From the NCBI GenBank assembly GCA_022841345.1, contig JALHRR010000011.1, forward strand, positions 62,001-126,000: 64,000 nt of DNA, in the 5' to 3' direction. The notes below the pieces were generated by a model that worked only from the letters and a program-made list of their open reading frames with translations, was not told the origin of the DNA and did not search any database. Below are positions 1-64,000 of the stretch, piece after piece. The DNA comes from Saprospiraceae bacterium (GTDB taxonomy: Bacteria > Bacteroidota > Bacteroidia > Chitinophagales > Saprospiraceae). Made by a program: the position numbers and the translations under genes. How positions within the stretch are numbered: position 1 is the stretch's first letter; each line of letters starts with the position of its first letter.

Positions 1-387
1 ACAAATACGTAAATGATTCATATTACTTGGAGTAAGAAAATCAGCACCATTTGGGAATTGTTTAGTAGACCCTGGAACATCTGCTTCACTATTTTGAGCA
101 CGATAAAATCTAGAAACTGCAGCGTCATATAATACTTTAACTTCTGCTTCACGACCCTGTGCTTTCAGGCCAGCTGCAAGACACATAAGTTGATCGCGTG
201 TAAAGTTATTAGGATTATTTGAAGGAAACTCAACGGGATGACGAACCCCTTCACCATTGATAAGGTATTTTCTCATATCAGGAGCTTTAGGATGACCAAA
301 GCAAGCCATAAGACCTGCTAATCTAGCAGAATCCATATAATCTGAAGCGCCGCTATCTTTGGGAAGACCCTGAGAATCGAAAATCAT
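1..387 (-). CDS. Partial hypothetical virion/fibre-region protein (C-terminus off window)
   Basis: An open frame of 129 codons runs from an ATG at 387 to the left edge without a stop, so only the N-terminus is seen. It begins MIFDSQGLPKDSG. The ATG shares one base with the stop of the next gene (TAATG), which supports this start and places it as the distal end of the fibre operon. The visible part is mixed alpha/beta with no signal peptide or membrane segment. I do not recognise the family; a virion or fibre-associated role is inferred from position only. Confidence 0.6.
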   Translation of the reverse strand, partial: MIFDSQGLPKDSGASDYMDSARLAGLMACFGHPKAPDMRKYLINGEGVRHPVEFPSNNPNNFTRDQLMCLAAGLKAQGREAEVKVLYDAAVSRFYRAQNSEADVPGSTKQFPNGADFLTPSNMNHLRIC

Positions 388-896
388 TAGTATGCCGCCA
401 CTGATAACATACCGCCAGATAATGTATTGCCAGCAAATGTTGTAGGTAAAGTAGCATTGTAAGCGACGTTGTAAAATACGTGACCATAAATGTTTGAAGA
501 GAAAGGTCCAGCAGCACGCTCGATAGTAATAATGGCATTTGCGTGATGGCAAACGTAGTATTCTGTTTTAGCATTAAAAACTACAGGAGTCAAAAGATCA
601 AGAATAACAATTCGTCCACCTTCGGTGCCGTTCGTAGTATACTCAGCTGTCTGAGCCATTTTTGTGCTAGGAAAGTTGCCTGATCCGCTATAAACGCCCA
701 TAGTAATTTTAATACCAGCAGCATGAACGATTGGAGAAAACCAGATACCAACCTTAGTTACGATGGCTCTTTCACCATTATATACGCGATTAGCGTGGAA
801 ATCATTGGCACCAACAGCGACATTGGCAGCAATAGTTTGCTCCCAACCGGCTTTTTTAGATGTAAATGGAGCTTGTACTCCGATAATTTTAGACAT
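387..896 (-). CDS. Putative small virion/tail-fibre-associated protein
   Basis: 169 residues, rich in Gly, Ala, Thr and aromatic residues with a predicted all-beta look and no membrane segment or signal peptide. It begins MSKIIGVQAP. It lies in the run of adhesin genes downstream of the tape measure and baseplate genes and is joined to the next gene by a TAATG overlap. A receptor-binding or fibre-tip role is inferred from context; no family is recognised. Confidence 0.55.
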   Translation of the reverse strand: MSKIIGVQAPFTSKKAGWEQTIAANVAVGANDFHANRVYNGERAIVTKVGIWFSPIVHAAGIKITMGVYSGSGNFPSTKMAQTAEYTTNGTEGGRIVILDLLTPVVFNAKTEYYVCHHANAIITIERAAGPFSSNIYGHVFYNVAYNATLPTTFAGNTLSGGMLSVAAY

Positions 897-905
897 TTTT
901 AATCC

Positions 906-1376
906 TTAGTCAATGAAGCAATACAAAAGACAGCTTGTTGCGCCGCCAGCACTTGCCATAAATGGATATTTAGTAGCGGCAACTGTCCAATTGATTGGTA
1001 CGCCGACGCCTTTTTCGCTTGAAGCAAACGCAGTAACCGATGCACCACCGTAATAAACTGGGTTAGTACCTGGCGACGCAGTATCATAAGCAACTGCCGC
1101 ATCGCTTCTTCCTAGAGAAACTCCGTAAGAATGTAGGCCTGCTGCTCCTTGTCCAGAACAATATACTGCAACTGCTCTCAATGTTTTACCGACTGGAACT
1201 TGATAATCAACTCCGTCAGTAGTTCTAAAACTAGTACCGCGACCAGAAGTAGCATTCTGTGAAACTAGGATAATTCCGGTAGTACCAGAATAAAGCCTAG
1301 CGATTTCAGCTTCAGTGAAAACCAGTCCACCGACTGTCAACGACTTAATTGATGGGGGAAAACTTGTAATAGGCAT
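906..1376 (-). CDS. Putative small virion/tail-fibre-associated protein
   Basis: 156 residues starting MPITSFPPSIKSL, with a Gly/Ser/Ala/Tyr-rich beta pattern like the neighbouring 169-residue protein. The opening MPIT is shared with the 875-residue fibre protein two genes upstream, which hints at a shared short N-terminal signature in this cluster. Two Cys lie near the C-terminus (SCLLYCFID). Not recognised; a fibre or adhesin accessory role is inferred from position. Confidence 0.55.
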   Translation of the reverse strand: MPITSFPPSIKSLTVGGLVFTEAEIARLYSGTTGIILVSQNATSGRGTSFRTTDGVDYQVPVGKTLRAVAVYCSGQGAAGLHSYGVSLGRSDAAVAYDTASPGTNPVYYGGASVTAFASSEKGVGVPINWTVAATKYPFMASAGGATSCLLYCFID

Positions 1377-1386
1377 ATATTATTCC

Positions 1387-1725
1387 TTATTTAATTAAAG
1401 CGTTAACTTCGTCTTCTGTAAGACCAAGTGCAATGAGTTTAGCTTTACCAGCAGCAGCTTTAGTGGCTTTTTCAGCTTCAATATCGGCAGCAGACATATA
1501 ATTTGCGGCCTCATCAGATTCTTCATCTAATGCTTCCCAATATGCTACGATAGCGTCTTTTTCTTCTTGCGAAGGTTCTTCTAAGAAATGCAGTTTCAGC
1601 GTGGAATCAGCAGAAGATCCGCTATACTGTTCTCCAGCATTTGCTTGCATCCAAGCGTGAATAGTATTCAAGTCTAAATTGAATTCTTTCCATTCTAATT
1701 CGATTGTGTGTTTTGCGATACTCAT
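1387..1725 (-). CDS. Small acidic protein, possible tail-fibre assembly/chaperone type
   Basis: 112 residues and acidic: a short beta-like N-terminal half followed by a helical C-terminal half ending in KLIALGLTEDEVNALIK. A closing 'LxALGLTEDEV' helix is seen at the C-terminus of various small phage proteins coded beside fibres; that comparison is from memory. Lying directly downstream of the 875-residue fibre gene, it could be a fibre assembly chaperone. Function is inferred. Confidence 0.5.
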   Translation of the reverse strand: MSIAKHTIELEWKEFNLDLNTIHAWMQANAGEQYSGSSADSTLKLHFLEEPSQEEKDAIVAYWEALDEESDEAANYMSAADIEAEKATKAAAGKAKLIALGLTEDEVNALIK

Positions 1726-1735
1726 ATATCCTCTT

Positions 1736-4363
1736 TTAAGATTCTTTAACTCTTAACGTTCGTCTGTTTCCAAAACAATTCAGTACGCCACCGTTAGTTT
1801 TCCAGTAAAGATCTACTTTATGGAATCCAGGCGATACTGGAACTGTAAAATTATCATTGATTGTTGAAGCCGCATTAGTAGACAAAATGCCTTTTTCGGT
1901 TCCCACTGCTACTCCATTAACAAATACTTGCGTAAAATTATCTACAGCAGCAGTATTATAGATACTTGCAGCGTATGAAATATCTAAAAAATTACCCTTA
2001 ACATTAATCACTAACGACATATCTGGCATTGGTACAAATACGGTAGATGAAGTAGAAGGTGTAACTTGAATACCCTGAGCTTGAGACCAAGATTTCTGTG
2101 AATTTTGAGCATCTTTTACTGGAGTGAATTTTCTGCTATCTCTAGTAGAAGCATTTGGCTGTGGTAATGTATTCTGTAAATCTGCAGGATTGTTAAATTT
2201 AAATGCATGAATAGGAGTAATAATATCCCATTCTTCAGAACTCATAAAGTTACCACTTGCATTTGTAAATCTGATAGTATGTTTTCCTAATGCTAAACCA
2301 GTAATATAAAATCCACATCCAGGGAGTGCAGCACCATTAGGATTTAATGTGCTAGTTCCAGGAGTCCATGTTCCACCGCCAAAGGTAGCTCCAGCTCCAG
2401 TATAGTTAACTCCGTCAATTGCTACAGTTATAGCTGTGGCCCTATTAACATCCCTATCAAACATGTAAACAAATCCAGTTCCCCAGAAAGTTACTTCCAT
2501 GTAGTTAGTAGCGGTGCTGGTTTGAATATAATTTCCGCCAACAACATTAGTAAAATCTTGACCAGCAGCAAAAGTTCCAACATAGGAGATTTCTCTCTGA
2601 TTTGATTTTCTAATAGTTCCTTGCGATTGAGCTTGAATGCTTGCGCCAGAAGCTGCCGCAAAATCGGCAACTACATTATATTCAGCAAGTTCAACTGCGC
2701 CAGATGGAAGGGCCGGTTTTTTTGGTTGATATACTTTAAACTGCACAAATCCAGGAGACAAAGAAGCTCCAGTAGTATTAAACCTAATGGTGTGCGAACC
2801 ATAAGGTAATCCAGAAACGATCTTTTCCCATCTAGCAGTAGTGCTAGCAGTAGTAGATAAATTTCCTACGTTAACATTATCGACAAATACAGCGACCGTA
2901 TCGGTAGAACCGTTTGCTGTTTCAACACGTAAAACATCTAATCCAGTTCCAACCCAATGAAGAATTAAGGCGTTGGTTCCACCGTTAACTAAAAGTCGCA
3001 AAGTATCATATCCAGAAGCAAGAATCTGAGTTCCTTGAGAACCACTTAATTGCATACTTCCATCTTCAAGAACGCCAGCGCGAGAACCGGCTCCAGCTAA
3101 TGTGCTCCAGTCGTCGGATCTATTAGATCCAAATTCACGCCAATGTACAACTCTGGCTACTTCTTCGTTAGCGTGATTTGCAGCGGTTAAATTTAACTGT
3201 GAAGCATCAACGGCCTGAAAAGATCTGCCGATAGTACCGTCTGCATTTTGGTAAATTAACATTCTGCCGCCGCGTGTACCAGTAACTCCAGTATTGTAAG
3301 CAACAGCTGATTGAGCAGCAGTAGTGGCTTTCTTATCTTGATTATAAGAAATTCCAGGATTAACTTTAACTAAGCTAGAATCATTTAAGACTAAAAATCC
3401 ATAAAAGTTTAAATCATTTGATGCCGTATTATTTCTTACTCGAACAGTATGAACGCCCAAAGTAAGACCAGTAGCCAAAGTTACCATCTGATTGGCAGCA
3501 TAGTTTCTACCAACAAGAACACCACTAAGACTTGCAGGAAAAATGTCTGCGCTTTCAGCACCGCCATCAATCGAGTATACTGCGTTTCTAGTTGCATCGT
3601 CAAACGTGGTCAGTAAAATTACGCCAGTTCCATAAAATGTAAATTCTACGAAATCTGTAATATTAGCAGTAGAACGAATTAATGCGCCAGATGTACTATT
3701 AATTGGACTCCATCCACCTACAAATCTAATCTGCCCAAATGTGTCATTCAGAGATCCCCAAACGGCCTCATTTGCTGGGCCAACTTCTGTTTGAATTTGA
3801 TAGATAGACTGCACAATAAAAGGATCAAAGCCAATATTTGCTTTCAGATTCTGACTAATATCTACAATAGATGATCTATTAGAAATAGAACTATAGAACA
3901 GTCCTGCAGATGGCGCACCAGCTGTTGCTGTTGCTGTAAGTAAATTAGTAGTAGTATTAACAAATGCTTGAAAACCAGCACTTTGAGCTTCATAAACTTG
4001 TTGAAATCTGTTATCAATAAGGAATTCAGATTCAGCCTTAGACCCAAGCTTAAAGGCCTGAATATTCAGATCAACTACCATAGTAGTGTTCAAAGTTACC
4101 TGAGAAGACGTATTATTTGAATCAATTGCAGTAAAGATATAGTCGTTGGAAGCGCCTAATCTAAGGAGCTTACCGTCAACATACAAGAAAAAAGCATCAG
4201 TATTAGCCTGATCTACGCTAAAAGGCAGATTGATTACACTCTGAGAGGCCGTAGAGGTCTCATAATGGCTATTAATTACAGGCTGTCGCGTACTGAAAGG
4301 AAGGTCACTATTCGTGAACTTCTTTATGTTCGCTTTGCTGTTTATTGCTTGTGTAATTGGCAT
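1736..4363 (-). CDS. Tail fibre/adhesin with repeated jelly-roll-like domains
   Basis: 875 residues starting MPITQAINSK. It contains several copies of a beta-sandwich pattern in which 'F-x-GTG' is followed about 50-70 residues later by 'G-x-HT(V/I)R'. Examples are FTFYGTGV with GVHTVRV, ILHWVGTGL with GSHTIRF, and TFWGTGF with GKHTIRF. This is typical of galactose-binding-like modules on phage fibres. The C-terminal 120 residues (VTPSTSSTVFVPMPDMS onward) closely match the end of the upstream 1300-residue protein, so the two are tandem paralogues. Likely an extracellular receptor-binding structure. A TTGATATAAG box lies just upstream (4373-4382). Confidence 0.75.
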   Translation of the reverse strand: MPITQAINSKANIKKFTNSDLPFSTRQPVINSHYETSTASQSVINLPFSVDQANTDAFFLYVDGKLLRLGASNDYIFTAIDSNNTSSQVTLNTTMVVDLNIQAFKLGSKAESEFLIDNRFQQVYEAQSAGFQAFVNTTTNLLTATATAGAPSAGLFYSSISNRSSIVDISQNLKANIGFDPFIVQSIYQIQTEVGPANEAVWGSLNDTFGQIRFVGGWSPINSTSGALIRSTANITDFVEFTFYGTGVILLTTFDDATRNAVYSIDGGAESADIFPASLSGVLVGRNYAANQMVTLATGLTLGVHTVRVRNNTASNDLNFYGFLVLNDSSLVKVNPGISYNQDKKATTAAQSAVAYNTGVTGTRGGRMLIYQNADGTIGRSFQAVDASQLNLTAANHANEEVARVVHWREFGSNRSDDWSTLAGAGSRAGVLEDGSMQLSGSQGTQILASGYDTLRLLVNGGTNALILHWVGTGLDVLRVETANGSTDTVAVFVDNVNVGNLSTTASTTARWEKIVSGLPYGSHTIRFNTTGASLSPGFVQFKVYQPKKPALPSGAVELAEYNVVADFAAASGASIQAQSQGTIRKSNQREISYVGTFAAGQDFTNVVGGNYIQTSTATNYMEVTFWGTGFVYMFDRDVNRATAITVAIDGVNYTGAGATFGGGTWTPGTSTLNPNGAALPGCGFYITGLALGKHTIRFTNASGNFMSSEEWDIITPIHAFKFNNPADLQNTLPQPNASTRDSRKFTPVKDAQNSQKSWSQAQGIQVTPSTSSTVFVPMPDMSLVINVKGNFLDISYAASIYNTAAVDNFTQVFVNGVAVGTEKGILSTNAASTINDNFTVPVSPGFHKVDLYWKTNGGVLNCFGNRRTLRVKES

Positions 4364-4372
4364 GTTAAATCC

Positions 4373-4382
4373 CTTATATCAA
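4373..4382 (-). promoter_or_regulatory. TGATATAAG extended -10-like box before the 875-residue fibre gene
   Basis: Read on the minus strand the bases are TTGATATAAG, a TGnTATAA(T)-type extended -10. Normal -10 spacing would put the transcript start only about three bases before the ATG at 4363. The same word also supplies the AAGG of a Shine-Dalgarno sequence, so promoter function is uncertain. Confidence 0.35.
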
Positions 4383-4400
4383 ATAAGATTGTCGTTATCT

Positions 4401-7400
4401 TTAAAGCGCCTTAGCGGTCAAAACCCTGTTACTAAAGTTTGTTAAAGTTGCGCCATTTCCTCTCCAGTACCCATCGACCTTATGAACGCCAGGAGCTAGA
4501 TAGACTAGGGCAGGCCAGCTATAAAAGGCATCTATATTGGTTCCAGGACCAGAATTCACGCGCTCAGCTGAGAGAAAACCGTTAATAAATATAGCGGTTC
4601 CAGTTAAAGTGCCTGAACCGTTTCGGATATCAATATCCAATCTAATTTCAAACCATTCACCTGCAGATTTAATAGTTAAAGACATATCTGGGATTGGAAC
4701 GTATACAGAAGAAGAAGTAGAAGGAGTGGCCTGTACGCCTACTGCAATGCCTCTGAATTTTTGACTAGAAAGAGCGTCTTTTACTGGAGTGATCTTTCTA
4801 TTATCAGAGATAGCAGTAGATCCAACAGGTAAAGTATTCTGTAGATCAGCTACAAGCTCAGATTTACCAACATGAATTGGCATAATAATATCGAAAGCTT
4901 CAATGTTTAAAGACTGGCCAGCGTTATTGTTCAATACCCTGAATTTATATAAACCCAAAGGAAGGTTTCTAATAGCGATTCCACCTTCTACGGTTCCACC
5001 AGTGATTAAATTGGCGATACCAGTTGACGGAGTAAATCCAATACCGTAGTTAGACATAACAGCGGTTGGATAATTTGCAGTAGTTAAATTTACTAAAGAT
5101 CCACCAGTAGACAGGGATTGAAGTGACAATTGCGCGGACGTAGTAACGCCTGCTGCCTGACCCCTTGCTCTGTACTCGAATCCAGTTCCCCAGAAAGTGT
5201 ACTCAACGTAGGCATTTTGTCTGTCAGTATTTGGGATAAGTCCTGTTGGAGTACCATTTACATCAAAAGTAGCAGTCCAATCAACTGCTCCACCAGTTCC
5301 ATTTACGTAAATACCTTCTCTAGAGCTTGATTTTCTCATCACGCCAGTAGCGATTGTAAGAACGCCAGAAACAGTGTTAGCTACGTAATCGGCCATAATA
5401 TTATATGAGCCTAATTCTGTAGATCCAGAAGGAATGGAGGGTTTCTTAGGCTGATAAACAACAAATCTATTGATACCGATACCAGTACCAACTTGGTCCC
5501 TATTAAATCTAACAGTATGAGTTCCGTATGGTAAACCAGAAACAACTTTCAATTGTTTTAACTGATTCGCGATACCTGCAGCAGTTACCAAGATAGTTCC
5601 GATTGAAGTACCGTTCACAGATGTAGTAATAGTTCCAGAAGCTCCACCGTTATTTGTAGCAACAATATCCAAACCAGTACCAATGAAAGTGATGGTGGTG
5701 TAATCGCCAGATCCAACAGCAGCCAGTGTTTCACCGGCAGTATTTGCCAACGCAACGCTAGTAGTGCTCTGAAGAGTAGCGGTTCCGTCTTCTAAAGTAA
5801 AAGCTCTGCTAGAGCTAGAAGCTTGCAGTGTAGAAAAGTCATCTGATCTATTAGCGCCAAATTCTCTCCACATGTACACTCTTGAAACTTCTTCGTTAGC
5901 GTGATTTGCGGCAGTTAGGTTCAGTTGAGATCCAGCAGGATTTACTGCTTTACCAATAGTGCCGTCTGCTTTTTGGTAAACAACTACGTGTCCACCGCGA
6001 GTACCCAAAGTACCAGATTCAAAGGAAGAGTTATAGGCGATTGATTGCAGAGCAGAAAGAGAAAGTTTCTTTCCATTTGAATAAGACGCACCTGGGGTAA
6101 CTCGTAATCCAGAAGCTTCCGTTAAGATTTCAAATCCTGTAATACCAGTATTGCCGGTCGCATGGTATCTAAGTTTTACTGTATGAACACCAAGAGACAG
6201 ATTGGCAGCTACATTAATAGCTTGATTAGGTTTATAGTTTCTATTAAACAGAATCGCTGAAGTAGAAGCTCCAAGCAATACATTTGAACCTTCTGCTCCA
6301 CCGTCTACTGAAACACGAATATCGGTAGTATCAGATGCTAAAAAGAACAGTACATCAAGACCAGTACCGTAGAATGTGATTTCCATGAAATCGTTTACAT
6401 TTTGTCCGATTGCCCTGTCGTTACCGCTAGCAACGTAATTCCAGTTACCGGCGAACCTCATCTGACCAAAAAGATCGTTCAGGGTTCCAAACACTTGTTC
6501 GGTAGCAGGACCTACTTCATTTGGAATCAAGAATAGCTGTTGGATAGTCATACGTTCAGGACCCATTCTAACTTTAAGATCTTGAGAAAGATCTACGATA
6601 GCAGAACGTCCAGAAATAGTTGAATGAAACGTTCCACCAATAGGAGAACCAACGGTTGTGGTCGCATTCATTAATTGATTTTGAGCTACAAAAGCCTGGA
6701 AACCAACGCTTTGAATTTCTTGTAATGTGAAAACTGAATTAGAATTAGAAATAGAAGCATCAACAATTGCAGTTCTATAGAAAACTTCAACCGATAAATT
6801 GTAGCCACTGTAGTCTCTGTCCAATTTAATAACATTTGGACCTTCTTCAGTGAAGTAAGCGTCTGGAGTCAAAGTAACGTCGATAAATCTAGGGATCTTC
6901 TGACCGTTAATCCAAACTTCAACAGATGAAGCTGATGTTCCAGGTAATACTCCGACTGCAAAATTCCAGTTAAGAGTAAGAGCGGTTTTACCGCCCATTA
7001 AAGCAACAGTACAGTTAACTGGAGTTCCTACGCCATTTGTAAAGGCATAGGCAGAATTCATGATTCCGCCAGCTTGTGCTGAGTCTTGTTTTTGTAGAGA
7101 AGTTTTATATCTAAGAACGTTTACGATACCAGAACCAGAGGTTTTATTGGCATATAAACGAACATATAAAGCAGTGCCAGCAGCTTCTAAGAAAATACTA
7201 TCAATAGTATCAGTCTCAAGAGTAGGTCTAACTTTTACGTCAGTAAATGTAGTGCCATCATGGGAAGCATCAAATGCAACAACTGGAGCTACGTTAATAT
7301 CAAAGATATTATCGCCAGCTGCAGAAGTATCTTCATAGTCGAGTAAAATTTCAGAGAAAGGCTCTGCAGGGAAAGCGTCAGCAATAGAGTTACCGTCAAC

Positions 7401-8303
7401 ATCTAAGTTGTAGATATCTTTAGTGTGAACCGCCTGGGAAATAGTAACTTGTTCTGCCAAAGTAGGAGCAGCGTCAAAAGCATCAGTTGTAAAACTTGCC
7501 TGAGTAGCTACTGCAGTAATTCTTCGAGCTTGCGATCCAAAAATAACCATGTCACCGATCTTAACGGTGAAAGAAGCGTCAGCAGAAATATTAATGTTAG
7601 TTGTTGTAGTAGCCGCTGCGATGGTTTTTGACGCATCGTAGTTAAGAGTATACATTGCTTTTGCGGCATTATATGTTGCGGCATCAGTTTTACCCGCAGT
7701 AATATCTACGGCAGATTTACTATCGGCAGGACCTTCGTCAAAATTATCTTGGAAAGATGCTCTGAATTGCAATGCAATCAAATCATCGCCGGTTCCAGAT
7801 CCACTACCAGAACCAGAGGCTCCCAAACGGACAGATTGACCCGCATTAAGGGCCATACCATTTCGCCAGTAAACTCTTTGAGTACCGTCACCGGCATCAA
7901 CACGTTTAGCGATCAAGAAAATCTCTTGATTTGCAGAAGTAACTGCAGGAAGAGTAGAAGCAATATTCATTGCAGCAGTACCTGCGCCTCTATCGACGGT
8001 AGCATACCACATTTCATTATTATTTAAGTTGACATTTGCCATTCCAAGTGAGATAACTTGTGGAGCAGCGCCAGAAATTTTCTGGTTAATGGCAAGTTCA
8101 AGATTTTCAGTGAACTGGATTTGAGTACCAGTAAACGTGATAATGCCTCCGTTTTGGAGCATCACGTTACGATCTTCAAACAGTTTGGCAAGCTCAGCGT
8201 CAATTTTTGGTAAAATTGTATCTAAACTATCGTTTGCAGCAGATCCTACCATTGATAGGGCTGAACGATTAACCGACTGTCTTGTATCTAATTTTGTTGC
8301 CAT
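4401..8303 (-). CDS. Large tail fibre/adhesin, paralogue of the downstream fibre gene
   Basis: 1300 residues starting MATKLDTRQS. The N-terminal 500 residues are unique and end in a stretch with VEVWINGQKIPRF. From about residue 560 it parallels the 875-residue protein block by block: SVGFQAFV, SAIVDLSQDLK, NEVGPATEQVFGTLNDLFGQ, repeated 'F-GTG ... HTVR' beta-sandwich units, then VQATPSTSSSVYVPIPDMS at the end. This fits tandem gene duplication with a swapped N-terminal part. A virion surface role is inferred. A TGTGATATAAGG box sits right before the ATG. Confidence 0.75.
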   Translation of the reverse strand: MATKLDTRQSVNRSALSMVGSAANDSLDTILPKIDAELAKLFEDRNVMLQNGGIITFTGTQIQFTENLELAINQKISGAAPQVISLGMANVNLNNNEMWYATVDRGAGTAAMNIASTLPAVTSANQEIFLIAKRVDAGDGTQRVYWRNGMALNAGQSVRLGASGSGSGSGTGDDLIALQFRASFQDNFDEGPADSKSAVDITAGKTDAATYNAAKAMYTLNYDASKTIAAATTTTNINISADASFTVKIGDMVIFGSQARRITAVATQASFTTDAFDAAPTLAEQVTISQAVHTKDIYNLDVDGNSIADAFPAEPFSEILLDYEDTSAAGDNIFDINVAPVVAFDASHDGTTFTDVKVRPTLETDTIDSIFLEAAGTALYVRLYANKTSGSGIVNVLRYKTSLQKQDSAQAGGIMNSAYAFTNGVGTPVNCTVALMGGKTALTLNWNFAVGVLPGTSASSVEVWINGQKIPRFIDVTLTPDAYFTEEGPNVIKLDRDYSGYNLSVEVFYRTAIVDASISNSNSVFTLQEIQSVGFQAFVAQNQLMNATTTVGSPIGGTFHSTISGRSAIVDLSQDLKVRMGPERMTIQQLFLIPNEVGPATEQVFGTLNDLFGQMRFAGNWNYVASGNDRAIGQNVNDFMEITFYGTGLDVLFFLASDTTDIRVSVDGGAEGSNVLLGASTSAILFNRNYKPNQAINVAANLSLGVHTVKLRYHATGNTGITGFEILTEASGLRVTPGASYSNGKKLSLSALQSIAYNSSFESGTLGTRGGHVVVYQKADGTIGKAVNPAGSQLNLTAANHANEEVSRVYMWREFGANRSDDFSTLQASSSSRAFTLEDGTATLQSTTSVALANTAGETLAAVGSGDYTTITFIGTGLDIVATNNGGASGTITTSVNGTSIGTILVTAAGIANQLKQLKVVSGLPYGTHTVRFNRDQVGTGIGINRFVVYQPKKPSIPSGSTELGSYNIMADYVANTVSGVLTIATGVMRKSSSREGIYVNGTGGAVDWTATFDVNGTPTGLIPNTDRQNAYVEYTFWGTGFEYRARGQAAGVTTSAQLSLQSLSTGGSLVNLTTANYPTAVMSNYGIGFTPSTGIANLITGGTVEGGIAIRNLPLGLYKFRVLNNNAGQSLNIEAFDIIMPIHVGKSELVADLQNTLPVGSTAISDNRKITPVKDALSSQKFRGIAVGVQATPSTSSSVYVPIPDMSLTIKSAGEWFEIRLDIDIRNGSGTLTGTAIFINGFLSAERVNSGPGTNIDAFYSWPALVYLAPGVHKVDGYWRGNGATLTNFSNRVLTAKAL

Positions 8304-8311
8304 ACTTATTC

Positions 8312-8322
8312 CTTATATCACA
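8312..8322 (-). promoter_or_regulatory. TGTGATATAAG box before the 1300-residue fibre gene
   Basis: On the minus strand TGTGATATAAGG precedes the ATG at 8303. Read as an extended -10, transcription would start about two bases before the ATG. The AAGGA part can also serve as a ribosome binding site, so the two readings compete. Confidence 0.35.
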
Positions 8323-8324
8323 CC

Positions 8325-8660
8325 TTATGGGCCACGTTGGATTACGAAGTCAATGGCGTCACCGACGACTAAACCAAAAGTAAACTGGACCTGTGTCCTT
8401 GGAGGCGAACCTCCGACGTAGCTATAGTCCGCGACAGATTCTAAACGATCACCATTAAGATAGATCTGTAATTCAAGGCCTGTATACGTTCCGCTATCAG
8501 GCAAAGTGACATTGACTCCAGCGTTTACTGGACCTGTCATTTCGTTACTATTAGCAGGAGCACCAGAAACAATCGTCAGACGTTCGTCATAGATAGTAGG
8601 AGTTCCACTTTCGTCGAAACTCCTTGGTACACCTTTTACAAGCCTTAAAAACTTACCCAT
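8325..8660 (-). CDS. Small beta-rich virion protein sharing a module with the 900-residue fibre protein
   Basis: 111 residues starting MGKFLRLVKG. Its C-terminal half (YLNGDRLESVADYSYVGG ... VVGDAIDFVIQRG) matches in pattern a module near residue 740 of the 900-residue protein coded at 11496-14198 (YLNGQYLRLGVDWTEVG ... AVGDSLEFRISG). It is therefore a stand-alone copy of a fibre beta domain. No catalytic motif or membrane segment. A structural or fibre-joint role is inferred. Confidence 0.6.
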   Translation of the reverse strand: MGKFLRLVKGVPRSFDESGTPTIYDERLTIVSGAPANSNEMTGPVNAGVNVTLPDSGTYTGLELQIYLNGDRLESVADYSYVGGSPPRTQVQFTFGLVVGDAIDFVIQRGP

Positions 8661-8662
8661 TA

Positions 8663-10744
8663 TTATCCAGCGATTCCTCTAAGTTGTTTAAAATCAACCC
8701 AGATTTTATTAGTTGCCTGAACAGCTCCAATTAAGAAAGCTGCTTCACCAGCAGTTTCGGCTAATGCTGCACCGAGTATAAATGCACCAGAAGAACCTAA
8801 GAACAATTCAAGGCCAACATCTGCAGCATTGAAAGGAGTATCAGAAGATCCAAGAGTATATTCGCCCATCATAGTAACGGTAATATTCTGACCTGCAGAA
8901 ACAGCGCCAGTTGAATGAGCTAATCCAATAACCAAATAATTCTGGTTAGTGGTCGCATCTTTATCTGCCTTATAGACTCGACCGGCAGTCTCACCATTTC
9001 TAGCAAGTCTTACTGCGAAAGTAGTATTTGCAGCAAATGATTCACCTGCTACCATTACTCGTTTAACTAATGGAGCATGTTGAACTGAAGCAGCTGTACC
9101 TGAACCACCAAACAGAGTGTCTTGGTCATATGCACCAGAACCAATTCTAGCGGTATTGGTGTCAACTTCTAAGCTGACATTATCTCTATTCCAAGAAATC
9201 TTGGTTCCAGATCCACCAGCGATTGATCCAGTAGCGTTAAATGTAGTGTTAACAATTTTATTTTCATCAACTGAATCAGATGCCAACATTGAAAGTACGA
9301 CACCGGCAGCTTTGATACGCAAAGCATTAGCGTTAATTTCAATAGAAGAGTTATCTGTCTGTACCGCTAATCCAGAGGCACCAGAAAGAATTGCTCCAGC
9401 AGCATCGAGTTTAGCCGCTAATTCATTAGAACCAGTAATTCTTAAGCTTGGATTAGAAGCTTCAAGTTTGACTCTTAACTGACCAGCAGCATTGCCAGGA
9501 TTAGAGGATTCCAAACCTGAAACGGCAGCTAAATCTACTGCAACTGAATTACCAGTTGCGGTAATCATGTCTCCGCCAACTACGGCAGTGCTTGAAAATT
9601 GTGACCAGTCAATTGGGTCTGTGCCAACGACAATGTTACCGTCCCAAATAACGTTCCAGCCAGAACCTTCGTTTGCTGTACCGGCTTCTACAAATGTGAA
9701 ATTTCCACCGGAAACTTCGTTTGCAGGAGAACCATCTTGGTCAGTAGCACGAGTTAAAATGAATGGATTAGATCCATCTCCAACGTCTGTTACGATATAG
9801 ATACCGTTTTGGAGAGCGGCAGCTTGATTTTTAACTAAGAAACGATTACCGTTTACAAGTGTAATACCATCTTGTGCAGGCAACGCACCATTTGCATCAG
9901 CGGTTAAAGTTGCTCCGACTCCACCAGTACCGTTGTCGTATGTGACAGCAGGAAGAGCGGCAGTTGTAGCTGCGCGAACAGAAGCTTTAGGATCAAGACC
10001 TGCAGAAACAGCATCTAACTGAGCTTTTGTAACATAGTCTTGTGCTGAAGTACCGTCAGCAGCATTGGTTATTTTAAATCCACCAAGTGACTGATTTGCC
10101 GTCCAAGCGTTTGCGCCAGAAATTAAAATTGCTTGTTCGTAACGAACAGAGTCGCCAGCGCCTGAACCAGCTGCTAAGCCAGTCAGTTTGAATCCGCCCA
10201 TAGGCTGATTCGCAGTAAATGCTACAGAACCGTCTCTTTGAATTGCAGTAGCGATCAAATCAAGATTTGCGTTTTGTGTTAAACTAATAGTTCTAGTGGT
10301 CGCAGTCGCGATACCAGAAGCTTGGAAGACTATCTTTTTAGTAGCGTCTCCATCGTCGTAAATCTCAAACAAAGCATCAGAGAAAGAAGATCCACCGGCA
10401 GTTGCTAAGGCAGCGTCAATTCCAGATAAAGCACCTTTTACGGTAGCTGCAGCTGGAGTAAAATTAGTATAAGTATCATCGTCACCAATTAAATCGGAGC
10501 CGGTTGTCCCAGTATTTGCACTTAATTCAGTTTCAGTAAAGTAACGACCATCATGCGTATGATACGTTGCGTCAACATCACTACCGTTTTGTAAGCTAAC
10601 CAAACGATCCAGGATAGTTTTAGTTAGATCTGTGCCTGCGCCACCGCCGACTTTTAAGATGTCAACGACAAGCGTATTGGTGGACAGGTCAACCGTCCTC
10701 TGAACGCCCGCGATCAAGCGTGATAATTTAGAAATATTAGCCAT
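8663..10744 (-). CDS. Tail fibre protein
   Basis: 693 residues starting MANISKLSRL. The middle part (DPKASVRAATTAALPA, then GNRFLVKNQAAALQNGIYIV, TRATDQDGSP and GGNFTFVEAGTANEGSGW) is the module widely seen in long tail-fibre proteins of many phages. The N-terminal part has the fibre-like HTHDGRYFTETEL pattern. The C-terminal 150 residues form a separate beta domain. It lies between other fibre genes and is translated from its own ATG. Confidence in fibre identity is good; the receptor is unknown. Confidence 0.85.
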   Translation of the reverse strand: MANISKLSRLIAGVQRTVDLSTNTLVVDILKVGGGAGTDLTKTILDRLVSLQNGSDVDATYHTHDGRYFTETELSANTGTTGSDLIGDDDTYTNFTPAAATVKGALSGIDAALATAGGSSFSDALFEIYDDGDATKKIVFQASGIATATTRTISLTQNANLDLIATAIQRDGSVAFTANQPMGGFKLTGLAAGSGAGDSVRYEQAILISGANAWTANQSLGGFKITNAADGTSAQDYVTKAQLDAVSAGLDPKASVRAATTAALPAVTYDNGTGGVGATLTADANGALPAQDGITLVNGNRFLVKNQAAALQNGIYIVTDVGDGSNPFILTRATDQDGSPANEVSGGNFTFVEAGTANEGSGWNVIWDGNIVVGTDPIDWSQFSSTAVVGGDMITATGNSVAVDLAAVSGLESSNPGNAAGQLRVKLEASNPSLRITGSNELAAKLDAAGAILSGASGLAVQTDNSSIEINANALRIKAAGVVLSMLASDSVDENKIVNTTFNATGSIAGGSGTKISWNRDNVSLEVDTNTARIGSGAYDQDTLFGGSGTAASVQHAPLVKRVMVAGESFAANTTFAVRLARNGETAGRVYKADKDATTNQNYLVIGLAHSTGAVSAGQNITVTMMGEYTLGSSDTPFNAADVGLELFLGSSGAFILGAALAETAGEAAFLIGAVQATNKIWVDFKQLRGIAG

Positions 10745-10777
10745 TTGTCAATCCTTTGTACTTTAAAGTAAGTTTCC

Positions 10778-11041
10778 TTACTTAAGATTATCCTGCGTCG
10801 CTTTCTTGCTTCGCTTTTTAGGGGTTTTAGTCTTCTTTTTAGTGTCATCAGTTAACCCATCGAAACTAATGGCCATTTTAGCACTCATACCGTAAATTTT
10901 AAGAATAGCGTTCACCTTTTCTGCTGCCTCATCTGTAATAGATCGAATTTTCTCGCCAATTTGCTTGGAAAGAACTTCTACTGCTTCAGGAACCATTTGG
11001 TTAACGTCTACTTTTCTTTCGCGATCTTTTAACTGTTGCAT
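10778..11041 (-). CDS. Small helical, lysine-rich protein, fibre region
   Basis: 87 residues starting MQQLKDRERK: an amphipathic helical first half, then a very basic tail (KKKTKTPKKRSKK). No zinc or enzyme motif is seen. It is placed between fibre genes and could be an assembly factor or a minor virion component. Not recognised. Confidence 0.5.
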   Translation of the reverse strand: MQQLKDRERKVDVNQMVPEAVEVLSKQIGEKIRSITDEAAEKVNAILKIYGMSAKMAISFDGLTDDTKKKTKTPKKRSKKATQDNLK

Positions 11042-11049
11042 AAATACCT

Positions 11050-11496
11050 TTATAGCTGTCCAATGACAGAAATCATAAGCTTAATATCTTTTAGAGAACC
11101 ATTAAATTCATTTTTAACGATTACGCCAATAAAAATGACAAAATCGCCATCTACAAAGCCATTAGCTCCAGATGAAGGTTTTATATTTGTTAATCCGCCA
11201 GCTTTAGAGATATAAACTGCATCTCCAATAACAAAACCAGTCGTAATATCTTCTAGTCGTCCGTTATCGGCAACTTGTCCGATGGCAGCGTTTGGGATAG
11301 ATGCTGCCGTTAGACCAACCAATGCTTGAACTGACGTTTCGCTAGAAACATCTACTGCTACTAACTGACTAGTCGCATTTACTGAAACTGGAACAGCTTT
11401 AGCTAAAGTAGATCCAGAACCATTTTGAAAGTTCGTAATCAGCTGTCTACTAGAGCCCTTGGACTCTTTATTAAAAAAGCTGGGCGAATAAGTCAT
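11050..11496 (-). CDS. Small beta-rich virion protein, fibre region
   Basis: 148 residues from the ATG at 11496 (MTYSPSFFNKES). This start shares a base with the stop of the 900-residue gene (TAATG), so it is preferred over the in-frame codon 15 bases upstream. The body is Ala/Val/Gly-rich and resembles the beta proteins that decorate fibres or capsids (PVSVNATSQLVAVDVSS ... GDAVYISKAGGLT). No catalytic motif. Structural role inferred. Confidence 0.55.
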   Translation of the reverse strand: MTYSPSFFNKESKGSSRQLITNFQNGSGSTLAKAVPVSVNATSQLVAVDVSSETSVQALVGLTAASIPNAAIGQVADNGRLEDITTGFVIGDAVYISKAGGLTNIKPSSGANGFVDGDFVIFIGVIVKNEFNGSLKDIKLMISVIGQL

Positions 11497-14198
11497 TAAA
11501 TTACCCACCACTGAGTTCCATCGGAAACGACAGTAACCGATGCATATTGAGTAGTAATAATAAACGTATTTGAACCGTCAATCTGTTCAACGCCATTACC
11601 TTTAACTATTACATTAAACGCAGCAGCGTCAATTTTCTTTAAGAAGAAAACTTGTCCAACGGCACTTGCAGCTGTAGGTAAAGTGAAAGTTAAATCAGCC
11701 AAACCAACAGAGGTGTCACCAAGGATAACATTGTCAGAATTTAGAAGCGTATAGTTTGCAACTTTCATTGAAATTGCAATTGGTCCGCCGATAGCGTCTG
11801 CTCCAGCAGGTCCAGCAGGTCCTGGAGGTCCTTGAGGTCCGACTCCGCCGCCGCCTCCGCCGCCTGCTCCACCGTTACCGGAAATTCTAAATTCTAAAGA
11901 ATCTCCAACTGCTAAAGCTTGTACCATAGTAATCTGGTCAGATGCAGTTAATGATGGGCCAACTTCTGTCCAGTCAACGCCTAATCGTAAGTATTGTCCA
12001 TTTAAATAAACTTCTAAAGAGCCTCTACCAACAGTATAATATTGTGGGGTACTAGCAAGACGCGTATTTAAAGGAAGAGTAAAAACAGTATTTGGAGCAG
12101 TGGGTCCATCAACAGAAGTTGGAGGTGTTCCACCAGCTGCAACGATATCTACTGGTTCGTCATATGTTGGATTATCAAGAGAAGCTAAAATCTGTCCATA
12201 TGCTGCATCTAATTTCTTAATAGCAACAGTTAAATTATCGCCATCATTTACGACGTAGTTTCCATCTCCAGTGCCTTGCTGAAAGATAGTAATAGCAAAA
12301 GGTGCTCCTACGTTAAAATTAGTAGCATTTGTAGTTGTTCCACCAGAATTATTTGTTACTCTTACGGTGTCATCGTTTGGATTCGCTAATGGAGCAGCTG
12401 TAAAATCATCAAAGAAAGTTCCTTCAAGAGCCGCAGCTAACGCAATAGCTACTTGAACTGCTGTTTGACCAGTAGAGATCGTAACTTCGATTGCGGTCTT
12501 AAACGCAGAAGGAGCTGGATCAACGCCAGTACCATCTTTATTAAACCATACATAATACTCTCTTGCATCTGCAGAAGAATTAATAAAGAAATATTGATTT
12601 GAAGCAATAGTAGATGCATCACCAATTTCTAAATCTGTAATCTCAGGTAACGCACCAGGATTGATTGAAGAACTGTATTGAGGATATCTAGAAGACTCCA
12701 TTGGAGAACCAATGTACTGCAACAGTTGTCTCGGTACGCCATCGTCAATTTCTTCCGTTTCACCTTGCTCAAGTTCTGATCCAATGAATCGAACGTAAAC
12801 ACGAGGCACAACGCCAGTATTATCTGAGCGAACTAAAAACCACCATACATCTTGTCCTTGTGGAACGTCTTCACGATCAACAACAAAAATGTCGCGAGCG
12901 CCAGATGGAGCTGCAGATGTAGAATATGAACCGAAAGCATACTTTGCTTTCGCGCCAGGAGCGCCAGTAGATGCACCGGCATATGGAATAGTCAGAGTAA
13001 CTTGGCTTAAAGAGTCAACCGTAAGGATTTGGTAGTATCCTGCGTCTGTGTCAGCGCCAAGTTTAACCCAGTCACCAGCTTGCAAAGGACCAGTCCAAGC
13101 GATTGAACCGACAGATTGCACGATAGCAGATGAATTTGTAAAAACTAGATTTGGCGTAATTTCTACGCCGCGTGTAAGAACAAAATAAGCAACTTGGTTA
13201 TCGCCAAGAGAAATGTCTGCAGAAGAAGGATTGGCTTCGATCTTATATTCAAGACGAGAACCGATAACTTTCATGAAGATGTCTTCATCCCAATTAATTC
13301 TACCAGCGACAGTTTCACTATGAGTTATAGAACCTTTTCCAGTAGTAACAGTGTTGCCAAGGTCAGTTCGTAAGCTGTCAATAGAACCTGCAGCTCCAGG
13401 GCTGTACCAATAAATAGTACCTTTGATCTCCTGGAGTGCCGTCATAATGGCATTCATCCAGTCTTTCAAAGTTCCCAACATCTTATCTCCACCATGGAAT
13501 GGATTTACGGAGTTAGACGAAGAAGTAGAAGGATTCTCAGTTCGTCCTTCTGGCTGTGCAGTCCAAGGATAAACGTAGAAAGGATTAGGAGAAGCGCCGC
13601 CAGTGGCTAAACGGAAAAGCATCCATCGAGCATCAGTGATAGATTGTACGTTATTTCCAGAATCGGTAGTAACAGTGCAAATAGGTAAAACATTTGAAGC
13701 AAAAGAGCTAGTGGTAATTTTTACTCTATATCTTAAAATCTGGGCTCTAGGGGCATTCTTGGTAGTTTCATTGTTTGTGGTAGGGTTCCACAGATAAACT
13801 TGAGAACTAGTAGTGTCGTCAATAAAACGTTCATATTCAAGTCCAACATAGTTGATTGAGCTAGGGGCGAAAGCTCCATCTACGATAGTGTTGGTGGCAG
13901 AATTAAGCTGTTGGGCAGGTGTTCCAGATGGAACTAAGTAAAAGGTACCAGAAACTGAGGATGCGATGTGTAAAACAGCGCCAGGATCTACGGAAAGTTG
14001 CAGACCAGATGCTGCACCGCCGATAGCGCCGGACATAAGAATCTCAAAGCCACGCATGATGTAGCCTTGAGCAGTACCTGTAACGAAACTTTGAATTAAC
14101 TGATCGAAATCATTGGATACCGCAGACTCCAAAGAGCGCATGTCTGGGACATCTACCCTTTGTTGCGAGATCCAATTTACGCGTCTTTGAACACCCAT
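11496..14198 (-). CDS. Large fibre/baseplate-attached protein with short collagen-like segment
   Basis: 900 residues starting MGVQRRVNWISQQRVDVPDM. The N-terminal 250 residues look like a baseplate-attachment part. A beta module near residue 740 (YLNGQYLRLGVDW) recurs in the small protein at 8325-8660. Near residue 785 a run of glycines is followed by Gly-X-Y triplets (GPQGPPGPAGPAG), a collagen-like trimerising stalk common in phage fibres. The C-terminal 110 residues form a beta domain ending QWWVI. First gene of the fibre run, opposite a plus-strand cassette. Confidence 0.75.
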   Translation of the reverse strand: MGVQRRVNWISQQRVDVPDMRSLESAVSNDFDQLIQSFVTGTAQGYIMRGFEILMSGAIGGAASGLQLSVDPGAVLHIASSVSGTFYLVPSGTPAQQLNSATNTIVDGAFAPSSINYVGLEYERFIDDTTSSQVYLWNPTTNNETTKNAPRAQILRYRVKITTSSFASNVLPICTVTTDSGNNVQSITDARWMLFRLATGGASPNPFYVYPWTAQPEGRTENPSTSSSNSVNPFHGGDKMLGTLKDWMNAIMTALQEIKGTIYWYSPGAAGSIDSLRTDLGNTVTTGKGSITHSETVAGRINWDEDIFMKVIGSRLEYKIEANPSSADISLGDNQVAYFVLTRGVEITPNLVFTNSSAIVQSVGSIAWTGPLQAGDWVKLGADTDAGYYQILTVDSLSQVTLTIPYAGASTGAPGAKAKYAFGSYSTSAAPSGARDIFVVDREDVPQGQDVWWFLVRSDNTGVVPRVYVRFIGSELEQGETEEIDDGVPRQLLQYIGSPMESSRYPQYSSSINPGALPEITDLEIGDASTIASNQYFFINSSADAREYYVWFNKDGTGVDPAPSAFKTAIEVTISTGQTAVQVAIALAAALEGTFFDDFTAAPLANPNDDTVRVTNNSGGTTTNATNFNVGAPFAITIFQQGTGDGNYVVNDGDNLTVAIKKLDAAYGQILASLDNPTYDEPVDIVAAGGTPPTSVDGPTAPNTVFTLPLNTRLASTPQYYTVGRGSLEVYLNGQYLRLGVDWTEVGPSLTASDQITMVQALAVGDSLEFRISGNGGAGGGGGGGVGPQGPPGPAGPAGADAIGGPIAISMKVANYTLLNSDNVILGDTSVGLADLTFTLPTAASAVGQVFFLKKIDAAAFNVIVKGNGVEQIDGSNTFIITTQYASVTVVSDGTQWWVI

Positions 14199-14217
14199 TA
14201 TTTTTACCCTTTAGACC

Positions 14218-14297
14218 TTGATACTACCTTTAATAAGATTGTTAGGTTGGTATCAACCACGAAAATCATGTTGCTTACACTCTATTTATCATATAAA
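14218..14297. promoter_or_regulatory. Divergent control region with inverted repeat
   Basis: Between the minus-strand fibre gene (start 14198) and the plus-strand gene at 14336 lies GGTTG-GTAT-CAACC (14245-14258). A second TTGATAC half-site at 14218-14225 faces its GTATCAA. A plus-strand promoter-like pair TTGCTT (14271-14276) and TATAAA (14292-14297) has a short 15-base spacer. These could be an operator plus promoter; assignment is tentative. Confidence 0.35.
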
Positions 14298-14335
14298 CTG
14301 TATTGGAACCGTTCAAAATGGAAAAGGAGCTATTC

Positions 14336-14743
14336 TTGGGTAAAGCGAGACGTGGCGACAAAGAACGAAGCAACGAACAGCGCCTTAAATACGAAAATCA
14401 AAAATTGCGCAGAGAAGTGTCCAGTCTTAGGAAGCAATTAGCTCGTTTGGACTTAGATAGACATGCCTATGTACATGATATTGTTCAGGAACATCTGGCT
14501 CACGAAGATGCTGACCAAAGTGCTCAGGGCATGTTAAATAGCATGAAAAATGCCTGGAAATGTCATAGCTGTAACGCTGGGCATTTAGAAATTCAAACGT
14601 ACACCAAAATGGGCGAACTTTGGTACTATCGTTCTTGCTCAAATGAGTGCGGACATAGAACTACTGGAAAGCCCTATGATCCAAACTCTGTTAAGGGCAT
14701 TTTAGCTATCAAAGCATCTTCTAAAAAAGATGAAGGTAGGTAG
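14336..14743 (+). CDS. Coiled-coil protein with C-terminal zinc ribbon
   Basis: I prefer the TTG at 14336, because AAGGAG sits six bases before it; an ATG at 14318 is in frame but has no good ribosome site. The product is about 135 residues: a charged N-terminal coiled coil (EQRLKYENQKLRREVSSLRKQL), then CHSCNAGHLEI ... CSNECGHRTTGK, four Cys that fit a zinc ribbon, and a basic tail. It starts the plus-strand cassette that includes the lysis genes. The zinc ribbon suggests nucleic-acid binding or regulation, for example of late genes; no family is assigned. Confidence 0.6.
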   Translation: MGKARRGDKERSNEQRLKYENQKLRREVSSLRKQLARLDLDRHAYVHDIVQEHLAHEDADQSAQGMLNSMKNAWKCHSCNAGHLEIQTYTKMGELWYYRSCSNECGHRTTGKPYDPNSVKGILAIKASSKKDEGR

Positions 14744-14792
14744 AAAAAATGCAAATACGCGAAATTATTAAGTTTTTATCAAAATAAAAGAT

Positions 14793-14821
14793 TTGCTCTA
14801 ACGGACCTCCCTTGGTATAAT
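14793..14821 (+). promoter_or_regulatory. Sigma-70 promoter for the lysis cassette
   Basis: TTGCTC (14793-14798), a 17-base spacer, then TATAAT (14816-14821) with an upstream TG that makes it an extended -10 (TGGTATAAT). A GGAGGT ribosome site follows before the ATG at 14838. This is the best-matched sigma-70 promoter on the plus strand and should drive 14838-16820. Confidence 0.75.
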
Positions 14822-14837
14822 AATCACTGGAGGTATT

Positions 14838-15266
14838 ATGGATTATGTAACAATAATTTTAAAAGCCGCAAAGATGGCTAAAGTATCTGGAGCCCTTTTG
14901 CTAGCCATATGTACTCACGAATCACGGCTAGAAAACGTAATGGTTCCAAACGACGGCGGAAGTCCCACTTACGGAATCTGCCAAGTCAAGCTTGGAACAG
15001 CTCAGATGTTAGGATATAAAGGTGACGCCCAAGGTTTAATGGACCCAAAGACCAACGCAAAGTGGGCCGCTCAATATCTTAAAAGACAAAAACTCAGATA
15101 TGACGGTGATTGGTACAAGGCGGTAGCTGCCTATAATGCTGGAACTTACAATGAAAGCTCTAGAGTTCCAGGATGCGCCAAAAATAGAAAGTATGTAAAT
15201 AGGGTAAAATCCAAATTAAAAGAAGAGTTGCAAGATAGGCTAGAATGCGATACTGTTAAAGAATAG
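14838..15266 (+). CDS. Lytic transglycosylase (SLT-type endolysin)
   Basis: 142 residues. THESRLE carries the catalytic Glu at residue 28, followed by the SLT signature parts PTYGICQ (residues 43-49) and AVAAYNAGT (about 96-103). These are the conserved blocks of the GH23/SLT family, which cleaves the MurNAc-GlcNAc bond in peptidoglycan. No signal peptide or membrane segment is seen, so it would need a holin or other export. It opens a tightly packed plus-strand cassette with its own strong promoter and GGAGGT site. Probably the lysis enzyme. Confidence 0.85.
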   Translation: MDYVTIILKAAKMAKVSGALLLAICTHESRLENVMVPNDGGSPTYGICQVKLGTAQMLGYKGDAQGLMDPKTNAKWAAQYLKRQKLRYDGDWYKAVAAYNAGTYNESSRVPGCAKNRKYVNRVKSKLKEELQDRLECDTVKE

Positions 15267-15274
15267 GAGACACC

Positions 15275-15427
15275 ATGGACGACACCATAAAAAGACTTGA
15301 AGAATTAGAAAAACAGCTCGAAGAAAAACTTAAAGGCAGATCCACAGATCGTCTCGATAAGCTGGCTAAGGAAGCTATAGAAAATCCTGATTTTTCTGAT
15401 TTAGTCCATCACGGCGAGGAAGAATGA
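15275..15427 (+). CDS. Small acidic coiled-coil protein (50 aa)
   Basis: An ATG at 15275 follows AGGAGACACC, a good ribosome site. The product MDDTIKRLEELEKQLEEKLK... is highly charged and strongly heptad-like in its first 20 residues. Its stop overlaps the next ATG (ATGA), showing translational coupling in the lysis cassette. Function unknown; it has no membrane segment, so it is not itself a holin. Confidence 0.6.
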   Translation: MDDTIKRLEELEKQLEEKLKGRSTDRLDKLAKEAIENPDFSDLVHHGEEE

Positions 15428-15645
15428 AGAAAATAACTATTCAACATTTTGACAAAAAAGGCGATAACATATTCACGGAATACTGGAAGCTCCGAGTGTC
15501 GTTATCTGGAGACTTTAAAGAAGACAGGGCTAGATTAACTAAGCTTGTAAAAAAAGACGCACATAGGCCTCACAAAGAATATGCCACAAAACACTACGCA
15601 GTCTCCTGGGGAGAAAATCTAGGATTTCTTTTGGAGAATAAATGA
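15424..15645 (+). CDS. Hypothetical small protein in lysis cassette
   Basis: 73 residues starting MKKITIQHFDKKGDN, basic, with no Cys and no membrane segment. It is coupled on both sides by ATGA overlaps with the coiled-coil gene and the metalloprotease gene. Not recognised. Confidence 0.6.
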   Translation: MKKITIQHFDKKGDNIFTEYWKLRVSLSGDFKEDRARLTKLVKKDAHRPHKEYATKHYAVSWGENLGFLLENK

Positions 15646-16208
15646 GACTATTACTGGCACTATCTTTTATTTTAATGGGATGCGCTCAAGAAGATAGCTT
15701 TGTCTGTAAAAACAGTCTAAGGAATTCCTATGGCGAAAATATGCTTTGGTACGAAGATCATATCGGTGTCTACATAAATGACAATATGAGTCAGTATCAA
15801 CAGGCAGTAGATAACGCTGTGGAAAAATGGAATCAGTATTCAAAGGTTAAGCTGGTCATAACTAATAATAGTAATACTCATATTCATTTATATGCTTCTA
15901 GCGATTGGTCAAACAGAGAACCATCTGAGCAAGCTTTTACTGGCCATACTTATTACGGCAACATGTTTGTAAGAACTGCTATAGTAATAAACACATATAA
16001 TTATACTTGGTATCATTTGAACGGAAATGGCGTAGAAATAGAATCCGTTCTACTACATGAGTTTGGCCATGCATTAGGGTTACATCATTTTGGTCAGGGA
16101 ATCATGAAACCTACTTTACCTTTCAATACTACTAGGATAGAATTTACAGAAGATGACATAAAAGCGATAGAATGTCAAAACCTTTTTAACGGCAGGACAA
16201 GAAGATGA
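15642..16208 (+). CDS. Matrixin-like metalloprotease lipoprotein (metzincin)
   Basis: 188 residues. A short hydrophobic leader ends in the lipobox LMGC with Cys14, so it should be exported and lipidated. Residues 139-149 read HEFGHALGLHH, the full metzincin zinc motif HExxHxxGxxH, followed by a Met-turn IMKP (154-157). Matrixin (M10) enzymes cut extracellular or cell-surface proteins. Coded by a phage beside a lytic transglycosylase, it may help lysis, release, or protein cleavage in the envelope. TTGGAG precedes the ATG and both ends overlap their neighbours (ATGA). Zinc site assignment is strong; the substrate is unknown. Confidence 0.85.
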   Translation: MRLLLALSFILMGCAQEDSFVCKNSLRNSYGENMLWYEDHIGVYINDNMSQYQQAVDNAVEKWNQYSKVKLVITNNSNTHIHLYASSDWSNREPSEQAFTGHTYYGNMFVRTAIVINTYNYTWYHLNGNGVEIESVLLHEFGHALGLHHFGQGIMKPTLPFNTTRIEFTEDDIKAIECQNLFNGRTRR

Positions 16209-16738
16209 ACGTAATGACGATAGACATAGAAATGAACCAGCCAAGCAGAAAAGTCATTCAAGTTGGTGCCTGCGCTCATGAGCCTAAAACGGGACTGCTT
16301 CTTGGTAAGCTAGATATGTTTGTCAATCCTAATGAGAAAATAGAACCTTTTATTACGCAGCTTACTGGTATCAGAGATCAAGATGTTGCAAATGGACTTA
16401 CTATTATTCAAGCATATGAAGAGCTTAGGGTCTTCTCTAAGAAACATAAATGCTTCAAAAATCCCCTAGTATGGGGATCTGGCGTAAGAAATGACAGTCA
16501 GGCTATATGGGAAGAGACAAAGCTTGATGGCGAAAACTTTATGGGCTTTAGAGTCCTAGATGTTAAAACTATATATCAAAGCATTAAATTGTATCAAAAT
16601 GGATCTCATGGCTCAAGTCTGCAAGAAACATGTGAAAAACTTGGCATTGGATTTGAGGGAAGCGCACACTCTGCACTAGTAGATGCGATCAATACTTTTA
16701 GAGTGTGGCACTGTCTAATGGGGAAATTTAATGAATAA
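16205..16738 (+). CDS. DnaQ-like 3'-5' exonuclease (DEDDh)
   Basis: 177 residues. The exonuclease blocks are in order: TIDIEMN (acidic pair, residues 5-11) followed by VIQVGAC, then the downstream block LTGIRDQDV (about 53-61), an acidic Exo II-type region (WGSGVRNDSQAIWEE), and HSALVDAINT, which gives the His and Asp of the DEDDh type near the end. It should remove 3' nucleotides from DNA or RNA. Placed inside the lysis cassette and coupled to the metalloprotease by ATGA, it is probably a late nuclease for host nucleic acid or RNA turnover. Family call is solid, role inferred. Confidence 0.8.
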   Translation: MNVMTIDIEMNQPSRKVIQVGACAHEPKTGLLLGKLDMFVNPNEKIEPFITQLTGIRDQDVANGLTIIQAYEELRVFSKKHKCFKNPLVWGSGVRNDSQAIWEETKLDGENFMGFRVLDVKTIYQSIKLYQNGSHGSSLQETCEKLGIGFEGSAHSALVDAINTFRVWHCLMGKFNE

Positions 16739-16820
16739 ATTTAAAAATATAGCTAAGGATATTTTCCTTGGCATATTTATCATGTTAATTATTGTGGCCG
16801 CTATTCTAGCGAACAATTAA
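16731..16820 (+). CDS. 29-residue single-span membrane peptide
   Basis: The ATG at 16731 overlaps the end of the exonuclease gene by eight bases. The product has a basic N-terminus (MNKFKNIAKD) followed by about 18 hydrophobic residues ending AILANN. It is the only membrane-spanning product in the lysis cassette, so a holin-like or lysis-aiding role is possible, though it is very small. Its stop overlaps the end of the convergent minus-strand gene. Confidence 0.4.
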   Translation: MNKFKNIAKDIFLGIFIMLIIVAAILANN

Positions 16821-17242
16821 GCTCTATCTAAAGCGAAGAATGGAATCATCCCAACAAAATCAAAGTTCAACTTGTAAGTTGACTTAGTTGCTGCGGTATG
16901 ACTTTCTCTAGTAACTTTAGCTTGCTGTATAAAAAGAATATCTTCACCAGTAGCGCGATCTTGAATACGAATAGAAATGTACGGGGAAGCCGCCATATCT
17001 ACCCATAATGGGCGAATATTTTGAGCTTGCAATCCACCAGATTGTTTGACCCTTAAACCTTGAACACTTCCACGAACAGAAACACGGGTAGGAGCAATCT
17101 CTTGAGGGAAAAGAGAGTCGATACCATAAATTTCTTGTTCGCCGTAGTCAACAGAAAAAGTGATAGACTGGGTTAACTTATAAACCTGATTATTAATATA
17201 AACTTTTACCTGAGCACCTGTCAGAATTACTGGCACACCCAT
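16817..17242 (-). CDS. Baseplate or tail-tube-like structural protein
   Basis: 141 residues starting MGVPVILTGAQVKVYINNQVYKLTQSITFSVDYGEQEIYGID. This beta-strand pattern of short loops resembles tail-tube-type and baseplate-end folds in myoviruses. No enzyme motif. Its ATG overlaps the stop of the 629-residue baseplate gene (TAATG). A structural role in the tail is likely; the exact position is not known. Confidence 0.6.
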   Translation of the reverse strand: MGVPVILTGAQVKVYINNQVYKLTQSITFSVDYGEQEIYGIDSLFPQEIAPTRVSVRGSVQGLRVKQSGGLQAQNIRPLWVDMAASPYISIRIQDRATGEDILFIQQAKVTRESHTAATKSTYKLNFDFVGMIPFFALDRA

Positions 17243-19131
17243 TACTCACCCCAAATGATTGGATTTTCAGAATAAATGGTTCCCCATTTACCTAGTCCGA
17301 TATCGTTCGGATATAAAATTGTAAATACGATATTAATACCTGATGCAGCAATACTATTAATAAGATCTTGAGCATAAAGTCTTCCGCTAACTACGTCTGT
17401 CACATAGAAAGGATAGTCTAAGCCATCACGACTGATAGATGGAGAAGATTTCTCGCTTACTAGCGCAACATCTGTTCCATTCGCATGAAACTTCTTAATG
17501 TTATAAGCTGGACTAATAAGCAAAGTATTATTTGAAGGACGAGCGATATAAGGAACAGGACCTTCTTGGTCTTGAGTGCCGTATCCAAAGATTAAATTAC
17601 CTTGTTCGTCTGGGAACTGACTTGAATCAGCTACCGTGATTACTCTAGGCATAGAACCATCTAAATCTTGCTGCAATGTCGTGCCAATATTACTAACCGT
17701 AAATGGTTGAGTAATATCGTACATATAAGGACCTTCTTGATTAGGTAACAATGACATAATATCACCTAAAGGACCAGAAGCTTCAATTGCTGCAACACCA
17801 GAATACGTGCCGATTAAAGCCATAGAAAGGTCTGCTTGAAATACGTTTAATACTGTATTATTCGCATATGCTCTGACGCCAGAAAATGTGTTAATAGCAT
17901 CTGCCATATTCTGAACAGTTTCAGCTACAGTGGCTCCATTTGTAAAATTAGCGCCTGCTTGAACAGTAACTGTGCTAGAAATAACAAAGTTATCTCCACC
18001 ATTTGGCTGAGCATTCAAAGAATACGAAACATATGGAGGATCATGTAAATGTGCAGACCCAATTCGTCCACGTCGAATAACTTTCGTTGCGGCTGGCATG
18101 AAGATCTGTAACATTCTGGCAGTAGGCTGATAAACAGCCGCATACGAAAGTCTACTAGATAAAGTCTTACGAACTGGATTATAAAATAATACTGCGTCGT
18201 CTGTACCTTGAACAACAACGCCAGATGTGCCTAATGGATTAACAATTTCAAAGTAAGATACGGTTACTGGACCGCCAACGGCGTCAGTAATAGTGTAACT
18301 TCCTTCGTTAGTAGAAGCAGCGAAACCTCCACCGTAAATATTAACATAATCACCTTTGCTTAATTTACCGATCTGAGGATTTGCTCCTGCAGTCCATGTA
18401 AATCTGATAACTCCGCCAGGTTGTAAAGAGAGAGTCCATGTAGTTGACATATTGCCGCCAGCTGGAACTGGCTCATCAAATTTAAGTTCATTCTGTGCGC
18501 GACCACCCAAAACTGTGACGCTGGAAGCGGGACCAATAGAATCTGAAAGGATCTCTACGTATGGACCGTTACCGTCGTCTTTGGCAATTGCAGTACCAGT
18601 TAAACCTAAAGAACGTAAATATTTTGTAATAGCATCGGCAACTTCTTGTGCAGTTGCAGCTGCAATACTTTGGAAATCACCAGTCTTAAATTTGATTTCT
18701 ACAGTATTTTTACCGTCGAAATTCACTAAAAGGGTATCCCCATCTTGTAGATTGTACGGCTCAAAAGCTCTAGCTTGATTAGATGCGCGAACGAATTCGT
18801 CACCAAAAATGGCTTCTAAAAGGTTATTAATAAGATCTCGAACCTGTTTACGATTCTTAACCTCAATACCAATTTGTCTGAAAACATCGTCAGAAAGACC
18901 GACTGCAGGCGGACGAGTGATACCGTAAGTGGCTAACACTTCATCTAAGTATCTACCCTGTGCAGTGGCAATATAAAGTTGATCGTTCACAGCGCGAACA
19001 TTGTCGATCAAATAGGCGGCAGATCCTTGAGCCAAAGCAGTTAAAACCGCATCAACGGTTGGACCCTTCAGGTAAGGATTCAGATATGCTCTGAGTCTTT
19101 TATATTGCTGTTCTACTGTAGTTGTAGCCAT
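17242..19131 (-). CDS. Baseplate structural protein
   Basis: 629 residues starting MATTTVEQQYKRLRAYLNPYLKGPTVDAVL. The N-terminal 110 residues (ALAQGSAAYLIDNVRAVNDQLYIATAQGRYLDEVLATYGITRPP) look like the start of baseplate J-like wedge proteins: helix, then 'A-G-YLDE-A-YGI-R'. The remainder is beta-rich. It lies between the giant J-like gene and a tube-like gene, in a coupled operon. A wedge or inner-baseplate role is inferred. Confidence 0.65.
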   Translation of the reverse strand: MATTTVEQQYKRLRAYLNPYLKGPTVDAVLTALAQGSAAYLIDNVRAVNDQLYIATAQGRYLDEVLATYGITRPPAVGLSDDVFRQIGIEVKNRKQVRDLINNLLEAIFGDEFVRASNQARAFEPYNLQDGDTLLVNFDGKNTVEIKFKTGDFQSIAAATAQEVADAITKYLRSLGLTGTAIAKDDGNGPYVEILSDSIGPASSVTVLGGRAQNELKFDEPVPAGGNMSTTWTLSLQPGGVIRFTWTAGANPQIGKLSKGDYVNIYGGGFAASTNEGSYTITDAVGGPVTVSYFEIVNPLGTSGVVVQGTDDAVLFYNPVRKTLSSRLSYAAVYQPTARMLQIFMPAATKVIRRGRIGSAHLHDPPYVSYSLNAQPNGGDNFVISSTVTVQAGANFTNGATVAETVQNMADAINTFSGVRAYANNTVLNVFQADLSMALIGTYSGVAAIEASGPLGDIMSLLPNQEGPYMYDITQPFTVSNIGTTLQQDLDGSMPRVITVADSSQFPDEQGNLIFGYGTQDQEGPVPYIARPSNNTLLISPAYNIKKFHANGTDVALVSEKSSPSISRDGLDYPFYVTDVVSGRLYAQDLINSIAASGINIVFTILYPNDIGLGKWGTIYSENPIIWGE

Positions 19132-19134
19132 TTA

Positions 19135-22100
19135 TTATGTTCCGATCTGACTGACTGAAATATCCAGTACAGGATCAATAATTCTAGCTTTCTCACTAGG
19201 AGCAAGGAATATAAGATCATGAGTAGAATCGTACTGAGGAGAACTGATAGCCATTGCGCGTGTTCCAGGGATTGCATTAACTGCACTAACGATAGCACTG
19301 ATTGCAATTGGTTCACCTACAGGATTAGAGTTAACCAAAGATGAAACTGAAGTTCTAACTTGTTCCGCAGTTTGAGCGAATGGAACACCAGTATTGATGC
19401 GAACATCAATAGATACTTGAATTCTACGAGTCAGAGGCTCCTGCACAAAAATCTCTGCGCCTGCTGCGCCGACGCCAGGATAAGTTGTAGGATCTCTAGG
19501 ATCTCCATAAATGATACGATTAGCTTCTGCGATTAAGCCAGTATTATATCTGTAAGAATCCAATCCTTTTCTGATAGTTGTAGAGAAATCCATCTTATTA
19601 AGAGAATTGATCTGGACACCAGCTGATTCGTTGATCTTAGAGTATTGAGCATTAGTATCAAAAACTATAGTGCTTCTGCTTGGAGCACCAGTTTGTTGAG
19701 TAGAGAATAATACGTGTTTATATCCAGAGTAAGGAGTTCCTTCTTGAACATAAACAGAAGACTCTCTACCGTTCATGCTTACGTTGGTGACGCTAGCCAT
19801 AGTTCCGGTAACAACCACTGTTTCTTCATCAATTACTTCAGCGATAGTGTAGTTTCCTGCATTTTGCAATGTAAGAGTATCACCAGTCGCAACAAATAAA
19901 TCACCCGCAATAGTAGCTTCATATTCAGTAAATTGCATTTGAGGTCTATGAGCTTCTAATACTCCGCCAGTAACAAAGACAGCGCCTTCATTAACAGCTG
20001 AAGGATTAATTGCTTCAATGAAAGTTCTTCTACCTTGCTGAACAACATTTACTGTAAATGGTGCAGGCATATTTATATTAGTAGCATCGGTAGTTTCTTG
20101 AGAACCGATAGTAGTAACGGTAGTGACGTTTTCATCAGAAGAAGCATCTAAGCCAGTTGCTGCGCCAATAATAAGAGCTGCTTTTGCAGCAACTTGAACA
20201 TCGGTGTCACCAGAAAGAATCTGAACTTCAAGTCCAACTCTTCCACCAATTGCTGGATCAGAATTAGAAGTGTTCACATTAAACCATACATAGTAAAGAT
20301 TTACGTCACCGGCAGATTGAATGAAGAAATATTTGCCTGCGCCGCCGATAGTAAATTGAGAACCTGCTGGCATAACCAAATCAGTGATCTCTTGCAATTT
20401 TGCTCCAGATCTACGAACCATGAAATCACCTTGATTATCAGGATCGAAGTCGGTACCAAAAGTCATTACATCGCCCATGCGAGCATTTTCTAAAGATGGC
20501 TCAGTTCCAACGCCATTCCAGTTCAAGTAAATTGAATGGTTAGTAGCGTTTACCTGAAATGAAGTAGTTGCGTCAAAACCCAAAGAAACTGGATTGTAAG
20601 TCAATAATACTTCTTCTTCAGTAGTATTATCATTTTCATACCATACTGAATTGTTATAGCGTCTAATAACTCTGAAAGTACCCTGATTTAATACTGCAAA
20701 AGGAGCAGAAAGAACCATTGAGTCGCCTTCGGAAATTTCTGAAGATGCAGAGAAATCACCGGCAACAAAAGATGTACCGACAAGGAAAGCTCCACTTACA
20801 GTAACGGTACCAGTTCCTGCGTATGCTAAACTAATATTAGCAGAATGAGAAGTAGCAGTTACGGTAACGATATTACCGTTTGCTTCAGCGAAAACACCAG
20901 GCAACGTGCCGATGATTGCTGCTAAATTTGCTGCAGTATCAGCTGCGGTGCCGCCAATTGCAAAATCGGTATCCGCAATAAGGGCATTTCCACCGACCGT
21001 AAAAGTGTCGCCTGGAGATGAATTAGTTACAAGAGTATAGCTGCCAAAAGAAAACTGGTCAACAGCTTCTGGATTTAATACGCGAAGTGTTCTGCCATCA
21101 GACGATACTCCGGTTACTAAAAAAGTACCATTGTTTTCATCGTATGGCTGATTTTGAATAGTTACAAGATCGCCAATAGAAAGTTCGTTAAAATTTGCAT
21201 CGCCAGATAAGATAATATAGATAGCATCGTTTGTTCCGGTTACTTTGGCTACGTTTAAAGTGCCGCCGCCAGAATCATTGAAATTCAAAGAAGCTTTAAG
21301 GAAAGATGGAGTAGTTCCGATATTATTCCAGCTCAAACAAGCAAGAGATCCCTGTTTCTCGATACGGAATGTTTTGTTCCTAGAACGTACATGGTGTCGT
21401 GGTTTACCGAAATATCGTTGATTAAGAGCTTTTCCTAATAGTTTAACTGTAGACTGTCCAACCGATGGAGAATTGCCGATAACATCAATGCTTGTGTTAG
21501 AAGATACTAGAGTTTCTTTTCTTTGAGCAATTGAAGCCTGTAATCTGAACCATTGGTCAGAGTGGATACCTTGAGCAGATACACGATCAGTAGAAACACT
21601 CATAATAGAGTTATCAATTCTGATTGCAGAATCTAATACTGGAACCGCATAACCGTTAGCTAAGCCACCGATTATTTGAACTGAACCATCAGATCCTAAA
21701 ATATTCGTAGCTATCTCTAGGCGATTTCCGCGATCAACGACTCCAACAGACGCAACGGTAGTTAGGCCAGTAACGGCTAAAATATTAATTAAACGTCTTA
21801 CTTGATCCATAGTAGTCGGGATCAAACGAACTTCTTCAGCATTATTAAAAGCGTACCAAGCATCGCCAGGTCCGTCGCCAGAATAAGCTAATGGGACTTT
21901 GAATGTAAAATTAGGAGTACCAGCAAAGTTGTTTACTGCAATCCAATTAATACCGTCATAAAGATCGACAGCTTCATATGTAAAGCCGCTATCTTCGTAA
22001 GTAGACAATAGAATAATTCCAGAACCATCAGTTCCGCCATCGTTTGCGATAGTAGTAGTTACATAATCAGATAAACTTGCATTTACATAAGTATTAACTT

Positions 22101-25100
22101 CAGCTGCTGTAGTAGGAGAAGATGCGTAGAAAGTTATAGCTCCACCAACTTGGGTAGCTTTATTTGCTTCTGCAATTGCTGCACCAGTAGGTCTTTGAAC
22201 GCTAAAAGATGTAGCGGTTGGAGTAAATCCAACTTCAGTAGAAACTCTAAAAACGCCAGTATTCTCTTCGCTAAATTCAGTAGCTTGAGTAATATTTACA
22301 TATTCTCCACCGGATAGACCGCCAAGAGAAGGCGCTGTTCCGTTTCCGTTCCACTGATATGTTACTTGGTCAATACCAGCAACAGGAGTGTTAGGGGTAA
22401 TAGTTATATCCCATTCAGTAGATGCGTCAATCGCAGTACCGATTGCAGCTCCAGATTTCAAGTTAATTCTGATAGCTACGTCGTCTGAAGTGACAATAGT
22501 GCTTGAAATAGCAGCATTTGGAACTGAGGGATAAGAATATCCTACATTGATTGCTTCACCTGAACGACCCCACAGTGTTGCTCTATATAATAGGGCAGTT
22601 TTAGTAGGAGTAGGTTTCAATACTCGCTTAGCACGCATTAACACTTTGAATTCAGAGAAATCAAATGTTGTTCCAAAAGCAGAAGAGAAGTTAGCTGTTG
22701 CACCAGTCTCTACATCGTAGGCGTTAAAATTAGAAGGATTATTCGCTAAAGTAGTATTAGTTACGGCTCTACGGAAAAATGGGACTTCAAAAGATTTTGA
22801 AGTAGTGTCATTGTCCATGATAATAACTGCGGTATCAGCATGTCCAAAATCCAATGGATTAGCGATAAAATAGCGATCATTATCTCTCAAACGACGAATA
22901 ACAGGATGATTCTCAATACCAATAATAGCGCCTGCGATAGTTTTTTCTTGAACATGTTCGCCGTATGGTTGAGCGTCTTTAATAACTCCATAAGGATGTA
23001 GCAATGCAATCAATTCATTTGGATCACGACTAGCTAAACTAATAGAAGAAGTAAACGAAGTAATATAGCTATCAATAGGATCAGCCGCAGAACCTGAAGC
23101 AAATCCCGCATGGATAAATAGTGGAAAAGAAGCCTCTATCATCTGACTTTCATAAAAAGCAATTAATGAATCTTTACTAATATCAGAAGCGTTAATAGGT
23201 AAAGCTAACAGCTTGCCTTGAGCATCTGCGGTAACAATCAATATAGATCCATCAGTATCTTTAGTTCTAGATCTAACGATAATATATTGCTCTTCTTGAA
23301 TTGTGAAGATCAAACTATTAGTTTGAGCTTGTAATTCTTGTGCAATTTGGTCAAGAGTCTTAATTCCGGTTTGAACACGGAATTTCTGAGGAGCAAGAGT
23401 GGTTCTTAAAGTAACGAAACCTTCAGAGAAAAGAACGCCAGCTGTAGGAACAGCTGCTGCGTATTCTGCTGGAGTAACCAAGATATCTAGCGTAGAATTG
23501 GTTCTGGCGTTGACTCTACCTTCAAGTCTATTTGCTGCAACTAATTCTGCGGACCAAACAATAACGTAATCTCCTACTAATACATTTTGAAATGCAGTAG
23601 GAACAGTAGACGTGTAGCGAACCACGTTAGCCGAAGGTTTAGAAACCGCAAGAATAGTATTTCCTGCGACACCGTTTGGTACTATTTCACCTGGATTGTC
23701 AATTAAAATCCAAATATGGCCATCAGAAGAGAAAGCAATAGTTCCACCAGGGATCTGGTCAGACTGAATGCGAGCTTCTGTTTCATCAGAACCTGCGGTC
23801 AGCTGATCTCCAGCAACAAGTGCTTCAACTAATTTAAACTGGGCAGTATTTCTGTCCAATGTATAGTCAGAAGCTTTACCTGCCTGGCTCAATCCGATCA
23901 AAGAAGAAAACATTCCTTTTGTAACCAAAGTAGAAGTGGGGTCAATTACGACCATTGCTCTATTATTGGCACCAAGATTAGAAGTGACTTCTAGTTGAGT
24001 ACCTACGATAGATACTGTAACACCTGTAAGTTTTGCGTTTAATACTTGAACCCAAGATTCCAGGGAGTTAGTAGCTGCAACTTGAGTGTACAATCCTGTA
24101 GCAATAAAATCTGCATCAGTAATTGTATAAGTAATAAATGCTGTACTATCAACAGCTAAAATAAGCGTGTCTCCAGTAGTGATAGTTGGGGACCAAAGAG
24201 CCTGTCCTTGAGTGAACAACGATGCCGACCTTCCATCCTTGGAAAGAGGGATCTTATTTTTATATAAACGTAAAGTCTGAATTTCGTTTGAAGGAAATCC
24301 AAGCTGGATTGCAGCGTTTCTACCTTGAGTAGTATTTTCTGCAGTTTTAATAGTATCGTTGCCTTCGTTTTTTGCACGAATAACGACATACTGTCCGCCT
24401 TCAGCGGTAGTAGCTTCAAAAATTAAAGTAGTGTTAGCATTGATTGAAGCCGTAACTTCAAACGCAGTTGCTCCACCTGGAGAACGGAAATCAGTATCGG
24501 CAAATACATGCTCTTGAGTGATCTCACCAACTGTAACGGCCAATGTGTCTCCACCAATAAGATCGTATGGAGCTGCAGTAGTTGTTTGTAAGAATGCTTT
24601 AGCGACAGGAGCCTGACGACCGCCAGTAACTAATTGGAAATATTGCTCACCGCCAAGTGCGCTATCAACGATAGCCTCAAGACCTACACCGTTAGACTTA
24701 GCTTCATAAATTGCACCGTTATCAATATAAAGAATCGCTCCATCAGATTGAGAAACCATGCTTGAAGAGATAACTGAAGCTCCTGGCTCATCAGATGCAA
24801 CTGCACCTTGAACTGCAGATTTAATTGCGGTAGGAGTACCAAGACCAATAGAAGCTAATGCTCTTTTAATACGAACGCGAAGTTGGTCATCTGTTTCAGA
24901 ATCTGTGCCAGTAGTGAAAGGTAACGGATTAGTAACCGATGCTCCAGCAAACGGAGGAGTAGCAAATTGTTTAATCGCTGCGCGTGGCACGTTACCAGAA
25001 GATCCTGGAGTCTGTGCTGCGACTTGAACGTTCTCAACAGTGGTTTCACCGTCAAGGATAACAGCTGCAGTGATAACATTGTACTGAATATCTGGGCTTG

Positions 25101-25710
25101 CACCTGAAGAAGGAGAAAGAACAGTAGTATTAGCACCGATAGATCTGTTTCCACCTTGAGCCAAAATGACTGATTCGCCTACGTTATGAAATTTAGCAGT
25201 AGGAACAGTCAAATTAATTACGTAATATCCGCCGACAGGAGTAATAGAACTATAAGCTAAAGGACCTTCCACATTTGGCGTAGATCGACCGATATAAATG
25301 GAGCCCGACCCAGGAAAGAGTGAAGCGTCACTAACTTTGATCTGGGTCGATCCGATATTAGGTGGATTTGCTCCTGCATAAACTTTTGTTGAAATTTTAC
25401 TAAAAGAAGTATCAATTACCGTAACAAGGCCAGTGGCAGGTTTGGCAGTAATCGGAGTAACTCTATTATCGGTAGCAAGACGCTTTAAAGCATCTCCGGT
25501 AGCTCTATCTACCGAGAAGTCCCTAAGAATTTGGAATACATCGCCAGATGAACGCGCAGTGGCAAGAGCAACAACTTCAAAGAAACTGGTAACAGCTGAA
25601 CCTACGTTAAAATCGTTAATACCTTGCTTTGCGGCATAGGCGGACAGCATATCTGATAAGATCTGCTCATAACTCTGTGGATTTGGCAATCCGCTTGACG
25701 TTTCAGCCAT
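19135..25710 (-). CDS. Giant baseplate J-like wedge protein (2191 aa)
   Basis: 2191 residues starting MAETSSGLPNPQSYEQILSD. The N-terminal J-like helix (SAVTSFFEVVALATARSSGDVFQ), the block TGTDSETDDQLRVRIKRAL near residue 280, and the C-terminal 'plug' region (EIFVQEPLTRRIQVSIDVRI ... NPVGEPIAISAIVSAVNAIPGT) fit the baseplate J/gp6-like family. Usual members are 300-700 residues; here a long insert of repeated beta modules fills the middle. One such unit (YFFIQSAGDVNLYYVWFNV) has a close copy in the 900-residue fibre protein (YFFINSSADAREYYVWFNK). It should form the wedge ring of the contractile baseplate. The start has AAGGAAT upstream. Confidence 0.85.
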   Translation of the reverse strand: MAETSSGLPNPQSYEQILSDMLSAYAAKQGINDFNVGSAVTSFFEVVALATARSSGDVFQILRDFSVDRATGDALKRLATDNRVTPITAKPATGLVTVIDTSFSKISTKVYAGANPPNIGSTQIKVSDASLFPGSGSIYIGRSTPNVEGPLAYSSITPVGGYYVINLTVPTAKFHNVGESVILAQGGNRSIGANTTVLSPSSGASPDIQYNVITAAVILDGETTVENVQVAAQTPGSSGNVPRAAIKQFATPPFAGASVTNPLPFTTGTDSETDDQLRVRIKRALASIGLGTPTAIKSAVQGAVASDEPGASVISSSMVSQSDGAILYIDNGAIYEAKSNGVGLEAIVDSALGGEQYFQLVTGGRQAPVAKAFLQTTTAAPYDLIGGDTLAVTVGEITQEHVFADTDFRSPGGATAFEVTASINANTTLIFEATTAEGGQYVVIRAKNEGNDTIKTAENTTQGRNAAIQLGFPSNEIQTLRLYKNKIPLSKDGRSASLFTQGQALWSPTITTGDTLILAVDSTAFITYTITDADFIATGLYTQVAATNSLESWVQVLNAKLTGVTVSIVGTQLEVTSNLGANNRAMVVIDPTSTLVTKGMFSSLIGLSQAGKASDYTLDRNTAQFKLVEALVAGDQLTAGSDETEARIQSDQIPGGTIAFSSDGHIWILIDNPGEIVPNGVAGNTILAVSKPSANVVRYTSTVPTAFQNVLVGDYVIVWSAELVAANRLEGRVNARTNSTLDILVTPAEYAAAVPTAGVLFSEGFVTLRTTLAPQKFRVQTGIKTLDQIAQELQAQTNSLIFTIQEEQYIIVRSRTKDTDGSILIVTADAQGKLLALPINASDISKDSLIAFYESQMIEASFPLFIHAGFASGSAADPIDSYITSFTSSISLASRDPNELIALLHPYGVIKDAQPYGEHVQEKTIAGAIIGIENHPVIRRLRDNDRYFIANPLDFGHADTAVIIMDNDTTSKSFEVPFFRRAVTNTTLANNPSNFNAYDVETGATANFSSAFGTTFDFSEFKVLMRAKRVLKPTPTKTALLYRATLWGRSGEAINVGYSYPSVPNAAISSTIVTSDDVAIRINLKSGAAIGTAIDASTEWDITITPNTPVAGIDQVTYQWNGNGTAPSLGGLSGGEYVNITQATEFSEENTGVFRVSTEVGFTPTATSFSVQRPTGAAIAEANKATQVGGAITFYASSPTTAAEVNTYVNASLSDYVTTTIANDGGTDGSGIILLSTYEDSGFTYEAVDLYDGINWIAVNNFAGTPNFTFKVPLAYSGDGPGDAWYAFNNAEEVRLIPTTMDQVRRLINILAVTGLTTVASVGVVDRGNRLEIATNILGSDGSVQIIGGLANGYAVPVLDSAIRIDNSIMSVSTDRVSAQGIHSDQWFRLQASIAQRKETLVSSNTSIDVIGNSPSVGQSTVKLLGKALNQRYFGKPRHHVRSRNKTFRIEKQGSLACLSWNNIGTTPSFLKASLNFNDSGGGTLNVAKVTGTNDAIYIILSGDANFNELSIGDLVTIQNQPYDENNGTFLVTGVSSDGRTLRVLNPEAVDQFSFGSYTLVTNSSPGDTFTVGGNALIADTDFAIGGTAADTAANLAAIIGTLPGVFAEANGNIVTVTATSHSANISLAYAGTGTVTVSGAFLVGTSFVAGDFSASSEISEGDSMVLSAPFAVLNQGTFRVIRRYNNSVWYENDNTTEEEVLLTYNPVSLGFDATTSFQVNATNHSIYLNWNGVGTEPSLENARMGDVMTFGTDFDPDNQGDFMVRRSGAKLQEITDLVMPAGSQFTIGGAGKYFFIQSAGDVNLYYVWFNVNTSNSDPAIGGRVGLEVQILSGDTDVQVAAKAALIIGAATGLDASSDENVTTVTTIGSQETTDATNINMPAPFTVNVVQQGRRTFIEAINPSAVNEGAVFVTGGVLEAHRPQMQFTEYEATIAGDLFVATGDTLTLQNAGNYTIAEVIDEETVVVTGTMASVTNVSMNGRESSVYVQEGTPYSGYKHVLFSTQQTGAPSRSTIVFDTNAQYSKINESAGVQINSLNKMDFSTTIRKGLDSYRYNTGLIAEANRIIYGDPRDPTTYPGVGAAGAEIFVQEPLTRRIQVSIDVRINTGVPFAQTAEQVRTSVSSLVNSNPVGEPIAISAIVSAVNAIPGTRAMAISSPQYDSTHDLIFLAPSEKARIIDPVLDISVSQIGT

Positions 25711-25740
25711 TTATGTAAACTCCATTATTCCTTAAAGATT

Positions 25741-25766
25741 GGGGTTTCCCCTACCTCTATATATCA
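25741..25766 (-). promoter_or_regulatory. Promoter-like box and leader hairpin of the giant baseplate gene
   Basis: On the minus strand TGATATATAG (25766-25757) is an extended -10-like box. The leader then carries a perfect GGGG-AAA-CCCC hairpin (25751-25741), without a T-run, ahead of AAGGAAT and the ATG at 25710. The hairpin may protect or tune the messenger RNA. It is not a terminator by sequence. Confidence 0.4.
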
Positions 25767-25767
25767 C

Positions 25768-28359
25768 TTAAGCGGCTAACTCAAAAGTTAACGGAAAAAC
25801 ACCGCTTTGACCCGCCAACTGAACTCCCATAGAGATGGACAGCGTAGGACCTCTTAAATTGATCTGTAAGCTGTCAAGTCCTTGAAATCGTGGGTCTTCT
25901 TCAATAAGCTTATTGATAGAATTAAAAATATCTTGAACATTAACGTCAGAATTCATCATTCCAGGGGTCAAACCTAAACCATACTCAGGATGCAACAAAA
26001 CCTTGCCTTTAGGTGTAGAAAGTTTAAGTTTAACACACTGAATAATATTAGTAATGCCAGCCGCGAATCTAAAGTCACCAAAAGAATTGGTAGCCAGGTC
26101 CCCTTTTTCAGTCAAAAGCCAGTCAACCTTACTTAGTCCAACTAACGTGTCAGATTGAACAGATGTAGGAACAATAATATTAGGATCATTTGGTACTGGT
26201 AATTCGCTAGGAATGAAAATCTTTTGCTGAGAGTTGACCGTTCCAGGTAAATAGGCCTGAATATAAGCCTGATCCGCTAAAGTAAAATTATCCAGGTTAG
26301 CTTCTCCATCTAAAGATAAAAGAAAGCTAGTATCTGACAATCTATCAATACCTAAAATTCGTCTAGCACTAGGGCTCTGAGAAGAAGATCGCAGAACTAT
26401 ACGTTGGCCGATAAACATGTCTTCGACAGAAGAAATGGTAATTTGGCGACCTGTTGCGTTTGAAAGCAGTGATCGTTGAAATCCAGTCTCATCAATATAG
26501 GGATCTCTTAAATTATTCAAAGTTACAATTTCAAGCCATCTTTGAGCATCACCTAGATATCTAGAAGCAATTTGTTCAATACTTAGACCAAAAGGAACTG
26601 GAGCTAGGATCTTAGAAGTAGGAATATCAAAATCAATACCTGCTTCATCGGCAAGTCCAGCGACATATTCCATATTCGTTTGCTTATTAGCATCGTCGAT
26701 GTCGGTGGTAGCAGTTAAAATATCGTATGACTGCATGACATCGTACAATGCTTTTAAAAGTTCATACTCGTCCAGAGTCATAGGTGTAAGCCTAGTAACT
26801 GGAGGTGGACGATTGTAAATCTGACTGTAATAAGCGTCTCCAGCGCCAAAATTATTTGACAACTGAAGAGATAGATCTTGAATAACAGTTCTGAAACCTC
26901 TAATATCATCTACGGTGATCTGACGAGAGTTTTCGATAATTTGATCTACAGCCGCTTGTTGAGCATTGTTCAAGCTCATAGAGAAAACTGGCACTGCATC
27001 CATTAAAGAGAAGTTTTTCTCTGGAGAACGAAATACGTTATCGGATGGATCAATAGATTGTGCCGTAGCAGAAGCTTTTCCAAGTTGTCCTCCACCTACT
27101 GCACTTAAGCTTAATCCCTCTACATTAGCAGAAGAAGACTTAATGCCAGTCAATGCACTCCTTAAAGAAGGATCGCTAGATGTAGAAGCTAGAGAAGTGC
27201 TAAGAATATTCAGACTATCCTTAATAGAACTAGCGTAATCCTTTTGAATTTGGAAGGGAAGATCTGCAGCTGTGACAGCAACGCCAGCTAAATCTTTAAC
27301 CAAAAGCGCCGACTGACGCAAAACATCTAGAGGCTTTTCGATATCAGATCTAACAGCGCCAATCAAATCCGTAGATGCGCTTGTGAGTTTTCTAGCCTCA
27401 TTAATAGTAGATAAAATTCTTTGTAGAATACCAGGAGTAATTTTTTGAACTGTAGGTTGAATAGCGGAAACTTTTTCAGCTAAATCAATACGTCTCCAGG
27501 CTTTGAGCTGGAAAGTGTACATGATTTGGTCAGGCTTAGTCTCAGACTGATTCCAAACAAACTGTAGAGGAGTAACTACAAAAGACTGATTCTGCTTTGG
27601 AACATCGAACACTAATCGCCATGCTGCATTTGCAGGATTCTTTTTTGCTTCTGCGTATTGTTCAAGAAATTGCTCAAGTGCTAAAGCATGATAGTAACCA
27701 GTGCTAGTTTCACCTGCATCAGCTTGAGCAGGCTGAATAGTTTTTAAAGGATTGGCTGGATGACCAGAAGTGGCGGTATTAATCACACGCCTTACTTGTT
27801 CAACGACAGTATTAAATTGCTCAAGTGCTCCACCGAATACGGACTGAATAACGTTCGGACTAGAAGGAGGAGATGTTACTGAACTACGATAAGGCCAAAC
27901 GCCCATTGTTCCAGATGCTACGATAGTCTTGAATTTAAGTCCACCATGTTCTTCAGCGATACCCCTAAGAGTTGCCGTAGTGTTAATCGCAAATTGGTCA
28001 GTAATATTTAATTGACCAGGAGTGATTGGCAAGCGAAACACCCATTGGCGACCCATTGGCTCAAAGTTAATGATTGTATTGTCTTTTTCAATAGTTGTGA
28101 TCTTAACCGATGGATTTCCAGAAGATCCACCTACGATAGCGCCTGTGGCAGCATTTACGACCACAAGACGATAAGGGAACAATTGGTTCCATCTGGCAGG
28201 GTCAATATTCATAGGAGCCCAGAAACGGCTTGCAGAATTATTCCACGGAACAGAGGCAGCAGATCGCGTATTGGAGACTTGGGCAAATCCAAGCGCCTGA
28301 CCGATGAAGTTATCGGCTTTTTGCTTTAATTGCGTGATTTGATCGGTTAAAAATGACAT
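25768..28359 (-). CDS. Baseplate wedge fusion: LysM/gp53-like region plus gp25-like domain
   Basis: 863 residues. The N-terminal 300 residues are a structural region of virion type. Around residues 590-625, VPFGLSIEQIASRYLGDAQRWLEIVTLNNLRDPYI is a LysM-like segment as in gp53/XkdP-type baseplate proteins. The last 130 residues (TEKGDLATNSFGDFRFAAG ... GKVLLHPEYGLGL ... IEEDPRFQGLDSLQINLRG) match the gp25/W-like wedge domain. In T4, gp25 and gp53 are separate proteins; here they appear fused. It should join sheath initiation to the wedge. Confidence 0.8.
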   Translation of the reverse strand: MSFLTDQITQLKQKADNFIGQALGFAQVSNTRSAASVPWNNSASRFWAPMNIDPARWNQLFPYRLVVVNAATGAIVGGSSGNPSVKITTIEKDNTIINFEPMGRQWVFRLPITPGQLNITDQFAINTTATLRGIAEEHGGLKFKTIVASGTMGVWPYRSSVTSPPSSPNVIQSVFGGALEQFNTVVEQVRRVINTATSGHPANPLKTIQPAQADAGETSTGYYHALALEQFLEQYAEAKKNPANAAWRLVFDVPKQNQSFVVTPLQFVWNQSETKPDQIMYTFQLKAWRRIDLAEKVSAIQPTVQKITPGILQRILSTINEARKLTSASTDLIGAVRSDIEKPLDVLRQSALLVKDLAGVAVTAADLPFQIQKDYASSIKDSLNILSTSLASTSSDPSLRSALTGIKSSSANVEGLSLSAVGGGQLGKASATAQSIDPSDNVFRSPEKNFSLMDAVPVFSMSLNNAQQAAVDQIIENSRQITVDDIRGFRTVIQDLSLQLSNNFGAGDAYYSQIYNRPPPVTRLTPMTLDEYELLKALYDVMQSYDILTATTDIDDANKQTNMEYVAGLADEAGIDFDIPTSKILAPVPFGLSIEQIASRYLGDAQRWLEIVTLNNLRDPYIDETGFQRSLLSNATGRQITISSVEDMFIGQRIVLRSSSQSPSARRILGIDRLSDTSFLLSLDGEANLDNFTLADQAYIQAYLPGTVNSQQKIFIPSELPVPNDPNIIVPTSVQSDTLVGLSKVDWLLTEKGDLATNSFGDFRFAAGITNIIQCVKLKLSTPKGKVLLHPEYGLGLTPGMMNSDVNVQDIFNSINKLIEEDPRFQGLDSLQINLRGPTLSISMGVQLAGQSGVFPLTFELAA

Positions 28360-28408
28360 GTACAGCCCTCTAATATAAGATTGTGGGTAGACAGCCGACC
28401 CCTAAATG

Positions 28409-28418
28409 TGATATATCA
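28409..28418. promoter_or_regulatory. Perfect palindrome TGATATATCA, possible bidirectional -10
   Basis: The ten-base palindrome reads TGATATATCA on both strands, so it offers an extended -10 in both directions. Rightward, the start point would fall about one base before the ATG at 28425, which has no Shine-Dalgarno. Leftward it gives a leader of about 44 bases for the gene starting at 28359. Confidence 0.5.
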
Positions 28419-28424
28419 TGTTAA

Positions 28425-28985
28425 ATGAAGACGCTTTTTTTATCTATTTTCGCTATCTTGACTTGTTGTGCTAAGCCACCGATAACGCCTGAAACCCCTA
28501 AAGACTACATTAAAGTGTCCCCAGTATTTGAAAATGACACTCCCAACAAAGAAGTAGCAGTTATTGTAGAGGCTTGGAAGACTTTAAGTAGGCGAAATCA
28601 TTTAGAATTTTCGGAAACTGTAACTATCGGATTCTCAAAAATACAGAAATCTAACGTCATTGGAACCTGCTCTTACGGATATGGTTGGCGAGAAATTGAC
28701 ATAGATACGGAATACTGGAACAACGCTTCGTGGCTTTCCAAGGTAAATCTGGTTTACCATGAGCTAACTCACTGTTATTGCTTTAGAGACCATGATTATA
28801 GCGACGGTAAAAAGTATAAAGATAGCTTCTGGGGAAGAATTTTTAATACCGATGACGCTGATGGATTTTTACCTGATGGATGTGCTAAATCTATAATGCA
28901 TCCAAGTATTCAAGATGACGCGTGTTTTGAAAAACACTATAAGCATTATGTGAAAGAAATGTTTAATCGCTGCGATCCGTACTAA
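28425..28985 (+). CDS. Secreted lipoprotein with metzincin-like zinc motif
   Basis: 186 residues. The hydrophobic leader ends in a lipobox-like LTCC (Cys14/15). Residues 112-123 read HELTHCYCFRDH: HExxH is intact, but the third ligand would be either Asp122 (spacing +6, as in HExxHxxGxxD enzymes) or His123 (+7), and the usual Gly is absent. SIMHP at 156-160 fits a Met-turn. Six Cys in the mature part may form disulfides. It is a lone plus-strand gene in the minus-strand baseplate block, with a possible leaderless promoter, and its stop overlaps the convergent gene by four bases. A surface or envelope protease is likely. Confidence 0.7.
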   Translation: MKTLFLSIFAILTCCAKPPITPETPKDYIKVSPVFENDTPNKEVAVIVEAWKTLSRRNHLEFSETVTIGFSKIQKSNVIGTCSYGYGWREIDIDTEYWNNASWLSKVNLVYHELTHCYCFRDHDYSDGKKYKDSFWGRIFNTDDADGFLPDGCAKSIMHPSIQDDACFEKHYKHYVKEMFNRCDPY

Positions 28986-30301
28986 GTCAGATCTTTATAG
29001 ATCCTAGCTTTCTCGCCAGGTCTATATTTGGCCGGAATAATATCGTTTAATACAACTAAAGTTCCAGCAACTGATTTAATACCTCTTTGAAGTTCCTCTT
29101 GACCTTCAGCCATAATCCAAACAGTATCGCCTGGAGCGAATAAACTAGCGTTAACTACATTGATCGTCGCTGTACCATTTCCTGGAGCTGCCAATATGCT
29201 AGTTGGTACAATAGACATATAAATTGCTTTATTATTCAGGATATTAGCTCGCATACTGCCTTGTCCAGCTGAGCCGTTTTGCATAGTCACTAACTGATTC
29301 AGTGTGCCGCCAAGTAAATTCAATCGCAAAAGTAAAAAATTATACCTCTGACCGTATAGACCAGAAGACGATATTAGTTCACCAGTGCTGATATCCTGCG
29401 AAATATTGCCCAAATTCGCAGTAAGCTGTCCAATCCTAGTGGTAATAAAAGCAGATCTAGCCGTAAGAGCAGACTGTAAAGCTGCAAGTTGAACTGAATG
29501 TAATTTAGTCGGAGCCAAGAGATTAGCGTTGTATCCATTAAATCCTGCACATGTCGTTTGTCCGTGGGATGTATTGAAATCCACGTATCCTAGCCAAAGA
29601 TTTAAAGCAGGGATTATAACATTATTGATATCGTTTAATGCTGCTGTATTTTGAGCAGATCTAGTTGGATCAGAATCCACGATTGCTGAAATCACTGTAG
29701 CTTCATTAAGAATGAAAGTTTTCAAAGCATTGATATTATTAACCAGATCAGTTTTCAATGTCTGAACGGCTGGAAAAGTAACAATAGTATCTGGAGGAGT
29801 ACCAGTACATTGTTGTCCGGTAGTATTTTCGATATCTGTATTTGCACCCGCTGCGGTGATATATCCCAAAGCAGTGGTGATTAAATCGCCCTCTTTTTGA
29901 ATAGTTCCGTTACCTTCTGAATAGTTTTTTCCAATAGCATATCCAAGAGCAAAAGGTTTAATTTTAGTCCAAATGTTATTCGTTGCAGCAAGCGATGGAA
30001 CCGTAACAGTTAAAACATTCGGATAGAAAAAATTACCAACTGTTTTATTTGCAGAGTTTTGAATGTCTTGTTCTGTAAAAGTAGTTCTAAGAATGCCATC
30101 TAATAAATTTATTTCAGCTTGATAACTATTAGTTAATATGTTATATGGATCAAATAAATTTTTATTAGCTGTATCTAATTTCTGCAGTTTTTCAATTTCG
30201 GCCTGAAGTTGAGCTTTAGCTAAATCAATGCCTTTGACCTGAGCGTCAGCGTTTACAATCTGCAATGAGAATGCGATGCGGTCATCTTTAGATAATGGCA
30301 T
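28982..30301 (-). CDS. Virion structural protein, baseplate region
   Basis: 439 residues starting MPLSKDDRIAFSLQIVNADAQVKGIDLAKAQLQAEIEKLQKLD. A long helical N-terminal half is followed by a beta C-terminal domain (VNASLFAPGDTVWIMAEGQEELQRGIKSVAG). The C-terminal part resembles short beta units also seen in the large baseplate proteins here. It is coupled by TAATG to the next gene upstream. A structural role in the baseplate is inferred. Confidence 0.55.
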   Translation of the reverse strand: MPLSKDDRIAFSLQIVNADAQVKGIDLAKAQLQAEIEKLQKLDTANKNLFDPYNILTNSYQAEINLLDGILRTTFTEQDIQNSANKTVGNFFYPNVLTVTVPSLAATNNIWTKIKPFALGYAIGKNYSEGNGTIQKEGDLITTALGYITAAGANTDIENTTGQQCTGTPPDTIVTFPAVQTLKTDLVNNINALKTFILNEATVISAIVDSDPTRSAQNTAALNDINNVIIPALNLWLGYVDFNTSHGQTTCAGFNGYNANLLAPTKLHSVQLAALQSALTARSAFITTRIGQLTANLGNISQDISTGELISSSGLYGQRYNFLLLRLNLLGGTLNQLVTMQNGSAGQGSMRANILNNKAIYMSIVPTSILAAPGNGTATINVVNASLFAPGDTVWIMAEGQEELQRGIKSVAGTLVVLNDIIPAKYRPGEKARIYKDLT

Positions 30302-30570
30302 TAGTGAATCCTTAAAGGGAAAATTCTAAAATTAAGTAAGCACGCGTGAGCGTCTTCTACTTCTCTTTTATTATTCGACTTTTTCATTTCTTTTAAGCCG
30401 CCAAGGATTGACTCGAAAAGTTCATCAACTCTATCTTTCTTAAAAGCCATCTTGCCAGATTCAGACTGAAATATCTCTGTACCGATTTGGATATAATAAT
30501 GCCCAGCTTCTGCAGCTAAAACATCTTCTATAGTATAATCTCTGTAAGGACTCTTTTCAGGCTTACCCAT
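30301..30570 (-). CDS. Small hypothetical protein in baseplate operon
   Basis: About 89 residues from the ATG at 30570 (MGKPEKSPYRDYTIEDVL); an in-frame TTG lies 12 bases further up. Mixed charge, mostly helical, no Cys pair or membrane segment. Sits between the membrane protease gene and a structural gene. Not recognised. Confidence 0.5.
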   Translation of the reverse strand: MGKPEKSPYRDYTIEDVLAAEAGHYYIQIGTEIFQSESGKMAFKKDRVDELFESILGGLKEMKKSNNKREVEDAHACLLNFRIFPLRIH

Positions 30571-30574
30571 TAAT

Positions 30575-31114
30575 TTAACCAATCATGTACTTCATTGTTA
30601 AAATTGTTGCAAGATCATAGATAACATGACAAATCATAATAGTTCCAAATCCAATCTTAGGGCCTTTATGAACCGTAAATGGAACATAAAAACTCAAAAG
30701 AAATGCGGCAAACATTCCTTGATATGTATGACCTAGCCCAAAAGAAATGGCCACTAAAGCAATCATAATCCAATTTAAAATCTTTTTCCACATTTTATCT
30801 TTGCCTAGCCACAGCGCGAAGATAGCCAAAGGAAGTCCGTGCATTGCGTCTTCCCAAAAAACCGTGAAAGTAATCTCCCATGGAATAAAAGATGCTGCCG
30901 TGTGCATATCTTGAATATATTGATGATCTCTAAAGAAATAAAAAACACCTACACGGTAAAGAGTAAGAATGCCGAGTAATCTTAGAAAATAAAATATAGG
31001 TTTTTTCTCTATCCTTAGCAGTTCTCTGTATTTCGAGAAATAAACTACTATCATGGTAATTAATGCCATAATCCACATCGGATACATCATTAAAGCAAAT
31101 TCTGTGAAACTCAT
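30575..31114 (-). CDS. CPBP (Abi/CAAX-type) intramembrane metalloprotease-like protein
   Basis: 179 residues with about five hydrophobic spans. Three spaced motifs resemble the CPBP/Rce1 family: an acidic pair WEDAMHG (residues 87-93), FGLGH (125-129) and HVIYD (163-167). These parallel the EExxx, FxxxH and Hxxx(N/D) blocks that bind the metal inside the membrane. The first motif is ED instead of EE. It is embedded among spike and baseplate genes, unusual company for this family. AAGGAAT precedes the ATG. Could be active in protein processing or in superinfection control; that is inference. Confidence 0.6.
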   Translation of the reverse strand: MSFTEFALMMYPMWIMALITMIVVYFSKYRELLRIEKKPIFYFLRLLGILTLYRVGVFYFFRDHQYIQDMHTAASFIPWEITFTVFWEDAMHGLPLAIFALWLGKDKMWKKILNWIMIALVAISFGLGHTYQGMFAAFLLSFYVPFTVHKGPKIGFGTIMICHVIYDLATILTMKYMIG

Positions 31115-31121
31115 ATATTCC

Positions 31122-32183
31122 TTATTGTGCTGTTACCTTATTGGCATATCCAGCGATTGCGACACTTAAAACAGGAGACCCCATATTTCCAACGCCCAAC
31201 ATTAAAGATGTCAAAAGTAATACTGGCAATCCACCTGGACCACCTAACGATACTTGTCCATCCAAAGTGATTGCAGCGGCTTTAATCATAGCCATAGCTT
31301 CGGCTTCCACTTTAAACTGGGTACCGGCCATAGTTATCTCTGATTCTGACTTAACCATCAATTTCTGGCATTCTAATGTAGCAGATCCAGAAGCTTTAGC
31401 AAGAAGTTTAGCACATTCTACGTTGAAATCTTTTGTAGCTGTTAAATTAATGTTCTCTGTAGCTGTGACGTTAAAATTCTTCTTGGTAGTATTTGAAATA
31501 TCACCGTCAGCAGTTAGAGAAGCTGCGCCATCCTTGGCGAAGCGTTGCGTAATAGTTTTATGATTTACTTGATAAGAACCATCTTTTTCAATTTTAATGA
31601 TGGTATCTCCCTGGTTCTTATCAATTATTTTACCATCATTATCTGTAGCTCCTCTAAATGTAAGCATAGTGCTTCCATCTGGCTCTACTTTAATATTTAC
31701 ACCGTTATATTCACCTTCTAATCGAGGCTCATCAGTTTTCAATGTAGTTTTACGATCTGGATGAGTTAAAGCTGAAATGATAACGCCCTTATCAGACATA
31801 GCGTCCAAACAAAGCATAAGAACAACTGCGCCATTCTGACCGCTTAAATTAGTAGAATCGCCTTTAGTTGTCTTTTTCTTTTTCTTTCTCTTAGTAGTCT
31901 CAAAAAAGTCAGCAACAGACCCAAGGCCTTCGGCAGACATACAGTTTCTATAAAGAATAGTAGTTGCGCCTTTATCTTCATGTTGCTCAATAACCAAAAC
32001 ATCGTATTCTGTAGTGAGCTTTGATTTATTTCGATCACTTGAAACAGGATAAGTTTCCATAACTACGCCAATTCTCAAAGGGTAGTTTTTATAGCTCTTA
32101 TTGAATCCAGCCATTGCATTGCCAGGATTATTACCAAGAAGGCCAAATGGGAGGACTGTGCCGTTATCTAATTTAGTAGACAT
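31122..32183 (-). CDS. Baseplate central spike protein (gpV/gp5 C-like)
   Basis: 353 residues. An OB-like N-terminal part (YPLRIGVVMETYPVSSDRNK ... YDVLVIEQ) and a lysine-rich loop (KRKKKKKTTKG) are followed by a run of short beta repeats such as NFNVTATENINLTATKDFNVECAKLLAKA. Such repeats form the intertwined beta-helix of membrane-puncturing spikes. It lies directly after the hub gene with a TAATG overlap, the usual order. It should form the cell-piercing tip at the base of the tail tube. Confidence 0.75.
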   Translation of the reverse strand: MSTKLDNGTVLPFGLLGNNPGNAMAGFNKSYKNYPLRIGVVMETYPVSSDRNKSKLTTEYDVLVIEQHEDKGATTILYRNCMSAEGLGSVADFFETTKRKKKKKTTKGDSTNLSGQNGAVVLMLCLDAMSDKGVIISALTHPDRKTTLKTDEPRLEGEYNGVNIKVEPDGSTMLTFRGATDNDGKIIDKNQGDTIIKIEKDGSYQVNHKTITQRFAKDGAASLTADGDISNTTKKNFNVTATENINLTATKDFNVECAKLLAKASGSATLECQKLMVKSESEITMAGTQFKVEAEAMAMIKAAAITLDGQVSLGGPGGLPVLLLTSLMLGVGNMGSPVLSVAIAGYANKVTAQ

Positions 32184-34024
32184 TATTCTTCCTCCTTCCC
32201 TTCTTTAGTAGCTTTGGATTTTGGTTGAGGAAAAGCTTTATTTCCAGCAGATGGCTTATTTAAAGAAACAGGTCTGTAGACCGTATCTTGCTCTTCTGAA
32301 ACCCCAGGTAAAATCTTATTGTTTGCATAATCGTTAATTCTTTCCTGATGTGCGCTAGTGAAAGACATCTCAGGATATCTAGTGCCCTGTGGAGAGCTAG
32401 ATTTACTAATGCCACTAGAAAGACTTACTGTAGTTCTAAAAATTCTTCTACCATCTTGCGGGCTAATAGACGCAGTGTGAGAAACATCTTCGATATGATA
32501 GACGTTTCCGTCGAATTCTAAATTGTCACCAACGGCGATTGGCTCAACTATTCCAAGAGAAGTTATAGAACCGTTAAGCTTTAGATGTCCGCCAATTAGA
32601 GCGTCACCTACTATCTTAGCCCAAGCAGGGCTTCTATAATCTTTATTTGTAGTTGTTGGTTCGTCAAACTGAGTAGTTACTATATATGGACGTAATCCAT
32701 TTCTCTGAACATCGCTTACGTCATAAACATAGTTACCGCGAGCTATCTCAAGAGAAATATCTGCTCCATTTTTGCTTACCGTAGATTTACCAAAATATTG
32801 GACAAAGTTAACTCTAGCAGCTTCATCTCTGCCAATATCTACTTCAGTGATTAAAGCTGATGAAATTTTCCATCTAGGTAAATTCAGAAACTTAGTGACA
32901 GCCATGTTAGTGCCCTTGAAGTCTTCATTAGTAAAAGGAATTTGTCTAAATACCATAGTAGGCATAACTCGATTGTTTGGAGAAATTCTAAAACAGGTGT
33001 AAATCTCATTCAAAGGAGCGTTCGTGTACTGATTAATAATAGACCAAGCTTTTACTTGATTCCAATATTCTGGCTTTTGAAAACTATCGCCTCCACAAGG
33101 AGTGGAAGTATAATAAATCCTATTAAACTTTTGATTAAGTCTTCCACCTTCTGGATTCATTCCAGCGGCCAAAGATTGAGAAGATCCTGTGGCGTACTTT
33201 TGTACTCCGAACAAGTGAACATAGATATCTTTTGCTGCCTTTGCTCCATCTACACCTAAAAGCTTACCCACTAATTCTGGCATAAAGAAATGTACGTTTG
33301 GACTCTTTACTGTGCCATTCTTCTCAAGTCTTCCAGCGTCGGTAATTCCAGCGCCAATAAAACATTGAATTAATGTAGCAATAATATCTTGAACGTTAGT
33401 AAGACCTTTAGCGTTAATTAGCGTAGCCCAATCTCTTCCTAGGTATGAGGCAAATAAAAGTTGATTCTTAGGATCTTGATTTGGATCAATTAAATATGGG
33501 TTAAAATAAATAGTATTGTTATATTCAGTAAAAGCAAATCCATTGACTTTAAATAAAACAATTTTAGTTCCAGTATTTGGATCTACATGGATCATTCGTC
33601 TAACTGACTGAACTTTAAAGATACCTTTAAAACCGTCATTAGGGCCATTAATAGGTTTCTTAGCTCGCGCATTATTTGCAATACGTCTTGCGTGTGAATC
33701 CCAATTCAACATATTAACTAGGACAAAATCGCCTGGAGCCAAAGCAGTCTCGTAATTTACGTCTGTCATAACAAGAGTTGCTTGCATTGAAGGCGTAAGA
33801 GTGCCCTTGCTACTATTAGTAGTTACCTGAATACAGTCGTTCTCTACAACCAAAGGATCTCTCACTTCTGTAGGAGATACGTTAGTGTTACGTAAGGTAT
33901 CGCGATTTTCCCAGCGAACAAACGTAAGTACCCACGCAGGACTAGACTGATGAACGAAATTATCTTCACCTTGTCCAGATCCTATAGGTCCAATAAATTT
34001 GGTAAACGCTCTTGAATCAGCCAT
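32183..34024 (-). CDS. Baseplate hub protein (gp27/gpD-like)
   Basis: 613 residues starting MADSRAFTKFIGPIG. Position between tape measure and spike, size, and beta-strand pattern in the first 250 residues (GDFVLVNMLNWD ... FKGIFKVQSVRRMIHVD) fit the tail hub that seats the spike. The C-terminal 60 residues are low-complexity and charged. TAATG overlaps on both sides show coupling. Assigned mainly on gene order, with moderate support from the sequence. Confidence 0.65.
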   Translation of the reverse strand: MADSRAFTKFIGPIGSGQGEDNFVHQSSPAWVLTFVRWENRDTLRNTNVSPTEVRDPLVVENDCIQVTTNSSKGTLTPSMQATLVMTDVNYETALAPGDFVLVNMLNWDSHARRIANNARAKKPINGPNDGFKGIFKVQSVRRMIHVDPNTGTKIVLFKVNGFAFTEYNNTIYFNPYLIDPNQDPKNQLLFASYLGRDWATLINAKGLTNVQDIIATLIQCFIGAGITDAGRLEKNGTVKSPNVHFFMPELVGKLLGVDGAKAAKDIYVHLFGVQKYATGSSQSLAAGMNPEGGRLNQKFNRIYYTSTPCGGDSFQKPEYWNQVKAWSIINQYTNAPLNEIYTCFRISPNNRVMPTMVFRQIPFTNEDFKGTNMAVTKFLNLPRWKISSALITEVDIGRDEAARVNFVQYFGKSTVSKNGADISLEIARGNYVYDVSDVQRNGLRPYIVTTQFDEPTTTNKDYRSPAWAKIVGDALIGGHLKLNGSITSLGIVEPIAVGDNLEFDGNVYHIEDVSHTASISPQDGRRIFRTTVSLSSGISKSSSPQGTRYPEMSFTSAHQERINDYANNKILPGVSEEQDTVYRPVSLNKPSAGNKAFPQPKSKATKEGKEEE

Positions 34025-36486
34025 TATTGTGACGGTTTCCCTGCTTGAGGTTGAGTAGACGCACCAGGAACGCCTAACATTTTAGATACTGCATCGTTAA
34101 ATGAAGTTCTATTATCTGGAGACATATTCTTCATTTCTTTAATAGACTGTTTCACAGCTTCATTGAATAGCTTAATAGTTTCAACCGTAGGAACCAGTTC
34201 CTTGTTAAACTGTTGGAAACTTTCCAAAGATAATCTAGAAGATTCCGCAAGTGCCTTAACAGATTCGTCTTCAACCTTACCAGTTCCACGCGTTAGCTTA
34301 TCTGAAATAATATTTTCTCTACCAAGCTGGGTTTGCTCAGAAGTTTGATCTGCATTAATAGTACCTAACGCTCGATCCATAATCATACGAGGATCTGCTG
34401 CACCACGTTCAACTGTTTGCATTGTAACCATTTGATTAAATGTGTCACGCATTTCTGGAGGCAAATTACTAACGTCATCTGCGGTAAGCCTAGACTTACC
34501 TATTGATTTCATATAGCCTTTAAGTCTATCTCTAGCCTGATCTACCTGCGCAAAACGACTAGTAGCGTTGGCATTAACATTGTTTTTCATACGCTCGATA
34601 ACTTGATCTGGCGTAAGGCCCGACTCTTTTGCTGCTTGCTGTACGATAGGATGTTGAGGGCTTAATTCTTCTTCTTTGATGGACATTAAGCCTTGTTTTG
34701 TCATTGTAGACATTTTATTTAAATCTTGATCGGCCATCATTCCAGCTGCACGCATGACACCGCGAGGGCCGGTTGTCTCCTGAGACATTCCTTGATACTC
34801 TTCGTATGCACCTTTAGCTGCCTGTAATCCTAAAGTAGTATTTTCTCCAACAAACTTACCAAAACCACCGGCAATCCTTTGGAAATCTCCTTCAGTAGAA
34901 GCTCCACTTCGAGCAACGATTTCAGCTGTCATTTGTGTAAATTTACGATTCTCTTCTGCGAATCTAGAATCATCTAATCCTAATTTCATACCTTCAGCTA
35001 AAATCTTAATAGTTGCCTGTTTACTAGACTCAGAACTTCCCAATCCACCAGACAGAGTTCCCATTACCTGACCAGCATTCGATAAATTCATTCCGCGTTG
35101 AAACTGCAATGCGGTACCGGCATCTCTAGCCATTCTAGTAGAACCACCAGATCCTAGAATTCCACCGGCCATATCCATGCCCATCTGATCTGTAAATCCA
35201 GCATTGATATTTCTTTCTCTAAATCCGCCTGCTCCATGGAAAGTAGAAAAATCTAATCCCATAGCGCGTTGAGATTGTAAGTATCCAGTCATATTTGAAT
35301 CATAGGTTTGAGCAGCTAATTTTTTAAGAGGATTCTGTTGTTGTTCTGCGGTTAAGGCTGATTGAAAATTATCAGCAAATTCTTTAGCAAGTAAAGAATT
35401 GTACTGTTTCATCTGTTGGTCGCCAACGCCTTTTAGCCAGTTACCTGCACCAGTTGCTCTACCGATAGAACTTTCGTTTAAAGTATTTCCAAGTCCGGTC
35501 GCAATACCAGAAGCTCCTAGTGCGCGAGTTCTCTCGCTACCAAATGCAGTTGCTGCACCGCCAGCGATAGCTCCACCACTAATTAAAGCGCCAACGCCAG
35601 TCCAGCCAGTACCAACCATTCCCGTTGCTCCACCGGCCATCATTGCCGATCCAGCTGTCAATTTTGCAATATCAGAATTTCTAGAAACTTCGTCCATTCT
35701 CCTAGCACCACCAAGAGCTTTCAGTCTCTCTGCTTGCCATGATTGTCCGTAAACACTGCCCATGTCGCCGATTGTACGACCGACAGTACCTTCCATTGCA
35801 GCACCAGTGTTAATGCCAGTCCTAAAAGGAGAACGAGCAACTTGTTCGTATGCAACATTACCAAGACTGATGGCAGATCCTACGCCACCTAAAGCTGCTC
35901 CGATTCCACCCCAGCCGCCAATAGCACCAAAAGCTTCTCGACCTGCTGCGCCATACATTCCCTGACCCATAAATCGGCCAGCTCTTCCCCAACCTGCAGG
36001 ATTTCTATCTTTAATTGATTGACCTTGTGCAGCTTGTAATGATTCTCTAGCATCTAAAGCTTGATTTAATGCTGCATCGCGTTGACGATATATTTCACGG
36101 GCTTGCCTATTATTAGTTTCTAAGCGAGCAATTTTCTCTTTAATTTCAAGTTCTTCTTTAGAATCCTTATTAAGATCTTTTTGATGATTTTGTAATTTCT
36201 TAATAGTTTCCATACGTTGAGCCATAATTTTGCCCAACTTATCTTGACCTTTAATCTGTTCACTAATCAGTTGATCCATCTCACGACGAGCGGTCATGGT
36301 AGCTCTTTGGTATGCTTCCATTGAAGGTGCAGACATGCCAGCCACACCAGCTTGACCGGCTCTTTGCTGCATTCCCATGTTATTCATCGGGGCCATGATA
36401 GACGCCATCTTGTTCTTCATCTGGTCTACAGATTTATCGAACTCACTTGTGTCAAATTTGGCTGAAAATACGAACTCTTTTTTCAC
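34024..36486 (-). CDS. Tail tape measure protein
   Basis: 820 residues with a GTG start at 36486 (MKKEFVFSAKFDTSEFDKS), preceded by AGGACA. Residues 1-150 are coiled coil (EELEIKEKIARLETNNRQAREIYRQRDAALN). Residues 160-340 are Gly/Ala-rich hydrophobic (GGWGGIGAALGGVGSAI, GGATGMVGTGWTGVGALISGGAIAGGAA), then more helix. This layout is typical of tape measure proteins, which set tail length; at about 0.15 nm per residue this would suggest a tail near 120 nm. It is the first gene of the long minus-strand tail operon, behind a strong TTTGATATAAT promoter. Confidence 0.8.
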   Translation of the reverse strand: MKKEFVFSAKFDTSEFDKSVDQMKNKMASIMAPMNNMGMQQRAGQAGVAGMSAPSMEAYQRATMTARREMDQLISEQIKGQDKLGKIMAQRMETIKKLQNHQKDLNKDSKEELEIKEKIARLETNNRQAREIYRQRDAALNQALDARESLQAAQGQSIKDRNPAGWGRAGRFMGQGMYGAAGREAFGAIGGWGGIGAALGGVGSAISLGNVAYEQVARSPFRTGINTGAAMEGTVGRTIGDMGSVYGQSWQAERLKALGGARRMDEVSRNSDIAKLTAGSAMMAGGATGMVGTGWTGVGALISGGAIAGGAATAFGSERTRALGASGIATGLGNTLNESSIGRATGAGNWLKGVGDQQMKQYNSLLAKEFADNFQSALTAEQQQNPLKKLAAQTYDSNMTGYLQSQRAMGLDFSTFHGAGGFRERNINAGFTDQMGMDMAGGILGSGGSTRMARDAGTALQFQRGMNLSNAGQVMGTLSGGLGSSESSKQATIKILAEGMKLGLDDSRFAEENRKFTQMTAEIVARSGASTEGDFQRIAGGFGKFVGENTTLGLQAAKGAYEEYQGMSQETTGPRGVMRAAGMMADQDLNKMSTMTKQGLMSIKEEELSPQHPIVQQAAKESGLTPDQVIERMKNNVNANATSRFAQVDQARDRLKGYMKSIGKSRLTADDVSNLPPEMRDTFNQMVTMQTVERGAADPRMIMDRALGTINADQTSEQTQLGRENIISDKLTRGTGKVEDESVKALAESSRLSLESFQQFNKELVPTVETIKLFNEAVKQSIKEMKNMSPDNRTSFNDAVSKMLGVPGASTQPQAGKPSQ

Positions 36487-36546
36487 GATTATGTCCTATT
36501 TGGTCTCCTATAAAGATTGCAGTTACGCCCATATAGGTCCATATTG

Positions 36547-36556
36547 ATTATATCAA
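36547..36556 (-). promoter_or_regulatory. Extended -10 promoter of the tail operon
   Basis: Minus-strand TTGATATAAT, a perfect TGnTATAAT extended -10. The expected start point near 36540 gives a leader of about 54 bases before the GTG at 36486. Likely the main late promoter for the tail genes. Confidence 0.65.
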
Positions 36557-36570
36557 ATCTCAGGAAACTG

Positions 36571-36599
36571 TTGACTTACAGTACAGTCTCAGATAGTAT
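36571..36599 (+). promoter_or_regulatory. Sigma-70 promoter, divergent from the tail operon
   Basis: TTGACT (36571-36576), 17-base spacer, TAGTAT (36594-36599), then GGGAGACAG before the ATG at 36618. It faces away from the minus-strand promoter at 36547, so the two promoters share about 50 bases. Confidence 0.65.
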
Positions 36600-36617
36600 T
36601 AAAAGACGGGAGACAGA

Positions 36618-36842
36618 ATGAAGAAAAAGAACTCTACCAAGGCTAGAAAGTCAAAAGCACCTAAAGCTCCGAAAGTATTGACGTTATGGGACCGATTACC
36701 CAAAAATGAAGGCGAACGATTAGAGCTTTTGATTAGCATGACAGAGAAAAACATTAGACCTGGCTCCAAAGACACAACTATGGCCGATCAAGCAGTGAGA
36801 CTGCGTGCAAAGCTTGAAGAGTGGAAAAAAAACAATAAGTAG
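36618..36842 (+). CDS. Small very basic hypothetical protein
   Basis: 74 residues starting MKKKNSTKARKSKAPKAPK. The first 25 residues are mainly Lys, Arg, Ala and Pro, histone-tail-like; the rest is helical (GERLELLISMTEKNI ... VRLRAKLEEWKK). Likely binds nucleic acid or another anionic partner. First gene of a short plus-strand cassette with its own promoter. Confidence 0.6.
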   Translation: MKKKNSTKARKSKAPKAPKVLTLWDRLPKNEGERLELLISMTEKNIRPGSKDTTMADQAVRLRAKLEEWKKNNK

Positions 36843-36851
36843 AATTGCTTC

Positions 36852-37097
36852 ATGCAGAATCCTGAATTTGCTATATTCAGCATAGTCCTTTACGGACTTG
36901 TTATTTGGTTGATTTTATATCAAGTGGATCTGCGCGTCAATTTCTATGGAAAACTTAAATGCAAACTTGGATTACACAAAAGATATATTACCAAAGATGG
37001 ACAGAAGATTAAAAAATATAAATGCGAATTTTGTAAAAAACCTAAAAAACACCCTCATCTAAAATTAGTTGACGGCGGCAAAAAGAACGTGATATAA
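36852..37097 (+). CDS. Membrane-anchored zinc-finger-like small protein
   Basis: 81 residues. An N-terminal membrane span (FAIFSIVLYGLVIWLILY) is followed by CKLGLHKRYITKDG and CEFCKKPKKH, a Cys/His set that could hold zinc, and a basic tail. No ribosome site is obvious. Not recognised as a family; a membrane-tethered nucleic-acid or protein binder is a guess. Confidence 0.55.
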   Translation: MQNPEFAIFSIVLYGLVIWLILYQVDLRVNFYGKLKCKLGLHKRYITKDGQKIKKYKCEFCKKPKKHPHLKLVDGGKKNVI

Positions 37098-37114
37098 CTC
37101 ATGCAGGAGGATCA

Positions 37115-37720
37115 ATGAATCCAAAAGAATACATCAAAAACGTACTAGTTACTGAAGCTCGCGATATGGCACCGCTCCAGGAACGTTTTGCACAAATCAG
37201 AAATATTAGAATTTTACACAGCCTTACTGGTCTTGGATCTGAATTATCAGAAGTTCAAGAAATGGTTGAAAATCCACGTTTTGATGGCGTGAATTTAAAA
37301 GAAGAAATGGGCGATCTTAAATGGTATATGGGAATCATGGTTGATGAACTTAAATTCGATCCAGACCAAGTGTTCTCGAACAATGAACCTGGCGGCATCG
37401 TAGCTTATGGCTCGGTAAATCAGCAAGCAGAATTGCAACATCAAGTTCATGGGATGGTAAAAGCAATTGGCACAATCACTGACATCGCTAAAAAAAGTCT
37501 ATTTTACGGCAAAGAATTAAATACCGCAGAAATTTTGAATCAGCTTCAAAAGCTTGATTATTATATCAATTATTCTTTAAGACTATACGGTCAAACATCT
37601 GCACAGGCTCGCGAACGTAACATAGAAAAACTTCGCGCACGTTACGGTGAAAAATTCACTGAAGCCGCTGCTCTTGAAAGAAACCTAGAAGCAGAACGCG
37701 CTATTCTAGAGAAAAAATGA
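37115..37720 (+). CDS. MazG-like nucleoside triphosphate pyrophosphohydrolase
   Basis: 201 residues after a GGAGGATCA site. LGSELSEVQEM followed by KEEMGDLKWYMG (residues 40-75) has the spaced acidic motif ExxE...ExxD of the all-alpha NTP-PPase (MazG-like) fold, which binds magnesium and hydrolyses NTPs to NMP and PPi. The second half (KAIGTITDIAKKSLFYGKELN) looks like a decayed repeat of the same fold. In phages this family may lower ppGpp or clean nucleotide pools. The call is fairly safe. Confidence 0.7.
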   Translation: MNPKEYIKNVLVTEARDMAPLQERFAQIRNIRILHSLTGLGSELSEVQEMVENPRFDGVNLKEEMGDLKWYMGIMVDELKFDPDQVFSNNEPGGIVAYGSVNQQAELQHQVHGMVKAIGTITDIAKKSLFYGKELNTAEILNQLQKLDYYINYSLRLYGQTSAQARERNIEKLRARYGEKFTEAAALERNLEAERAILEKK

Positions 37721-37857
37721 AATATCTAATACTTCTACTTTTATTAGCAGGATGTGCTTCTAATCCAAAGGTTCGCATGAAAAATTGCGAACCAGTAGGT
37801 AATGGGTATTTTGATTGCGATCCTCTCCCTGAGAGACATTACAAAGATAGAATTTAA
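37717..37857 (+). CDS. Very small lipoprotein (46 aa)
   Basis: An ATG overlapping the MazG-like stop (ATGA) begins MKYLILLLLLAGCASNPKV. LLAGC is a clear lipobox with Cys13, leaving a 34-residue mature peptide with two further Cys. Such tiny lipoproteins resemble outer spanins (Rz1-type) or superinfection-blocking lipoproteins. It is not next to the lysis genes, so superinfection exclusion or envelope modification is as likely. Convergent with the minus-strand gene, with a four-base stop overlap. Confidence 0.65.
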   Translation: MKYLILLLLLAGCASNPKVRMKNCEPVGNGYFDCDPLPERHYKDRI

Positions 37858-38018
37858 CGCTTAACTTTAGAGAACTTCTCGATCTGTTTCTTATCGAGCT
37901 TCTTTTTGACAGTTTCTTTGGTCTTAAATCGACCTTTATTATTGCCAAACCAACGATCAGTGTCCATTGCGGACGCTACCGATCTTTTACTACTTCTTTT
38001 TCGTTTGTGGTGTGCCAT
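37854..38018 (-). CDS. Small highly basic protein (54 aa)
   Basis: The ATG at 38018 opens MAHHKRKRSSKRSVASAMDTDRWFGNNKGRFKTKETVKKK (given only to show the charge pattern in pieces: HHKRKRSSKR, then KKKLDKKQ). The start lies inside the preceding gene by 29 bases. It is nearly all Lys/Arg/Ser and probably binds nucleic acid. Not recognised. Confidence 0.5.
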   Translation of the reverse strand: MAHHKRKRSSKRSVASAMDTDRWFGNNKGRFKTKETVKKKLDKKQIEKFSKVKR

Positions 38019-38166
38019 CTTCTAATTCCTGTTTAATAACTTTCTTAGCCATCTGACGTTCTTTAGCCTTATGCTTTTTTACCGTATTGTGCGGAGGAAT
38101 ATCTAATGCCCATTCCTGAGCCTGTATTGATCGCTTAGATGTTCTTAAAGTATCTCTTTTAGCCAT
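37990..38166 (-). CDS. Small basic protein (58 aa)
   Basis: The ATG at 38166 shares a base with the stop of the Rrf2-like gene (TAATG), which supports translation. The product begins MAKRDTLRTSKRSIQAQEW and ends in a Lys-rich helix (KAKERQMAKKVIKQE). It resembles the next small basic protein in opening and charge, so the two may be partners. Function unknown. Confidence 0.5.
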   Translation of the reverse strand: MAKRDTLRTSKRSIQAQEWALDIPPHNTVKKHKAKERQMAKKVIKQELEDGTPQTKKK

Positions 38167-38495
38167 TATACTTTCGTATTCTTATAAGCTTCTACGATAT
38201 TTTTACGAAGCTGATTCATAGAATTGTGGTCAGATTTTAAGATTGTCTCTTTAAATTCACCTAAAGCTCTAGCAATGGTGTAAAAAGAGATAGGTAAAGT
38301 GCTAGCAAGCTTAATTCCACCACCTGGACCACGTTTTACTGTGGTAATATCGGCCCTAGAAAGTTTAGCAGCAATTTGCTCAAGAAAACTAATAGTAGAA
38401 TCAATTTTTAGATCTTCTAGACGCACATAGTCATCATGTAGTCGCAATTCTGCAACAATCGCAATCGCTATTTGAACATCCTTTTTGATCTTCAT
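38166..38495 (-). CDS. Rrf2-like winged-helix transcription regulator
   Basis: 109 residues. SFLEQIAAKLSRADITTVKRGPGGGIKLA (residues 36-64) is the recognition helix and wing of the Rrf2/IscR family; the RGPGGG wing is diagnostic. No Cys occur, so it cannot hold the iron-sulfur cluster that IscR uses. The first helix (QIAIAIVAELRL) fits the family. It has its own TTTGATATAAT promoter and a GGAG site, and leads the two small basic genes. Probably regulates phage or host genes; the target is unknown. Confidence 0.75.
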   Translation of the reverse strand: MKIKKDVQIAIAIVAELRLHDDYVRLEDLKIDSTISFLEQIAAKLSRADITTVKRGPGGGIKLASTLPISFYTIARALGEFKETILKSDHNSMNQLRKNIVEAYKNTKV

Positions 38496-38507
38496 TGGGG
38501 CTCCTAC

Positions 38508-38522
38508 ATTATATTATATCAA
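38508..38522 (-). promoter_or_regulatory. Extended -10 promoter of the Rrf2-like gene
   Basis: Minus strand TTTGATATAATATAATG contains two overlapping TATAAT hexamers, the first with a TG extension. The ATG at 38495 follows GTAGGAGCCCCA. Start points near 38506 or 38501 give a leader of only about 5-12 bases. Confidence 0.6.
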
Positions 38523-38539
38523 ATTGATACAAAATGCAA

Positions 38540-38794
38540 CTAGATAGGCGCACCTTCTGGCTTATTTTGAACTTCTGTGTATCCATAAAAATCTATATAA
38601 CCTTGAATTGCTTTGATTACCTCTGGAGTAAAGCCTGTTTTTTCGCCTATCCAATAAGCTACTACAATACATGGAACCATGGTCATTGAGGAAATCATTG
38701 CTATAGAATAATGAAGATCTCCTCGACCTCTATCTATCCAATATGATTGGGCATAATCTTTATTAACGCTATACTTATCAATATCAATTACCAT
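38540..38794 (-). CDS. Hypothetical protein downstream of thyX (84 aa)
   Basis: The ATG at 38794 lies 11 bases inside the end of thyX and follows GCAGGG, so it is preferred over the longer frame that starts inside thyX. The product starts MVIDIDKYSVNKDYAQSYW and is mixed, with a hydrophobic middle (IAMISSMTMVPCIVVAYWIG). Not recognised. Confidence 0.5.
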   Translation of the reverse strand: MVIDIDKYSVNKDYAQSYWIDRGRGDLHYSIAMISSMTMVPCIVVAYWIGEKTGFTPEVIKAIQGYIDFYGYTEVQNKPEGAPI

Positions 38795-39662
38795 CTGGCC
38801 CTGCGAACTTCTCAATGTTCTCATTGGCCAAAGTTTTCCGATATTGAACCCATCCTTCTCCAAAATTTCCGCTACGCATAGAAAGAAAGCTCGACACAGC
38901 CTGGTGTTCAGCAGGAGAGGCGTGAATTGGAGCTGATCCAACAAGACGATAGTACAGCTCTAAATCCTGTTCTACCGTAGATCTTTTACCATCATGGTTT
39001 AAATACGACACTCTAGCACATTTAGCTACTGATCTCTTAATTAGAAGTTGTCCTCCTAAAGCTGATGTCTTATTCTTGTTTATTTGTGACCAATCTACAG
39101 TCTCTTTAGCGTCTTCATCGGTAATGAATGGTAAATGCCATTCTCCTTCATTCAATTCTTCAGGCTTATTAAGAGAATACAAATCATACATCTGCCTAGC
39201 AAGCTCATGTATTTCTGGCTGAGCGTCCTTATGTACTCTTAATGCAAAAAAATTTGCAAAATCAGTAGCAGTGCAGACTACAGTAATATGAGAAAAAGGC
39301 TCAAGAATTCTATTAGCATATTGTTTGTGAATATTTAGCTTTTCCATCAAAGTAGCAAAAAATACAGCAGCATAACATGCTCCACGCCAAACCGTTCTAC
39401 ATAGAAGCTGTTTTAAAGGACCAAAGGTAGCGCCAGCTTGCATACCTGATTTATTAGCCGCAAAAGCTAATGGCATAGCAGGGTTTTTCAAAACCATACT
39501 AATCTGCTTCTTTACTGGTATTGCACGCGAAGATGACGCATTACGAGAAAACATTCTATGGGTCATAAACTCGGCATGAATGAATCTAGGATATGTTAAG
39601 ACGAAAGTGGTGAGACGAGTACCGGCTCCGATACTATCCTTGATTATCTTCGCTTCGATCAT
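38784..39662 (-). CDS. thyX: FAD-dependent thymidylate synthase-like protein (ThyX)
   Basis: 292 residues. FMTHRMFSRNASSSRAIP (residues 32-49) corresponds to the ThyX signature RHRx7S, with Thr in place of the first Arg. Blocks around VYDLYSLN and the C-terminal region with SLMRSGNF-like SMRSGNFGEGW fit the phage subgroup. ThyX makes dTMP from dUMP using FAD, NADPH and methylene-tetrahydrofolate. With nrdA/nrdB it supplies DNA precursors. The altered first Arg is seen in phage members by memory; activity needs testing. Confidence 0.75.
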   Translation of the reverse strand: MIEAKIIKDSIGAGTRLTTFVLTYPRFIHAEFMTHRMFSRNASSSRAIPVKKQISMVLKNPAMPLAFAANKSGMQAGATFGPLKQLLCRTVWRGACYAAVFFATLMEKLNIHKQYANRILEPFSHITVVCTATDFANFFALRVHKDAQPEIHELARQMYDLYSLNKPEELNEGEWHLPFITDEDAKETVDWSQINKNKTSALGGQLLIKRSVAKCARVSYLNHDGKRSTVEQDLELYYRLVGSAPIHASPAEHQAVSSFLSMRSGNFGEGWVQYRKTLANENIEKFAGPDGN

Positions 39663-39816
39663 TTTTCTTCTCTTTTCTGTAAGCGTTATATGCGCTTTTG
39701 CCTGCTAAATAAGCTGCTAGTGTCAAAATGCCTCCTGGAACAACTATCGCTGCTATCCACAAACCCTTCGGTAAACTTTTTGCTTCCGAATAAGCATCTT
39801 TCATTAACTTTTTCAT
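39634..39816 (-). CDS. Small single-span membrane protein (60 aa)
   Basis: Begins MKKLMKDAYSEAKSLPKG, then a Gly/Ala-rich span (LWIAAIVVPGGILTLAAYLAG) and a charged tail. It overlaps the thyX start by 29 bases. Located between def and thyX; function unknown. Confidence 0.5.
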   Translation of the reverse strand: MKKLMKDAYSEAKSLPKGLWIAAIVVPGGILTLAAYLAGKSAYNAYRKEKKNDRSEDNQG

Positions 39817-39820
39817 TATT

Positions 39821-40312
39821 CTATTTTAGCTTGAATCCCCATTTTTTAGCAAGCTCTTTTCTTGTTGCCTTATGGAGACTTTTCGACTGTAAATGTGACT
39901 TTCCGTCTAAATGATCTGTCTCATGCTGCACGCACACTGCATGAATTCCTTTGAAAACTTTCTCATGTTCTTGTCCAGTTTCATCTTGAAACTTTAACTT
40001 CACCCAAGACTTTCTCTCTTCTAAAACTAGAAATTCTCCTGGCGCACTCAGACATCCCTCTTTTAAGTTAGCGGAAACAATTGACGCAGATACTATAGAA
40101 GGGTTAATGATATAAAATTTTTCATTTTTAGGACCAAGCATAGTGAACATTCGGAAATTCAACCCGACTTGATTAGATGCTAAGCCCATGCCATTGCCTT
40201 CGATCATAGTTTCCCACATTGCGTCAAGCAATACTTTAAGCTCTGGACCAAAAACAGACACTGGCTTGCATTTTACGAATAATTTTTTATCTGGATATTT
40301 GAGAATCTTCAT
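39821..40312 (-). CDS. def: Peptide deformylase
   Basis: 163 residues with all three family motifs: GNGMGLASNQVG (residues 39-50), EGCLSAPGE (85-93, metal ligand Cys87) and QHETDHLDG (129-137, metal ligands His130 and His134, catalytic Glu131). It removes the formyl group from new proteins. Phage copies are known in marine phages, where they are thought to aid production of phage or photosystem proteins. It is almost full length for the family (about 165-170) and so probably active. ATG overlaps the end of the small membrane gene upstream. Confidence 0.92.
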   Translation of the reverse strand: MKILKYPDKKLFVKCKPVSVFGPELKVLLDAMWETMIEGNGMGLASNQVGLNFRMFTMLGPKNEKFYIINPSIVSASIVSANLKEGCLSAPGEFLVLEERKSWVKLKFQDETGQEHEKVFKGIHAVCVQHETDHLDGKSHLQSKSLHKATRKELAKKWGFKLK

Positions 40313-40454
40313 CTATAACCTTATCTAAAGCCTTGATTCTATTGGACAATGAATTAGGATCAGATAGATTATTGATTCTTTTATGGATGCTATAGCCTAT
40401 AAATATCAGAAATAAGGCCCATAAAACGTATGCAGTAGCGGCAGATCTACTCAT
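40287..40454 (-). CDS. Small single-span membrane protein (55 aa)
   Basis: The ATG at 40454 overlaps the upstream gene by eight bases. MSRSAATAYVLWALFLIFIGYS gives one membrane span after a short N-terminus, then a polar, helical tail (NRIKALDKVIDEDSQ). Its end overlaps def by 26 bases. Unknown function; several like peptides occur in this block. Confidence 0.5.
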   Translation of the reverse strand: MSRSAATAYVLWALFLIFIGYSIHKRINNLSDPNSLSNRIKALDKVIDEDSQISR

Positions 40455-40668
40455 AGTCGTCGCCCGATATAAGCGATTGATAGGTCCTATGAAGTTCTTC
40501 GTCTGCTTCTGTCAACGGCAGTTCTTTTTCCATAATCTTGTCTGAAAGCTCTTGTAAATGGGCAGCTTGCGCTTTGTCCTTAGAGGTATTAATCATTTCT
40601 CCAATGGCCTTATAGACCTCTTGGCTTGTCATTTTATTCTTTTCCCATTCAACGCAGAGTATGCACAT
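40447..40668 (-). CDS. Hypothetical small protein (73 aa)
   Basis: The ATG at 40668 directly follows the UDG-like stop (TAA-ATG) with AAAGGAAAC upstream; a second ATG 12 codons on (MTSQEVYK) is possible. Mostly helical and acidic, with CILC near the N-terminus. Not recognised. Confidence 0.5.
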   Translation of the reverse strand: MCILCVEWEKNKMTSQEVYKAIGEMINTSKDKAQAAHLQELSDKIMEKELPLTEADEELHRTYQSLISGDDYE

Positions 40669-41025
40669 TTACTTGTTTCCTTTAAGGTAATTCTTGCATT
40701 TTTCTAACTCTGAGTCAATATAATTCGTATCATTCAGCTTCCTATTTCTAGGAGAAGGATGTGGTAATTTAAAATGTTTAATACCTATGCTATCCAACTC
40801 TTTAGATGCATTATTACCAAGAGCAACAAAGCTTTTGAGTCCTGAATTATATAATTGACATATTATGATAAAATCGTCGTGAGTATAGCTATTTACTACA
40901 GTCCAGCTAGAAATATCTAACTTATTTATCCACTTTGTTAAATTATTAAAGGATGGAGTGCCCACAAATGGTAGGTCAGGGCTGATATTCAATCTACTTG
41001 GTCGATCCCCAATAAATACTACCAT
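40669..41025 (-). CDS. Uracil-DNA glycosylase superfamily-like protein
   Basis: I start at the ATG at 41025, one base after the ligase stop; the longer frame runs inside the ligase gene. 118 residues: VFIGDRPSRLNISPDLPFVG (residues 3-22) corresponds to the 'GxAPGxxE...PFVG' uracil pocket, and LPHPSPRN (87-94) to the 'HPSP' DNA-intercalation loop. The usual catalytic residue in the first motif is replaced, and it is shorter than typical (about 180-220). It may be a DNA or nucleotide repair glycosylase, or a binding-only relative. Confidence 0.55.
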   Translation of the reverse strand: MVVFIGDRPSRLNISPDLPFVGTPSFNNLTKWINKLDISSWTVVNSYTHDDFIIICQLYNSGLKSFVALGNNASKELDSIGIKHFKLPHPSPRNRKLNDTNYIDSELEKCKNYLKGNK

Positions 41026-41026
41026 A

Positions 41027-42262
41027 TTAATGCTCGTCAGTATTGCTTGTATCTGAAAGATAATCCTCAGAAACCCATTTAAGAGCTTGTTTATTACCTT
41101 CAACGCTGTAATTTTCAGCAGCTTTAATAACGATACCTTCGCGAACTTTTTCATTTGGATCAAATACGCTTGGACCTCTAGAAAGAGTATAAGCTAGTTC
41201 CTTATTGAAAGGACCTTCGTAAACTACAGGAACAAATTGAAATCCGCGATCAATCGCAAATGCCTTACATTCAGAAGGGCTAAGCCATTTCTGTGTACCG
41301 TCTGGTTGAAGAACCTTAACATCAAATAAAACAAACTCATGCTCTTTCAATCCGTAAGTATATCCCTTTTGAATACCAGGACCTACGATTTCACCGAAAA
41401 CAGATTCTCCAAGTTTCAATTTACTGAAAACGTCCATTTTATTAAACACTGTCCCGTAAACATCTTCCCCATAGAATCCTTTGTAGGTTCTACTAGCAGA
41501 AATTTCAACCATATTAGAGCCGTAACAATTTTCAGTAGTAGGAGCCAAACGTAAGAACTTCAGGATGCGCTTCTTCAGAGTATTAGCTTCAAAAGGAAGA
41601 ACAGACGCTCGCGCATTAGTTCCATGGAGCTTCTCTTGGATAACGACCATTGATTGTTCATTAAACTTATTTGGAAACCACTTGATATTATCAAGACCAT
41701 TGTATTTGTGGAACAATGGATGAGGATTCTTCTTATTTCTACTCTTTGGTCCCTGAGCGTTTAGGTTACTGGCCTTAACAGGAGGCTCATATTTCTTAAC
41801 ATTCAAGATCAACTTAAGATCCTGCTCGGCTTTTAGGTAAGCGGGATTCACCAGCGAAGTAATCTCATCGGGATTAATCAGCATCCCTTGAGAGGCAAGA
41901 CCTCTGATCTTGATCTGGCGAACCCGCGAATTGTGTAATTTAATTTTAGCGTCTTCTGGAAAAAGTATCTTTTCCAGTTTTTCTGGCAAAATAGAATCAA
42001 TGGGAATATATACAGCTTTATCGCCTACTTTATATCGACCCTTAGATACTACAACTTGGAAACCATAAACAGTGGCAACTTCAAGTCGCTCTGCATTATT
42101 ATGTGGATTGATTTCCAAAATGGAAGTGTATGGAACTTTGTAAGTAGATCCTTCTTCTGCTGGAGCTTCTACTACTGGCGTTCCAAGCTCTGGCGACGCA
42201 AGCAACTCACCTTTTGGCGTAGCTAGTTTCTTTTTAATAGATTCGATAATATTTTCAAACAT
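41027..42262 (-). CDS. RNA ligase, Rnl5 (DraRnl)-like, with N-terminal OB domain
   Basis: 411 residues from the ATG at 42262, which follows GGAGACAAAA; an upstream ATG (42274) is less well placed. Residues 30-130 look like an OB fold (KVPYTSILEINPHNNAERLEVATVYGFQVVVSKG), as in the Deinococcus DRB0094 ligase. The nucleotidyltransferase motifs follow: QEKLHGTNAR (motif I, Lys about 211), GEIVGPG (III region), EFVLFDVKV (IIIa), REGIVIKA (IV) and ALKWVSEDYL (V). This family seals 3'-OH/5'-phosphate nicks in RNA. It is close to pnk and RlaP-like genes, fitting an RNA repair role. Confidence 0.85.
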   Translation of the reverse strand: MFENIIESIKKKLATPKGELLASPELGTPVVEAPAEEGSTYKVPYTSILEINPHNNAERLEVATVYGFQVVVSKGRYKVGDKAVYIPIDSILPEKLEKILFPEDAKIKLHNSRVRQIKIRGLASQGMLINPDEITSLVNPAYLKAEQDLKLILNVKKYEPPVKASNLNAQGPKSRNKKNPHPLFHKYNGLDNIKWFPNKFNEQSMVVIQEKLHGTNARASVLPFEANTLKKRILKFLRLAPTTENCYGSNMVEISASRTYKGFYGEDVYGTVFNKMDVFSKLKLGESVFGEIVGPGIQKGYTYGLKEHEFVLFDVKVLQPDGTQKWLSPSECKAFAIDRGFQFVPVVYEGPFNKELAYTLSRGPSVFDPNEKVREGIVIKAAENYSVEGNKQALKWVSEDYLSDTSNTDEH

Positions 42263-42554
42263 TTTTGTCTCCATTTTTATTGTCCACATGCTTCCATGCT
42301 GCTTGCATATATGGATGCACTTTATCGTTAATTGCCTTAAGAAGCTCTGGACCTACTTCAGAAGAATGTTCTCTAGCTTCTCCAAGAAAATCTGATGCCA
42401 TAATCATTAGTCTCATTAGGTCATTGTCAGCTGCAGTAAGAACAAGTTCATAACTAGCCGCAGCGCGAGACGCCCACTTATAGGCAGTTTCTGCTTGAAT
42501 TACTTTAAATGGCTTACTTAAAATTTCTTCTTTTGCAGCTTCTACGTTTAACAT
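42255..42554 (-). CDS. Hypothetical helical protein (99 aa)
   Basis: Starts MLNVEAAKEEILSKP. Almost all helical and Ala-rich, with no Cys or membrane segment. Stop overlaps the ligase start by eight bases, so it is probably co-translated with the ligase. Not recognised. Confidence 0.55.
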   Translation of the reverse strand: MLNVEAAKEEILSKPFKVIQAETAYKWASRAAASYELVLTAADNDLMRLMIMASDFLGEAREHSSEVGPELLKAINDKVHPYMQAAWKHVDNKNGDKNV

Positions 42555-42556
42555 TA

Positions 42557-43078
42557 TTATCTCCTTACTCTATTATTGTAAATATTGCCTATTAAAGTCA
42601 AGAATTCTTTCTTGGAAAGAGATCCTTTTGCTTTATTGCAGTTTTTACAACAAGCTATAGAGTTTTCCTGCGTATATCCAATATTATTGTCAACTCTGTC
42701 AATCCCATTAGCTAAAAGAGTATGAACTACTTGTTTTTCATATCTTTTTGTTGGAGATACATCGCAATAATGACAATTACTTTCTATTAGTTTCTTAAAA
42801 TGAGATTCTTCTATGTCAAATATATAGCCACGATTTCTGGCACTTGCTCTATAGTCACTAAAAAGTCTTTTAAACCCAGCACCTTCTTTTGCTGGTCTAT
42901 TAGGCTTACACCCGCAAGAATGTACGTGATTTTTCTTTATATTGCTGGCTAATCTTACTACTTTATTTCCGCAAACGCACGATAATTCCCAATAAGTTCC
43001 AGCTTTTGCTGCTTTGATAAATTTTACAGCAGTTAAAAATCCAAATTTTTGTCCCACAAGATCTATACGTCTGCCCAT
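42557..43078 (-). CDS. HNH homing-type endonuclease with N-terminal zinc ribbon
   Basis: 173 residues. N-terminal WELSCVCGNKVV ... HSCGC zinc-binding part (about residues 31-57), then CHYCDV ... NGIDRVDNNIGYTQENSIACCKNCNKAKG (about 97-150), the HNH nuclease core with four Cys. It is a clear relative of the gene at 48354-48926. Such free-standing HNH genes spread by cutting phage genomes that lack them. It sits between the pnk gene and a helical gene, with a TAATG overlap to pnk. Confidence 0.8.
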   Translation of the reverse strand: MGRRIDLVGQKFGFLTAVKFIKAAKAGTYWELSCVCGNKVVRLASNIKKNHVHSCGCKPNRPAKEGAGFKRLFSDYRASARNRGYIFDIEESHFKKLIESNCHYCDVSPTKRYEKQVVHTLLANGIDRVDNNIGYTQENSIACCKNCNKAKGSLSKKEFLTLIGNIYNNRVRR

Positions 43079-44001
43079 TAAAAATCACCAGGATCGCACT
43101 GCAAACAGACATATCCTCGTCTGCGCCACATGTCAACGACCTGTTGTCGGTCGTCGATCATAAAATATGGTTCATACCTACAAAGTATCTCAAAATCCAA
43201 AATGATCTCCTTCACGATAGAGTCTTGTCTCGAATCGTGACGGTTTCGCATATAAAGAGGAAAGCTACCTAAGCTATGCTTATCTAGCCATTCCTGCGTT
43301 ACCTTGCGCTCATTGTCACCACGACCAGAGCAAAATACGACGTGTATGCCAGATAGGTGCAGTCCTTCAATGATATCTTTACACCATTGGTTAATTGGAT
43401 CTTTTGGAATATCTTGGAAAAAAGCTGTCCAATTCTTTCTCTTTCCAGATGCTAATTCTTCTTGAGTTAAGCGAACATGATGGCGGCGATGTTCTACGTC
43501 GCACAGCGTTCCATCTAAATCGCAAACAACCACTTTTCTTTTTGGACCATCTGGATAAATGAAAGTAAGTTTATCAGCCTCATCTTCAGTAGGACGCTCA
43601 TATTTAGTAAAGAAAGTCTGAAGCGCAGATCTTGCACCTTTTTCATCAATGATAGTTTCATGCTTACCAATACGCTTGAGAACTCTATCTAAACATACTG
43701 CGTATGGCTGATGAAGAACAATTATCTCAATGAAATAATCATGCTTACGAGCTTCTAAAATATAGTTAGCTCTTTGTTGTTTATTGAAATTCATACGATC
43801 AAGAATGATATCTTGCTTATTATATAGTGCATTCCTAAAGATCTCTTGATGGCCGCCCTTACCCTGAGAGTCCTGATTTACGTAGACCGTTGCAGCGCCA
43901 TGGTCGCCGTCATTAAAAATTCTACGATTTGCAAAAGTGGATTTACCTGATCCTGGAGGACCAACTAAAATGAAAAGATATGGTGCTTTATTTTCTCTCA
44001 C
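43078..44001 (-). CDS. pnk: Polynucleotide 5'-kinase/3'-phosphatase (T4 Pnkp-like)
   Basis: 307 residues. The P-loop GPPGSGKST (residues 14-22) opens the kinase half; DLDGTLCD (161-168) opens the HAD phosphatase half, with GRGDNERKVTQEWL and IDDRQQVVDMWRRRGY later. Size and domain order match T4 Pnkp (301 residues), which makes ends ready for ligation by adding 5'-phosphate and removing 3'-phosphate. Placed next to an RNA ligase and other repair genes, it likely heals cleaved tRNA. Reads through to an ATG at 44001. Confidence 0.9.
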   Translation of the reverse strand: MRENKAPYLFILVGPPGSGKSTFANRRIFNDGDHGAATVYVNQDSQGKGGHQEIFRNALYNKQDIILDRMNFNKQQRANYILEARKHDYFIEIIVLHQPYAVCLDRVLKRIGKHETIIDEKGARSALQTFFTKYERPTEDEADKLTFIYPDGPKRKVVVCDLDGTLCDVEHRRHHVRLTQEELASGKRKNWTAFFQDIPKDPINQWCKDIIEGLHLSGIHVVFCSGRGDNERKVTQEWLDKHSLGSFPLYMRNRHDSRQDSIVKEIILDFEILCRYEPYFMIDDRQQVVDMWRRRGYVCLQCDPGDF

Positions 44002-44002
44002 T

Positions 44003-44371
44003 TTATTCTCCTAACAAAATTACTTCGTAAATTGGCTTACCTTTATCAATCATAGCATTCTTCATGTGCTGAGATCCAGAAGATTTTCCGTCCCAAATCA
44101 AAAGTAGAGCGTCTCCATAAACTGCCATTTTATTGTTTCGTATTGGGCCAGCACGTCTGCCATATTTAACCCATTCTGCACAGAATCGTTTCAAATTGAT
44201 ACAGGCAAACTCAGATACCTGCTCACCACACGTATCTATGCCCGCAGCGTTACCAGAGACTATTTCGGTTATTTTTGAATTCCAATCTGGACCTATCTTG
44301 TCTTTTAAAATTTCTACCATCTTAGAGTAGTCAAGCTTAATATGTCTGGAACCTGCTATAATTAGTTTCAT
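44003..44371 (-). CDS. SLOG-fold (YspA/DUF2493-like) protein
   Basis: 122 residues. AGSRHIKLDY at the start, VSGNAAGIDTCGEQ (about residues 38-51), EWVKYGRRAGPIRNNKMAVYGDALLLIWDGKSSGSQHM (about 65-103) match the DUF2493/YspA branch of the SLOG fold, which binds nucleotides or their derivatives. Known roles include nucleotide or ADP-ribose sensing. Between pnk and a zinc-ribbon gene, in the repair cluster. Family call good; substrate unknown. Confidence 0.75.
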   Translation of the reverse strand: MKLIIAGSRHIKLDYSKMVEILKDKIGPDWNSKITEIVSGNAAGIDTCGEQVSEFACINLKRFCAEWVKYGRRAGPIRNNKMAVYGDALLLIWDGKSSGSQHMKNAMIDKGKPIYEVILLGE

Positions 44372-44595
44372 TTGACTGTAGTATATTCAGCAGTTTGATT
44401 GAACATTTTACATTGCTCTATGTCACACTTTTTGCACACCATTTTACTATGGTTAAAGCCAACGTCAACCCACTCGTGAGGACAGCTTGAGTCTGAGTAA
44501 ATTCCCATTTTAGGCATTTTAAAGTCCTGAAAAAACGGTCTCCAATTATATCTCTTAACTGCTTCGTCATATGCTTCTTCAGAAGGAGTTTTCAC
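44368..44595 (-). CDS. Small zinc-ribbon-like protein (75 aa)
   Basis: Starts MKTPSEEAYDEAVKRYNWRP. CPHEWVDVGFNHSKMVCKKCDIEQC gives a Cys/His set that can bind zinc. Overlaps the SLOG and nucleotidyltransferase genes by four bases each (ATGA). Function unknown. Confidence 0.55.
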   Translation of the reverse strand: MKTPSEEAYDEAVKRYNWRPFFQDFKMPKMGIYSDSSCPHEWVDVGFNHSKMVCKKCDIEQCKMFNQTAEYTTVK

Positions 44596-45476
44596 ACTTT
44601 CTCCACTAACTTTTGAACTTGCCTAAGAATAAGCCTGTAATGATCTTCTGTCTGAAGCATTCCGTCCAAAGAACCAAAGCGTTCCTCAAGACATTCAAGT
44701 AAAATCTTTTTAACATCTGCTTCGCGAGGACTGTGAGGAAGAGTAGACTTTTGGTAAACTTCTTCTAGGCTTTTTTCTTTATCTACGAAATATTGCTCGA
44801 TCTGATCCATGGTCCACTCGCCTCTGCGGATAGATTTAAGCTGTTCATTATTTCTCTGTAAATCAAGATCTTGCTCAATCATCAACTGCTCAACTTCATT
44901 AAGAAGACGAACGACATGATAAGCAAACTTTACATCGTATCCATACTTCTGGATACTTTCATATCGTTTAGAATTAACGTCTGGCTCTTTAATCCTCATT
45001 TTATGCATTTGAGAATAGGCATATCCCTTAAAGGAATGCCAGCATTTCTTATTCAAGAAAACTTTTCGATTATCTCTGATATGATCTGAAACCTTACTGG
45101 AAATCAAAACACAATTTGGAGGAGTAAAAAGAGAATCAACCATATTTGGATTATTATCCATGACAAGTTGAAAATATTTAATAATATTGTAAACACTTAC
45201 ATCGTATTCCTTGCGAGCTTCTTTATCGAGAATATGATGTTGTTGAAATTGCTCAAATTTTGGTGGATGAGTACCAAATCCTTGGATATGGCCACCTAAA
45301 TGAGGGAAAATAATATCTTTAGGAGGAATACAGAATCCATAAACATCCATATCTGAAGTATCACCTGAGACTCCATACGCTACAGATCCCATGATCGTCA
45401 GATACATAGTGCCACCAACCACATAAGGTGGTGGCTTAATTAATCCTAGCTTATGAAGTCTTTCAATTACGTTCAT
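44592..45476 (-). CDS. RlaP-like (YcgL/COG3541) pol-beta nucleotidyltransferase
   Basis: 294 residues from the ATG at 45476; the longer frame overlaps the zinc-ribbon gene. IMGSVAYGVSGDTSDMDVYGF (about residues 28-48) is the nucleotidyltransferase signature GSxAYG...SDxDxxG that binds metal and NTP. The remainder (EYDVSVYNIIKYFQLVMDNNPNMVDSLF, then SFKGYAYSQMHKM) matches the COG3541/RlaP family. RlaP genes are known as partners of RNA ligases in RNA repair operons, and here the gene lies 2.3 kb from an Rnl5-like ligase. Confidence 0.75.
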   Translation of the reverse strand: MNVIERLHKLGLIKPPPYVVGGTMYLTIMGSVAYGVSGDTSDMDVYGFCIPPKDIIFPHLGGHIQGFGTHPPKFEQFQQHHILDKEARKEYDVSVYNIIKYFQLVMDNNPNMVDSLFTPPNCVLISSKVSDHIRDNRKVFLNKKCWHSFKGYAYSQMHKMRIKEPDVNSKRYESIQKYGYDVKFAYHVVRLLNEVEQLMIEQDLDLQRNNEQLKSIRRGEWTMDQIEQYFVDKEKSLEEVYQKSTLPHSPREADVKKILLECLEERFGSLDGMLQTEDHYRLILRQVQKLVEKV

Positions 45477-45651
45477 TTTTTTCTTTCTCTTCGCGCTCTT
45501 TTTGACGACGACGATATTCTTCAAAATATTCTTCATCAAGATAAGGCTGATAAAGAATAACGCGACATTTAGGACACAAAAGTCCGCCCATTTTCATGGT
45601 CATATCTTTGATATCAACTACTATGTTGCACTTCTTGCATTCTTTACTCAT
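45463..45651 (-). CDS. Zinc-ribbon small protein (62 aa)
   Basis: MSKECKKCNIVVDIKDMTMKMGGLLCPKCR holds two CxxC knuckles; the second half is acidic and charged (EEYFEEYRRRQKEREEKEK). Such a protein could be an adaptor. Overlaps both neighbours by 8-13 bases. Not recognised further. Confidence 0.6.
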   Translation of the reverse strand: MSKECKKCNIVVDIKDMTMKMGGLLCPKCRVILYQPYLDEEYFEEYRRRQKEREEKEKNERN

Positions 45652-45952
45652 ATTTTTCTAACCTATAAACTCCACCTTCTGTTTCAAAAGTAGTGGAATT
45701 CTGATCGTGATCTACGATTTTAACAATTGGACTAGTTCTTAAGTAATTAAATCCATTGCCGACAATCTCCACACCTGTCTGTGCTGGCAACTTATCAGTC
45801 TCTGGATATTCGTGAAGATAAAAATCTCCAATCTCAAACTGTCCAACTCCCACGAAAGAATTTGGACGCTTAGACTCAACTTTCTGAAGCTTAAATCTTC
45901 CTTCAGAATTCAAGAATCTCTCTAACGGCTTTAAATTAAGTTCTTTTTTCAT
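45644..45952 (-). CDS. Hypothetical protein (102 aa)
   Basis: Starts MKKELNLKPLERFLN. Beta-rich C-terminal part with GVEIVGNGFNYLRTSP and FETEGGVYRLEKY. No Cys or membrane segment. ATGA/TAA overlaps with neighbours. Not recognised. Confidence 0.5.
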   Translation of the reverse strand: MKKELNLKPLERFLNSEGRFKLQKVESKRPNSFVGVGQFEIGDFYLHEYPETDKLPAQTGVEIVGNGFNYLRTSPIVKIVDHDQNSTTFETEGGVYRLEKYE

Positions 45953-46248
45953 AAATTACCACCTTTATTTTTCAATCCTTTAATTTTTTTACGAATAAAA
46001 TCAAATTGAGAGTCAAACTTTAAATTTTGAGGTAAATCAATCCAAAAAACGTCGTCGTACCCATAGCGATCCAATAGGTTAGGCACATCTAAATCTGGAG
46101 AAATAAAATATTGAGCACCTAAAGTCATCGCTTCATCTACCCAATCTTCATCAGAGCGATCAGCTGCCCAAACTACGACATCATAGTAAGAGCTTAACCT
46201 TTTAACCACATCCTTAGACACTTGATTATCTAACGCTATTTTTATCAC
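45949..46248 (-). CDS. Possible PIN-like domain protein (99 aa)
   Basis: Starts MIKIALDNQVSKDVVKRLSSYYDVVVWAADRSDEDWVDEAMTLGAQYFISPDLDVPNLL. Asp at the strand ends (ALDNQ, AADRSDED, SPDLDVP) is the spacing of PIN-like or Mut7-C-type RNases. This is a weak call: it could also be a non-catalytic relative. Located beside a HAD gene and the RlaP-like gene. Confidence 0.4.
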   Translation of the reverse strand: MIKIALDNQVSKDVVKRLSSYYDVVVWAADRSDEDWVDEAMTLGAQYFISPDLDVPNLLDRYGYDDVFWIDLPQNLKFDSQFDFIRKKIKGLKNKGGNL

Positions 46249-46628
46249 TATAAATCTCCGCCTTCTTCGTCCTTATAAAACTTAGTGTCAAAAAATTCAT
46301 TTGGTTTTTTGTCGTCATATGCCCATATAGGCTTCTGAATAGTATAATCTACATATTGCTCAATACCAAGAGCCTTCACAGCAGCATAAGCCCATGGCTC
46401 TCCACCTGCAGACCATACTATGATAGTGTGACCACGCATCGCGTGCTTAATTAGTTGCCGAATATGTACTCTATGCGGCAAGATCTTGCCGATCCTTCGA
46501 GTGCCATCCTCGTAAGTATGGTCAAACTCTACGCCATAGGCTTCTAATTGTTCTGGGGTAGGACTCCACATGATTAATGTATCATCCACATCAAAATAAG
46601 TCGGTTGATTACTTTTTAGTCTTTGCAT
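46248..46628 (-). CDS. HAD-superfamily phosphatase-like protein
   Basis: 126 residues. YFDVDDTLIMW (about residues 11-21) is HAD motif I (DxDxT/V) and IIVWSAGGEPWA (about 69-80) is motif II, followed by KKPNEFFD near the end. The lack of a big cap suggests a small phosphatase. A strong TTGACT-N17-TATTAT promoter sits right before its ATG, and the ATG is at the predicted start point. Confidence 0.65.
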   Translation of the reverse strand: MQRLKSNQPTYFDVDDTLIMWSPTPEQLEAYGVEFDHTYEDGTRRIGKILPHRVHIRQLIKHAMRGHTIIVWSAGGEPWAYAAVKALGIEQYVDYTIQKPIWAYDDKKPNEFFDTKFYKDEEGGDL

Positions 46629-46633
46629 ACCCT

Positions 46634-46662
46634 ATAATAGGGCTTTTATAAGAGAAAGTCAA
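46634..46662 (-). promoter_or_regulatory. Sigma-70 promoter with near-zero leader
   Basis: On the minus strand: TTGACT (46662-46657), a 17-base spacer, TATTAT (46639-46634). Start point near 46627-46628 coincides with the ATG of the HAD gene, and no Shine-Dalgarno is present, so its message may be leaderless. It sits immediately after the nrdA stop. Confidence 0.75.
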
Positions 46663-48357
46663 CTATCCTTCGCAGGCAGCGCACTCATCTTTAGATCTAG
46701 AAGCCAAATCACCTCTTATGACGCCTTCTGTCCTGAAATAATATAGTGATTTCAAGCCTGATTGCCAAGCTTCAAGGTGAACGCCGTGAATATACTTAGG
46801 ATCTGCATTTGCAGCAAAAAATAAATTGATACTCTGTCCTTGGTCAATATATTTCTGACGCTGAGCAGCTTGTTTAATGATCGCATATTGATTTATCTCG
46901 CGTGAAGTCAAGAAAACTTCTTTAGTTTTATCATCAAGAAACGACAAATGCTGTACGCTACCGCTTTGCTCGTTAATAGACTTCCATACGTCAGGTAAAT
47001 CCTTACCAATAGAAGCTAGGTATCGCTCAAGCACAATATTCTTACGAATAAACGTACCTTTAGCAGATTTCTGAGACCAAATACCTCCTGGCATTGGCTC
47101 AATACCTGCGCTATGACCACCTGAAATAGTAGAATTTGACACTGTAGGAGCTATTGCAAGCAAATGAGTATTCCTTCTGAAGTATCCACGACACCATTCT
47201 GGCTCTCCTAACTCTTCTGCCAACCTTGCGGTCTCTTCTTCTGCCTTAGTTTTCATTGTTTTAAATATCTGAGCATTGAGCATCATGGCATCGAAGCTAT
47301 CAAAAGGCATCATATTCTTCTGTAGAAGCGTATGCCAACCCAAAACTCCAATTCCTATCGCTCTTCCCTTTATTGCTGAGCGACGAGAGGCTTCCAGGCC
47401 TGGAACATCTTTAGATTTTTGAATATATTCTTCTAAAACTGCGTCCAGAAACCTCACAGAAGTCTCTACTAAGTCCGTATCTTTCCATTCTTCCCATTTT
47501 ACCAAGTTCAAGGACGACAGACAGCACACAAAACTGTGTTCTGGGTCCGTATAAAGAAAGATTTCAGTACAAATATTTGACGTTTTTACTCTAAGACCTA
47601 AATTATCGTAACACTTAGGATTTTGTTTGTTCACATTGTCAGAAAAAAACAAATAAGGTTCACCTGTTTCGTATCGCGTCTTAAGAATCTCTTGCCAAAG
47701 TGATCGCTTCTTTTGATCTCCGCCGATCATTTCGTTCATCCAAGAATCGTCGATGCAAATGCCGTGATTTAGATTTAAACAACGACGATTAACGTCTCCT
47801 GTAGGACGACGCATCTGAATAAACTCTTCAATATCGGTATGACGAATATCTGTATATACAGCTGCAGCTCCACGTCTAAAGTTGCCTTGGCTTACGGCAA
47901 TCACAGTAGAGTCATAAACTTTGGCCCAAGGAATCAGTCCTTCTGATTTTCCGTTCCCACGAATACGAGCACCGCGACCCCGCACATCGCCCATGTAGAT
48001 CCCAACACCAGCACTGTTTTTAGATAACATTGCAAGTTCATGAGATTTTGAAAAAATAGAATCGACGCTATCCCCAGGATGGATGGAATTACAAGAAATA
48101 GGAAGACCCCTGTCAGTACCAAGATTCGACAGAATCGGAGAAGCAGGGCATAGCCAGTTTTTAACCATTGCATCATAGAATTTTTCCTCCCAATGCTTAG
48201 AGTCTTTATAGTAAGATGCTGCAGCTTTAGCTACACGGCGATACATTTGAATAGGAGTTTCGTTCTCCAATAAATATCCGCCCTGAATAGTGGTTAACCC
48301 TTCTTGAGTCATCCATTCTGGAGCTTCGCCTGCGACTTTAAGTTCTTCTAGGTTCAT
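46663..48357 (-). CDS. nrdA: Class I ribonucleotide reductase large subunit
   Basis: 564 residues from the ATG at 48357, which overlaps the upstream HNH stop (ATGA); this start is preferred over the ATG 33 bases earlier. GLPISCNSIHPGD, SNICTEIFLYTD, FVCCLSSLNL, and the C-terminal CAACEG carry the redox Cys, the thiyl Cys and the swinging Cys pair; SLYYFRTEG carries the radical-path Tyr pair. No ATP-cone domain is seen at the N-terminus, so dATP overall-activity inhibition is probably absent. Reduces ribonucleoside diphosphates with NrdB. Confidence 0.92.
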   Translation of the reverse strand: MNLEELKVAGEAPEWMTQEGLTTIQGGYLLENETPIQMYRRVAKAAASYYKDSKHWEEKFYDAMVKNWLCPASPILSNLGTDRGLPISCNSIHPGDSVDSIFSKSHELAMLSKNSAGVGIYMGDVRGRGARIRGNGKSEGLIPWAKVYDSTVIAVSQGNFRRGAAAVYTDIRHTDIEEFIQMRRPTGDVNRRCLNLNHGICIDDSWMNEMIGGDQKKRSLWQEILKTRYETGEPYLFFSDNVNKQNPKCYDNLGLRVKTSNICTEIFLYTDPEHSFVCCLSSLNLVKWEEWKDTDLVETSVRFLDAVLEEYIQKSKDVPGLEASRRSAIKGRAIGIGVLGWHTLLQKNMMPFDSFDAMMLNAQIFKTMKTKAEEETARLAEELGEPEWCRGYFRRNTHLLAIAPTVSNSTISGGHSAGIEPMPGGIWSQKSAKGTFIRKNIVLERYLASIGKDLPDVWKSINEQSGSVQHLSFLDDKTKEVFLTSREINQYAIIKQAAQRQKYIDQGQSINLFFAANADPKYIHGVHLEAWQSGLKSLYYFRTEGVIRGDLASRSKDECAACEG

Positions 48358-48926
48358 TTCGATTTCCTTATCAAATAAATAGTGCCACATCTAGCGATGA
48401 AATCATAATAATCCAACGTACCCTTCATTATATTGCAATGAGTACAACATGGCAAGCAGTTATCTAAATTATATCCTACGTTATTTATCTTCCTATCTAT
48501 TCCGTTCCATTCTATCCAAGATCTATCTGCGGTAAACTTAGATATTTTAGAAATTAATTGTCCATTTTCCCTAACATATCTATTATGCTTACTAGGTTTT
48601 GCTTCACAATAATGACAATCCTGTCCACATATTTCCTTAAATTCTTCAAAAGAAATATTAAATTCCAAATTCCTTCTATTTGCGCCTGCTCTATAATTAT
48701 TAAATAACATTTTCCAGCTAGATTCTCCTAAATCTTTAGATTTATTTGCTCTTTGAGCACATTTTCTACAAGATTGATTTCTGTTTTTCTTTAAACCAAT
48801 ATTCAGCTGACTGGTACACCGTATTACTGGATTTCCACAATCACATCTACAGTTCCAAAATTTTTGCTTTTTGTGAATCTTATTCAAAGAAATCACTTCA
48901 AGCATTCCAAATTTTATCCCGATCAT
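48354..48926 (-). CDS. HNH homing-type endonuclease between nrdB and nrdA
   Basis: 190 residues. FWNCRCDCGNPVIRC ... SCRKC (about residues 23-56) is a zinc ribbon; CHYCEAKP (about 104) ... WNGIDRKINNVGYNLDNCLPCCTHCN (about 139-164) is the HNH core. Shares the zinc-ribbon plus HNH layout with the gene at 42557-43078. Its location between nrdB and nrdA recalls mobE in T4-like phages, where the intron-less HNH sits in the same gap. ATGA to nrdA. Confidence 0.82.
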   Translation of the reverse strand: MIGIKFGMLEVISLNKIHKKQKFWNCRCDCGNPVIRCTSQLNIGLKKNRNQSCRKCAQRANKSKDLGESSWKMLFNNYRAGANRRNLEFNISFEEFKEICGQDCHYCEAKPSKHNRYVRENGQLISKISKFTADRSWIEWNGIDRKINNVGYNLDNCLPCCTHCNIMKGTLDYYDFIARCGTIYLIRKSK

Positions 48927-48927
48927 A

Positions 48928-49887
48928 TTAATCCCATATTTTTGAAAAATCTATACTTCCCTTAGAGTAATCTGAAACGCGACTTGCAAAAAAATCAGAA
49001 TGTGAAACTCCTGAGCTTAAAACTGAAAACCATTCCATGCGCGATATAGCTTCCTTATCAATATTCTTCCAATTAGACTTTAATCCAAGGTCTTGTAGTT
49101 TTGTATTACATCTAAATCTAATGAAAGCTTTTAAATCTGAAGGGTCCAATCCTTCAATCGAACCAAGCTCAAAAGCTTTATCAATAAACGCGTCTTCTAG
49201 CTGTACGGTAATCCTGGCAGCTTCGTAAAGCTCTTTCTTTAACTCATCAGTCCAAATATCTGGATACTCAGAAATAAGCGTGCGAAACAACCAGCATCCA
49301 GCTTCACTGTGAAGAGACTCATCTTTAATAGAAAATGCGATAATCTGTCCCAGTCCTTTCATCTTATTAAAACGACTGAAGTTAAGCAGTACCGCAAAAG
49401 AGCTAAATAGGTTTACGCCTTCATTAAAGGCCGAAAAGATAGCTAAAGACTTAGCAATCTCTTCTTTAGACTTACCTTTGGTTTCCATCAAACGATCAAT
49501 TTTAGCTTTAGCAGTAGGCTCGTGCAGGAAAGCTGCAAAATCACTTAGGCCAAGAGAATCGTTCAAGTACGCGTATGAAACAGCATGGATAGACTCGAAT
49601 GCAGAAAAGGTAGCGGCCATCATTTGGATCTCTGGTTTCTTAAACCATTTACCAACCATCTGGCTCCAGTATTCTTGAATAAATACTTCAGATTGAGTAA
49701 ATCCTTTAAGGATTTGACCAATTACGTGTTTTTCTGATTCTGTTAGATTGAGCTTCCAATCATTAATGTCACCGGCCATAGCGATCTCCGTATGGAGCCA
49801 ATGGCTTTGCTGTTGTAATTCCCAATATCGGTAAGCCTGCTCATACTCAAAGGGAGCATAAGTAGGCCGAGGATTCATCAATCCCAT
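48928..49887 (-). CDS. nrdB: Class Ia ribonucleotide reductase small subunit
   Basis: 319 residues. FESIHAVSYAYLND (residues 97-110) has Glu98 and His101 iron ligands and the radical Tyr105 in the E. coli spacing (E115, H118, Y122). The first ligand appears to be Glu67 rather than Asp. SLHSEAGCWLF later gives the second E-x-x-H. The C-terminus ends near residue 319 with KIWD. It holds the di-iron tyrosyl radical that starts catalysis in NrdA. The HNH gene lies between it and nrdA. Confidence 0.92.
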   Translation of the reverse strand: MGLMNPRPTYAPFEYEQAYRYWELQQQSHWLHTEIAMAGDINDWKLNLTESEKHVIGQILKGFTQSEVFIQEYWSQMVGKWFKKPEIQMMAATFSAFESIHAVSYAYLNDSLGLSDFAAFLHEPTAKAKIDRLMETKGKSKEEIAKSLAIFSAFNEGVNLFSSFAVLLNFSRFNKMKGLGQIIAFSIKDESLHSEAGCWLFRTLISEYPDIWTDELKKELYEAARITVQLEDAFIDKAFELGSIEGLDPSDLKAFIRFRCNTKLQDLGLKSNWKNIDKEAISRMEWFSVLSSGVSHSDFFASRVSDYSKGSIDFSKIWD

Positions 49888-49899
49888 TGTGGTCCTCTT

Positions 49900-50193
49900 T
49901 TATTTTTCTAAAATTTTAAAGAATTCTTCTCTTACTTTTACGGCGTTATCTTTCAGAGTGGACTGAAACCATATAATAATGGAAAAGTTTACCACTATAG
50001 AAATGAGAATAGTTGATCCGTCAGTGAGCTGAAAAGTTAGCTTAGCTAAAGCTATAATTAAATTTACAAAAAATAGCATGGCACCAAAGTTAGCGCCGGT
50101 AAGTAAGCTTTTCCAGAAAAACTTCTTTTTTAGCTTATTGATAGCATCTTGTTTTTCCTGGGGAAGATCTTCAAATTTAATTACGTTGCTCAT
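49900..50193 (-). CDS. Two-span membrane protein (97 aa)
   Basis: Starts MSNVIKFEDLPQEKQDAINKLKKKFFWKSLL. Two hydrophobic spans follow (TGANFGAMLFFVNLIIALA and STILISIVVNFSIIIWF) and a charged tail (KVREEFFKILEK). Its ATG is coupled to the GTG-started gene upstream (ATGA). It could be a holin-like or envelope protein; no family assigned. Confidence 0.55.
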   Translation of the reverse strand: MSNVIKFEDLPQEKQDAINKLKKKFFWKSLLTGANFGAMLFFVNLIIALAKLTFQLTDGSTILISIVVNFSIIIWFQSTLKDNAVKVREEFFKILEK

Positions 50194-50366
50194 TTTTTCC
50201 TCTCGCGTTGCATCATTTTTCTAACAAGTCTTGACATATCACTAGGAGCAATGCCTTCAAGCATCATTAATTCAGCAAAACGCTCAACGGCTTTCTTTGG
50301 ATCAGAAATCCCTATTTTAGATACTATCCAATCAATTTGATGCTGACTTAAAGAAACATAGCTCAC
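50190..50366 (-). CDS. Small helical protein with GTG start (58 aa)
   Basis: The GTG at 50366 follows AGGAGTTATCG and an upstream TGATATAAT box. Product MSYVSLSQHQIDWIVSKIGISDPKKAVERFAELMMLEG... is helical with basic end. Its TGA overlaps the ATG of the next gene (ATGA), strong support for translation. Not recognised. Confidence 0.6.
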   Translation of the reverse strand: MSYVSLSQHQIDWIVSKIGISDPKKAVERFAELMMLEGIAPSDMSRLVRKMMQRERKK

Positions 50367-50382
50367 CGATAACTCCTAAATA

Positions 50383-50391
50383 ATTATATCA
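50383..50391 (-). promoter_or_regulatory. Extended -10 box (TGATATAAT) before the GTG gene
   Basis: Minus strand TGATATAAT at 50391-50383; the next AGGAG is only a few bases on, so the leader would be around 10 bases. It overlaps the end of the upstream gene by three bases. Confidence 0.45.
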
Positions 50392-50649
50392 CTTCTTTTT
50401 ACGATTGTTGAGTTTAATATCTGCAGATATTTCTGACATAGATCTTCTTTTCTTTGGGCCATAAAGGACTGGATGAGTGCCGTCATCAGTATATGTTTCT
50501 ATCTGCTTTGGAACATGAATTTTTTGCCATCCATTGATTAAATACAAAACTTCGCCATGCTGCATGTCATGATCGCAATGAAGTTCAAAAAGAAGCTTCT
50601 CCATATCCAACATAATGTCTCCAACGCGACGCAGCTTATTTTTTGCCAT
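50389..50649 (-). CDS. Hypothetical protein (86 aa)
   Basis: I use the ATG at 50649 (MAKNKLRRVGDIM); the longer frame lies inside the upstream gene. 14-base overlap with that gene. Rich in charged residues; LLFELHCDHDMQHGEVLYLINGWQKIHVP. Not recognised. Confidence 0.5.
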   Translation of the reverse strand: MAKNKLRRVGDIMLDMEKLLFELHCDHDMQHGEVLYLINGWQKIHVPKQIETYTDDGTHPVLYGPKKRRSMSEISADIKLNNRKKK

Positions 50650-50905
50650 GTTTTTTCCAGTATTCTTCGTGTGCTCTTTTAGTTCCACCTGCTTGAATAC
50701 AAGACTGATAGCCAGGAACAGCGTCAAAGAAAAATCTCACCATTCCCTTATCATAAAATTTATCTGGCGCAAAAGCATCAAAATCTAAAATATTCAGCTC
50801 TTCGTAATCTCCACAACAGCCAGATCTCATGTTGAATTGCACATCTTGATCGTCCATTGTAGCAGGTAACTCGTTTAACATCTGTCTAAGTTCTTTGATT
50901 TTCAT
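50636..50905 (-). CDS. Hypothetical protein (89 aa)
   Basis: Starts MKIKELRQMLNELPATMDDQDVQ; contains CCGDYEELNILDF and a C-terminal basic tail. The opening pattern 'L..ML..LP..MDD..V' is common in small phage proteins that resemble YbjN-like folds, but I cannot assign it. Confidence 0.5.
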   Translation of the reverse strand: MKIKELRQMLNELPATMDDQDVQFNMRSGCCGDYEELNILDFDAFAPDKFYDKGMVRFFFDAVPGYQSCIQAGGTKRAHEEYWKKHGKK

Positions 50906-51192
50906 TAAAATTCCATTCCAAAAGTGAGTTTCAGGTCTTTCTTATTGCCTTGTACGCTAATATTTTTACTAAACCTAATGGTTCCAGTTCCACCTGCGGC
51001 GGCGTATATCATTGGTCCGACAGTCTGAATTACTATAGGTCCTACGTATTTTTCAGCACGTATACGAATATGTTCTCCGGTTTCCTCTACCATTTGTTGA
51101 ATTTCTGGATGTATATTGTAATACGCAGATGATGTTTCACTACATCCGGTACTATTTACACATGCAAAAATCACCAAAAGCTCAGGTAGCAT
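50905..51192 (-). CDS. Putative lipoprotein or secreted small protein (95 aa)
   Basis: N-terminal MLPELLVIFACVNSTGCSETSS has a short hydrophobic start and two possible acceptor Cys, but the lipobox is weak. The mature part is beta-like (GPIVIQTVGPMIYAAAGGTGTIRFS). Overlaps both neighbours by 1-11 bases. Function unknown. Confidence 0.45.
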   Translation of the reverse strand: MLPELLVIFACVNSTGCSETSSAYYNIHPEIQQMVEETGEHIRIRAEKYVGPIVIQTVGPMIYAAAGGTGTIRFSKNISVQGNKKDLKLTFGMEF

Positions 51193-51421
51193 TATCTTCC
51201 TCTATAATCTTCTTAACCAATTCTTCTTCCTCTTTACTTAAAGGCGCAGATTTAAGTGGTTTAGATATACCAAATATAAAGAATAGCTTCATGAAACAAA
51301 TCTGTGCAGAATGTGAAGAAGCGTAAAGACCTAAAATAGGGTAAGATCCCCCTGAATTAGGGCGAACATATCTAAGCTCCATGTAAGGAGCATGAGAAAA
51401 TCTATAATTAAAAACTACCAT
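51182..51421 (-). CDS. Hypothetical protein (79 aa)
   Basis: Start taken as ATG at 51421 (MVVFNYRFSHAPYMELRY), within the end of the metallophosphoesterase gene. Short hydrophobic segment (AQICFMKLFFIFGI) and an acidic helical tail (SKEEEELVKKIIEED). Not recognised. Confidence 0.5.
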   Translation of the reverse strand: MVVFNYRFSHAPYMELRYVRPNSGGSYPILGLYASSHSAQICFMKLFFIFGISKPLKSAPLSKEEEELVKKIIEEDNAT

Positions 51422-52022
51422 TTTCCCTCTTGATAATTTCTGCGATTTCGTCAATCGAAACAGGTTTAAACCCATGAACATCTACTCCTACGTTAATCAT
51501 TAAAGTGCCTTTAGGCGATCTTCTAGTCTGCCATTTCTCGTGTACGTGTCCACACAGAAGAATTCTTCCATCGTCTACTGGACGCCATCTTGCATATTTA
51601 TCGCCGCCACCTTCTAATTCATATGGGCCAGCATAGGGATGATGACAAAGATTAAAAGTAGCAAGTCCTGGGACATCTAAAGTAGTCTGCTCTGGAATAA
51701 CAATAAATCCATGATCCTTATATTTCTGAATCCATTTTTCACGATTTTCAGGCGTTCTGCTTTTTTTATGATAGCTATGACAGAAATCGTGATTACCTGG
51801 GACCAAATACTTCTCTCCCATAAGACGAGCTGCGTAGTTCTCTACGGCACGAAATGCTAAAGAAAAGTCTCCTAGCCGATAAACCTTATCGTCTGGTCGC
51901 ACAATAGCATTGTGCTTTAAAATCATATCCTCATTCATTTCCTGGGCTTCTTTATGTGGACGACCACAATATCTGATTACGTTGCTATGCCAATAATGCT
52001 CGTCACTTGTAAAATAAATCAT
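51408..52022 (-). CDS. Calcineurin-like metallophosphoesterase
   Basis: 204 residues. The motifs are in order: MIYFTSDEHYWH (DxH-type, residues 7-9), YRLGDFSL (about 48-55), VPGNHDFCH (about 74-82), and HVHEKW (about 158-163). These form the two-metal site of the family, here as a compact phage protein. Family members hydrolyse phosphodiesters or phosphomonoesters; in this setting an RNA 2',3'-phosphodiester or nucleotide product is possible. Its stop overlaps that of the neighbour by four bases (52019-52022). Confidence 0.75.
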   Translation of the reverse strand: MIYFTSDEHYWHSNVIRYCGRPHKEAQEMNEDMILKHNAIVRPDDKVYRLGDFSLAFRAVENYAARLMGEKYLVPGNHDFCHSYHKKSRTPENREKWIQKYKDHGFIVIPEQTTLDVPGLATFNLCHHPYAGPYELEGGGDKYARWRPVDDGRILLCGHVHEKWQTRRSPKGTLMINVGVDVHGFKPVSIDEIAEIIKRENGSF

Positions 52023-52639
52023 AAACTCATCCTCTCAATTTCCATCCTAACGCGCTCTGGCGTAGTATTTTGGTACGCTTCTGTGAACATTTCTCTACAA
52101 GCTCTTAAAGACTTAGGATGCCCATCGAATCCCAGTATAGCAAGAAATCTGTAAAAACGGAAGACCCTAAGATAGTCCTCTTTTATTCTATCTTGCGGCT
52201 TCCCTATAAACTTTAAGGTTCTTGACGCAATATCTCGCATTCCATTGTTTGGGTCAATGAATTTTCCAGTAAAGGGATCGTAATAGATTGAGTTGACTGT
52301 AAAATCTCGCCTTGCTGCGTCATCTTCGAGTGTTCCGATTTCAACGTGATCCGGTCTACGCCCATCGGTAAAAGAGCTTTCTTTACGGAAATTTGCAATC
52401 TCGAATTGCTGGTAATTTTTAGAGACTGCGTAAACAAGAAAGTTTTCTCCAACGGCGTCCACTTTCCAACCATTCTTATCGAGTTCTCCACGCAATACCT
52501 CCATATTGGCATCTGTAACTATGTCGTAGTCTTTTGGTTCTTTTTTTAAAATCATATCGCGCACACACCCGCCTACTAAATAAGTATTCTTACTAGCTTC
52601 ACGAACCAAAAGCATAAGCTGCAGGAGTGCATTATTCAT
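52019..52639 (-). CDS. tRNA nucleotidyltransferase (class II CCA-adding/poly(A)-type), head-only
   Basis: 206 residues. YLVGGCVRDMI (residues 20-30) and DYDIVTD (37-43) are the nucleotide-binding motif A; DGRRPDHVE and ARRDFTVNSIYY (109-120) are motif B; EDYLRVFRFYRF (about 149-160) is the E/DxxR helix. It stops after the neck, whereas bacterial enzymes run to about 400 residues. A single head domain may need a partner or act on selected tRNAs. It lies beside a PTH2-like gene and near an RNA repair cluster, suggesting tRNA 3'-end repair. Confidence 0.85.
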   Translation of the reverse strand: MNNALLQLMLLVREASKNTYLVGGCVRDMILKKEPKDYDIVTDANMEVLRGELDKNGWKVDAVGENFLVYAVSKNYQQFEIANFRKESSFTDGRRPDHVEIGTLEDDAARRDFTVNSIYYDPFTGKFIDPNNGMRDIASRTLKFIGKPQDRIKEDYLRVFRFYRFLAILGFDGHPKSLRACREMFTEAYQNTTPERVRMEIERMSL

Positions 52640-52923
52640 AGTAAAGGAAGCTTTCTTAAAAAATCCGATACATCGCGACCATAAGCTGCAAATGCCGTCA
52701 TGGAATTGTCCCAGAAAGGTTCTTCAAATTTTGCCTTGTTTCTAGTGGGAACTTTTTCGTACATAGCTTTTAATTTCTTCTCATTTGGAAGAGCCAGATA
52801 AACTAGAGTGCCATTTTTCCATGAAATATTTTTAGTAATTAAAAGCTCTGCCAGAGCATGTCCAGCCTGAACAGCTTGTTGAGCTTTGGACATATCTGAT
52901 CTAACTACAACATATAGTTTCAT
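52636..52923 (-). CDS. PTH2-like (peptidyl-tRNA hydrolase 2 family) protein
   Basis: 95 residues starting MKLYVVVRSDMSKAQQAVQAGHALAELL. The 'K-YVVVR-D-S-...-AVQAGHA' opening is the PTH2 fold's first strand and helix, and the C-terminal part (AAYGRDVSDFLRKLPLL) fits the family size (about 115-120, a little longer). Archaeal and eukaryotic PTH2 frees tRNA from stalled peptidyl-tRNA; its catalytic residues are not certain here. Overlaps the CCA-type gene by four bases, which suggests a shared role in tRNA handling. Confidence 0.6.
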   Translation of the reverse strand: MKLYVVVRSDMSKAQQAVQAGHALAELLITKNISWKNGTLVYLALPNEKKLKAMYEKVPTRNKAKFEEPFWDNSMTAFAAYGRDVSDFLRKLPLL

Positions 52924-52924
52924 A

Positions 52925-53452
52925 TTAAACTTTCTGCAAAGGATGGGAGATTCCTAGAATTCTCAGTGCCCAAAGCTTATCGCCATATTGAAAACCGTGT
53001 AAGGTTGACGTATGAACGAAATGATCTTTTTGGCTTTCTAGCATATCTGAGTCATCATCAATAATAACATAATCAGTTACATCTGGATGCCTATTTAGCC
53101 AATCTTGGATCTCTTCTCCGCGAGGTTTGCCAGGAAATCTTGGTGTCACATCAATCACAGCAGCGGAAACTAATTTTGCTGGAGCTAATATTTTCTGTAA
53201 AGATTCTACAGTCTCGCCTAATCGCCAAGTAGAAGACACTACGATTTTAAGATCAGGAACAGATCTAATTAGATCTTCTACATTGTTTAATGCAATAGGA
53301 TCAAATTCCATAGCTAGGTATTCCTTTAGAGATCCTTGCCATTCAGAATACATCTCATTTTCCCACTTGGTCTGATCGCGCTTATTCTTCCAGAAATTAA
53401 ACGATTGATGAGAATTCAGGACTCCATCGAAATCTAAAAAAATTACACGCAT
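52925..53452 (-). CDS. HAD phosphatase of the 'Swiss Army Knife' RNA-repair type
   Basis: 175 residues. IFLDFDGVLNS (residues 4-14) is HAD motif I; KIVVSSTWRLG (about 74-84) is motif II; RGEEIQDWLN (about 116-125) is a family trait; VIIDDDSDML (about 135-144) is motif III/IV. The 'S-S-WR ... RG-EI-WL ... DDD' pattern is that of the HAD_SAK domain named in RNA repair. It probably removes terminal phosphates. Placed just upstream of PTH2-like and CCA-type genes. Confidence 0.72.
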   Translation of the reverse strand: MRVIFLDFDGVLNSHQSFNFWKNKRDQTKWENEMYSEWQGSLKEYLAMEFDPIALNNVEDLIRSVPDLKIVVSSTWRLGETVESLQKILAPAKLVSAAVIDVTPRFPGKPRGEEIQDWLNRHPDVTDYVIIDDDSDMLESQKDHFVHTSTLHGFQYGDKLWALRILGISHPLQKV

Positions 53453-53859
53453 TAATGATCCTTCTTTTTATCGCACACCTTACAATAGTCATAAATCGTG
53501 AATCCACTATCGTAAATAGCCCAATCGTGACCGTTTTTATCGCAATCACGCTTTTGTTCTTCTGGAGGACCCCATCTACCTATTTCTACTTGATGGCCGT
53601 CTTTGGGACTGTCTGGAAGCGTAGCAACATATGGACCGTTAGAAAGAATACCAGTCGGTAATTGACCAACTTGTGCAGCGATTTTTTCCCAAATATCATC
53701 TACATTATCTGCCATATAGCAGTGGACTTTATATGGGAAATGATCCCATCTAACGTAATATTCTTGCTCTTGCTGTATTGAATTGAAAGATACGGATTCT
53801 ATAAGGCCAGTTGCATCAGTTCCTTTTGCGCGAAACCTATCTCCTTTTTGAAAAGACAT
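53452..53859 (-). CDS. Hypothetical protein with C-terminal Cys pair (135 aa)
   Basis: Starts MSFQKGDRFRAKGTDATGLIESV, an SH3/Tudor-like small-barrel opening, and ends HDWAIYDSGFTIYDYCKVCDKKKDH, a CxxC-type zinc knuckle with upstream Cys. A GGAGGT site and a TTGACA-N17-TACCAT promoter precede it. Not assigned. Confidence 0.55.
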   Translation of the reverse strand: MSFQKGDRFRAKGTDATGLIESVSFNSIQQEQEYYVRWDHFPYKVHCYMADNVDDIWEKIAAQVGQLPTGILSNGPYVATLPDSPKDGHQVEIGRWGPPEEQKRDCDKNGHDWAIYDSGFTIYDYCKVCDKKKDH

Positions 53860-53876
53860 ATAACCTCCATACTTAA

Positions 53877-53905
53877 ATGGTAGGCCATAAAGACTAAAAT
53901 GTCAA
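53877..53905 (-). promoter_or_regulatory. Sigma-70 promoter before 53859 gene
   Basis: On the minus strand TTGACA (53905-53900), 17-base spacer, TACCAT (53882-53877), then GGAGGT and the ATG at 53859. The -35 is perfect, the -10 is weak (4 of 6). Confidence 0.55.
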
Positions 53906-53906
53906 T

Positions 53907-54536
53907 TTACTTCTTTTTAGTAGGCAATTTGCGAAAAGAATGCTTATCGAATCCGTGTTTATCTATCTTGTCTTGATTTGAGATTTGTACCATCTTGTTC
54001 TCAGGAGCATTAAGGACTCCTGCGACAAATTGAAAAATATCTTGATAAGCTGTATAGGTATCTTTAATGGTTTGGAATTTATATTGTTTCAAATTGGGAT
54101 TTAATACCAGCTTATGTTTGCCACGTTCGGAGCTATGCATTACAATAAAAACAGGAACTTGATATTTATGAAAAAATTCCAACAAAGGTTTAGTGTCAGA
54201 ATCTCTAAATTTATCATAGCCACTCATCCACCAGCGTCTACCAAAATCATATTTGCCAGTAGCGCCTAGGGCGAGAGATTCTTCTTTAAATTGCTCATAA
54301 TCGTAATAAATTCTTATAGGCTCATCTACTTTAGAGATCGTATAGATTTTATAAATCTGACCACAAAATCCCAGATAGAGCATGTTAACCGTGTAATTAC
54401 TGCTGCCACGACAATAAATATCGAACTGACTTTTAATCAAGCTTTCTTTGGTTTCACGAACGTAAACGATCTCCTTGTCCATGCCTGTGCGCTGGACGGA
54501 ATCGTAATAATCATGAAACTTAGAAATAATACGCAT
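53907..54536 (-). CDS. Conserved phage hypothetical protein ('FHDYYDS' family, 209 aa)
   Basis: Starts MRIISKFHDYYDSVQRTGMDKEIVYVR. The 'FHDYYDSV' opening and the ending DKIDKHGFDKHSFRKLPTKKK are familiar from a group of phage and bacterial proteins of unknown function. Middle has FGRRWWMSGYDKFRDSDTK and FIVMHSS. No annotated catalysis. Gene overlaps the next by one base (54536). Confidence 0.6.
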   Translation of the reverse strand: MRIISKFHDYYDSVQRTGMDKEIVYVRETKESLIKSQFDIYCRGSSNYTVNMLYLGFCGQIYKIYTISKVDEPIRIYYDYEQFKEESLALGATGKYDFGRRWWMSGYDKFRDSDTKPLLEFFHKYQVPVFIVMHSSERGKHKLVLNPNLKQYKFQTIKDTYTAYQDIFQFVAGVLNAPENKMVQISNQDKIDKHGFDKHSFRKLPTKKK

Positions 54537-54808
54537 TAATGAAGCTCCAGATCTCTTGCTATCTTTTTTATTTTAGATCGAAGTAACTGTCTAACTCTAT
54601 CAACTACCATTTCATCAGTGTAACTGAGCTTCATATCTTCCCAATCTTCAGCTGGAGCTAAAGCCTCTTGCTGAAAAGAAAAGATAGCAACTGGATCATA
54701 TTGTTCGCCAGTCAAATAATCAAGATCCTGATCGTATAAAAGCTCGCCCATTTCAGTATTTACAAGATAGACATAGCTTACATGTTTTTCTTCGTTTTCT
54801 TTAGTCAT
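54536..54808 (-). CDS. Hypothetical acidic protein (90 aa)
   Basis: The ATG at 54808 (MTKENEEKHVSYVYLVNTEMGELL) follows GGAGGGCAACA and lies eight bases inside the HNH gene end; the longer frame is less likely. Acidic, with PAEDWEDMKLSYTDEM and a helical C-terminus. Not recognised. Confidence 0.55.
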   Translation of the reverse strand: MTKENEEKHVSYVYLVNTEMGELLYDQDLDYLTGEQYDPVAIFSFQQEALAPAEDWEDMKLSYTDEMVVDRVRQLLRSKIKKIARDLELH

Positions 54809-55397
54809 TGTTGCCCTCCGTATCATTTTGATCCGGTTTATTTAATTTGTCAATCTTTTTGCGTGGACCAGAATTATCCTTCTTTGTCTTTGCTTTATGG
54901 CAAGCGTAACAAACTGCCTGATGGTTATCTAAACCAAGAGATTGTCCACCTTTAGATATAGCCAAAATATGATCCACCTCAATGCGATGTGGCAGATCAG
55001 TCATATGCATTTCATCTTTTAGTTTTACTGTAAGCCAATATGAGAATTTAGTTCGCCAAGTATTTTTGCATTCAGACATTCCATATGGCATCTTAGGCTT
55101 TTGATACATAGCTTCAATTACTGCGCCCCAGTCAAACGCACAAATATTGCATTTGAAATTTTGACGAATAAGAAGTATTCCTAGGCCCCATTCTTTCTGG
55201 GGATTTCCCCATGCTTGAGCGGATTCAACGCATTCTGTACCACACCAACGACGCTGCTGACCTTTTAAATCACTTAAACACCAGACACATTTTTTCTTGA
55301 GTCCTTCTGGTAGCCTAATAGATGAAAGATTGAAAATGCGCTTTTTACATGTCTTAGTGTAAATCTCAATGTTTGGATTTTCGCATTTTTTTAACAT
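54801..55397 (-). CDS. HNH endonuclease, McrA-like class
   Basis: 198 residues. CVWCLSDLKGQQRRWCGTEC (about residues 37-56) and CNICAF (about 83) are zinc knuckles; HRIEVDHILAISKGGQSLGLDNHQAVCYACHKAKTKKD (about 137-174) is a full HNH core (H, N, H with CxxC). It differs from the two homing HNH genes in its layout. A TGATATAAG box sits before its ATG and would start transcription exactly at it. May cut DNA, for host genome breakdown or mobility. Confidence 0.8.
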   Translation of the reverse strand: MLKKCENPNIEIYTKTCKKRIFNLSSIRLPEGLKKKCVWCLSDLKGQQRRWCGTECVESAQAWGNPQKEWGLGILLIRQNFKCNICAFDWGAVIEAMYQKPKMPYGMSECKNTWRTKFSYWLTVKLKDEMHMTDLPHRIEVDHILAISKGGQSLGLDNHQAVCYACHKAKTKKDNSGPRKKIDKLNKPDQNDTEGNND

Positions 55398-55403
55398 ACC
55401 CTA

Positions 55404-55412
55404 CTTATATCA
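55404..55412 (-). promoter_or_regulatory. Extended -10 box positioned for a leaderless HNH message
   Basis: Minus-strand TGATATAAG at 55412-55404. Counting seven bases past the box puts the start at 55397, the A of the HNH gene's ATG; no ribosome site of normal spacing is present. Confidence 0.5.
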
Positions 55413-55871
55413 GGGAGTGAGTCGTTTTCTCACTTCTGCAGTAAGATCTTCAACTGAGTTGACTTGCTTGATTTTATATTTCTTGCACACGATATCAACA
55501 TTACCTTTACGCCAAAAGCCCTCTGGACAGTAAACGATCAATTTACCGGAACTGGCATGGAGGCCAAGTTCAAGCAGGGAAATTGGAGACATAGTATTTG
55601 GATCAAAGTACATCACGATAACCTGAGCCATTTGCAAAGCTGCTAGTTCCCATTCTACCTGTTCACGAAACTGCTTATTCTCGATCTTTTGTTCCCAGCT
55701 AGAATCCCAGTCATCTCTTCGCGGGTTCAAAATGGTGATATGCATGTCAGATAGATCATTGGTCATTTTGGTTTGCCAGTCAACGGCCTTACCCATTTCT
55801 ATAGATCCAGCCAAAAATACGGCTGGAGGAAAACGCCATGGAAGTTCTTGAGGTGCCTTAATTATCCTCAT
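55410..55871 (-). CDS. Nucleoside 2-deoxyribosyltransferase-like protein
   Basis: 153 residues. PPAVFLAGSIEMGKAVDWQTKM (residues 15-36), ITILNPRRDDWDSSWEQ, VEWELAALQMAQVIVMYFDPNTMSPISLLELGLHAS, and LIVYCPEGFWRKGNV match the Nuc_deoxyri_tr2-type domain. The conserved Glu of ELGLHAS is the family's nucleophile-type residue. It may salvage nucleosides or make/use modified ones. It shares ATGA overlap with the next gene. Confidence 0.75.
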   Translation of the reverse strand: MRIIKAPQELPWRFPPAVFLAGSIEMGKAVDWQTKMTNDLSDMHITILNPRRDDWDSSWEQKIENKQFREQVEWELAALQMAQVIVMYFDPNTMSPISLLELGLHASSGKLIVYCPEGFWRKGNVDIVCKKYKIKQVNSVEDLTAEVRKRLTP

Positions 55872-56137
55872 ATAGTAATCCTTGTTTTACCAGAGAAAGG
55901 CTTAGATACGTCTATTTCTACTTCAAATGAAGTATTGCATCCTTCGTATTCACAATAAAAACTCTCTTTTTCAACGTACTCTTTTAGCTCAAGTTTTTGT
56001 TCATAAGTAAGAGCTTTAATATTGATAGAATTTGGGTTATCAAGACTGAAATCGCCAAAACCAAGGGTTATCTGTGGAATTTGTATAGTACAGGCGGCAC
56101 CGCAATTATAGCAGTTCTTATGAACTTCATTATACAT
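55868..56137 (-). CDS. Zinc-ribbon-like small protein (about 89 aa)
   Basis: ATG at 56137 (MYNEVHKNCYNCGAACTIQIPQ) with GGAGGT nine bases upstream; an in-frame GTG two codons earlier is also possible. CYNCGAAC early and FYCEYEGCNTSFEV late give two Cys pairs in a split zinc knuckle. Unknown role. Confidence 0.55.
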   Translation of the reverse strand: MYNEVHKNCYNCGAACTIQIPQITLGFGDFSLDNPNSINIKALTYEQKLELKEYVEKESFYCEYEGCNTSFEVEIDVSKPFSGKTRITI

Positions 56138-56187
56138 GCCCACTTTACCTCCAAAGTATGTATCCAGGCTACGCCAATCTTATTTAT

Positions 56188-56538
56188 ATGTCAATACCAA
56201 AGTCACAAGCCAATACCGAATCTACTGCAGCTCACGATACAATCGTTGCTGCAGCTAACGCTAAATTCATTGCCGCAGCCGATGTTCAAATCGACGAGGC
56301 TATAGATAGAGGCGTTTTTTGGGTTAATTGCCAGACATTTGATCTGGAAGTAGATCCTAAGACCGTTTTTATGCACTATGCCGATCTTGGCTATAAAGTA
56401 GAGCTTCCTGACTATCCTACCAATAGAATGTTACAACCAGCTGAACTCTTTGGTGAATTCTGGGTTAACTACTGGACCAACAGTTTAATTCCTAGGGATA
56501 TTAAAAAGCCCTTCAGAATGATTATTCGCTGGGAATAA
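56188..56538 (+). CDS. Hypothetical plus-strand protein (116 aa)
   Basis: Starts MSIPKSQANTESTAAHDTIV at 56188; no ribosome site is visible, so it may be leaderless. The C-terminal half (FGEFWVNYWTNSLIPRDIKKPFRMIIRWE) is hydrophobic/aromatic. A lone plus-strand gene, convergent with the next gene one base away (56540). Not recognised. Confidence 0.5.
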   Translation: MSIPKSQANTESTAAHDTIVAAANAKFIAAADVQIDEAIDRGVFWVNCQTFDLEVDPKTVFMHYADLGYKVELPDYPTNRMLQPAELFGEFWVNYWTNSLIPRDIKKPFRMIIRWE

Positions 56539-56539
56539 G

Positions 56540-57382
56540 TTAATTTCTTTTATATAATTCATTACGTTCTTTATCGAAGTAACGAACTCCTGTAAATACG
56601 TTAAATTGCTTAAATTCATTGTCAATAACAGCGCCATCGCGGATATATTCTGTTTCAACATATTTAACTTTTTGCATCAAAGGATTATAGAACTTGACTT
56701 CATATGGCAAGGAGAGATCTGTGACAGCGCATTGAGTCACTTCTTTAACAACCGTTCCTTTAGGAAGAATTGCCAAATATTGGTCGATCTGGTCTTGTAA
56801 AAGCTTCTGTGTATCAGGCTTACTTTCAAGTGTTAGATAGTTGGTAGTAACCCTAATTGCAGCAAGAAACTCGCCGTCACCCAAGCGTGGACTCAAATCT
56901 TCTAATGCTTCACCTACTCCGCCTTCTTCAATAGAAATTTTCTTATATTGGATCTTAATATCTTCATAATAAGAATCAGGAATTAGAACAAAACAGAAAA
57001 CTACCTTTTGTGGAGCCTGTAGTGTCATTCTAGCCAATTCTAGACTTGAAATAGGAGCAAGACAAGAATGAATAAGACCTCTTTGAGATAGGTCATTGAT
57101 TACCTTAGCAATCTCCTGAACAGCTCTTTCTTCATTTTCTGGACGAACTCTAGTGGCAAAATAAACAGCTCTAAAAAACTGCCCATCATCAGTTTTTACC
57201 GATAAATTATAAGCTTTTTGAGAAAGATCGTATTTCGCAGAAGAAGTTAAATATTTATCAGATATTTCTGTCAAATCTTTAACCTGCAAAACTGGAGTAA
57301 CATCTCTAGCTTTATTGCTAGCTTCTAAAGCGGCTTTAAGTTCTTCTATATTCTTAAGGATATCCTGTGAATCGTCAGACAT
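56540..57382 (-). CDS. Hypothetical protein (280 aa)
   Basis: Starts MSDDSQDILKNIEELKAALEASNKAR (coiled coil). Middle region with RAVYFATRVRPENEERAVQEIAKVINDLSQRG; then mixed alpha/beta. No Cys motif or membrane span. Coupled to 57382-57960 by a TAATG-type overlap, so these two are likely partners. Not recognised. Confidence 0.5.
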   Translation of the reverse strand: MSDDSQDILKNIEELKAALEASNKARDVTPVLQVKDLTEISDKYLTSSAKYDLSQKAYNLSVKTDDGQFFRAVYFATRVRPENEERAVQEIAKVINDLSQRGLIHSCLAPISSLELARMTLQAPQKVVFCFVLIPDSYYEDIKIQYKKISIEEGGVGEALEDLSPRLGDGEFLAAIRVTTNYLTLESKPDTQKLLQDQIDQYLAILPKGTVVKEVTQCAVTDLSLPYEVKFYNPLMQKVKYVETEYIRDGAVIDNEFKQFNVFTGVRYFDKERNELYKRN

Positions 57383-57960
57383 TACTTCACTCCTAAAACT
57401 TTACAAAACATAATCATGACTGCTAACACTTTACGAACCAAATAAGAAGCTACGCGAATTCTAATTGGTGGCCTAACAGGGTTAGCTCGCATTTTTGCAG
57501 AATTCTCGATTGCGTCTAAAATCAATTTAACTGATTCAGACGTAGTTTCATTATCAATACCTTTATATCGGTCTTCATACATTTTATTGATATCGGCTTG
57601 AGCCGGTATCTCAATCATACCTTCAGATCGCAAGATTCTCTTTAGCGGCCTGCGATAATTACCAGTTTGACGTTCCATAACCTCTGCGAATGCAGCGCGT
57701 ATAATATCATCGCTAAATCCTTCTTTACGCATTTGTTCAAGTTGACGGATCAATTCTAAAGGATCAAGCCTAGCGGCTTTTCTTTCTTCAGCAGCAGACG
57801 CTTCAACATTAGCTCTGTCAGTTTTAACTTCTTCAACCAAACTATGGTGGTATGACTTACGGATAGCCTGCTCTTTCTCAAGGGCAGGTTTTCCTTGCTC
57901 ATCAAGGTGCTTAAAACGCTCTTTTAATTGTTCCTCAAGTTGCTTCTTATCTTCGGACAT
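57382..57960 (-). CDS. Hypothetical helical protein (192 aa)
   Basis: Starts MSEDKKQLEEQLKERFKHLDEQGKPALEKEQ. Helical, charged first 100 residues; DPLELIRQLEQMRKEGFSDDIIRAAFAEVMERQTG resembles a UBA/CUE-like or hinge region; C-terminal end hydrophobic (VASYLVRKVLAVMIMFCKVLGVK). Lies just downstream of tRNA-Ala. Not recognised. Confidence 0.5.
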   Translation of the reverse strand: MSEDKKQLEEQLKERFKHLDEQGKPALEKEQAIRKSYHHSLVEEVKTDRANVEASAAEERKAARLDPLELIRQLEQMRKEGFSDDIIRAAFAEVMERQTGNYRRPLKRILRSEGMIEIPAQADINKMYEDRYKGIDNETTSESVKLILDAIENSAKMRANPVRPPIRIRVASYLVRKVLAVMIMFCKVLGVK

Positions 57961-57979
57961 ATGTCCTCCTAAAAAAAGG

Positions 57980-58055
57980 TGGTGGAGCTACGCGGGCTCG
58001 AACCGCGAACCTCCTGCTTGCAAAGCAGGCGCTCTCCCAATTGAGCTATAGCCCG
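57980..58055 (-). tRNA. tRNA-Ala (anticodon TGC)
   Basis: 76 bases including an encoded CCA. The D arm (GCTC/GAGC), anticodon stem (CCTGC/GCAGG) with loop TTTGCAA, T arm (CGCGG/CCGCG, loop TTCGAGC) and variable region are canonical. G3:U70, the main alanine identity pair, is present. The first pair is odd: base 1 is C and base 72 is C, so 1:72 is unpaired. In E. coli tRNA-Ala, base 1 is G. A promoter-like TGTGATATATG just upstream would start at the mature 5' end. Confidence 0.9.
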
Positions 58056-58060
58056 AAATA

Positions 58061-58071
58061 CATATATCACA
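58061..58071 (-). promoter_or_regulatory. Extended -10 box at tRNA-Ala 5' end
   Basis: On the minus strand TGTGATATATG; taking TATATG (58066-58061) as the -10, transcription would begin near 58054-58055, the mature tRNA 5' end. Upstream TTAATTAATTAA palindrome is AT-rich. -35 is poor. Confidence 0.5.
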
Positions 58072-58122
58072 TGTTAATTAATTAACGAAGTTGGATAGAA
58101 TAGTCGTAATTTGCTTAATTAA

Positions 58123-58323
58123 TTACTTTGATTTGGCGTTCTGACTTAGAATCTGGATTTCCTGCGATGCAGCTTTTAAAAGAGTCTCATAAAGAGACAT
58201 AAGGCGATTTTGAATATCAATGTACTGTGCGACAGTTGCGCCGCTATTTCTTAGGTCACGAATAAGCTCAGTTTTGAGCTGAATTGATTTATTAATATTT
58301 TCAACTGTTTGATTATTACTCAA
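58123..58323 (-). CDS. Hypothetical helical protein (66 aa)
   Basis: Starts MSNNQTVENINKSIQLKTELIRDLR. Two predicted helices (helical hairpin), no Cys or span. Overlaps the next gene by eight bases. Not recognised. Confidence 0.5.
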   Translation of the reverse strand: MSNNQTVENINKSIQLKTELIRDLRNSGATVAQYIDIQNRLMSLYETLLKAASQEIQILSQNAKSK

Positions 58324-58546
58324 ATGAAACCTCTATAGAGTCAAAATGGACTTCCCATTTGCCGATAAAGATACGGCAAATGATTGGGCGTCGATAATAG
58401 GTATAGTTGGAAGGAAAGTCTTCTTTTTGGACCTGTTTGAGCCATCTTTGGACGGAACGATATTGATTAACGAAGGCGTCAAAATCCATCTCAGATTGAG
58501 CGACGATATTATTGTTGGCCTTAAGCGTTATCAGTTTTGATTTCAC
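58316..58546 (-). CDS. Hypothetical protein (76 aa)
   Basis: Starts MKSKLITLKANNNIVAQSEMDFDAFVNQYRSVQRW. Mixed alpha/beta, ends WEVHFDSIEVSFE. Overlaps both neighbours (TAATG and eight bases). Not recognised. Confidence 0.5.
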   Translation of the reverse strand: MKSKLITLKANNNIVAQSEMDFDAFVNQYRSVQRWLKQVQKEDFPSNYTYYRRPIICRIFIGKWEVHFDSIEVSFE

Positions 58547-58755
58547 TAGTATCTCTTAGGTGGCTGAGAAGCAGCTTTGGCAAGATCAACTAGAGCTTTC
58601 TGAATCTCTTGACGCTGTAGGGCAAGATCGTTGTACATTTTAACCGTAGGATGTTCTGGAAGGGTAGTTTCGTCAAATGAAAACTGGTCCATTTGAATAT
58701 CGAGTCTTTCCAACTCTTTATCTAGGGCTTCGATGGGCGTTAGTGATCCGAACAT
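58546..58755 (-). CDS. Hypothetical helical protein (69 aa)
   Basis: Starts MFGSLTPIEALDKELERLDIQMDQF; a helix-loop-helix with basic tail (ASQPPKRY). Follows the EF-Ts-like gene by three bases. Not recognised. Confidence 0.5.
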   Translation of the reverse strand: MFGSLTPIEALDKELERLDIQMDQFSFDETTLPEHPTVKMYNDLALQRQEIQKALVDLAKAASQPPKRY

Positions 58756-58758
58756 GTT

Positions 58759-59046
58759 TCATCCTTTTTTAAGTTGTTCAATAGCTTTCTTGCAATCCAT
58801 TAGAGTTTGGCCAGTTAAAGCCTTCATCGCTCGCAAAACATCAATTTCATTAGAAACAACATAGTCGCCATCAGGAATAACCTGATTACCGATTAAAACT
58901 GCGATAACTCCGCCAGCATCACCGGCCCAAACTACCTGACTATTTCTTTCACAAAGATCATCGAACTCTTCCTTAGACAGGATAGAATAATCCTCTTTTT
59001 TAGTTGGTGTGCAGACCATTGCATTACGCATTAGGTAAAATTGCAT
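58759..59046 (-). CDS. Small protein with EF-Ts/UBA-like C-terminal motif (95 aa)
   Basis: The C-terminal LRAMKALTGQTLMDCKKAIEQ (about residues 71-91) closely echoes the N-terminal UBA/TS-N motif of elongation factor Ts (LRERTGAGMMDCKKAL), the part that binds EF-Tu. The rest (residues 1-65) is a separate mixed domain (EFDDLCERNSQVVWAGDAGGVIAVLIGNQVIPDGDYVV). First gene of the minus-strand run, with AAAGGAG and just after a terminator-like hairpin in its leader. It may touch EF-Tu or the ribosome. Motif match is by eye; an L7/L12-like helix is an alternative. Confidence 0.6.
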   Translation of the reverse strand: MQFYLMRNAMVCTPTKKEDYSILSKEEFDDLCERNSQVVWAGDAGGVIAVLIGNQVIPDGDYVVSNEIDVLRAMKALTGQTLMDCKKAIEQLKKG

Positions 59047-59058
59047 GGTAACTCCTTT

Positions 59059-59081
59059 AAAAAAGGCCCATTACGTGGGCT
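59059..59081 (-). terminator. Intrinsic terminator in the leader of the EF-Ts-like gene
   Basis: Minus strand: GCCCA-CGTAA-TGGGC hairpin followed by C and six Ts (59064-59059). It lies immediately before AAAGGAG and the ATG at 59046, so it would stop transcripts before that gene unless overcome. Confidence 0.7.
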
Positions 59082-59300
59082 AGTCGGACAGCTTACGTTT
59101 ATCACTCGTCTCGGTTCTAGCAGTGCCTTGTCCCGTTAAGAGCATTCGTCTCCACCTTGGCTTCATCGACTCCTGCTCAAAGAGTGTACTTCTTCCGTTT
59201 ACCGCCAACGGCTCAGCGGCTATCACTGCAGTACAAAGATAGCTTACCAAAGGAAAAGCTGCTTTGCAAGCGTTTACTAAAATTAGCACTTTTTGCTAAA
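59059..59300 (-). ncRNA. Structured non-coding RNA or attenuator leader
   Basis: About 240 bases with no credible coding frame. On the minus strand it holds several short perfect stems: TTAGCA/TGCTAA (59299-59283), GCTATC/GATAGC, CCGTT/AACGG (overlapping an alternative CCGC/GCGG), GAGCA/TGCTC, GGACA/TGTCC, and then the terminator at 59081-59059. Overlapping alternative stems plus a terminator next to a ribosome site point to a cis-regulatory leader; a terminated small RNA is the other option. No known riboswitch class is recognised. Confidence 0.55.
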
Positions 59301-59344
59301 AAATGAAAACGCGTACACTGATTCGTGCGAGGCGGAGCCGAGGG

Positions 59345-59361
59345 TTTGCGCGAAGCGCAAA
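59345..59361. repeat. Hairpin with GCGAAGC core
   Basis: TTTGCGC-GAA-GCGCAAA is a perfect 7-bp inverted repeat. Its core GCGAAGC is known as an unusually stable single-stranded DNA mini-hairpin and has been noted in replication origins of small phages. Here it lies at the gene-poor switch point. Confidence 0.6.
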
Positions 59362-59455
59362 GAACCGCGCTAATTTTATTTTAGCTACTTTTCAATATCA
59401 GAAAGTAACATTTTAGCTACTAATCGCTACTAACGACTATTGGCGGCTACTGGAC

Positions 59456-59519
59456 TTTACACCCATATAAGGGTTTAAAACAGAACAAAAAGACGATTTT
59501 ACACCCATATAGGGGTTTA
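59456..59519 (+). repeat. Two 22-base iteron-like repeats
   Basis: Copies at 59456-59477 and 59498-59519 share TTTACACCCATATA followed by one variable base and GGGTTTA. They are 42 bases apart, about four helical turns, so would present the same face to a protein. Within each copy CCC-ATATA-GGG is nearly symmetric. Possible initiator or repressor binding sites. Confidence 0.6.
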
Positions 59520-59761
59520 TTTCTACAAACACAGAAACAACTACCTTCAATTCGATCTAGGGCCATAACCCAGGTAAATATGGAAACAATTATGCACGTA
59601 AAGACCAAGGGCGCGTATAACAGGTATAAAGCGGTCGCGAAATCATTGAGGATTTCCATTTTATACGCAGTATACATGCGGGGTCGCAGGAATACATACA
59701 TTTATACGGCTCAAATTTGAGCTGAACAAAATGGTCAAGGAATTCGGTCATTTGCCAGCTA

Positions 59762-59848
59762 TTATCCCTATTGGGGATAATTGGGTTTAAACATGGTTCA
59801 AAGGCCCTATAGAGGAATTGACAGTGATTATACGTATATACGCGTATA
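59762..59848. repeat. Palindromes in divergent region
   Basis: TTATCCC/GGGATAA with a five-base gap (59762-59780) and the perfect 12-base palindrome TATACGCGTATA (59837-59848). Either could be an operator or origin element. Confidence 0.5.
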
Positions 59849-60315
59849 AACGTTTAAAGAGGCGAAATGTATATGTATATACGTTCTTATGCGTCTAAAT
59901 GTATGTATAATTTCTAAGTGCTTGTTTTTACTAAATTTTTTGGAAATTATTTTTTCGATTATGCATACATGAGGTTATACATAATTTTTTTGGGAATTTT
60001 TTGATAGAAACTCTATGTGTAATACTCCCAGACTTTACCTGCATATAGTATGCCAATCCCCGATAGCGACTAATCCCTAGAGATTCCGCACACTTAGACC
60101 ACATTCTCATTCTGGGATTCTCTTATTGATCCGTCTAATGTTTATAGTACACTGTCAACTATATACTATACATATCAATGGGATACGTCTAAGGCCTAGT
60201 CGGTTTGATTGAGTTACCAAAGGAGGTCAAGCAGTTAGGTCATTGACAGGTCCCTCTCTGCAAACATCGTGCCTTGTCTCATGCTGAGAATGTTTGACCT
60301 TTCTCATAATAGGGC

Positions 60316-60342
60316 TAAAGTTTTTACTCATTGCACCGATAA
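60316..60342 (+). promoter_or_regulatory. Sigma-28 (FliA)-type promoter 1
   Basis: TAAAGTTT (60316-60323), exactly 11 bases, then ACCGATAA (60335-60342). The E. coli FliA consensus is TAAAGTTT-N11-GCCGATAA; 15 of 16 box positions match. The start point near 60349 lies just before GGAGG of the gene at 60360. Confidence 0.85.
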
Positions 60343-60359
60343 GTCACATAGGAGGTCCT

Positions 60360-60518
60360 ATGAATGAACATAAGCAACGCCTTATTGACCTAGCTATTGA
60401 GGCTATAAAGCGAGACTTAGACAGTGGTGACGTGACGGCATTGGAGACACTATTAGAGTCGGTCCCTAACGCTTCACTTATAGCATTTTTACCAGAGGTG
60501 TCAGATGAGTCGAATTGA
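60360..60518 (+). CDS. Small hypothetical protein, first gene of plus-strand right block (52 aa)
   Basis: The ATG at 60360 has GGAGGTCCT just upstream. The product starts MNEHKQRLIDLAIEAIKRDLDSG and is helical and acidic (DVTALETLLESVPNASLIAFLPEVSDESN). Driven by sigma-28-type promoter 1. Not recognised; possibly a host-takeover factor by position. Confidence 0.65.
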   Translation: MNEHKQRLIDLAIEAIKRDLDSGDVTALETLLESVPNASLIAFLPEVSDESN

Positions 60519-60645
60519 GACGTTCTCACTATTAGCCATTGTCTTAGTTATGGTCATTCTGTTCTATATGACCTTTGACGCATTAGGCAGTTTTGGGCCA
60601 GTATTGAGGCAGGCCATAGAGCAACTACAGGATGTGCCAAAATGA
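60505..60645 (+). CDS. Single-span membrane peptide (46 aa)
   Basis: ATG at 60505 after GAGGTG, inside the end of the previous gene. MSRIETFSLLAIVLVMVILFYMTFDALG gives one membrane span after a short N-terminus, then a polar tail. Overlaps the next small frame by ATGA. Envelope function inferred. Confidence 0.55.
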   Translation: MSRIETFSLLAIVLVMVILFYMTFDALGSFGPVLRQAIEQLQDVPK

Positions 60646-60719
60646 GACATATCGACCTATCTCTATTTTTTACTGTCTCATTGTGGGTCACTAGGGCTTT
60701 ACATATTATTTTGCAATAA
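60642..60719 (+). CDS. Tiny hydrophobic peptide (25 aa)
   Basis: ATGA overlap with the upstream gene; product MRHIDLSLFFTVSLWVTRALHIILQ is hydrophobic. At 25 residues it could be chance, but the overlap and composition make it plausible. Confidence 0.3.
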   Translation: MRHIDLSLFFTVSLWVTRALHIILQ

Positions 60720-60738
60720 CCGTACCAAAGGAGAAGTT

Positions 60739-60900
60739 ATGAATAGGCAGGTTATTAAAACGAGACTTAAGTCCTTAGAGGCTAAAGCTAAATATAGAGA
60801 CCAAGTTATGTCTCAGGATAGGACAATTATTAAAATGACCTATTCTGCTATAGACTCTATTTTTATTGTATATAGGTGTCACTCGGTGCCACGCTTATAA
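60739..60900 (+). CDS. Small basic protein (53 aa)
   Basis: ATG at 60739 after AAAGGAGAAGTT, a strong ribosome site. Starts MNRQVIKTRLKSLEAKAKYRDQVM, basic and helical. Its stop overlaps the palindrome GCTTATAAGC (60893-60902). Not recognised. Confidence 0.6.
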   Translation: MNRQVIKTRLKSLEAKAKYRDQVMSQDRTIIKMTYSAIDSIFIVYRCHSVPRL

Positions 60901-61240
60901 GCCTATGATTTTGTTAGGTTTTGGAGTATGGTCACTAAGTTAGGTCACTTTGGCATAGACCTTGCATGGTCGCATCGTCTCATTTTGACGCACGAATAGC
61001 CGTGGGGTTGACCACAGCTCATTTTGAGACAGGTCATCAAAAATGTGGCGCGTAAAAACGTGCTTTTTGACCTATCTCAATAGACCTAGCTGACTAGACT
61101 AAGCCTGTATTATGGACTAAATAGCTTCACATTATGACCATAATCAGTGACCTAACTATGTGATAACACTCAGCTTTTAGCTTATATTTAAGCCCTAATA
61201 ATTGCTTATTATGGTCCTAATACGTCTTTTATAGATACGC

Positions 61241-61315
61241 TTTGACCTCAATTAGTCTTGTCGTATCCTGACAGTCATCCTTATAGTGGCATGGACCTTT
61301 GACCTCAATTAGTCT
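61241..61315 (+). repeat. Direct repeat TTTGACCTCAATTAGTCT, two copies
   Basis: Identical 18-base copies at 61241-61258 and 61298-61315, 57 bases apart; the preceding base (C) is also the same in both. Non-coding. Possible regulatory site. Confidence 0.6.
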
Positions 61316-61538
61316 AGTGTCTCAATATGAGCCGCAGTTAGCTCTATTGTCCTGTATTGATAAGATTGTATCAAGTTGAGTCATTATGCCTAATGCTTAT
61401 TTAGAAGGGCTTTAAGAGCGTTTTAGACAGATAAGGCTCATTTTAAGATGTATTAAAGAAGGACTGCCTCACTTTGATCGGGGGGTTGAACCATTATGAG
61501 ACAGCCCTTTGGGGGTTTTAAAAAGCCCTGTTCGCAAC

Positions 61539-61553
61539 GTCTCAGGGTGAGAC
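61539..61553. repeat. GTCTCA/TGAGAC inverted repeat
   Basis: Perfect 6-bp arms with a GGG loop. The arms are the same word (TGAGAC) that is over-represented across the right-hand block, which suggests that it may be a site for a protein or nucleic-acid structure. Confidence 0.5.
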
Positions 61554-61927
61554 TCCCTATTATGCATAGGTCAGCTTGTTTTGCTTGCTTCTAGCCATAT
61601 CATTATGAGACTTCTAACTAACCGCTATGCGTCCGGTTTACTTCGTCTCTAACTTAAAGCTAGTCACTATTTCATTCCCGTTAGCCTGTTATATTAGTCT
61701 ATTGCATTTTTAGGGCCATAGTTAAGTTGCTGATTTTACTACTGAGGTCTTATTTTAGTACGTCGATCTTTTAGTCAACTATTCACTATTTTGGACTATT
61801 CACTATAAATTGAATAGCTTAGATAGGTGTCGAACTACTAGTCAGGTGTTAGATTTATAACACTTAGGGACCAAAACAAAGCTTAAGTCTTATAAATGTA
61901 CTATTATGAGATTCTGCTATTTTTACC

Positions 61928-61954
61928 TAAAGTTCTTTTTAAGGACGCCGATAG
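61928..61954 (+). promoter_or_regulatory. Sigma-28 (FliA)-type promoter 2
   Basis: TAAAGTTC (61928-61935), 11 bases, GCCGATAG (61947-61954): 14 of 16 box positions match the FliA consensus. It precedes GGAGG and the ATG at 61974 with a start near 61961. Confidence 0.82.
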
Positions 61955-61973
61955 GTTATATATTGGAGGCATT

Positions 61974-62492
61974 ATGAGTGAAATTAAAACGCATCCTTTT
62001 CAGAGGACTCTAGGACTAGGACCTTATAAGCTTGTCGGGTTTTTCGCATTAGTTTTGCCTAGCGAGTCTAACCAAGGCCGAAATAACTTTCACCTAGCGC
62101 CAAAGGTTGAACGTGGAATAGGGACTTGTGCCCATTGCAGTCATGCTATAACTAACATTTATATTGTCCAGATAGGTGATGGGCGTCGTTTTGGCGTCGG
62201 TTGTGACTGTATTCTAAAGGTCGATATGCCTGTTAGTGAATTGTCTAAGCTTAAGAAAATAGAACGTGAACAGGCTAAAATTAAGCGTGCTAACTTAAAG
62301 GCCAAAAAAGGTCTAGCAGCGCGTAACGAATTGAGACAGCTTATGGAATCTCATTCTGATTCAATGAAGCTACTGTCTTATAATGAGAATAGATCACTGT
62401 ACCAATATGCGACGTTTTGCTTAGACCGATCTAGTGACGGCGGCATACTAATTGCATTAAACAAAGTCAAAAAGATGCTGGAGGCCATATGA
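61974..62492 (+). CDS. Conserved zinc-knuckle protein, CxxC...GCDC family (172 aa)
   Basis: The ATG at 61974 follows GGAGGCATT; upstream in-frame codons have no ribosome site. GTCAHCSHAITNIYIVQIGDGRRFGVGCDCI (about residues 49-79) holds CxxC and GCDC knuckles of a family met on phages and plasmids, with unknown role ('DGR-FGVGCDC' signature). The rest is a basic, helical region (REQAKIKRANLKAKKG). Driven by sigma-28-type promoter 2. Stop overlaps the next gene (ATGA). Confidence 0.7.
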   Translation: MSEIKTHPFQRTLGLGPYKLVGFFALVLPSESNQGRNNFHLAPKVERGIGTCAHCSHAITNIYIVQIGDGRRFGVGCDCILKVDMPVSELSKLKKIEREQAKIKRANLKAKKGLAARNELRQLMESHSDSMKLLSYNENRSLYQYATFCLDRSSDGGILIALNKVKKMLEAI

Positions 62493-62707
62493 CACTGCAA
62501 AACATTCGAGACGCTAAAACCTTTGACGAATTAAAACCCGCTATTAAGCTATTATGCGACAAAATGCAAATAATGACCTATGGCGAGTTTACAGCTTATA
62601 AAAGAACACTAGAGAGTCAGGCCGTCAAGGTCGGTTCAAGTGTTAAGGCTCTAAATGATTATGCCGAGCAATACCAAGTGTATGGTTATGAGACAAACAA
62701 AGCTTAG
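62489..62707 (+). CDS. Hypothetical helical protein (72 aa)
   Basis: ATG at 62489 after GGAGGCCAT and coupled by ATGA to the zinc-knuckle gene. Starts MTLQNIRDAKTFDELKPAIKLL. Helical; no motif recognised. Confidence 0.6.
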   Translation: MTLQNIRDAKTFDELKPAIKLLCDKMQIMTYGEFTAYKRTLESQAVKVGSSVKALNDYAEQYQVYGYETNKA

Positions 62708-62715
62708 GAGGCTAT

Positions 62716-62844
62716 ATGACTCAATATAAGACAGTTGACACTAGCACGCTAAAAGGTTTGAAACTAGCTGAAACGCTTAAAGCCAAAGGCTGGACTATCT
62801 ATAGAACTGGCCTATTTTTGATTTATTTTATTAAAAAGTCCTAA
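62716..62844 (+). CDS. Small protein with hydrophobic C-terminus (42 aa)
   Basis: ATG at 62716 after GGAGGCTAT. Starts MTQYKTVDTSTLKGLKLAETLK and ends in a hydrophobic run (GLFLIYFIKKS). Its stop codon overlaps the -35 box of promoter 3. Confidence 0.55.
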   Translation: MTQYKTVDTSTLKGLKLAETLKAKGWTIYRTGLFLIYFIKKS

Positions 62845-62868
62845 AGTTTTGCAAAATAGTCCCGATAA
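62842..62868 (+). promoter_or_regulatory. Sigma-28 (FliA)-type promoter 3
   Basis: TAAAGTTT (62842-62849), 11 bases, CCCGATAA (62861-62868): 15 of 16 match the FliA boxes. It precedes GGAGG and the ATG at 62887; expected start near 62875. Confidence 0.85.
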
Positions 62869-62886
62869 GTATTATATGGAGGTTAT

Positions 62887-63057
62887 ATGAAGACAGAACG
62901 AATTAAAAAGCTTATATCTGGTCAAATGAATGTCCCTTATATTATTTGCAAGGTCGGTTATGCCGAGGGCTCTAACAAGCCTAAGCGCGTGGTGACGCCT
63001 AAGCCTTTCAATCCAGTTATCAAATTGAGACGCTCTGAACTTAAAAAGGTGGCTTAA
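62887..63057 (+). CDS. Small basic protein (56 aa)
   Basis: ATG at 62887 with GGAGGTTAT upstream. Starts MKTERIKKLISGQMNVPYIICKVGY, then a Lys/Arg-rich and Pro-containing tail. First gene behind promoter 3. Not recognised. Confidence 0.6.
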   Translation: MKTERIKKLISGQMNVPYIICKVGYAEGSNKPKRVVTPKPFNPVIKLRRSELKKVA

Positions 63058-63058
63058 T

Positions 63059-63337
63059 ATGAAACATATCAAAATGAAACATTATTCCGATGACTCTCAT
63101 GGCTGGATTGCAATTAAGCGTTCCATTTTGGAACAGTTGGGCCTATTGGACAAAATTAGTGCCTATTCGTATCAAAGCAAGACAGGCCAGACTGTCTATT
63201 TAGAAGAAGACAGCGACGCCTCAAAATTGGTCAACGCTTTAGATGCTAAGGGCTTAGTGTACCAAAATGAGTCGGTTCGCCATGATGGTCAGTCTTGGAT
63301 TAGATCATTGCCTCGTTTTGAGACAAAGGTGGCCTAA
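63059..63337 (+). CDS. Hypothetical protein (92 aa)
   Basis: Starts MKHIKMKHYSDDSHGWIAIKRS with AGGTGG upstream. Mixed alpha/beta: SILEQLGLLDKISAYSYQSKTGQTVYLEEDSDASKLVNAL. The pattern resembles small phage proteins of unknown role. Overlaps the next gene as TAATG. Confidence 0.55.
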   Translation: MKHIKMKHYSDDSHGWIAIKRSILEQLGLLDKISAYSYQSKTGQTVYLEEDSDASKLVNALDAKGLVYQNESVRHDGQSWIRSLPRFETKVA

Positions 63338-63513
63338 TGAAAGTCGAATTTTATAACATATCATGGGAAACTGACGGCCATAGAGTCAAGTTGCCTAAAA
63401 AGATAGTGCTAGACGTTGACAGTGACTTAGACGTGTCACTTGACGGCGCTGACGTATTGTCTGACAATTTTGGTTATTTAGTGAATAGTTTTAGTTTTAA
63501 AATCATAACATAG
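63337..63513 (+). CDS. Small acidic beta-rich protein (58 aa)
   Basis: Starts MKVEFYNISWETDGHRVKLPKK, then a very acidic stretch (VLDVDSDLDVSLDGADVLSDN). All Asp codons are GAC, unlike most genes on the left. Coupled by TAATG to the previous gene. Not recognised. Confidence 0.55.
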   Translation: MKVEFYNISWETDGHRVKLPKKIVLDVDSDLDVSLDGADVLSDNFGYLVNSFSFKIIT

Positions 63514-63521
63514 GAGACAAA

Positions 63522-63908
63522 ATGAAAGTCATCAAAGCTTATCCGATTGAGTTAGCTATTAAGGGAATGCAAAAACGTGCCATTGTATCTATTGAGGTCG
63601 AAAATGAGACAGATATTGATTTCTCATATTGGGACAAAAAGACTGCAAAACATACTCAAAAAGACCTAGACAGTGGCAAGGTCATTTGTCTATGGGTTTT
63701 AGTTCGCATAGGTTTTTCAGGCCTTGACGGTTTTGAGGGCGTTGACTCTCTAGGTCAAGTTTTTGTTAGGCCGTCTAGTATTGAGACAGACGTTTTTCAG
63801 ACTGTCAATGACCATGGTATGATTGACAATGCTAGCAGTGACCTAATTGAACAGGTCTTGAAAGGCGTTGACAAGCTGAATGAGTTTTTAAGTCAAAAAT
63901 CAGCATAG
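63522..63908 (+). CDS. Hypothetical protein (128 aa)
   Basis: Starts MKVIKAYPIELAIKGMQKRAIV after TAGGAGACAAA. Two parts: N-terminal beta and a helical C-terminus (SSDLIEQVLKGVDKLNEFLSQKSA). No Cys. Initiation module CATAGGAGACAAAATGAA is the same as that before the next gene. Not recognised. Confidence 0.55.
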   Translation: MKVIKAYPIELAIKGMQKRAIVSIEVENETDIDFSYWDKKTAKHTQKDLDSGKVICLWVLVRIGFSGLDGFEGVDSLGQVFVRPSSIETDVFQTVNDHGMIDNASSDLIEQVLKGVDKLNEFLSQKSA

Positions 63909-63916
63909 GAGACAAA

Positions 63917-64000
63917 ATGAATACATTTTTAAAACAAGGTGACTTAGTTAAGTATCATAATGAAACACCAGAGCTAAACTCTCTAGGTTTTGTTTTAGGT
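63917..64000 (+). CDS. Partial hypothetical protein at right edge
   Basis: 28 codons are visible: ATG at 63917 after AGGAGACAAA; begins MNTFLKQGDLVKYHNETPEL, which could be a small barrel opening. Runs off the window. Confidence 0.55.
   Translation, partial: MNTFLKQGDLVKYHNETPELNSLGFVLG

Follow-up and report, generated by a model that had tools for sequence, protein, structure and literature searches.

The DNA analyzed here, a window of 64,000 nucleotides, comprises bases 62001–126000 of the 129,404-base phage contig C11, part of a draft genome; the contig extends 3.4 kb beyond the window. C11 carries the gene set of a large myovirus-like phage, including genes for a portal, a terminase, a DNA polymerase, GroEL, NAMPT, RNR, an RNA ligase, and a baseplate. 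The nearest named phage by portal search is Myxococcus phage Mx1 (OR576727), at 45–48% identity. Most of the proteins they share are ~30–45% identical, and the RNR subunits reach 66–80%. The two phages have in common GroEL, NAMPT, DNA polymerase III alpha, an SbcC-like endonuclease, RNR, a sigma-like gene, a terminase, and a baseplate. Specifically, the shared portal, terminase, DNA polymerase, baseplate, GroEL, and sigma-like genes place C11 in an Mx1-like myovirus clade. Judged by its genes, C11 is a large myovirus and a distant relative of Mx1. At the DNA level, its similarity to named phages is confined to a tRNA-Ala gene. At least 204 relatives are recognizable by portal in IMG/VR, and since relatives reach 170 kb, C11 is probably incomplete.

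Toward the right-hand end of the window, short plus-strand open reading frames (ORFs) follow candidate promoters of the sigma-28 (FliA) type. In E. coli and Salmonella, TAAAGTTT and GCCGATAA separated by an 11-bp spacer form the consensus of the FliA-dependent class 3 flagellar promoters. Sites were modeled as TAAAGTTT-N11-GCCGATAA, with 16 box bases. Promoter 1 (60316–60342, plus strand) reads TAAAGTTT-N11-ACCGATAA and matches 15 of 16 box bases, promoter 2 (61928–61954, plus strand) reads TAAAGTTC-N11-GCCGATAG and matches 14, and promoter 3 (62842–62868, plus strand) reads TAAAGTTT-N11-CCCGATAA and matches 15, corresponding to one, two, and one mismatches. In each case, AGGAGG or GGAGG follows, and then an ATG (60360, 61974, and 62887) 17–19 nt past the -10 box. 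Thus, three sites of 14–15 matching bases with a spacer of exactly 11, each followed by GGAGG and ATG, are present as the original prediction described them. Its further claim, that neither strand of the window contains another such pair, holds at spacer 11 with up to two mismatches. Pairs with three mismatches do occur on the minus strand of the window, at 53705 and 57255, which is the chance level.

Two additional sites lie beyond the window end on the same strand, at 64281 (a perfect 16 of 16) and 65212 (15 of 16) in window coordinates. All five C11 sites are therefore on the plus strand, inside 5 kb, with 14–16 of 16 box bases and a spacer of 11. The perfect site at 64281 is without a clear Shine–Dalgarno sequence and start codon downstream, and the site at 65212 falls inside an upstream gene, in the conserved end of that gene. 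Across the whole 129-kb contig, no sixth site with two or fewer mismatches exists at spacer 11, and none is added at spacers 8–16; a scan of spacers 6–18 returned, besides the five sites at 11, a single match, at 18. Third-order Markov simulations of the window yield 0.12 sites with up to two mismatches (maximum 1 in 200 simulations), compared with the three observed, and none with up to one mismatch, compared with two observed. The structural genes of C11 are without FliA-type sites.

The genes behind these sites, all on the plus strand, are small. Promoter 1 precedes a 52-aa ORF (60360–60518; AGGAGG, with the ATG 17 nt past the -10 box) that belongs to no Pfam or PHROG family. A 46-aa ORF (60505–60645) overlaps its end, and a 53-aa ORF (60739–60900) is probably on the same transcript. 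The next ~1 kb (60901–61895), up to promoter 2, harbors no convincing ORF and contains many short repeats (TGAGAC, TAGGTCA). Promoter 2 precedes a 172-aa ORF (61974–62492), a 72-aa ORF (62489–62707) that overlaps it by 4 nt, and a 42-aa ORF (62716–62844) whose end coincides with the start of promoter 3. Promoter 3 precedes a 56-aa ORF (62887–63057), followed by ORFs of 92 aa (63059–63337), 58 aa (63337–63513), and 128 aa (63522–63908) that probably belong to its operon. Pfam searches with ten early ORFs revealed no function and no FlgM-like protein. The 172-aa ORF has a homolog, 42% identical, in phage contig G004, where a FliA-type promoter (1139) lies directly upstream. The 128-aa ORF has a 35% identical homolog in phage contig G027, whose first 5 kb hold five FliA-type sites. 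Past the window end, the same module includes a lysozyme/transglycosylase-like ORF (64679–65242; contig 126679–127242); its start resembles a membrane anchor, and homologs exist in contigs G013 and G018.

The module also contains a palindrome array. In the final 9.4 kb of C11, there are 21 occurrences of the heptamer TGAGACA, where 1.0 would be expected. It is half of a 17-bp palindrome, TGTCTCA-N3-TGAGACA, for which a spacer of 3 is clearly preferred. The in-window part of the array spans 60267–64000, and the array runs on to contig base 129404. With up to 4 mismatches in 14, contig bases 120001–129404 contain 52 copies versus ~5 per 10 kb elsewhere. Both strands carry copies; of the closest ones, none coincides with a promoter. 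Similar arrays occupy site-rich stretches of other phage contigs: 99 copies in G005 (80–100 kb) and 83 in G012 (60–70 kb), where most of the FliA-type sites of these two contigs are located, and 31 copies together with three sites in the 4 kb of contig piece L082. An exact palindrome scan of IMG/VR, in the loci examined, revealed no array outside contigs with FliA-type sites. A natural guess is that the array binds a predicted DNA-binding protein that silences or organizes the module.

FliA-type sites recur among other phages. In IMG/VR, the 16-base pattern is present in at least 120 stretches, with several contigs carrying two or three among the matches listed, whereas the reversed pattern, used as a control, is present in 29 and never twice on a contig. 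An 18-base version matches 63 stretches. Whole-record searches located sites on all 17 pattern-bearing IMG/VR contigs investigated and none on Mx1, which in this respect differs from C11; Myxococcus, the genus of the Mx1 host, is not known to have flagella. Divergent phage contigs carry 2–15 sites each. Fourteen full or nearly full contigs, consisting of C11 and 13 others chosen for at least one exact motif match, together hold 82 sites at spacer 11, 13 at spacer 12, and few elsewhere, compared with ~0.1 site per contig when the boxes are permuted. Conservation extends to bases outside the searched boxes: a C precedes the -35 box at 67 of the 82 sites, and a T follows it at 72. The initial scan pattern already included the G after the -10 box. 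A Shine–Dalgarno sequence and start codon lie within 60 nt of 60 of the 82 sites (64281 being an exception) versus 11% of random positions.

The genes downstream of these sites form ten groups of homologs, eight joining different phages and two lying within one contig. An rIIA-like protein, 57–72% identical among its copies, is encoded behind sites in three phages, and the same three have an rIIB-like protein behind sites. PHROG matches for the genes behind sites are to rIIA, rIIB, RNA ligase, and phosphatase. From these assignments in relatives, together with the cluster of tiny ORFs on C11, we infer that the C11 sites drive early gene expression; the rII genes of T4 are early. For the 65212 site, recurrence in G013 and G018 may be driven by coding, given its overlap with the conserved terminal part of the gene upstream. 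On sequence evidence, the FliA-type sites represent a genuine class of phage promoter that is conserved. The original assignment of sigma-28-type promoters to the right-hand plus-strand genes is well supported by how the sites are spaced, placed, and clustered and by their conservation in other phages. A large, largely undescribed phage group bears flagellar-sigma-type promoters before early-looking genes, which hints that infection is coupled to motile or attack-phase cells.

To what extent close relatives share the trait is visible in 21 portal-relatives picked blind to the motif. Clusters occur in only two, G027 and G021 (three sites near the end, five with a looser box); G018 and G029 have single sites, and the remainder have zero by the same criterion. 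Thus, the distribution of the trait is patchy, even between closely related phages. The promoter class shifts among relatives whose core genes are ~50–80% identical, as expected if the class follows the host.

With respect to the polymerase that reads the sites, the original prediction named the host's motility sigma factor or a phage-made relative; the evidence favors the host factor and renders the phage-made one unlikely. In a search covering the 129,404 bases of C11, a probably incomplete contig, no Pfam match to sigma region 2 or region 4 emerged, and a protein with both regions is found neither on C11 nor on 20 related records, many of them fragments. C11 does encode a divergent sigma-like protein (contig 19303–20382, outside the window) that is 35% identical to the annotated sigma factor of Mx1. 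A 74% identical IMG/VR homolog was modeled (mean pLDDT 81), and its structure can be aligned with sigma-70/A chains at borderline E-values, the best being 1.1e-3. The protein is conserved through the Mx1-like clade, and 34 of 35 homologs terminate at the point where region 4 would start, in a motif such as LPLLHRKVLRLKGIKL. Stopping there, the protein appears to be devoid of the -35-reading helix and thus should not read the -35 box. Moreover, Mx1 and site-less relatives carry the gene, and it is undetected by homology in G005, G012, and G002, each of which has many sites. This sigma-like protein is perhaps a late factor, analogous to T4 gp55 or SPO1 gp34. Given this truncation and the occurrence of the gene in Mx1 and other site-less phages, host FliA is the simplest reader, and we regard it as the best candidate for the C11 sites.

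The alternative is that a phage-made sigma or specificity factor mimics FliA, in which case the sites would serve as middle or late promoters with no dependence on the motility of the host. The conservation and sigma-like fold of the C11 protein are compatible with such a factor, as are the small proteins with a region-4-like helix-turn-helix encoded by G005 and G012. However, the truncation at region 4, the distribution of the gene, the lack of a full sigma-70-family protein on any of the 20 records (many being fragments), and the site-free structural genes of C11 all argue against it, and we judge it improbable. Far more improbable is that the sites are chance matches, or copies of a recently duplicated repeat, with no promoter function. 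AT-rich DNA does raise the frequency of such strings, and the 62842 and 64281 sites have some downstream sequence in common. Yet, the spacer sequences differ in all five C11 copies, the null expectation is 0.12, and divergent phages show these boxes at this spacing and in this position, with dissimilar sequence in between. We reject chance on the basis of the simulations, the permuted boxes, and the reversed pattern, and recent duplication on the basis of the differing spacers and the recurrence in divergent phages.

The identity of the host bears on the reading by host FliA. The assembly bin that holds C11 (G000) encodes no FliA above the cut-off, and its RpoD proteins are, as we take it from their sequence, of the Bacteroidota type. 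The strong Shine–Dalgarno sequences of C11 do not fit a Bacteroidota host, so C11 is likely mis-binned. Contig C62 of the same bin, which resembles another phage, contains a partial sigma-like stretch (19106–19390) within a 526-aa protein. A portal scan of named genomes revealed nothing; scanning 84,980 named genomes with the baseplate revealed one relative, in a Bdellovibrionales metagenome-assembled genome (MAG). When 369 genomes of the phylum were searched at the protein level, a relative was again found in one, the same MAG. For FliA, this MAG yields a truncated match of 184 bits, and it contains no site with one or fewer mismatches. Across 55 genomes of its order, 254 FliA-type sites are present, and the reversed control gives 101. 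TCAAG and TTAAG, both common forms in this order, also appear at several of the phage sites. In Bdellovibrio, 92 of 140 attack-phase promoters carry the FliA motif TTAAG-N16-CCGATA, which is used for a broad regulon (PMC3627812). The text of that study does not mention “phage”; the motif resembles that of C11, and the difference is that the Bdellovibrio bacteriovorus promoters are chromosomal.

Given the MAG relative, the Bdellovibrio motif, and the order-wide excess of sites, a predatory, motile host is reasonable and far from proven. It is plausible that the C11 host is predatory and that C11 infection is tuned to motile cells. A narrower form of the FliA explanation, to which we give tentative credence, is that phages have acquired these promoters as an adaptation to Bdellovibrionota predators, with early genes read in attack-phase cells, where FliA governs most attack-phase promoters. 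The sole relative in named genomes, the truncated FliA hit in the MAG that holds it, the attack-phase motif (PMC3627812), and the TCAAG and TTAAG forms favor this idea. Conversely, one MAG contig, in one of 369 phylum genomes, is weak evidence for a host, the MAG is devoid of close sites, C11 resides in a Bacteroidota-like bin, and the TCAAG and TTAAG forms are not peculiar to predators.

We consider it probable, with fairly high confidence, that the C11 sites are working sigma-28 promoters of small early genes used for host take-over, most likely read by host FliA. The analysis establishes the sites, their statistics, their position ahead of genes, and their conservation among phages; initiation of transcription, reading by host FliA, and early action are what we infer. 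Upon DNA entry, TAAAGTTT-N11-GCCGATAA would be read by host FliA–RNA polymerase, of which a swimming or attack-phase cell would already have an ample supply. By analogy with known promoters, transcription would start ~7 bases past the -10 box, and the leaders would comprise little beyond the Shine–Dalgarno sequence. Later genes would probably be expressed by another route, perhaps involving the phage sigma-like protein (contig 19303–20382). More speculatively, and with some doubt on our part, a widespread set of phages of predatory Bdellovibrio-like bacteria may write their early program for the attack-phase sigma-28, starting only in the swimming hunter stage, with a protein that binds the palindrome array organizing or shutting off the module in some of them.

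Phages usually begin with the housekeeping sigma factor. In SPO1-like and T4-like phages, host polymerase reads an early cluster of small genes before phage factors act; C11 has a comparable cluster, with the motility sigma class in place of the housekeeping one. Relative to the class 3 promoters of E. coli and Salmonella, the boxes and the 11-bp spacer are alike, but the C11 sites are on a phage, before small genes of no assigned function, and the sites of other phages precede rIIA, rIIB, RNA ligase, and phosphatase genes and no flagellar genes. In the literature searched, with subscription journals outside it, we found no earlier case of phage early genes under a motility sigma factor. Writing early genes for such a factor would tie infection to cell state, that is, swimming or attack phase, by transcription rather than by receptor binding. 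FliA-type sites could also help to assign hosts to uncultured phages.

Other promoter-like patterns exist among these phages. In G018, whose portal is 80% identical to that of C11, TTGACT-17-TATAAT lies at ~5510–5538, near the homolog of the transglycosylase-like gene; it is possible that this represents a promoter swap relative to C11. Scanning for a sigma-70 pattern gave 56 matches in G018, not above the 52.9 in shuffled sequence, and 32 in C11, modestly above 20.3, so the scan carries little weight. In G019 (IMG/VR 3300020057_000029), ~10 sites among repeats combine the FliA -10 box CCGATAA with another -35 region, mostly CCTGACTG. Finally, G007 (IMG/VR 3300023440_000002) contains, at ~45–58 kb, dense repeats of GCAGGTT and TTCCA-N15-ATTGG on both strands amid its FliA-type sites.
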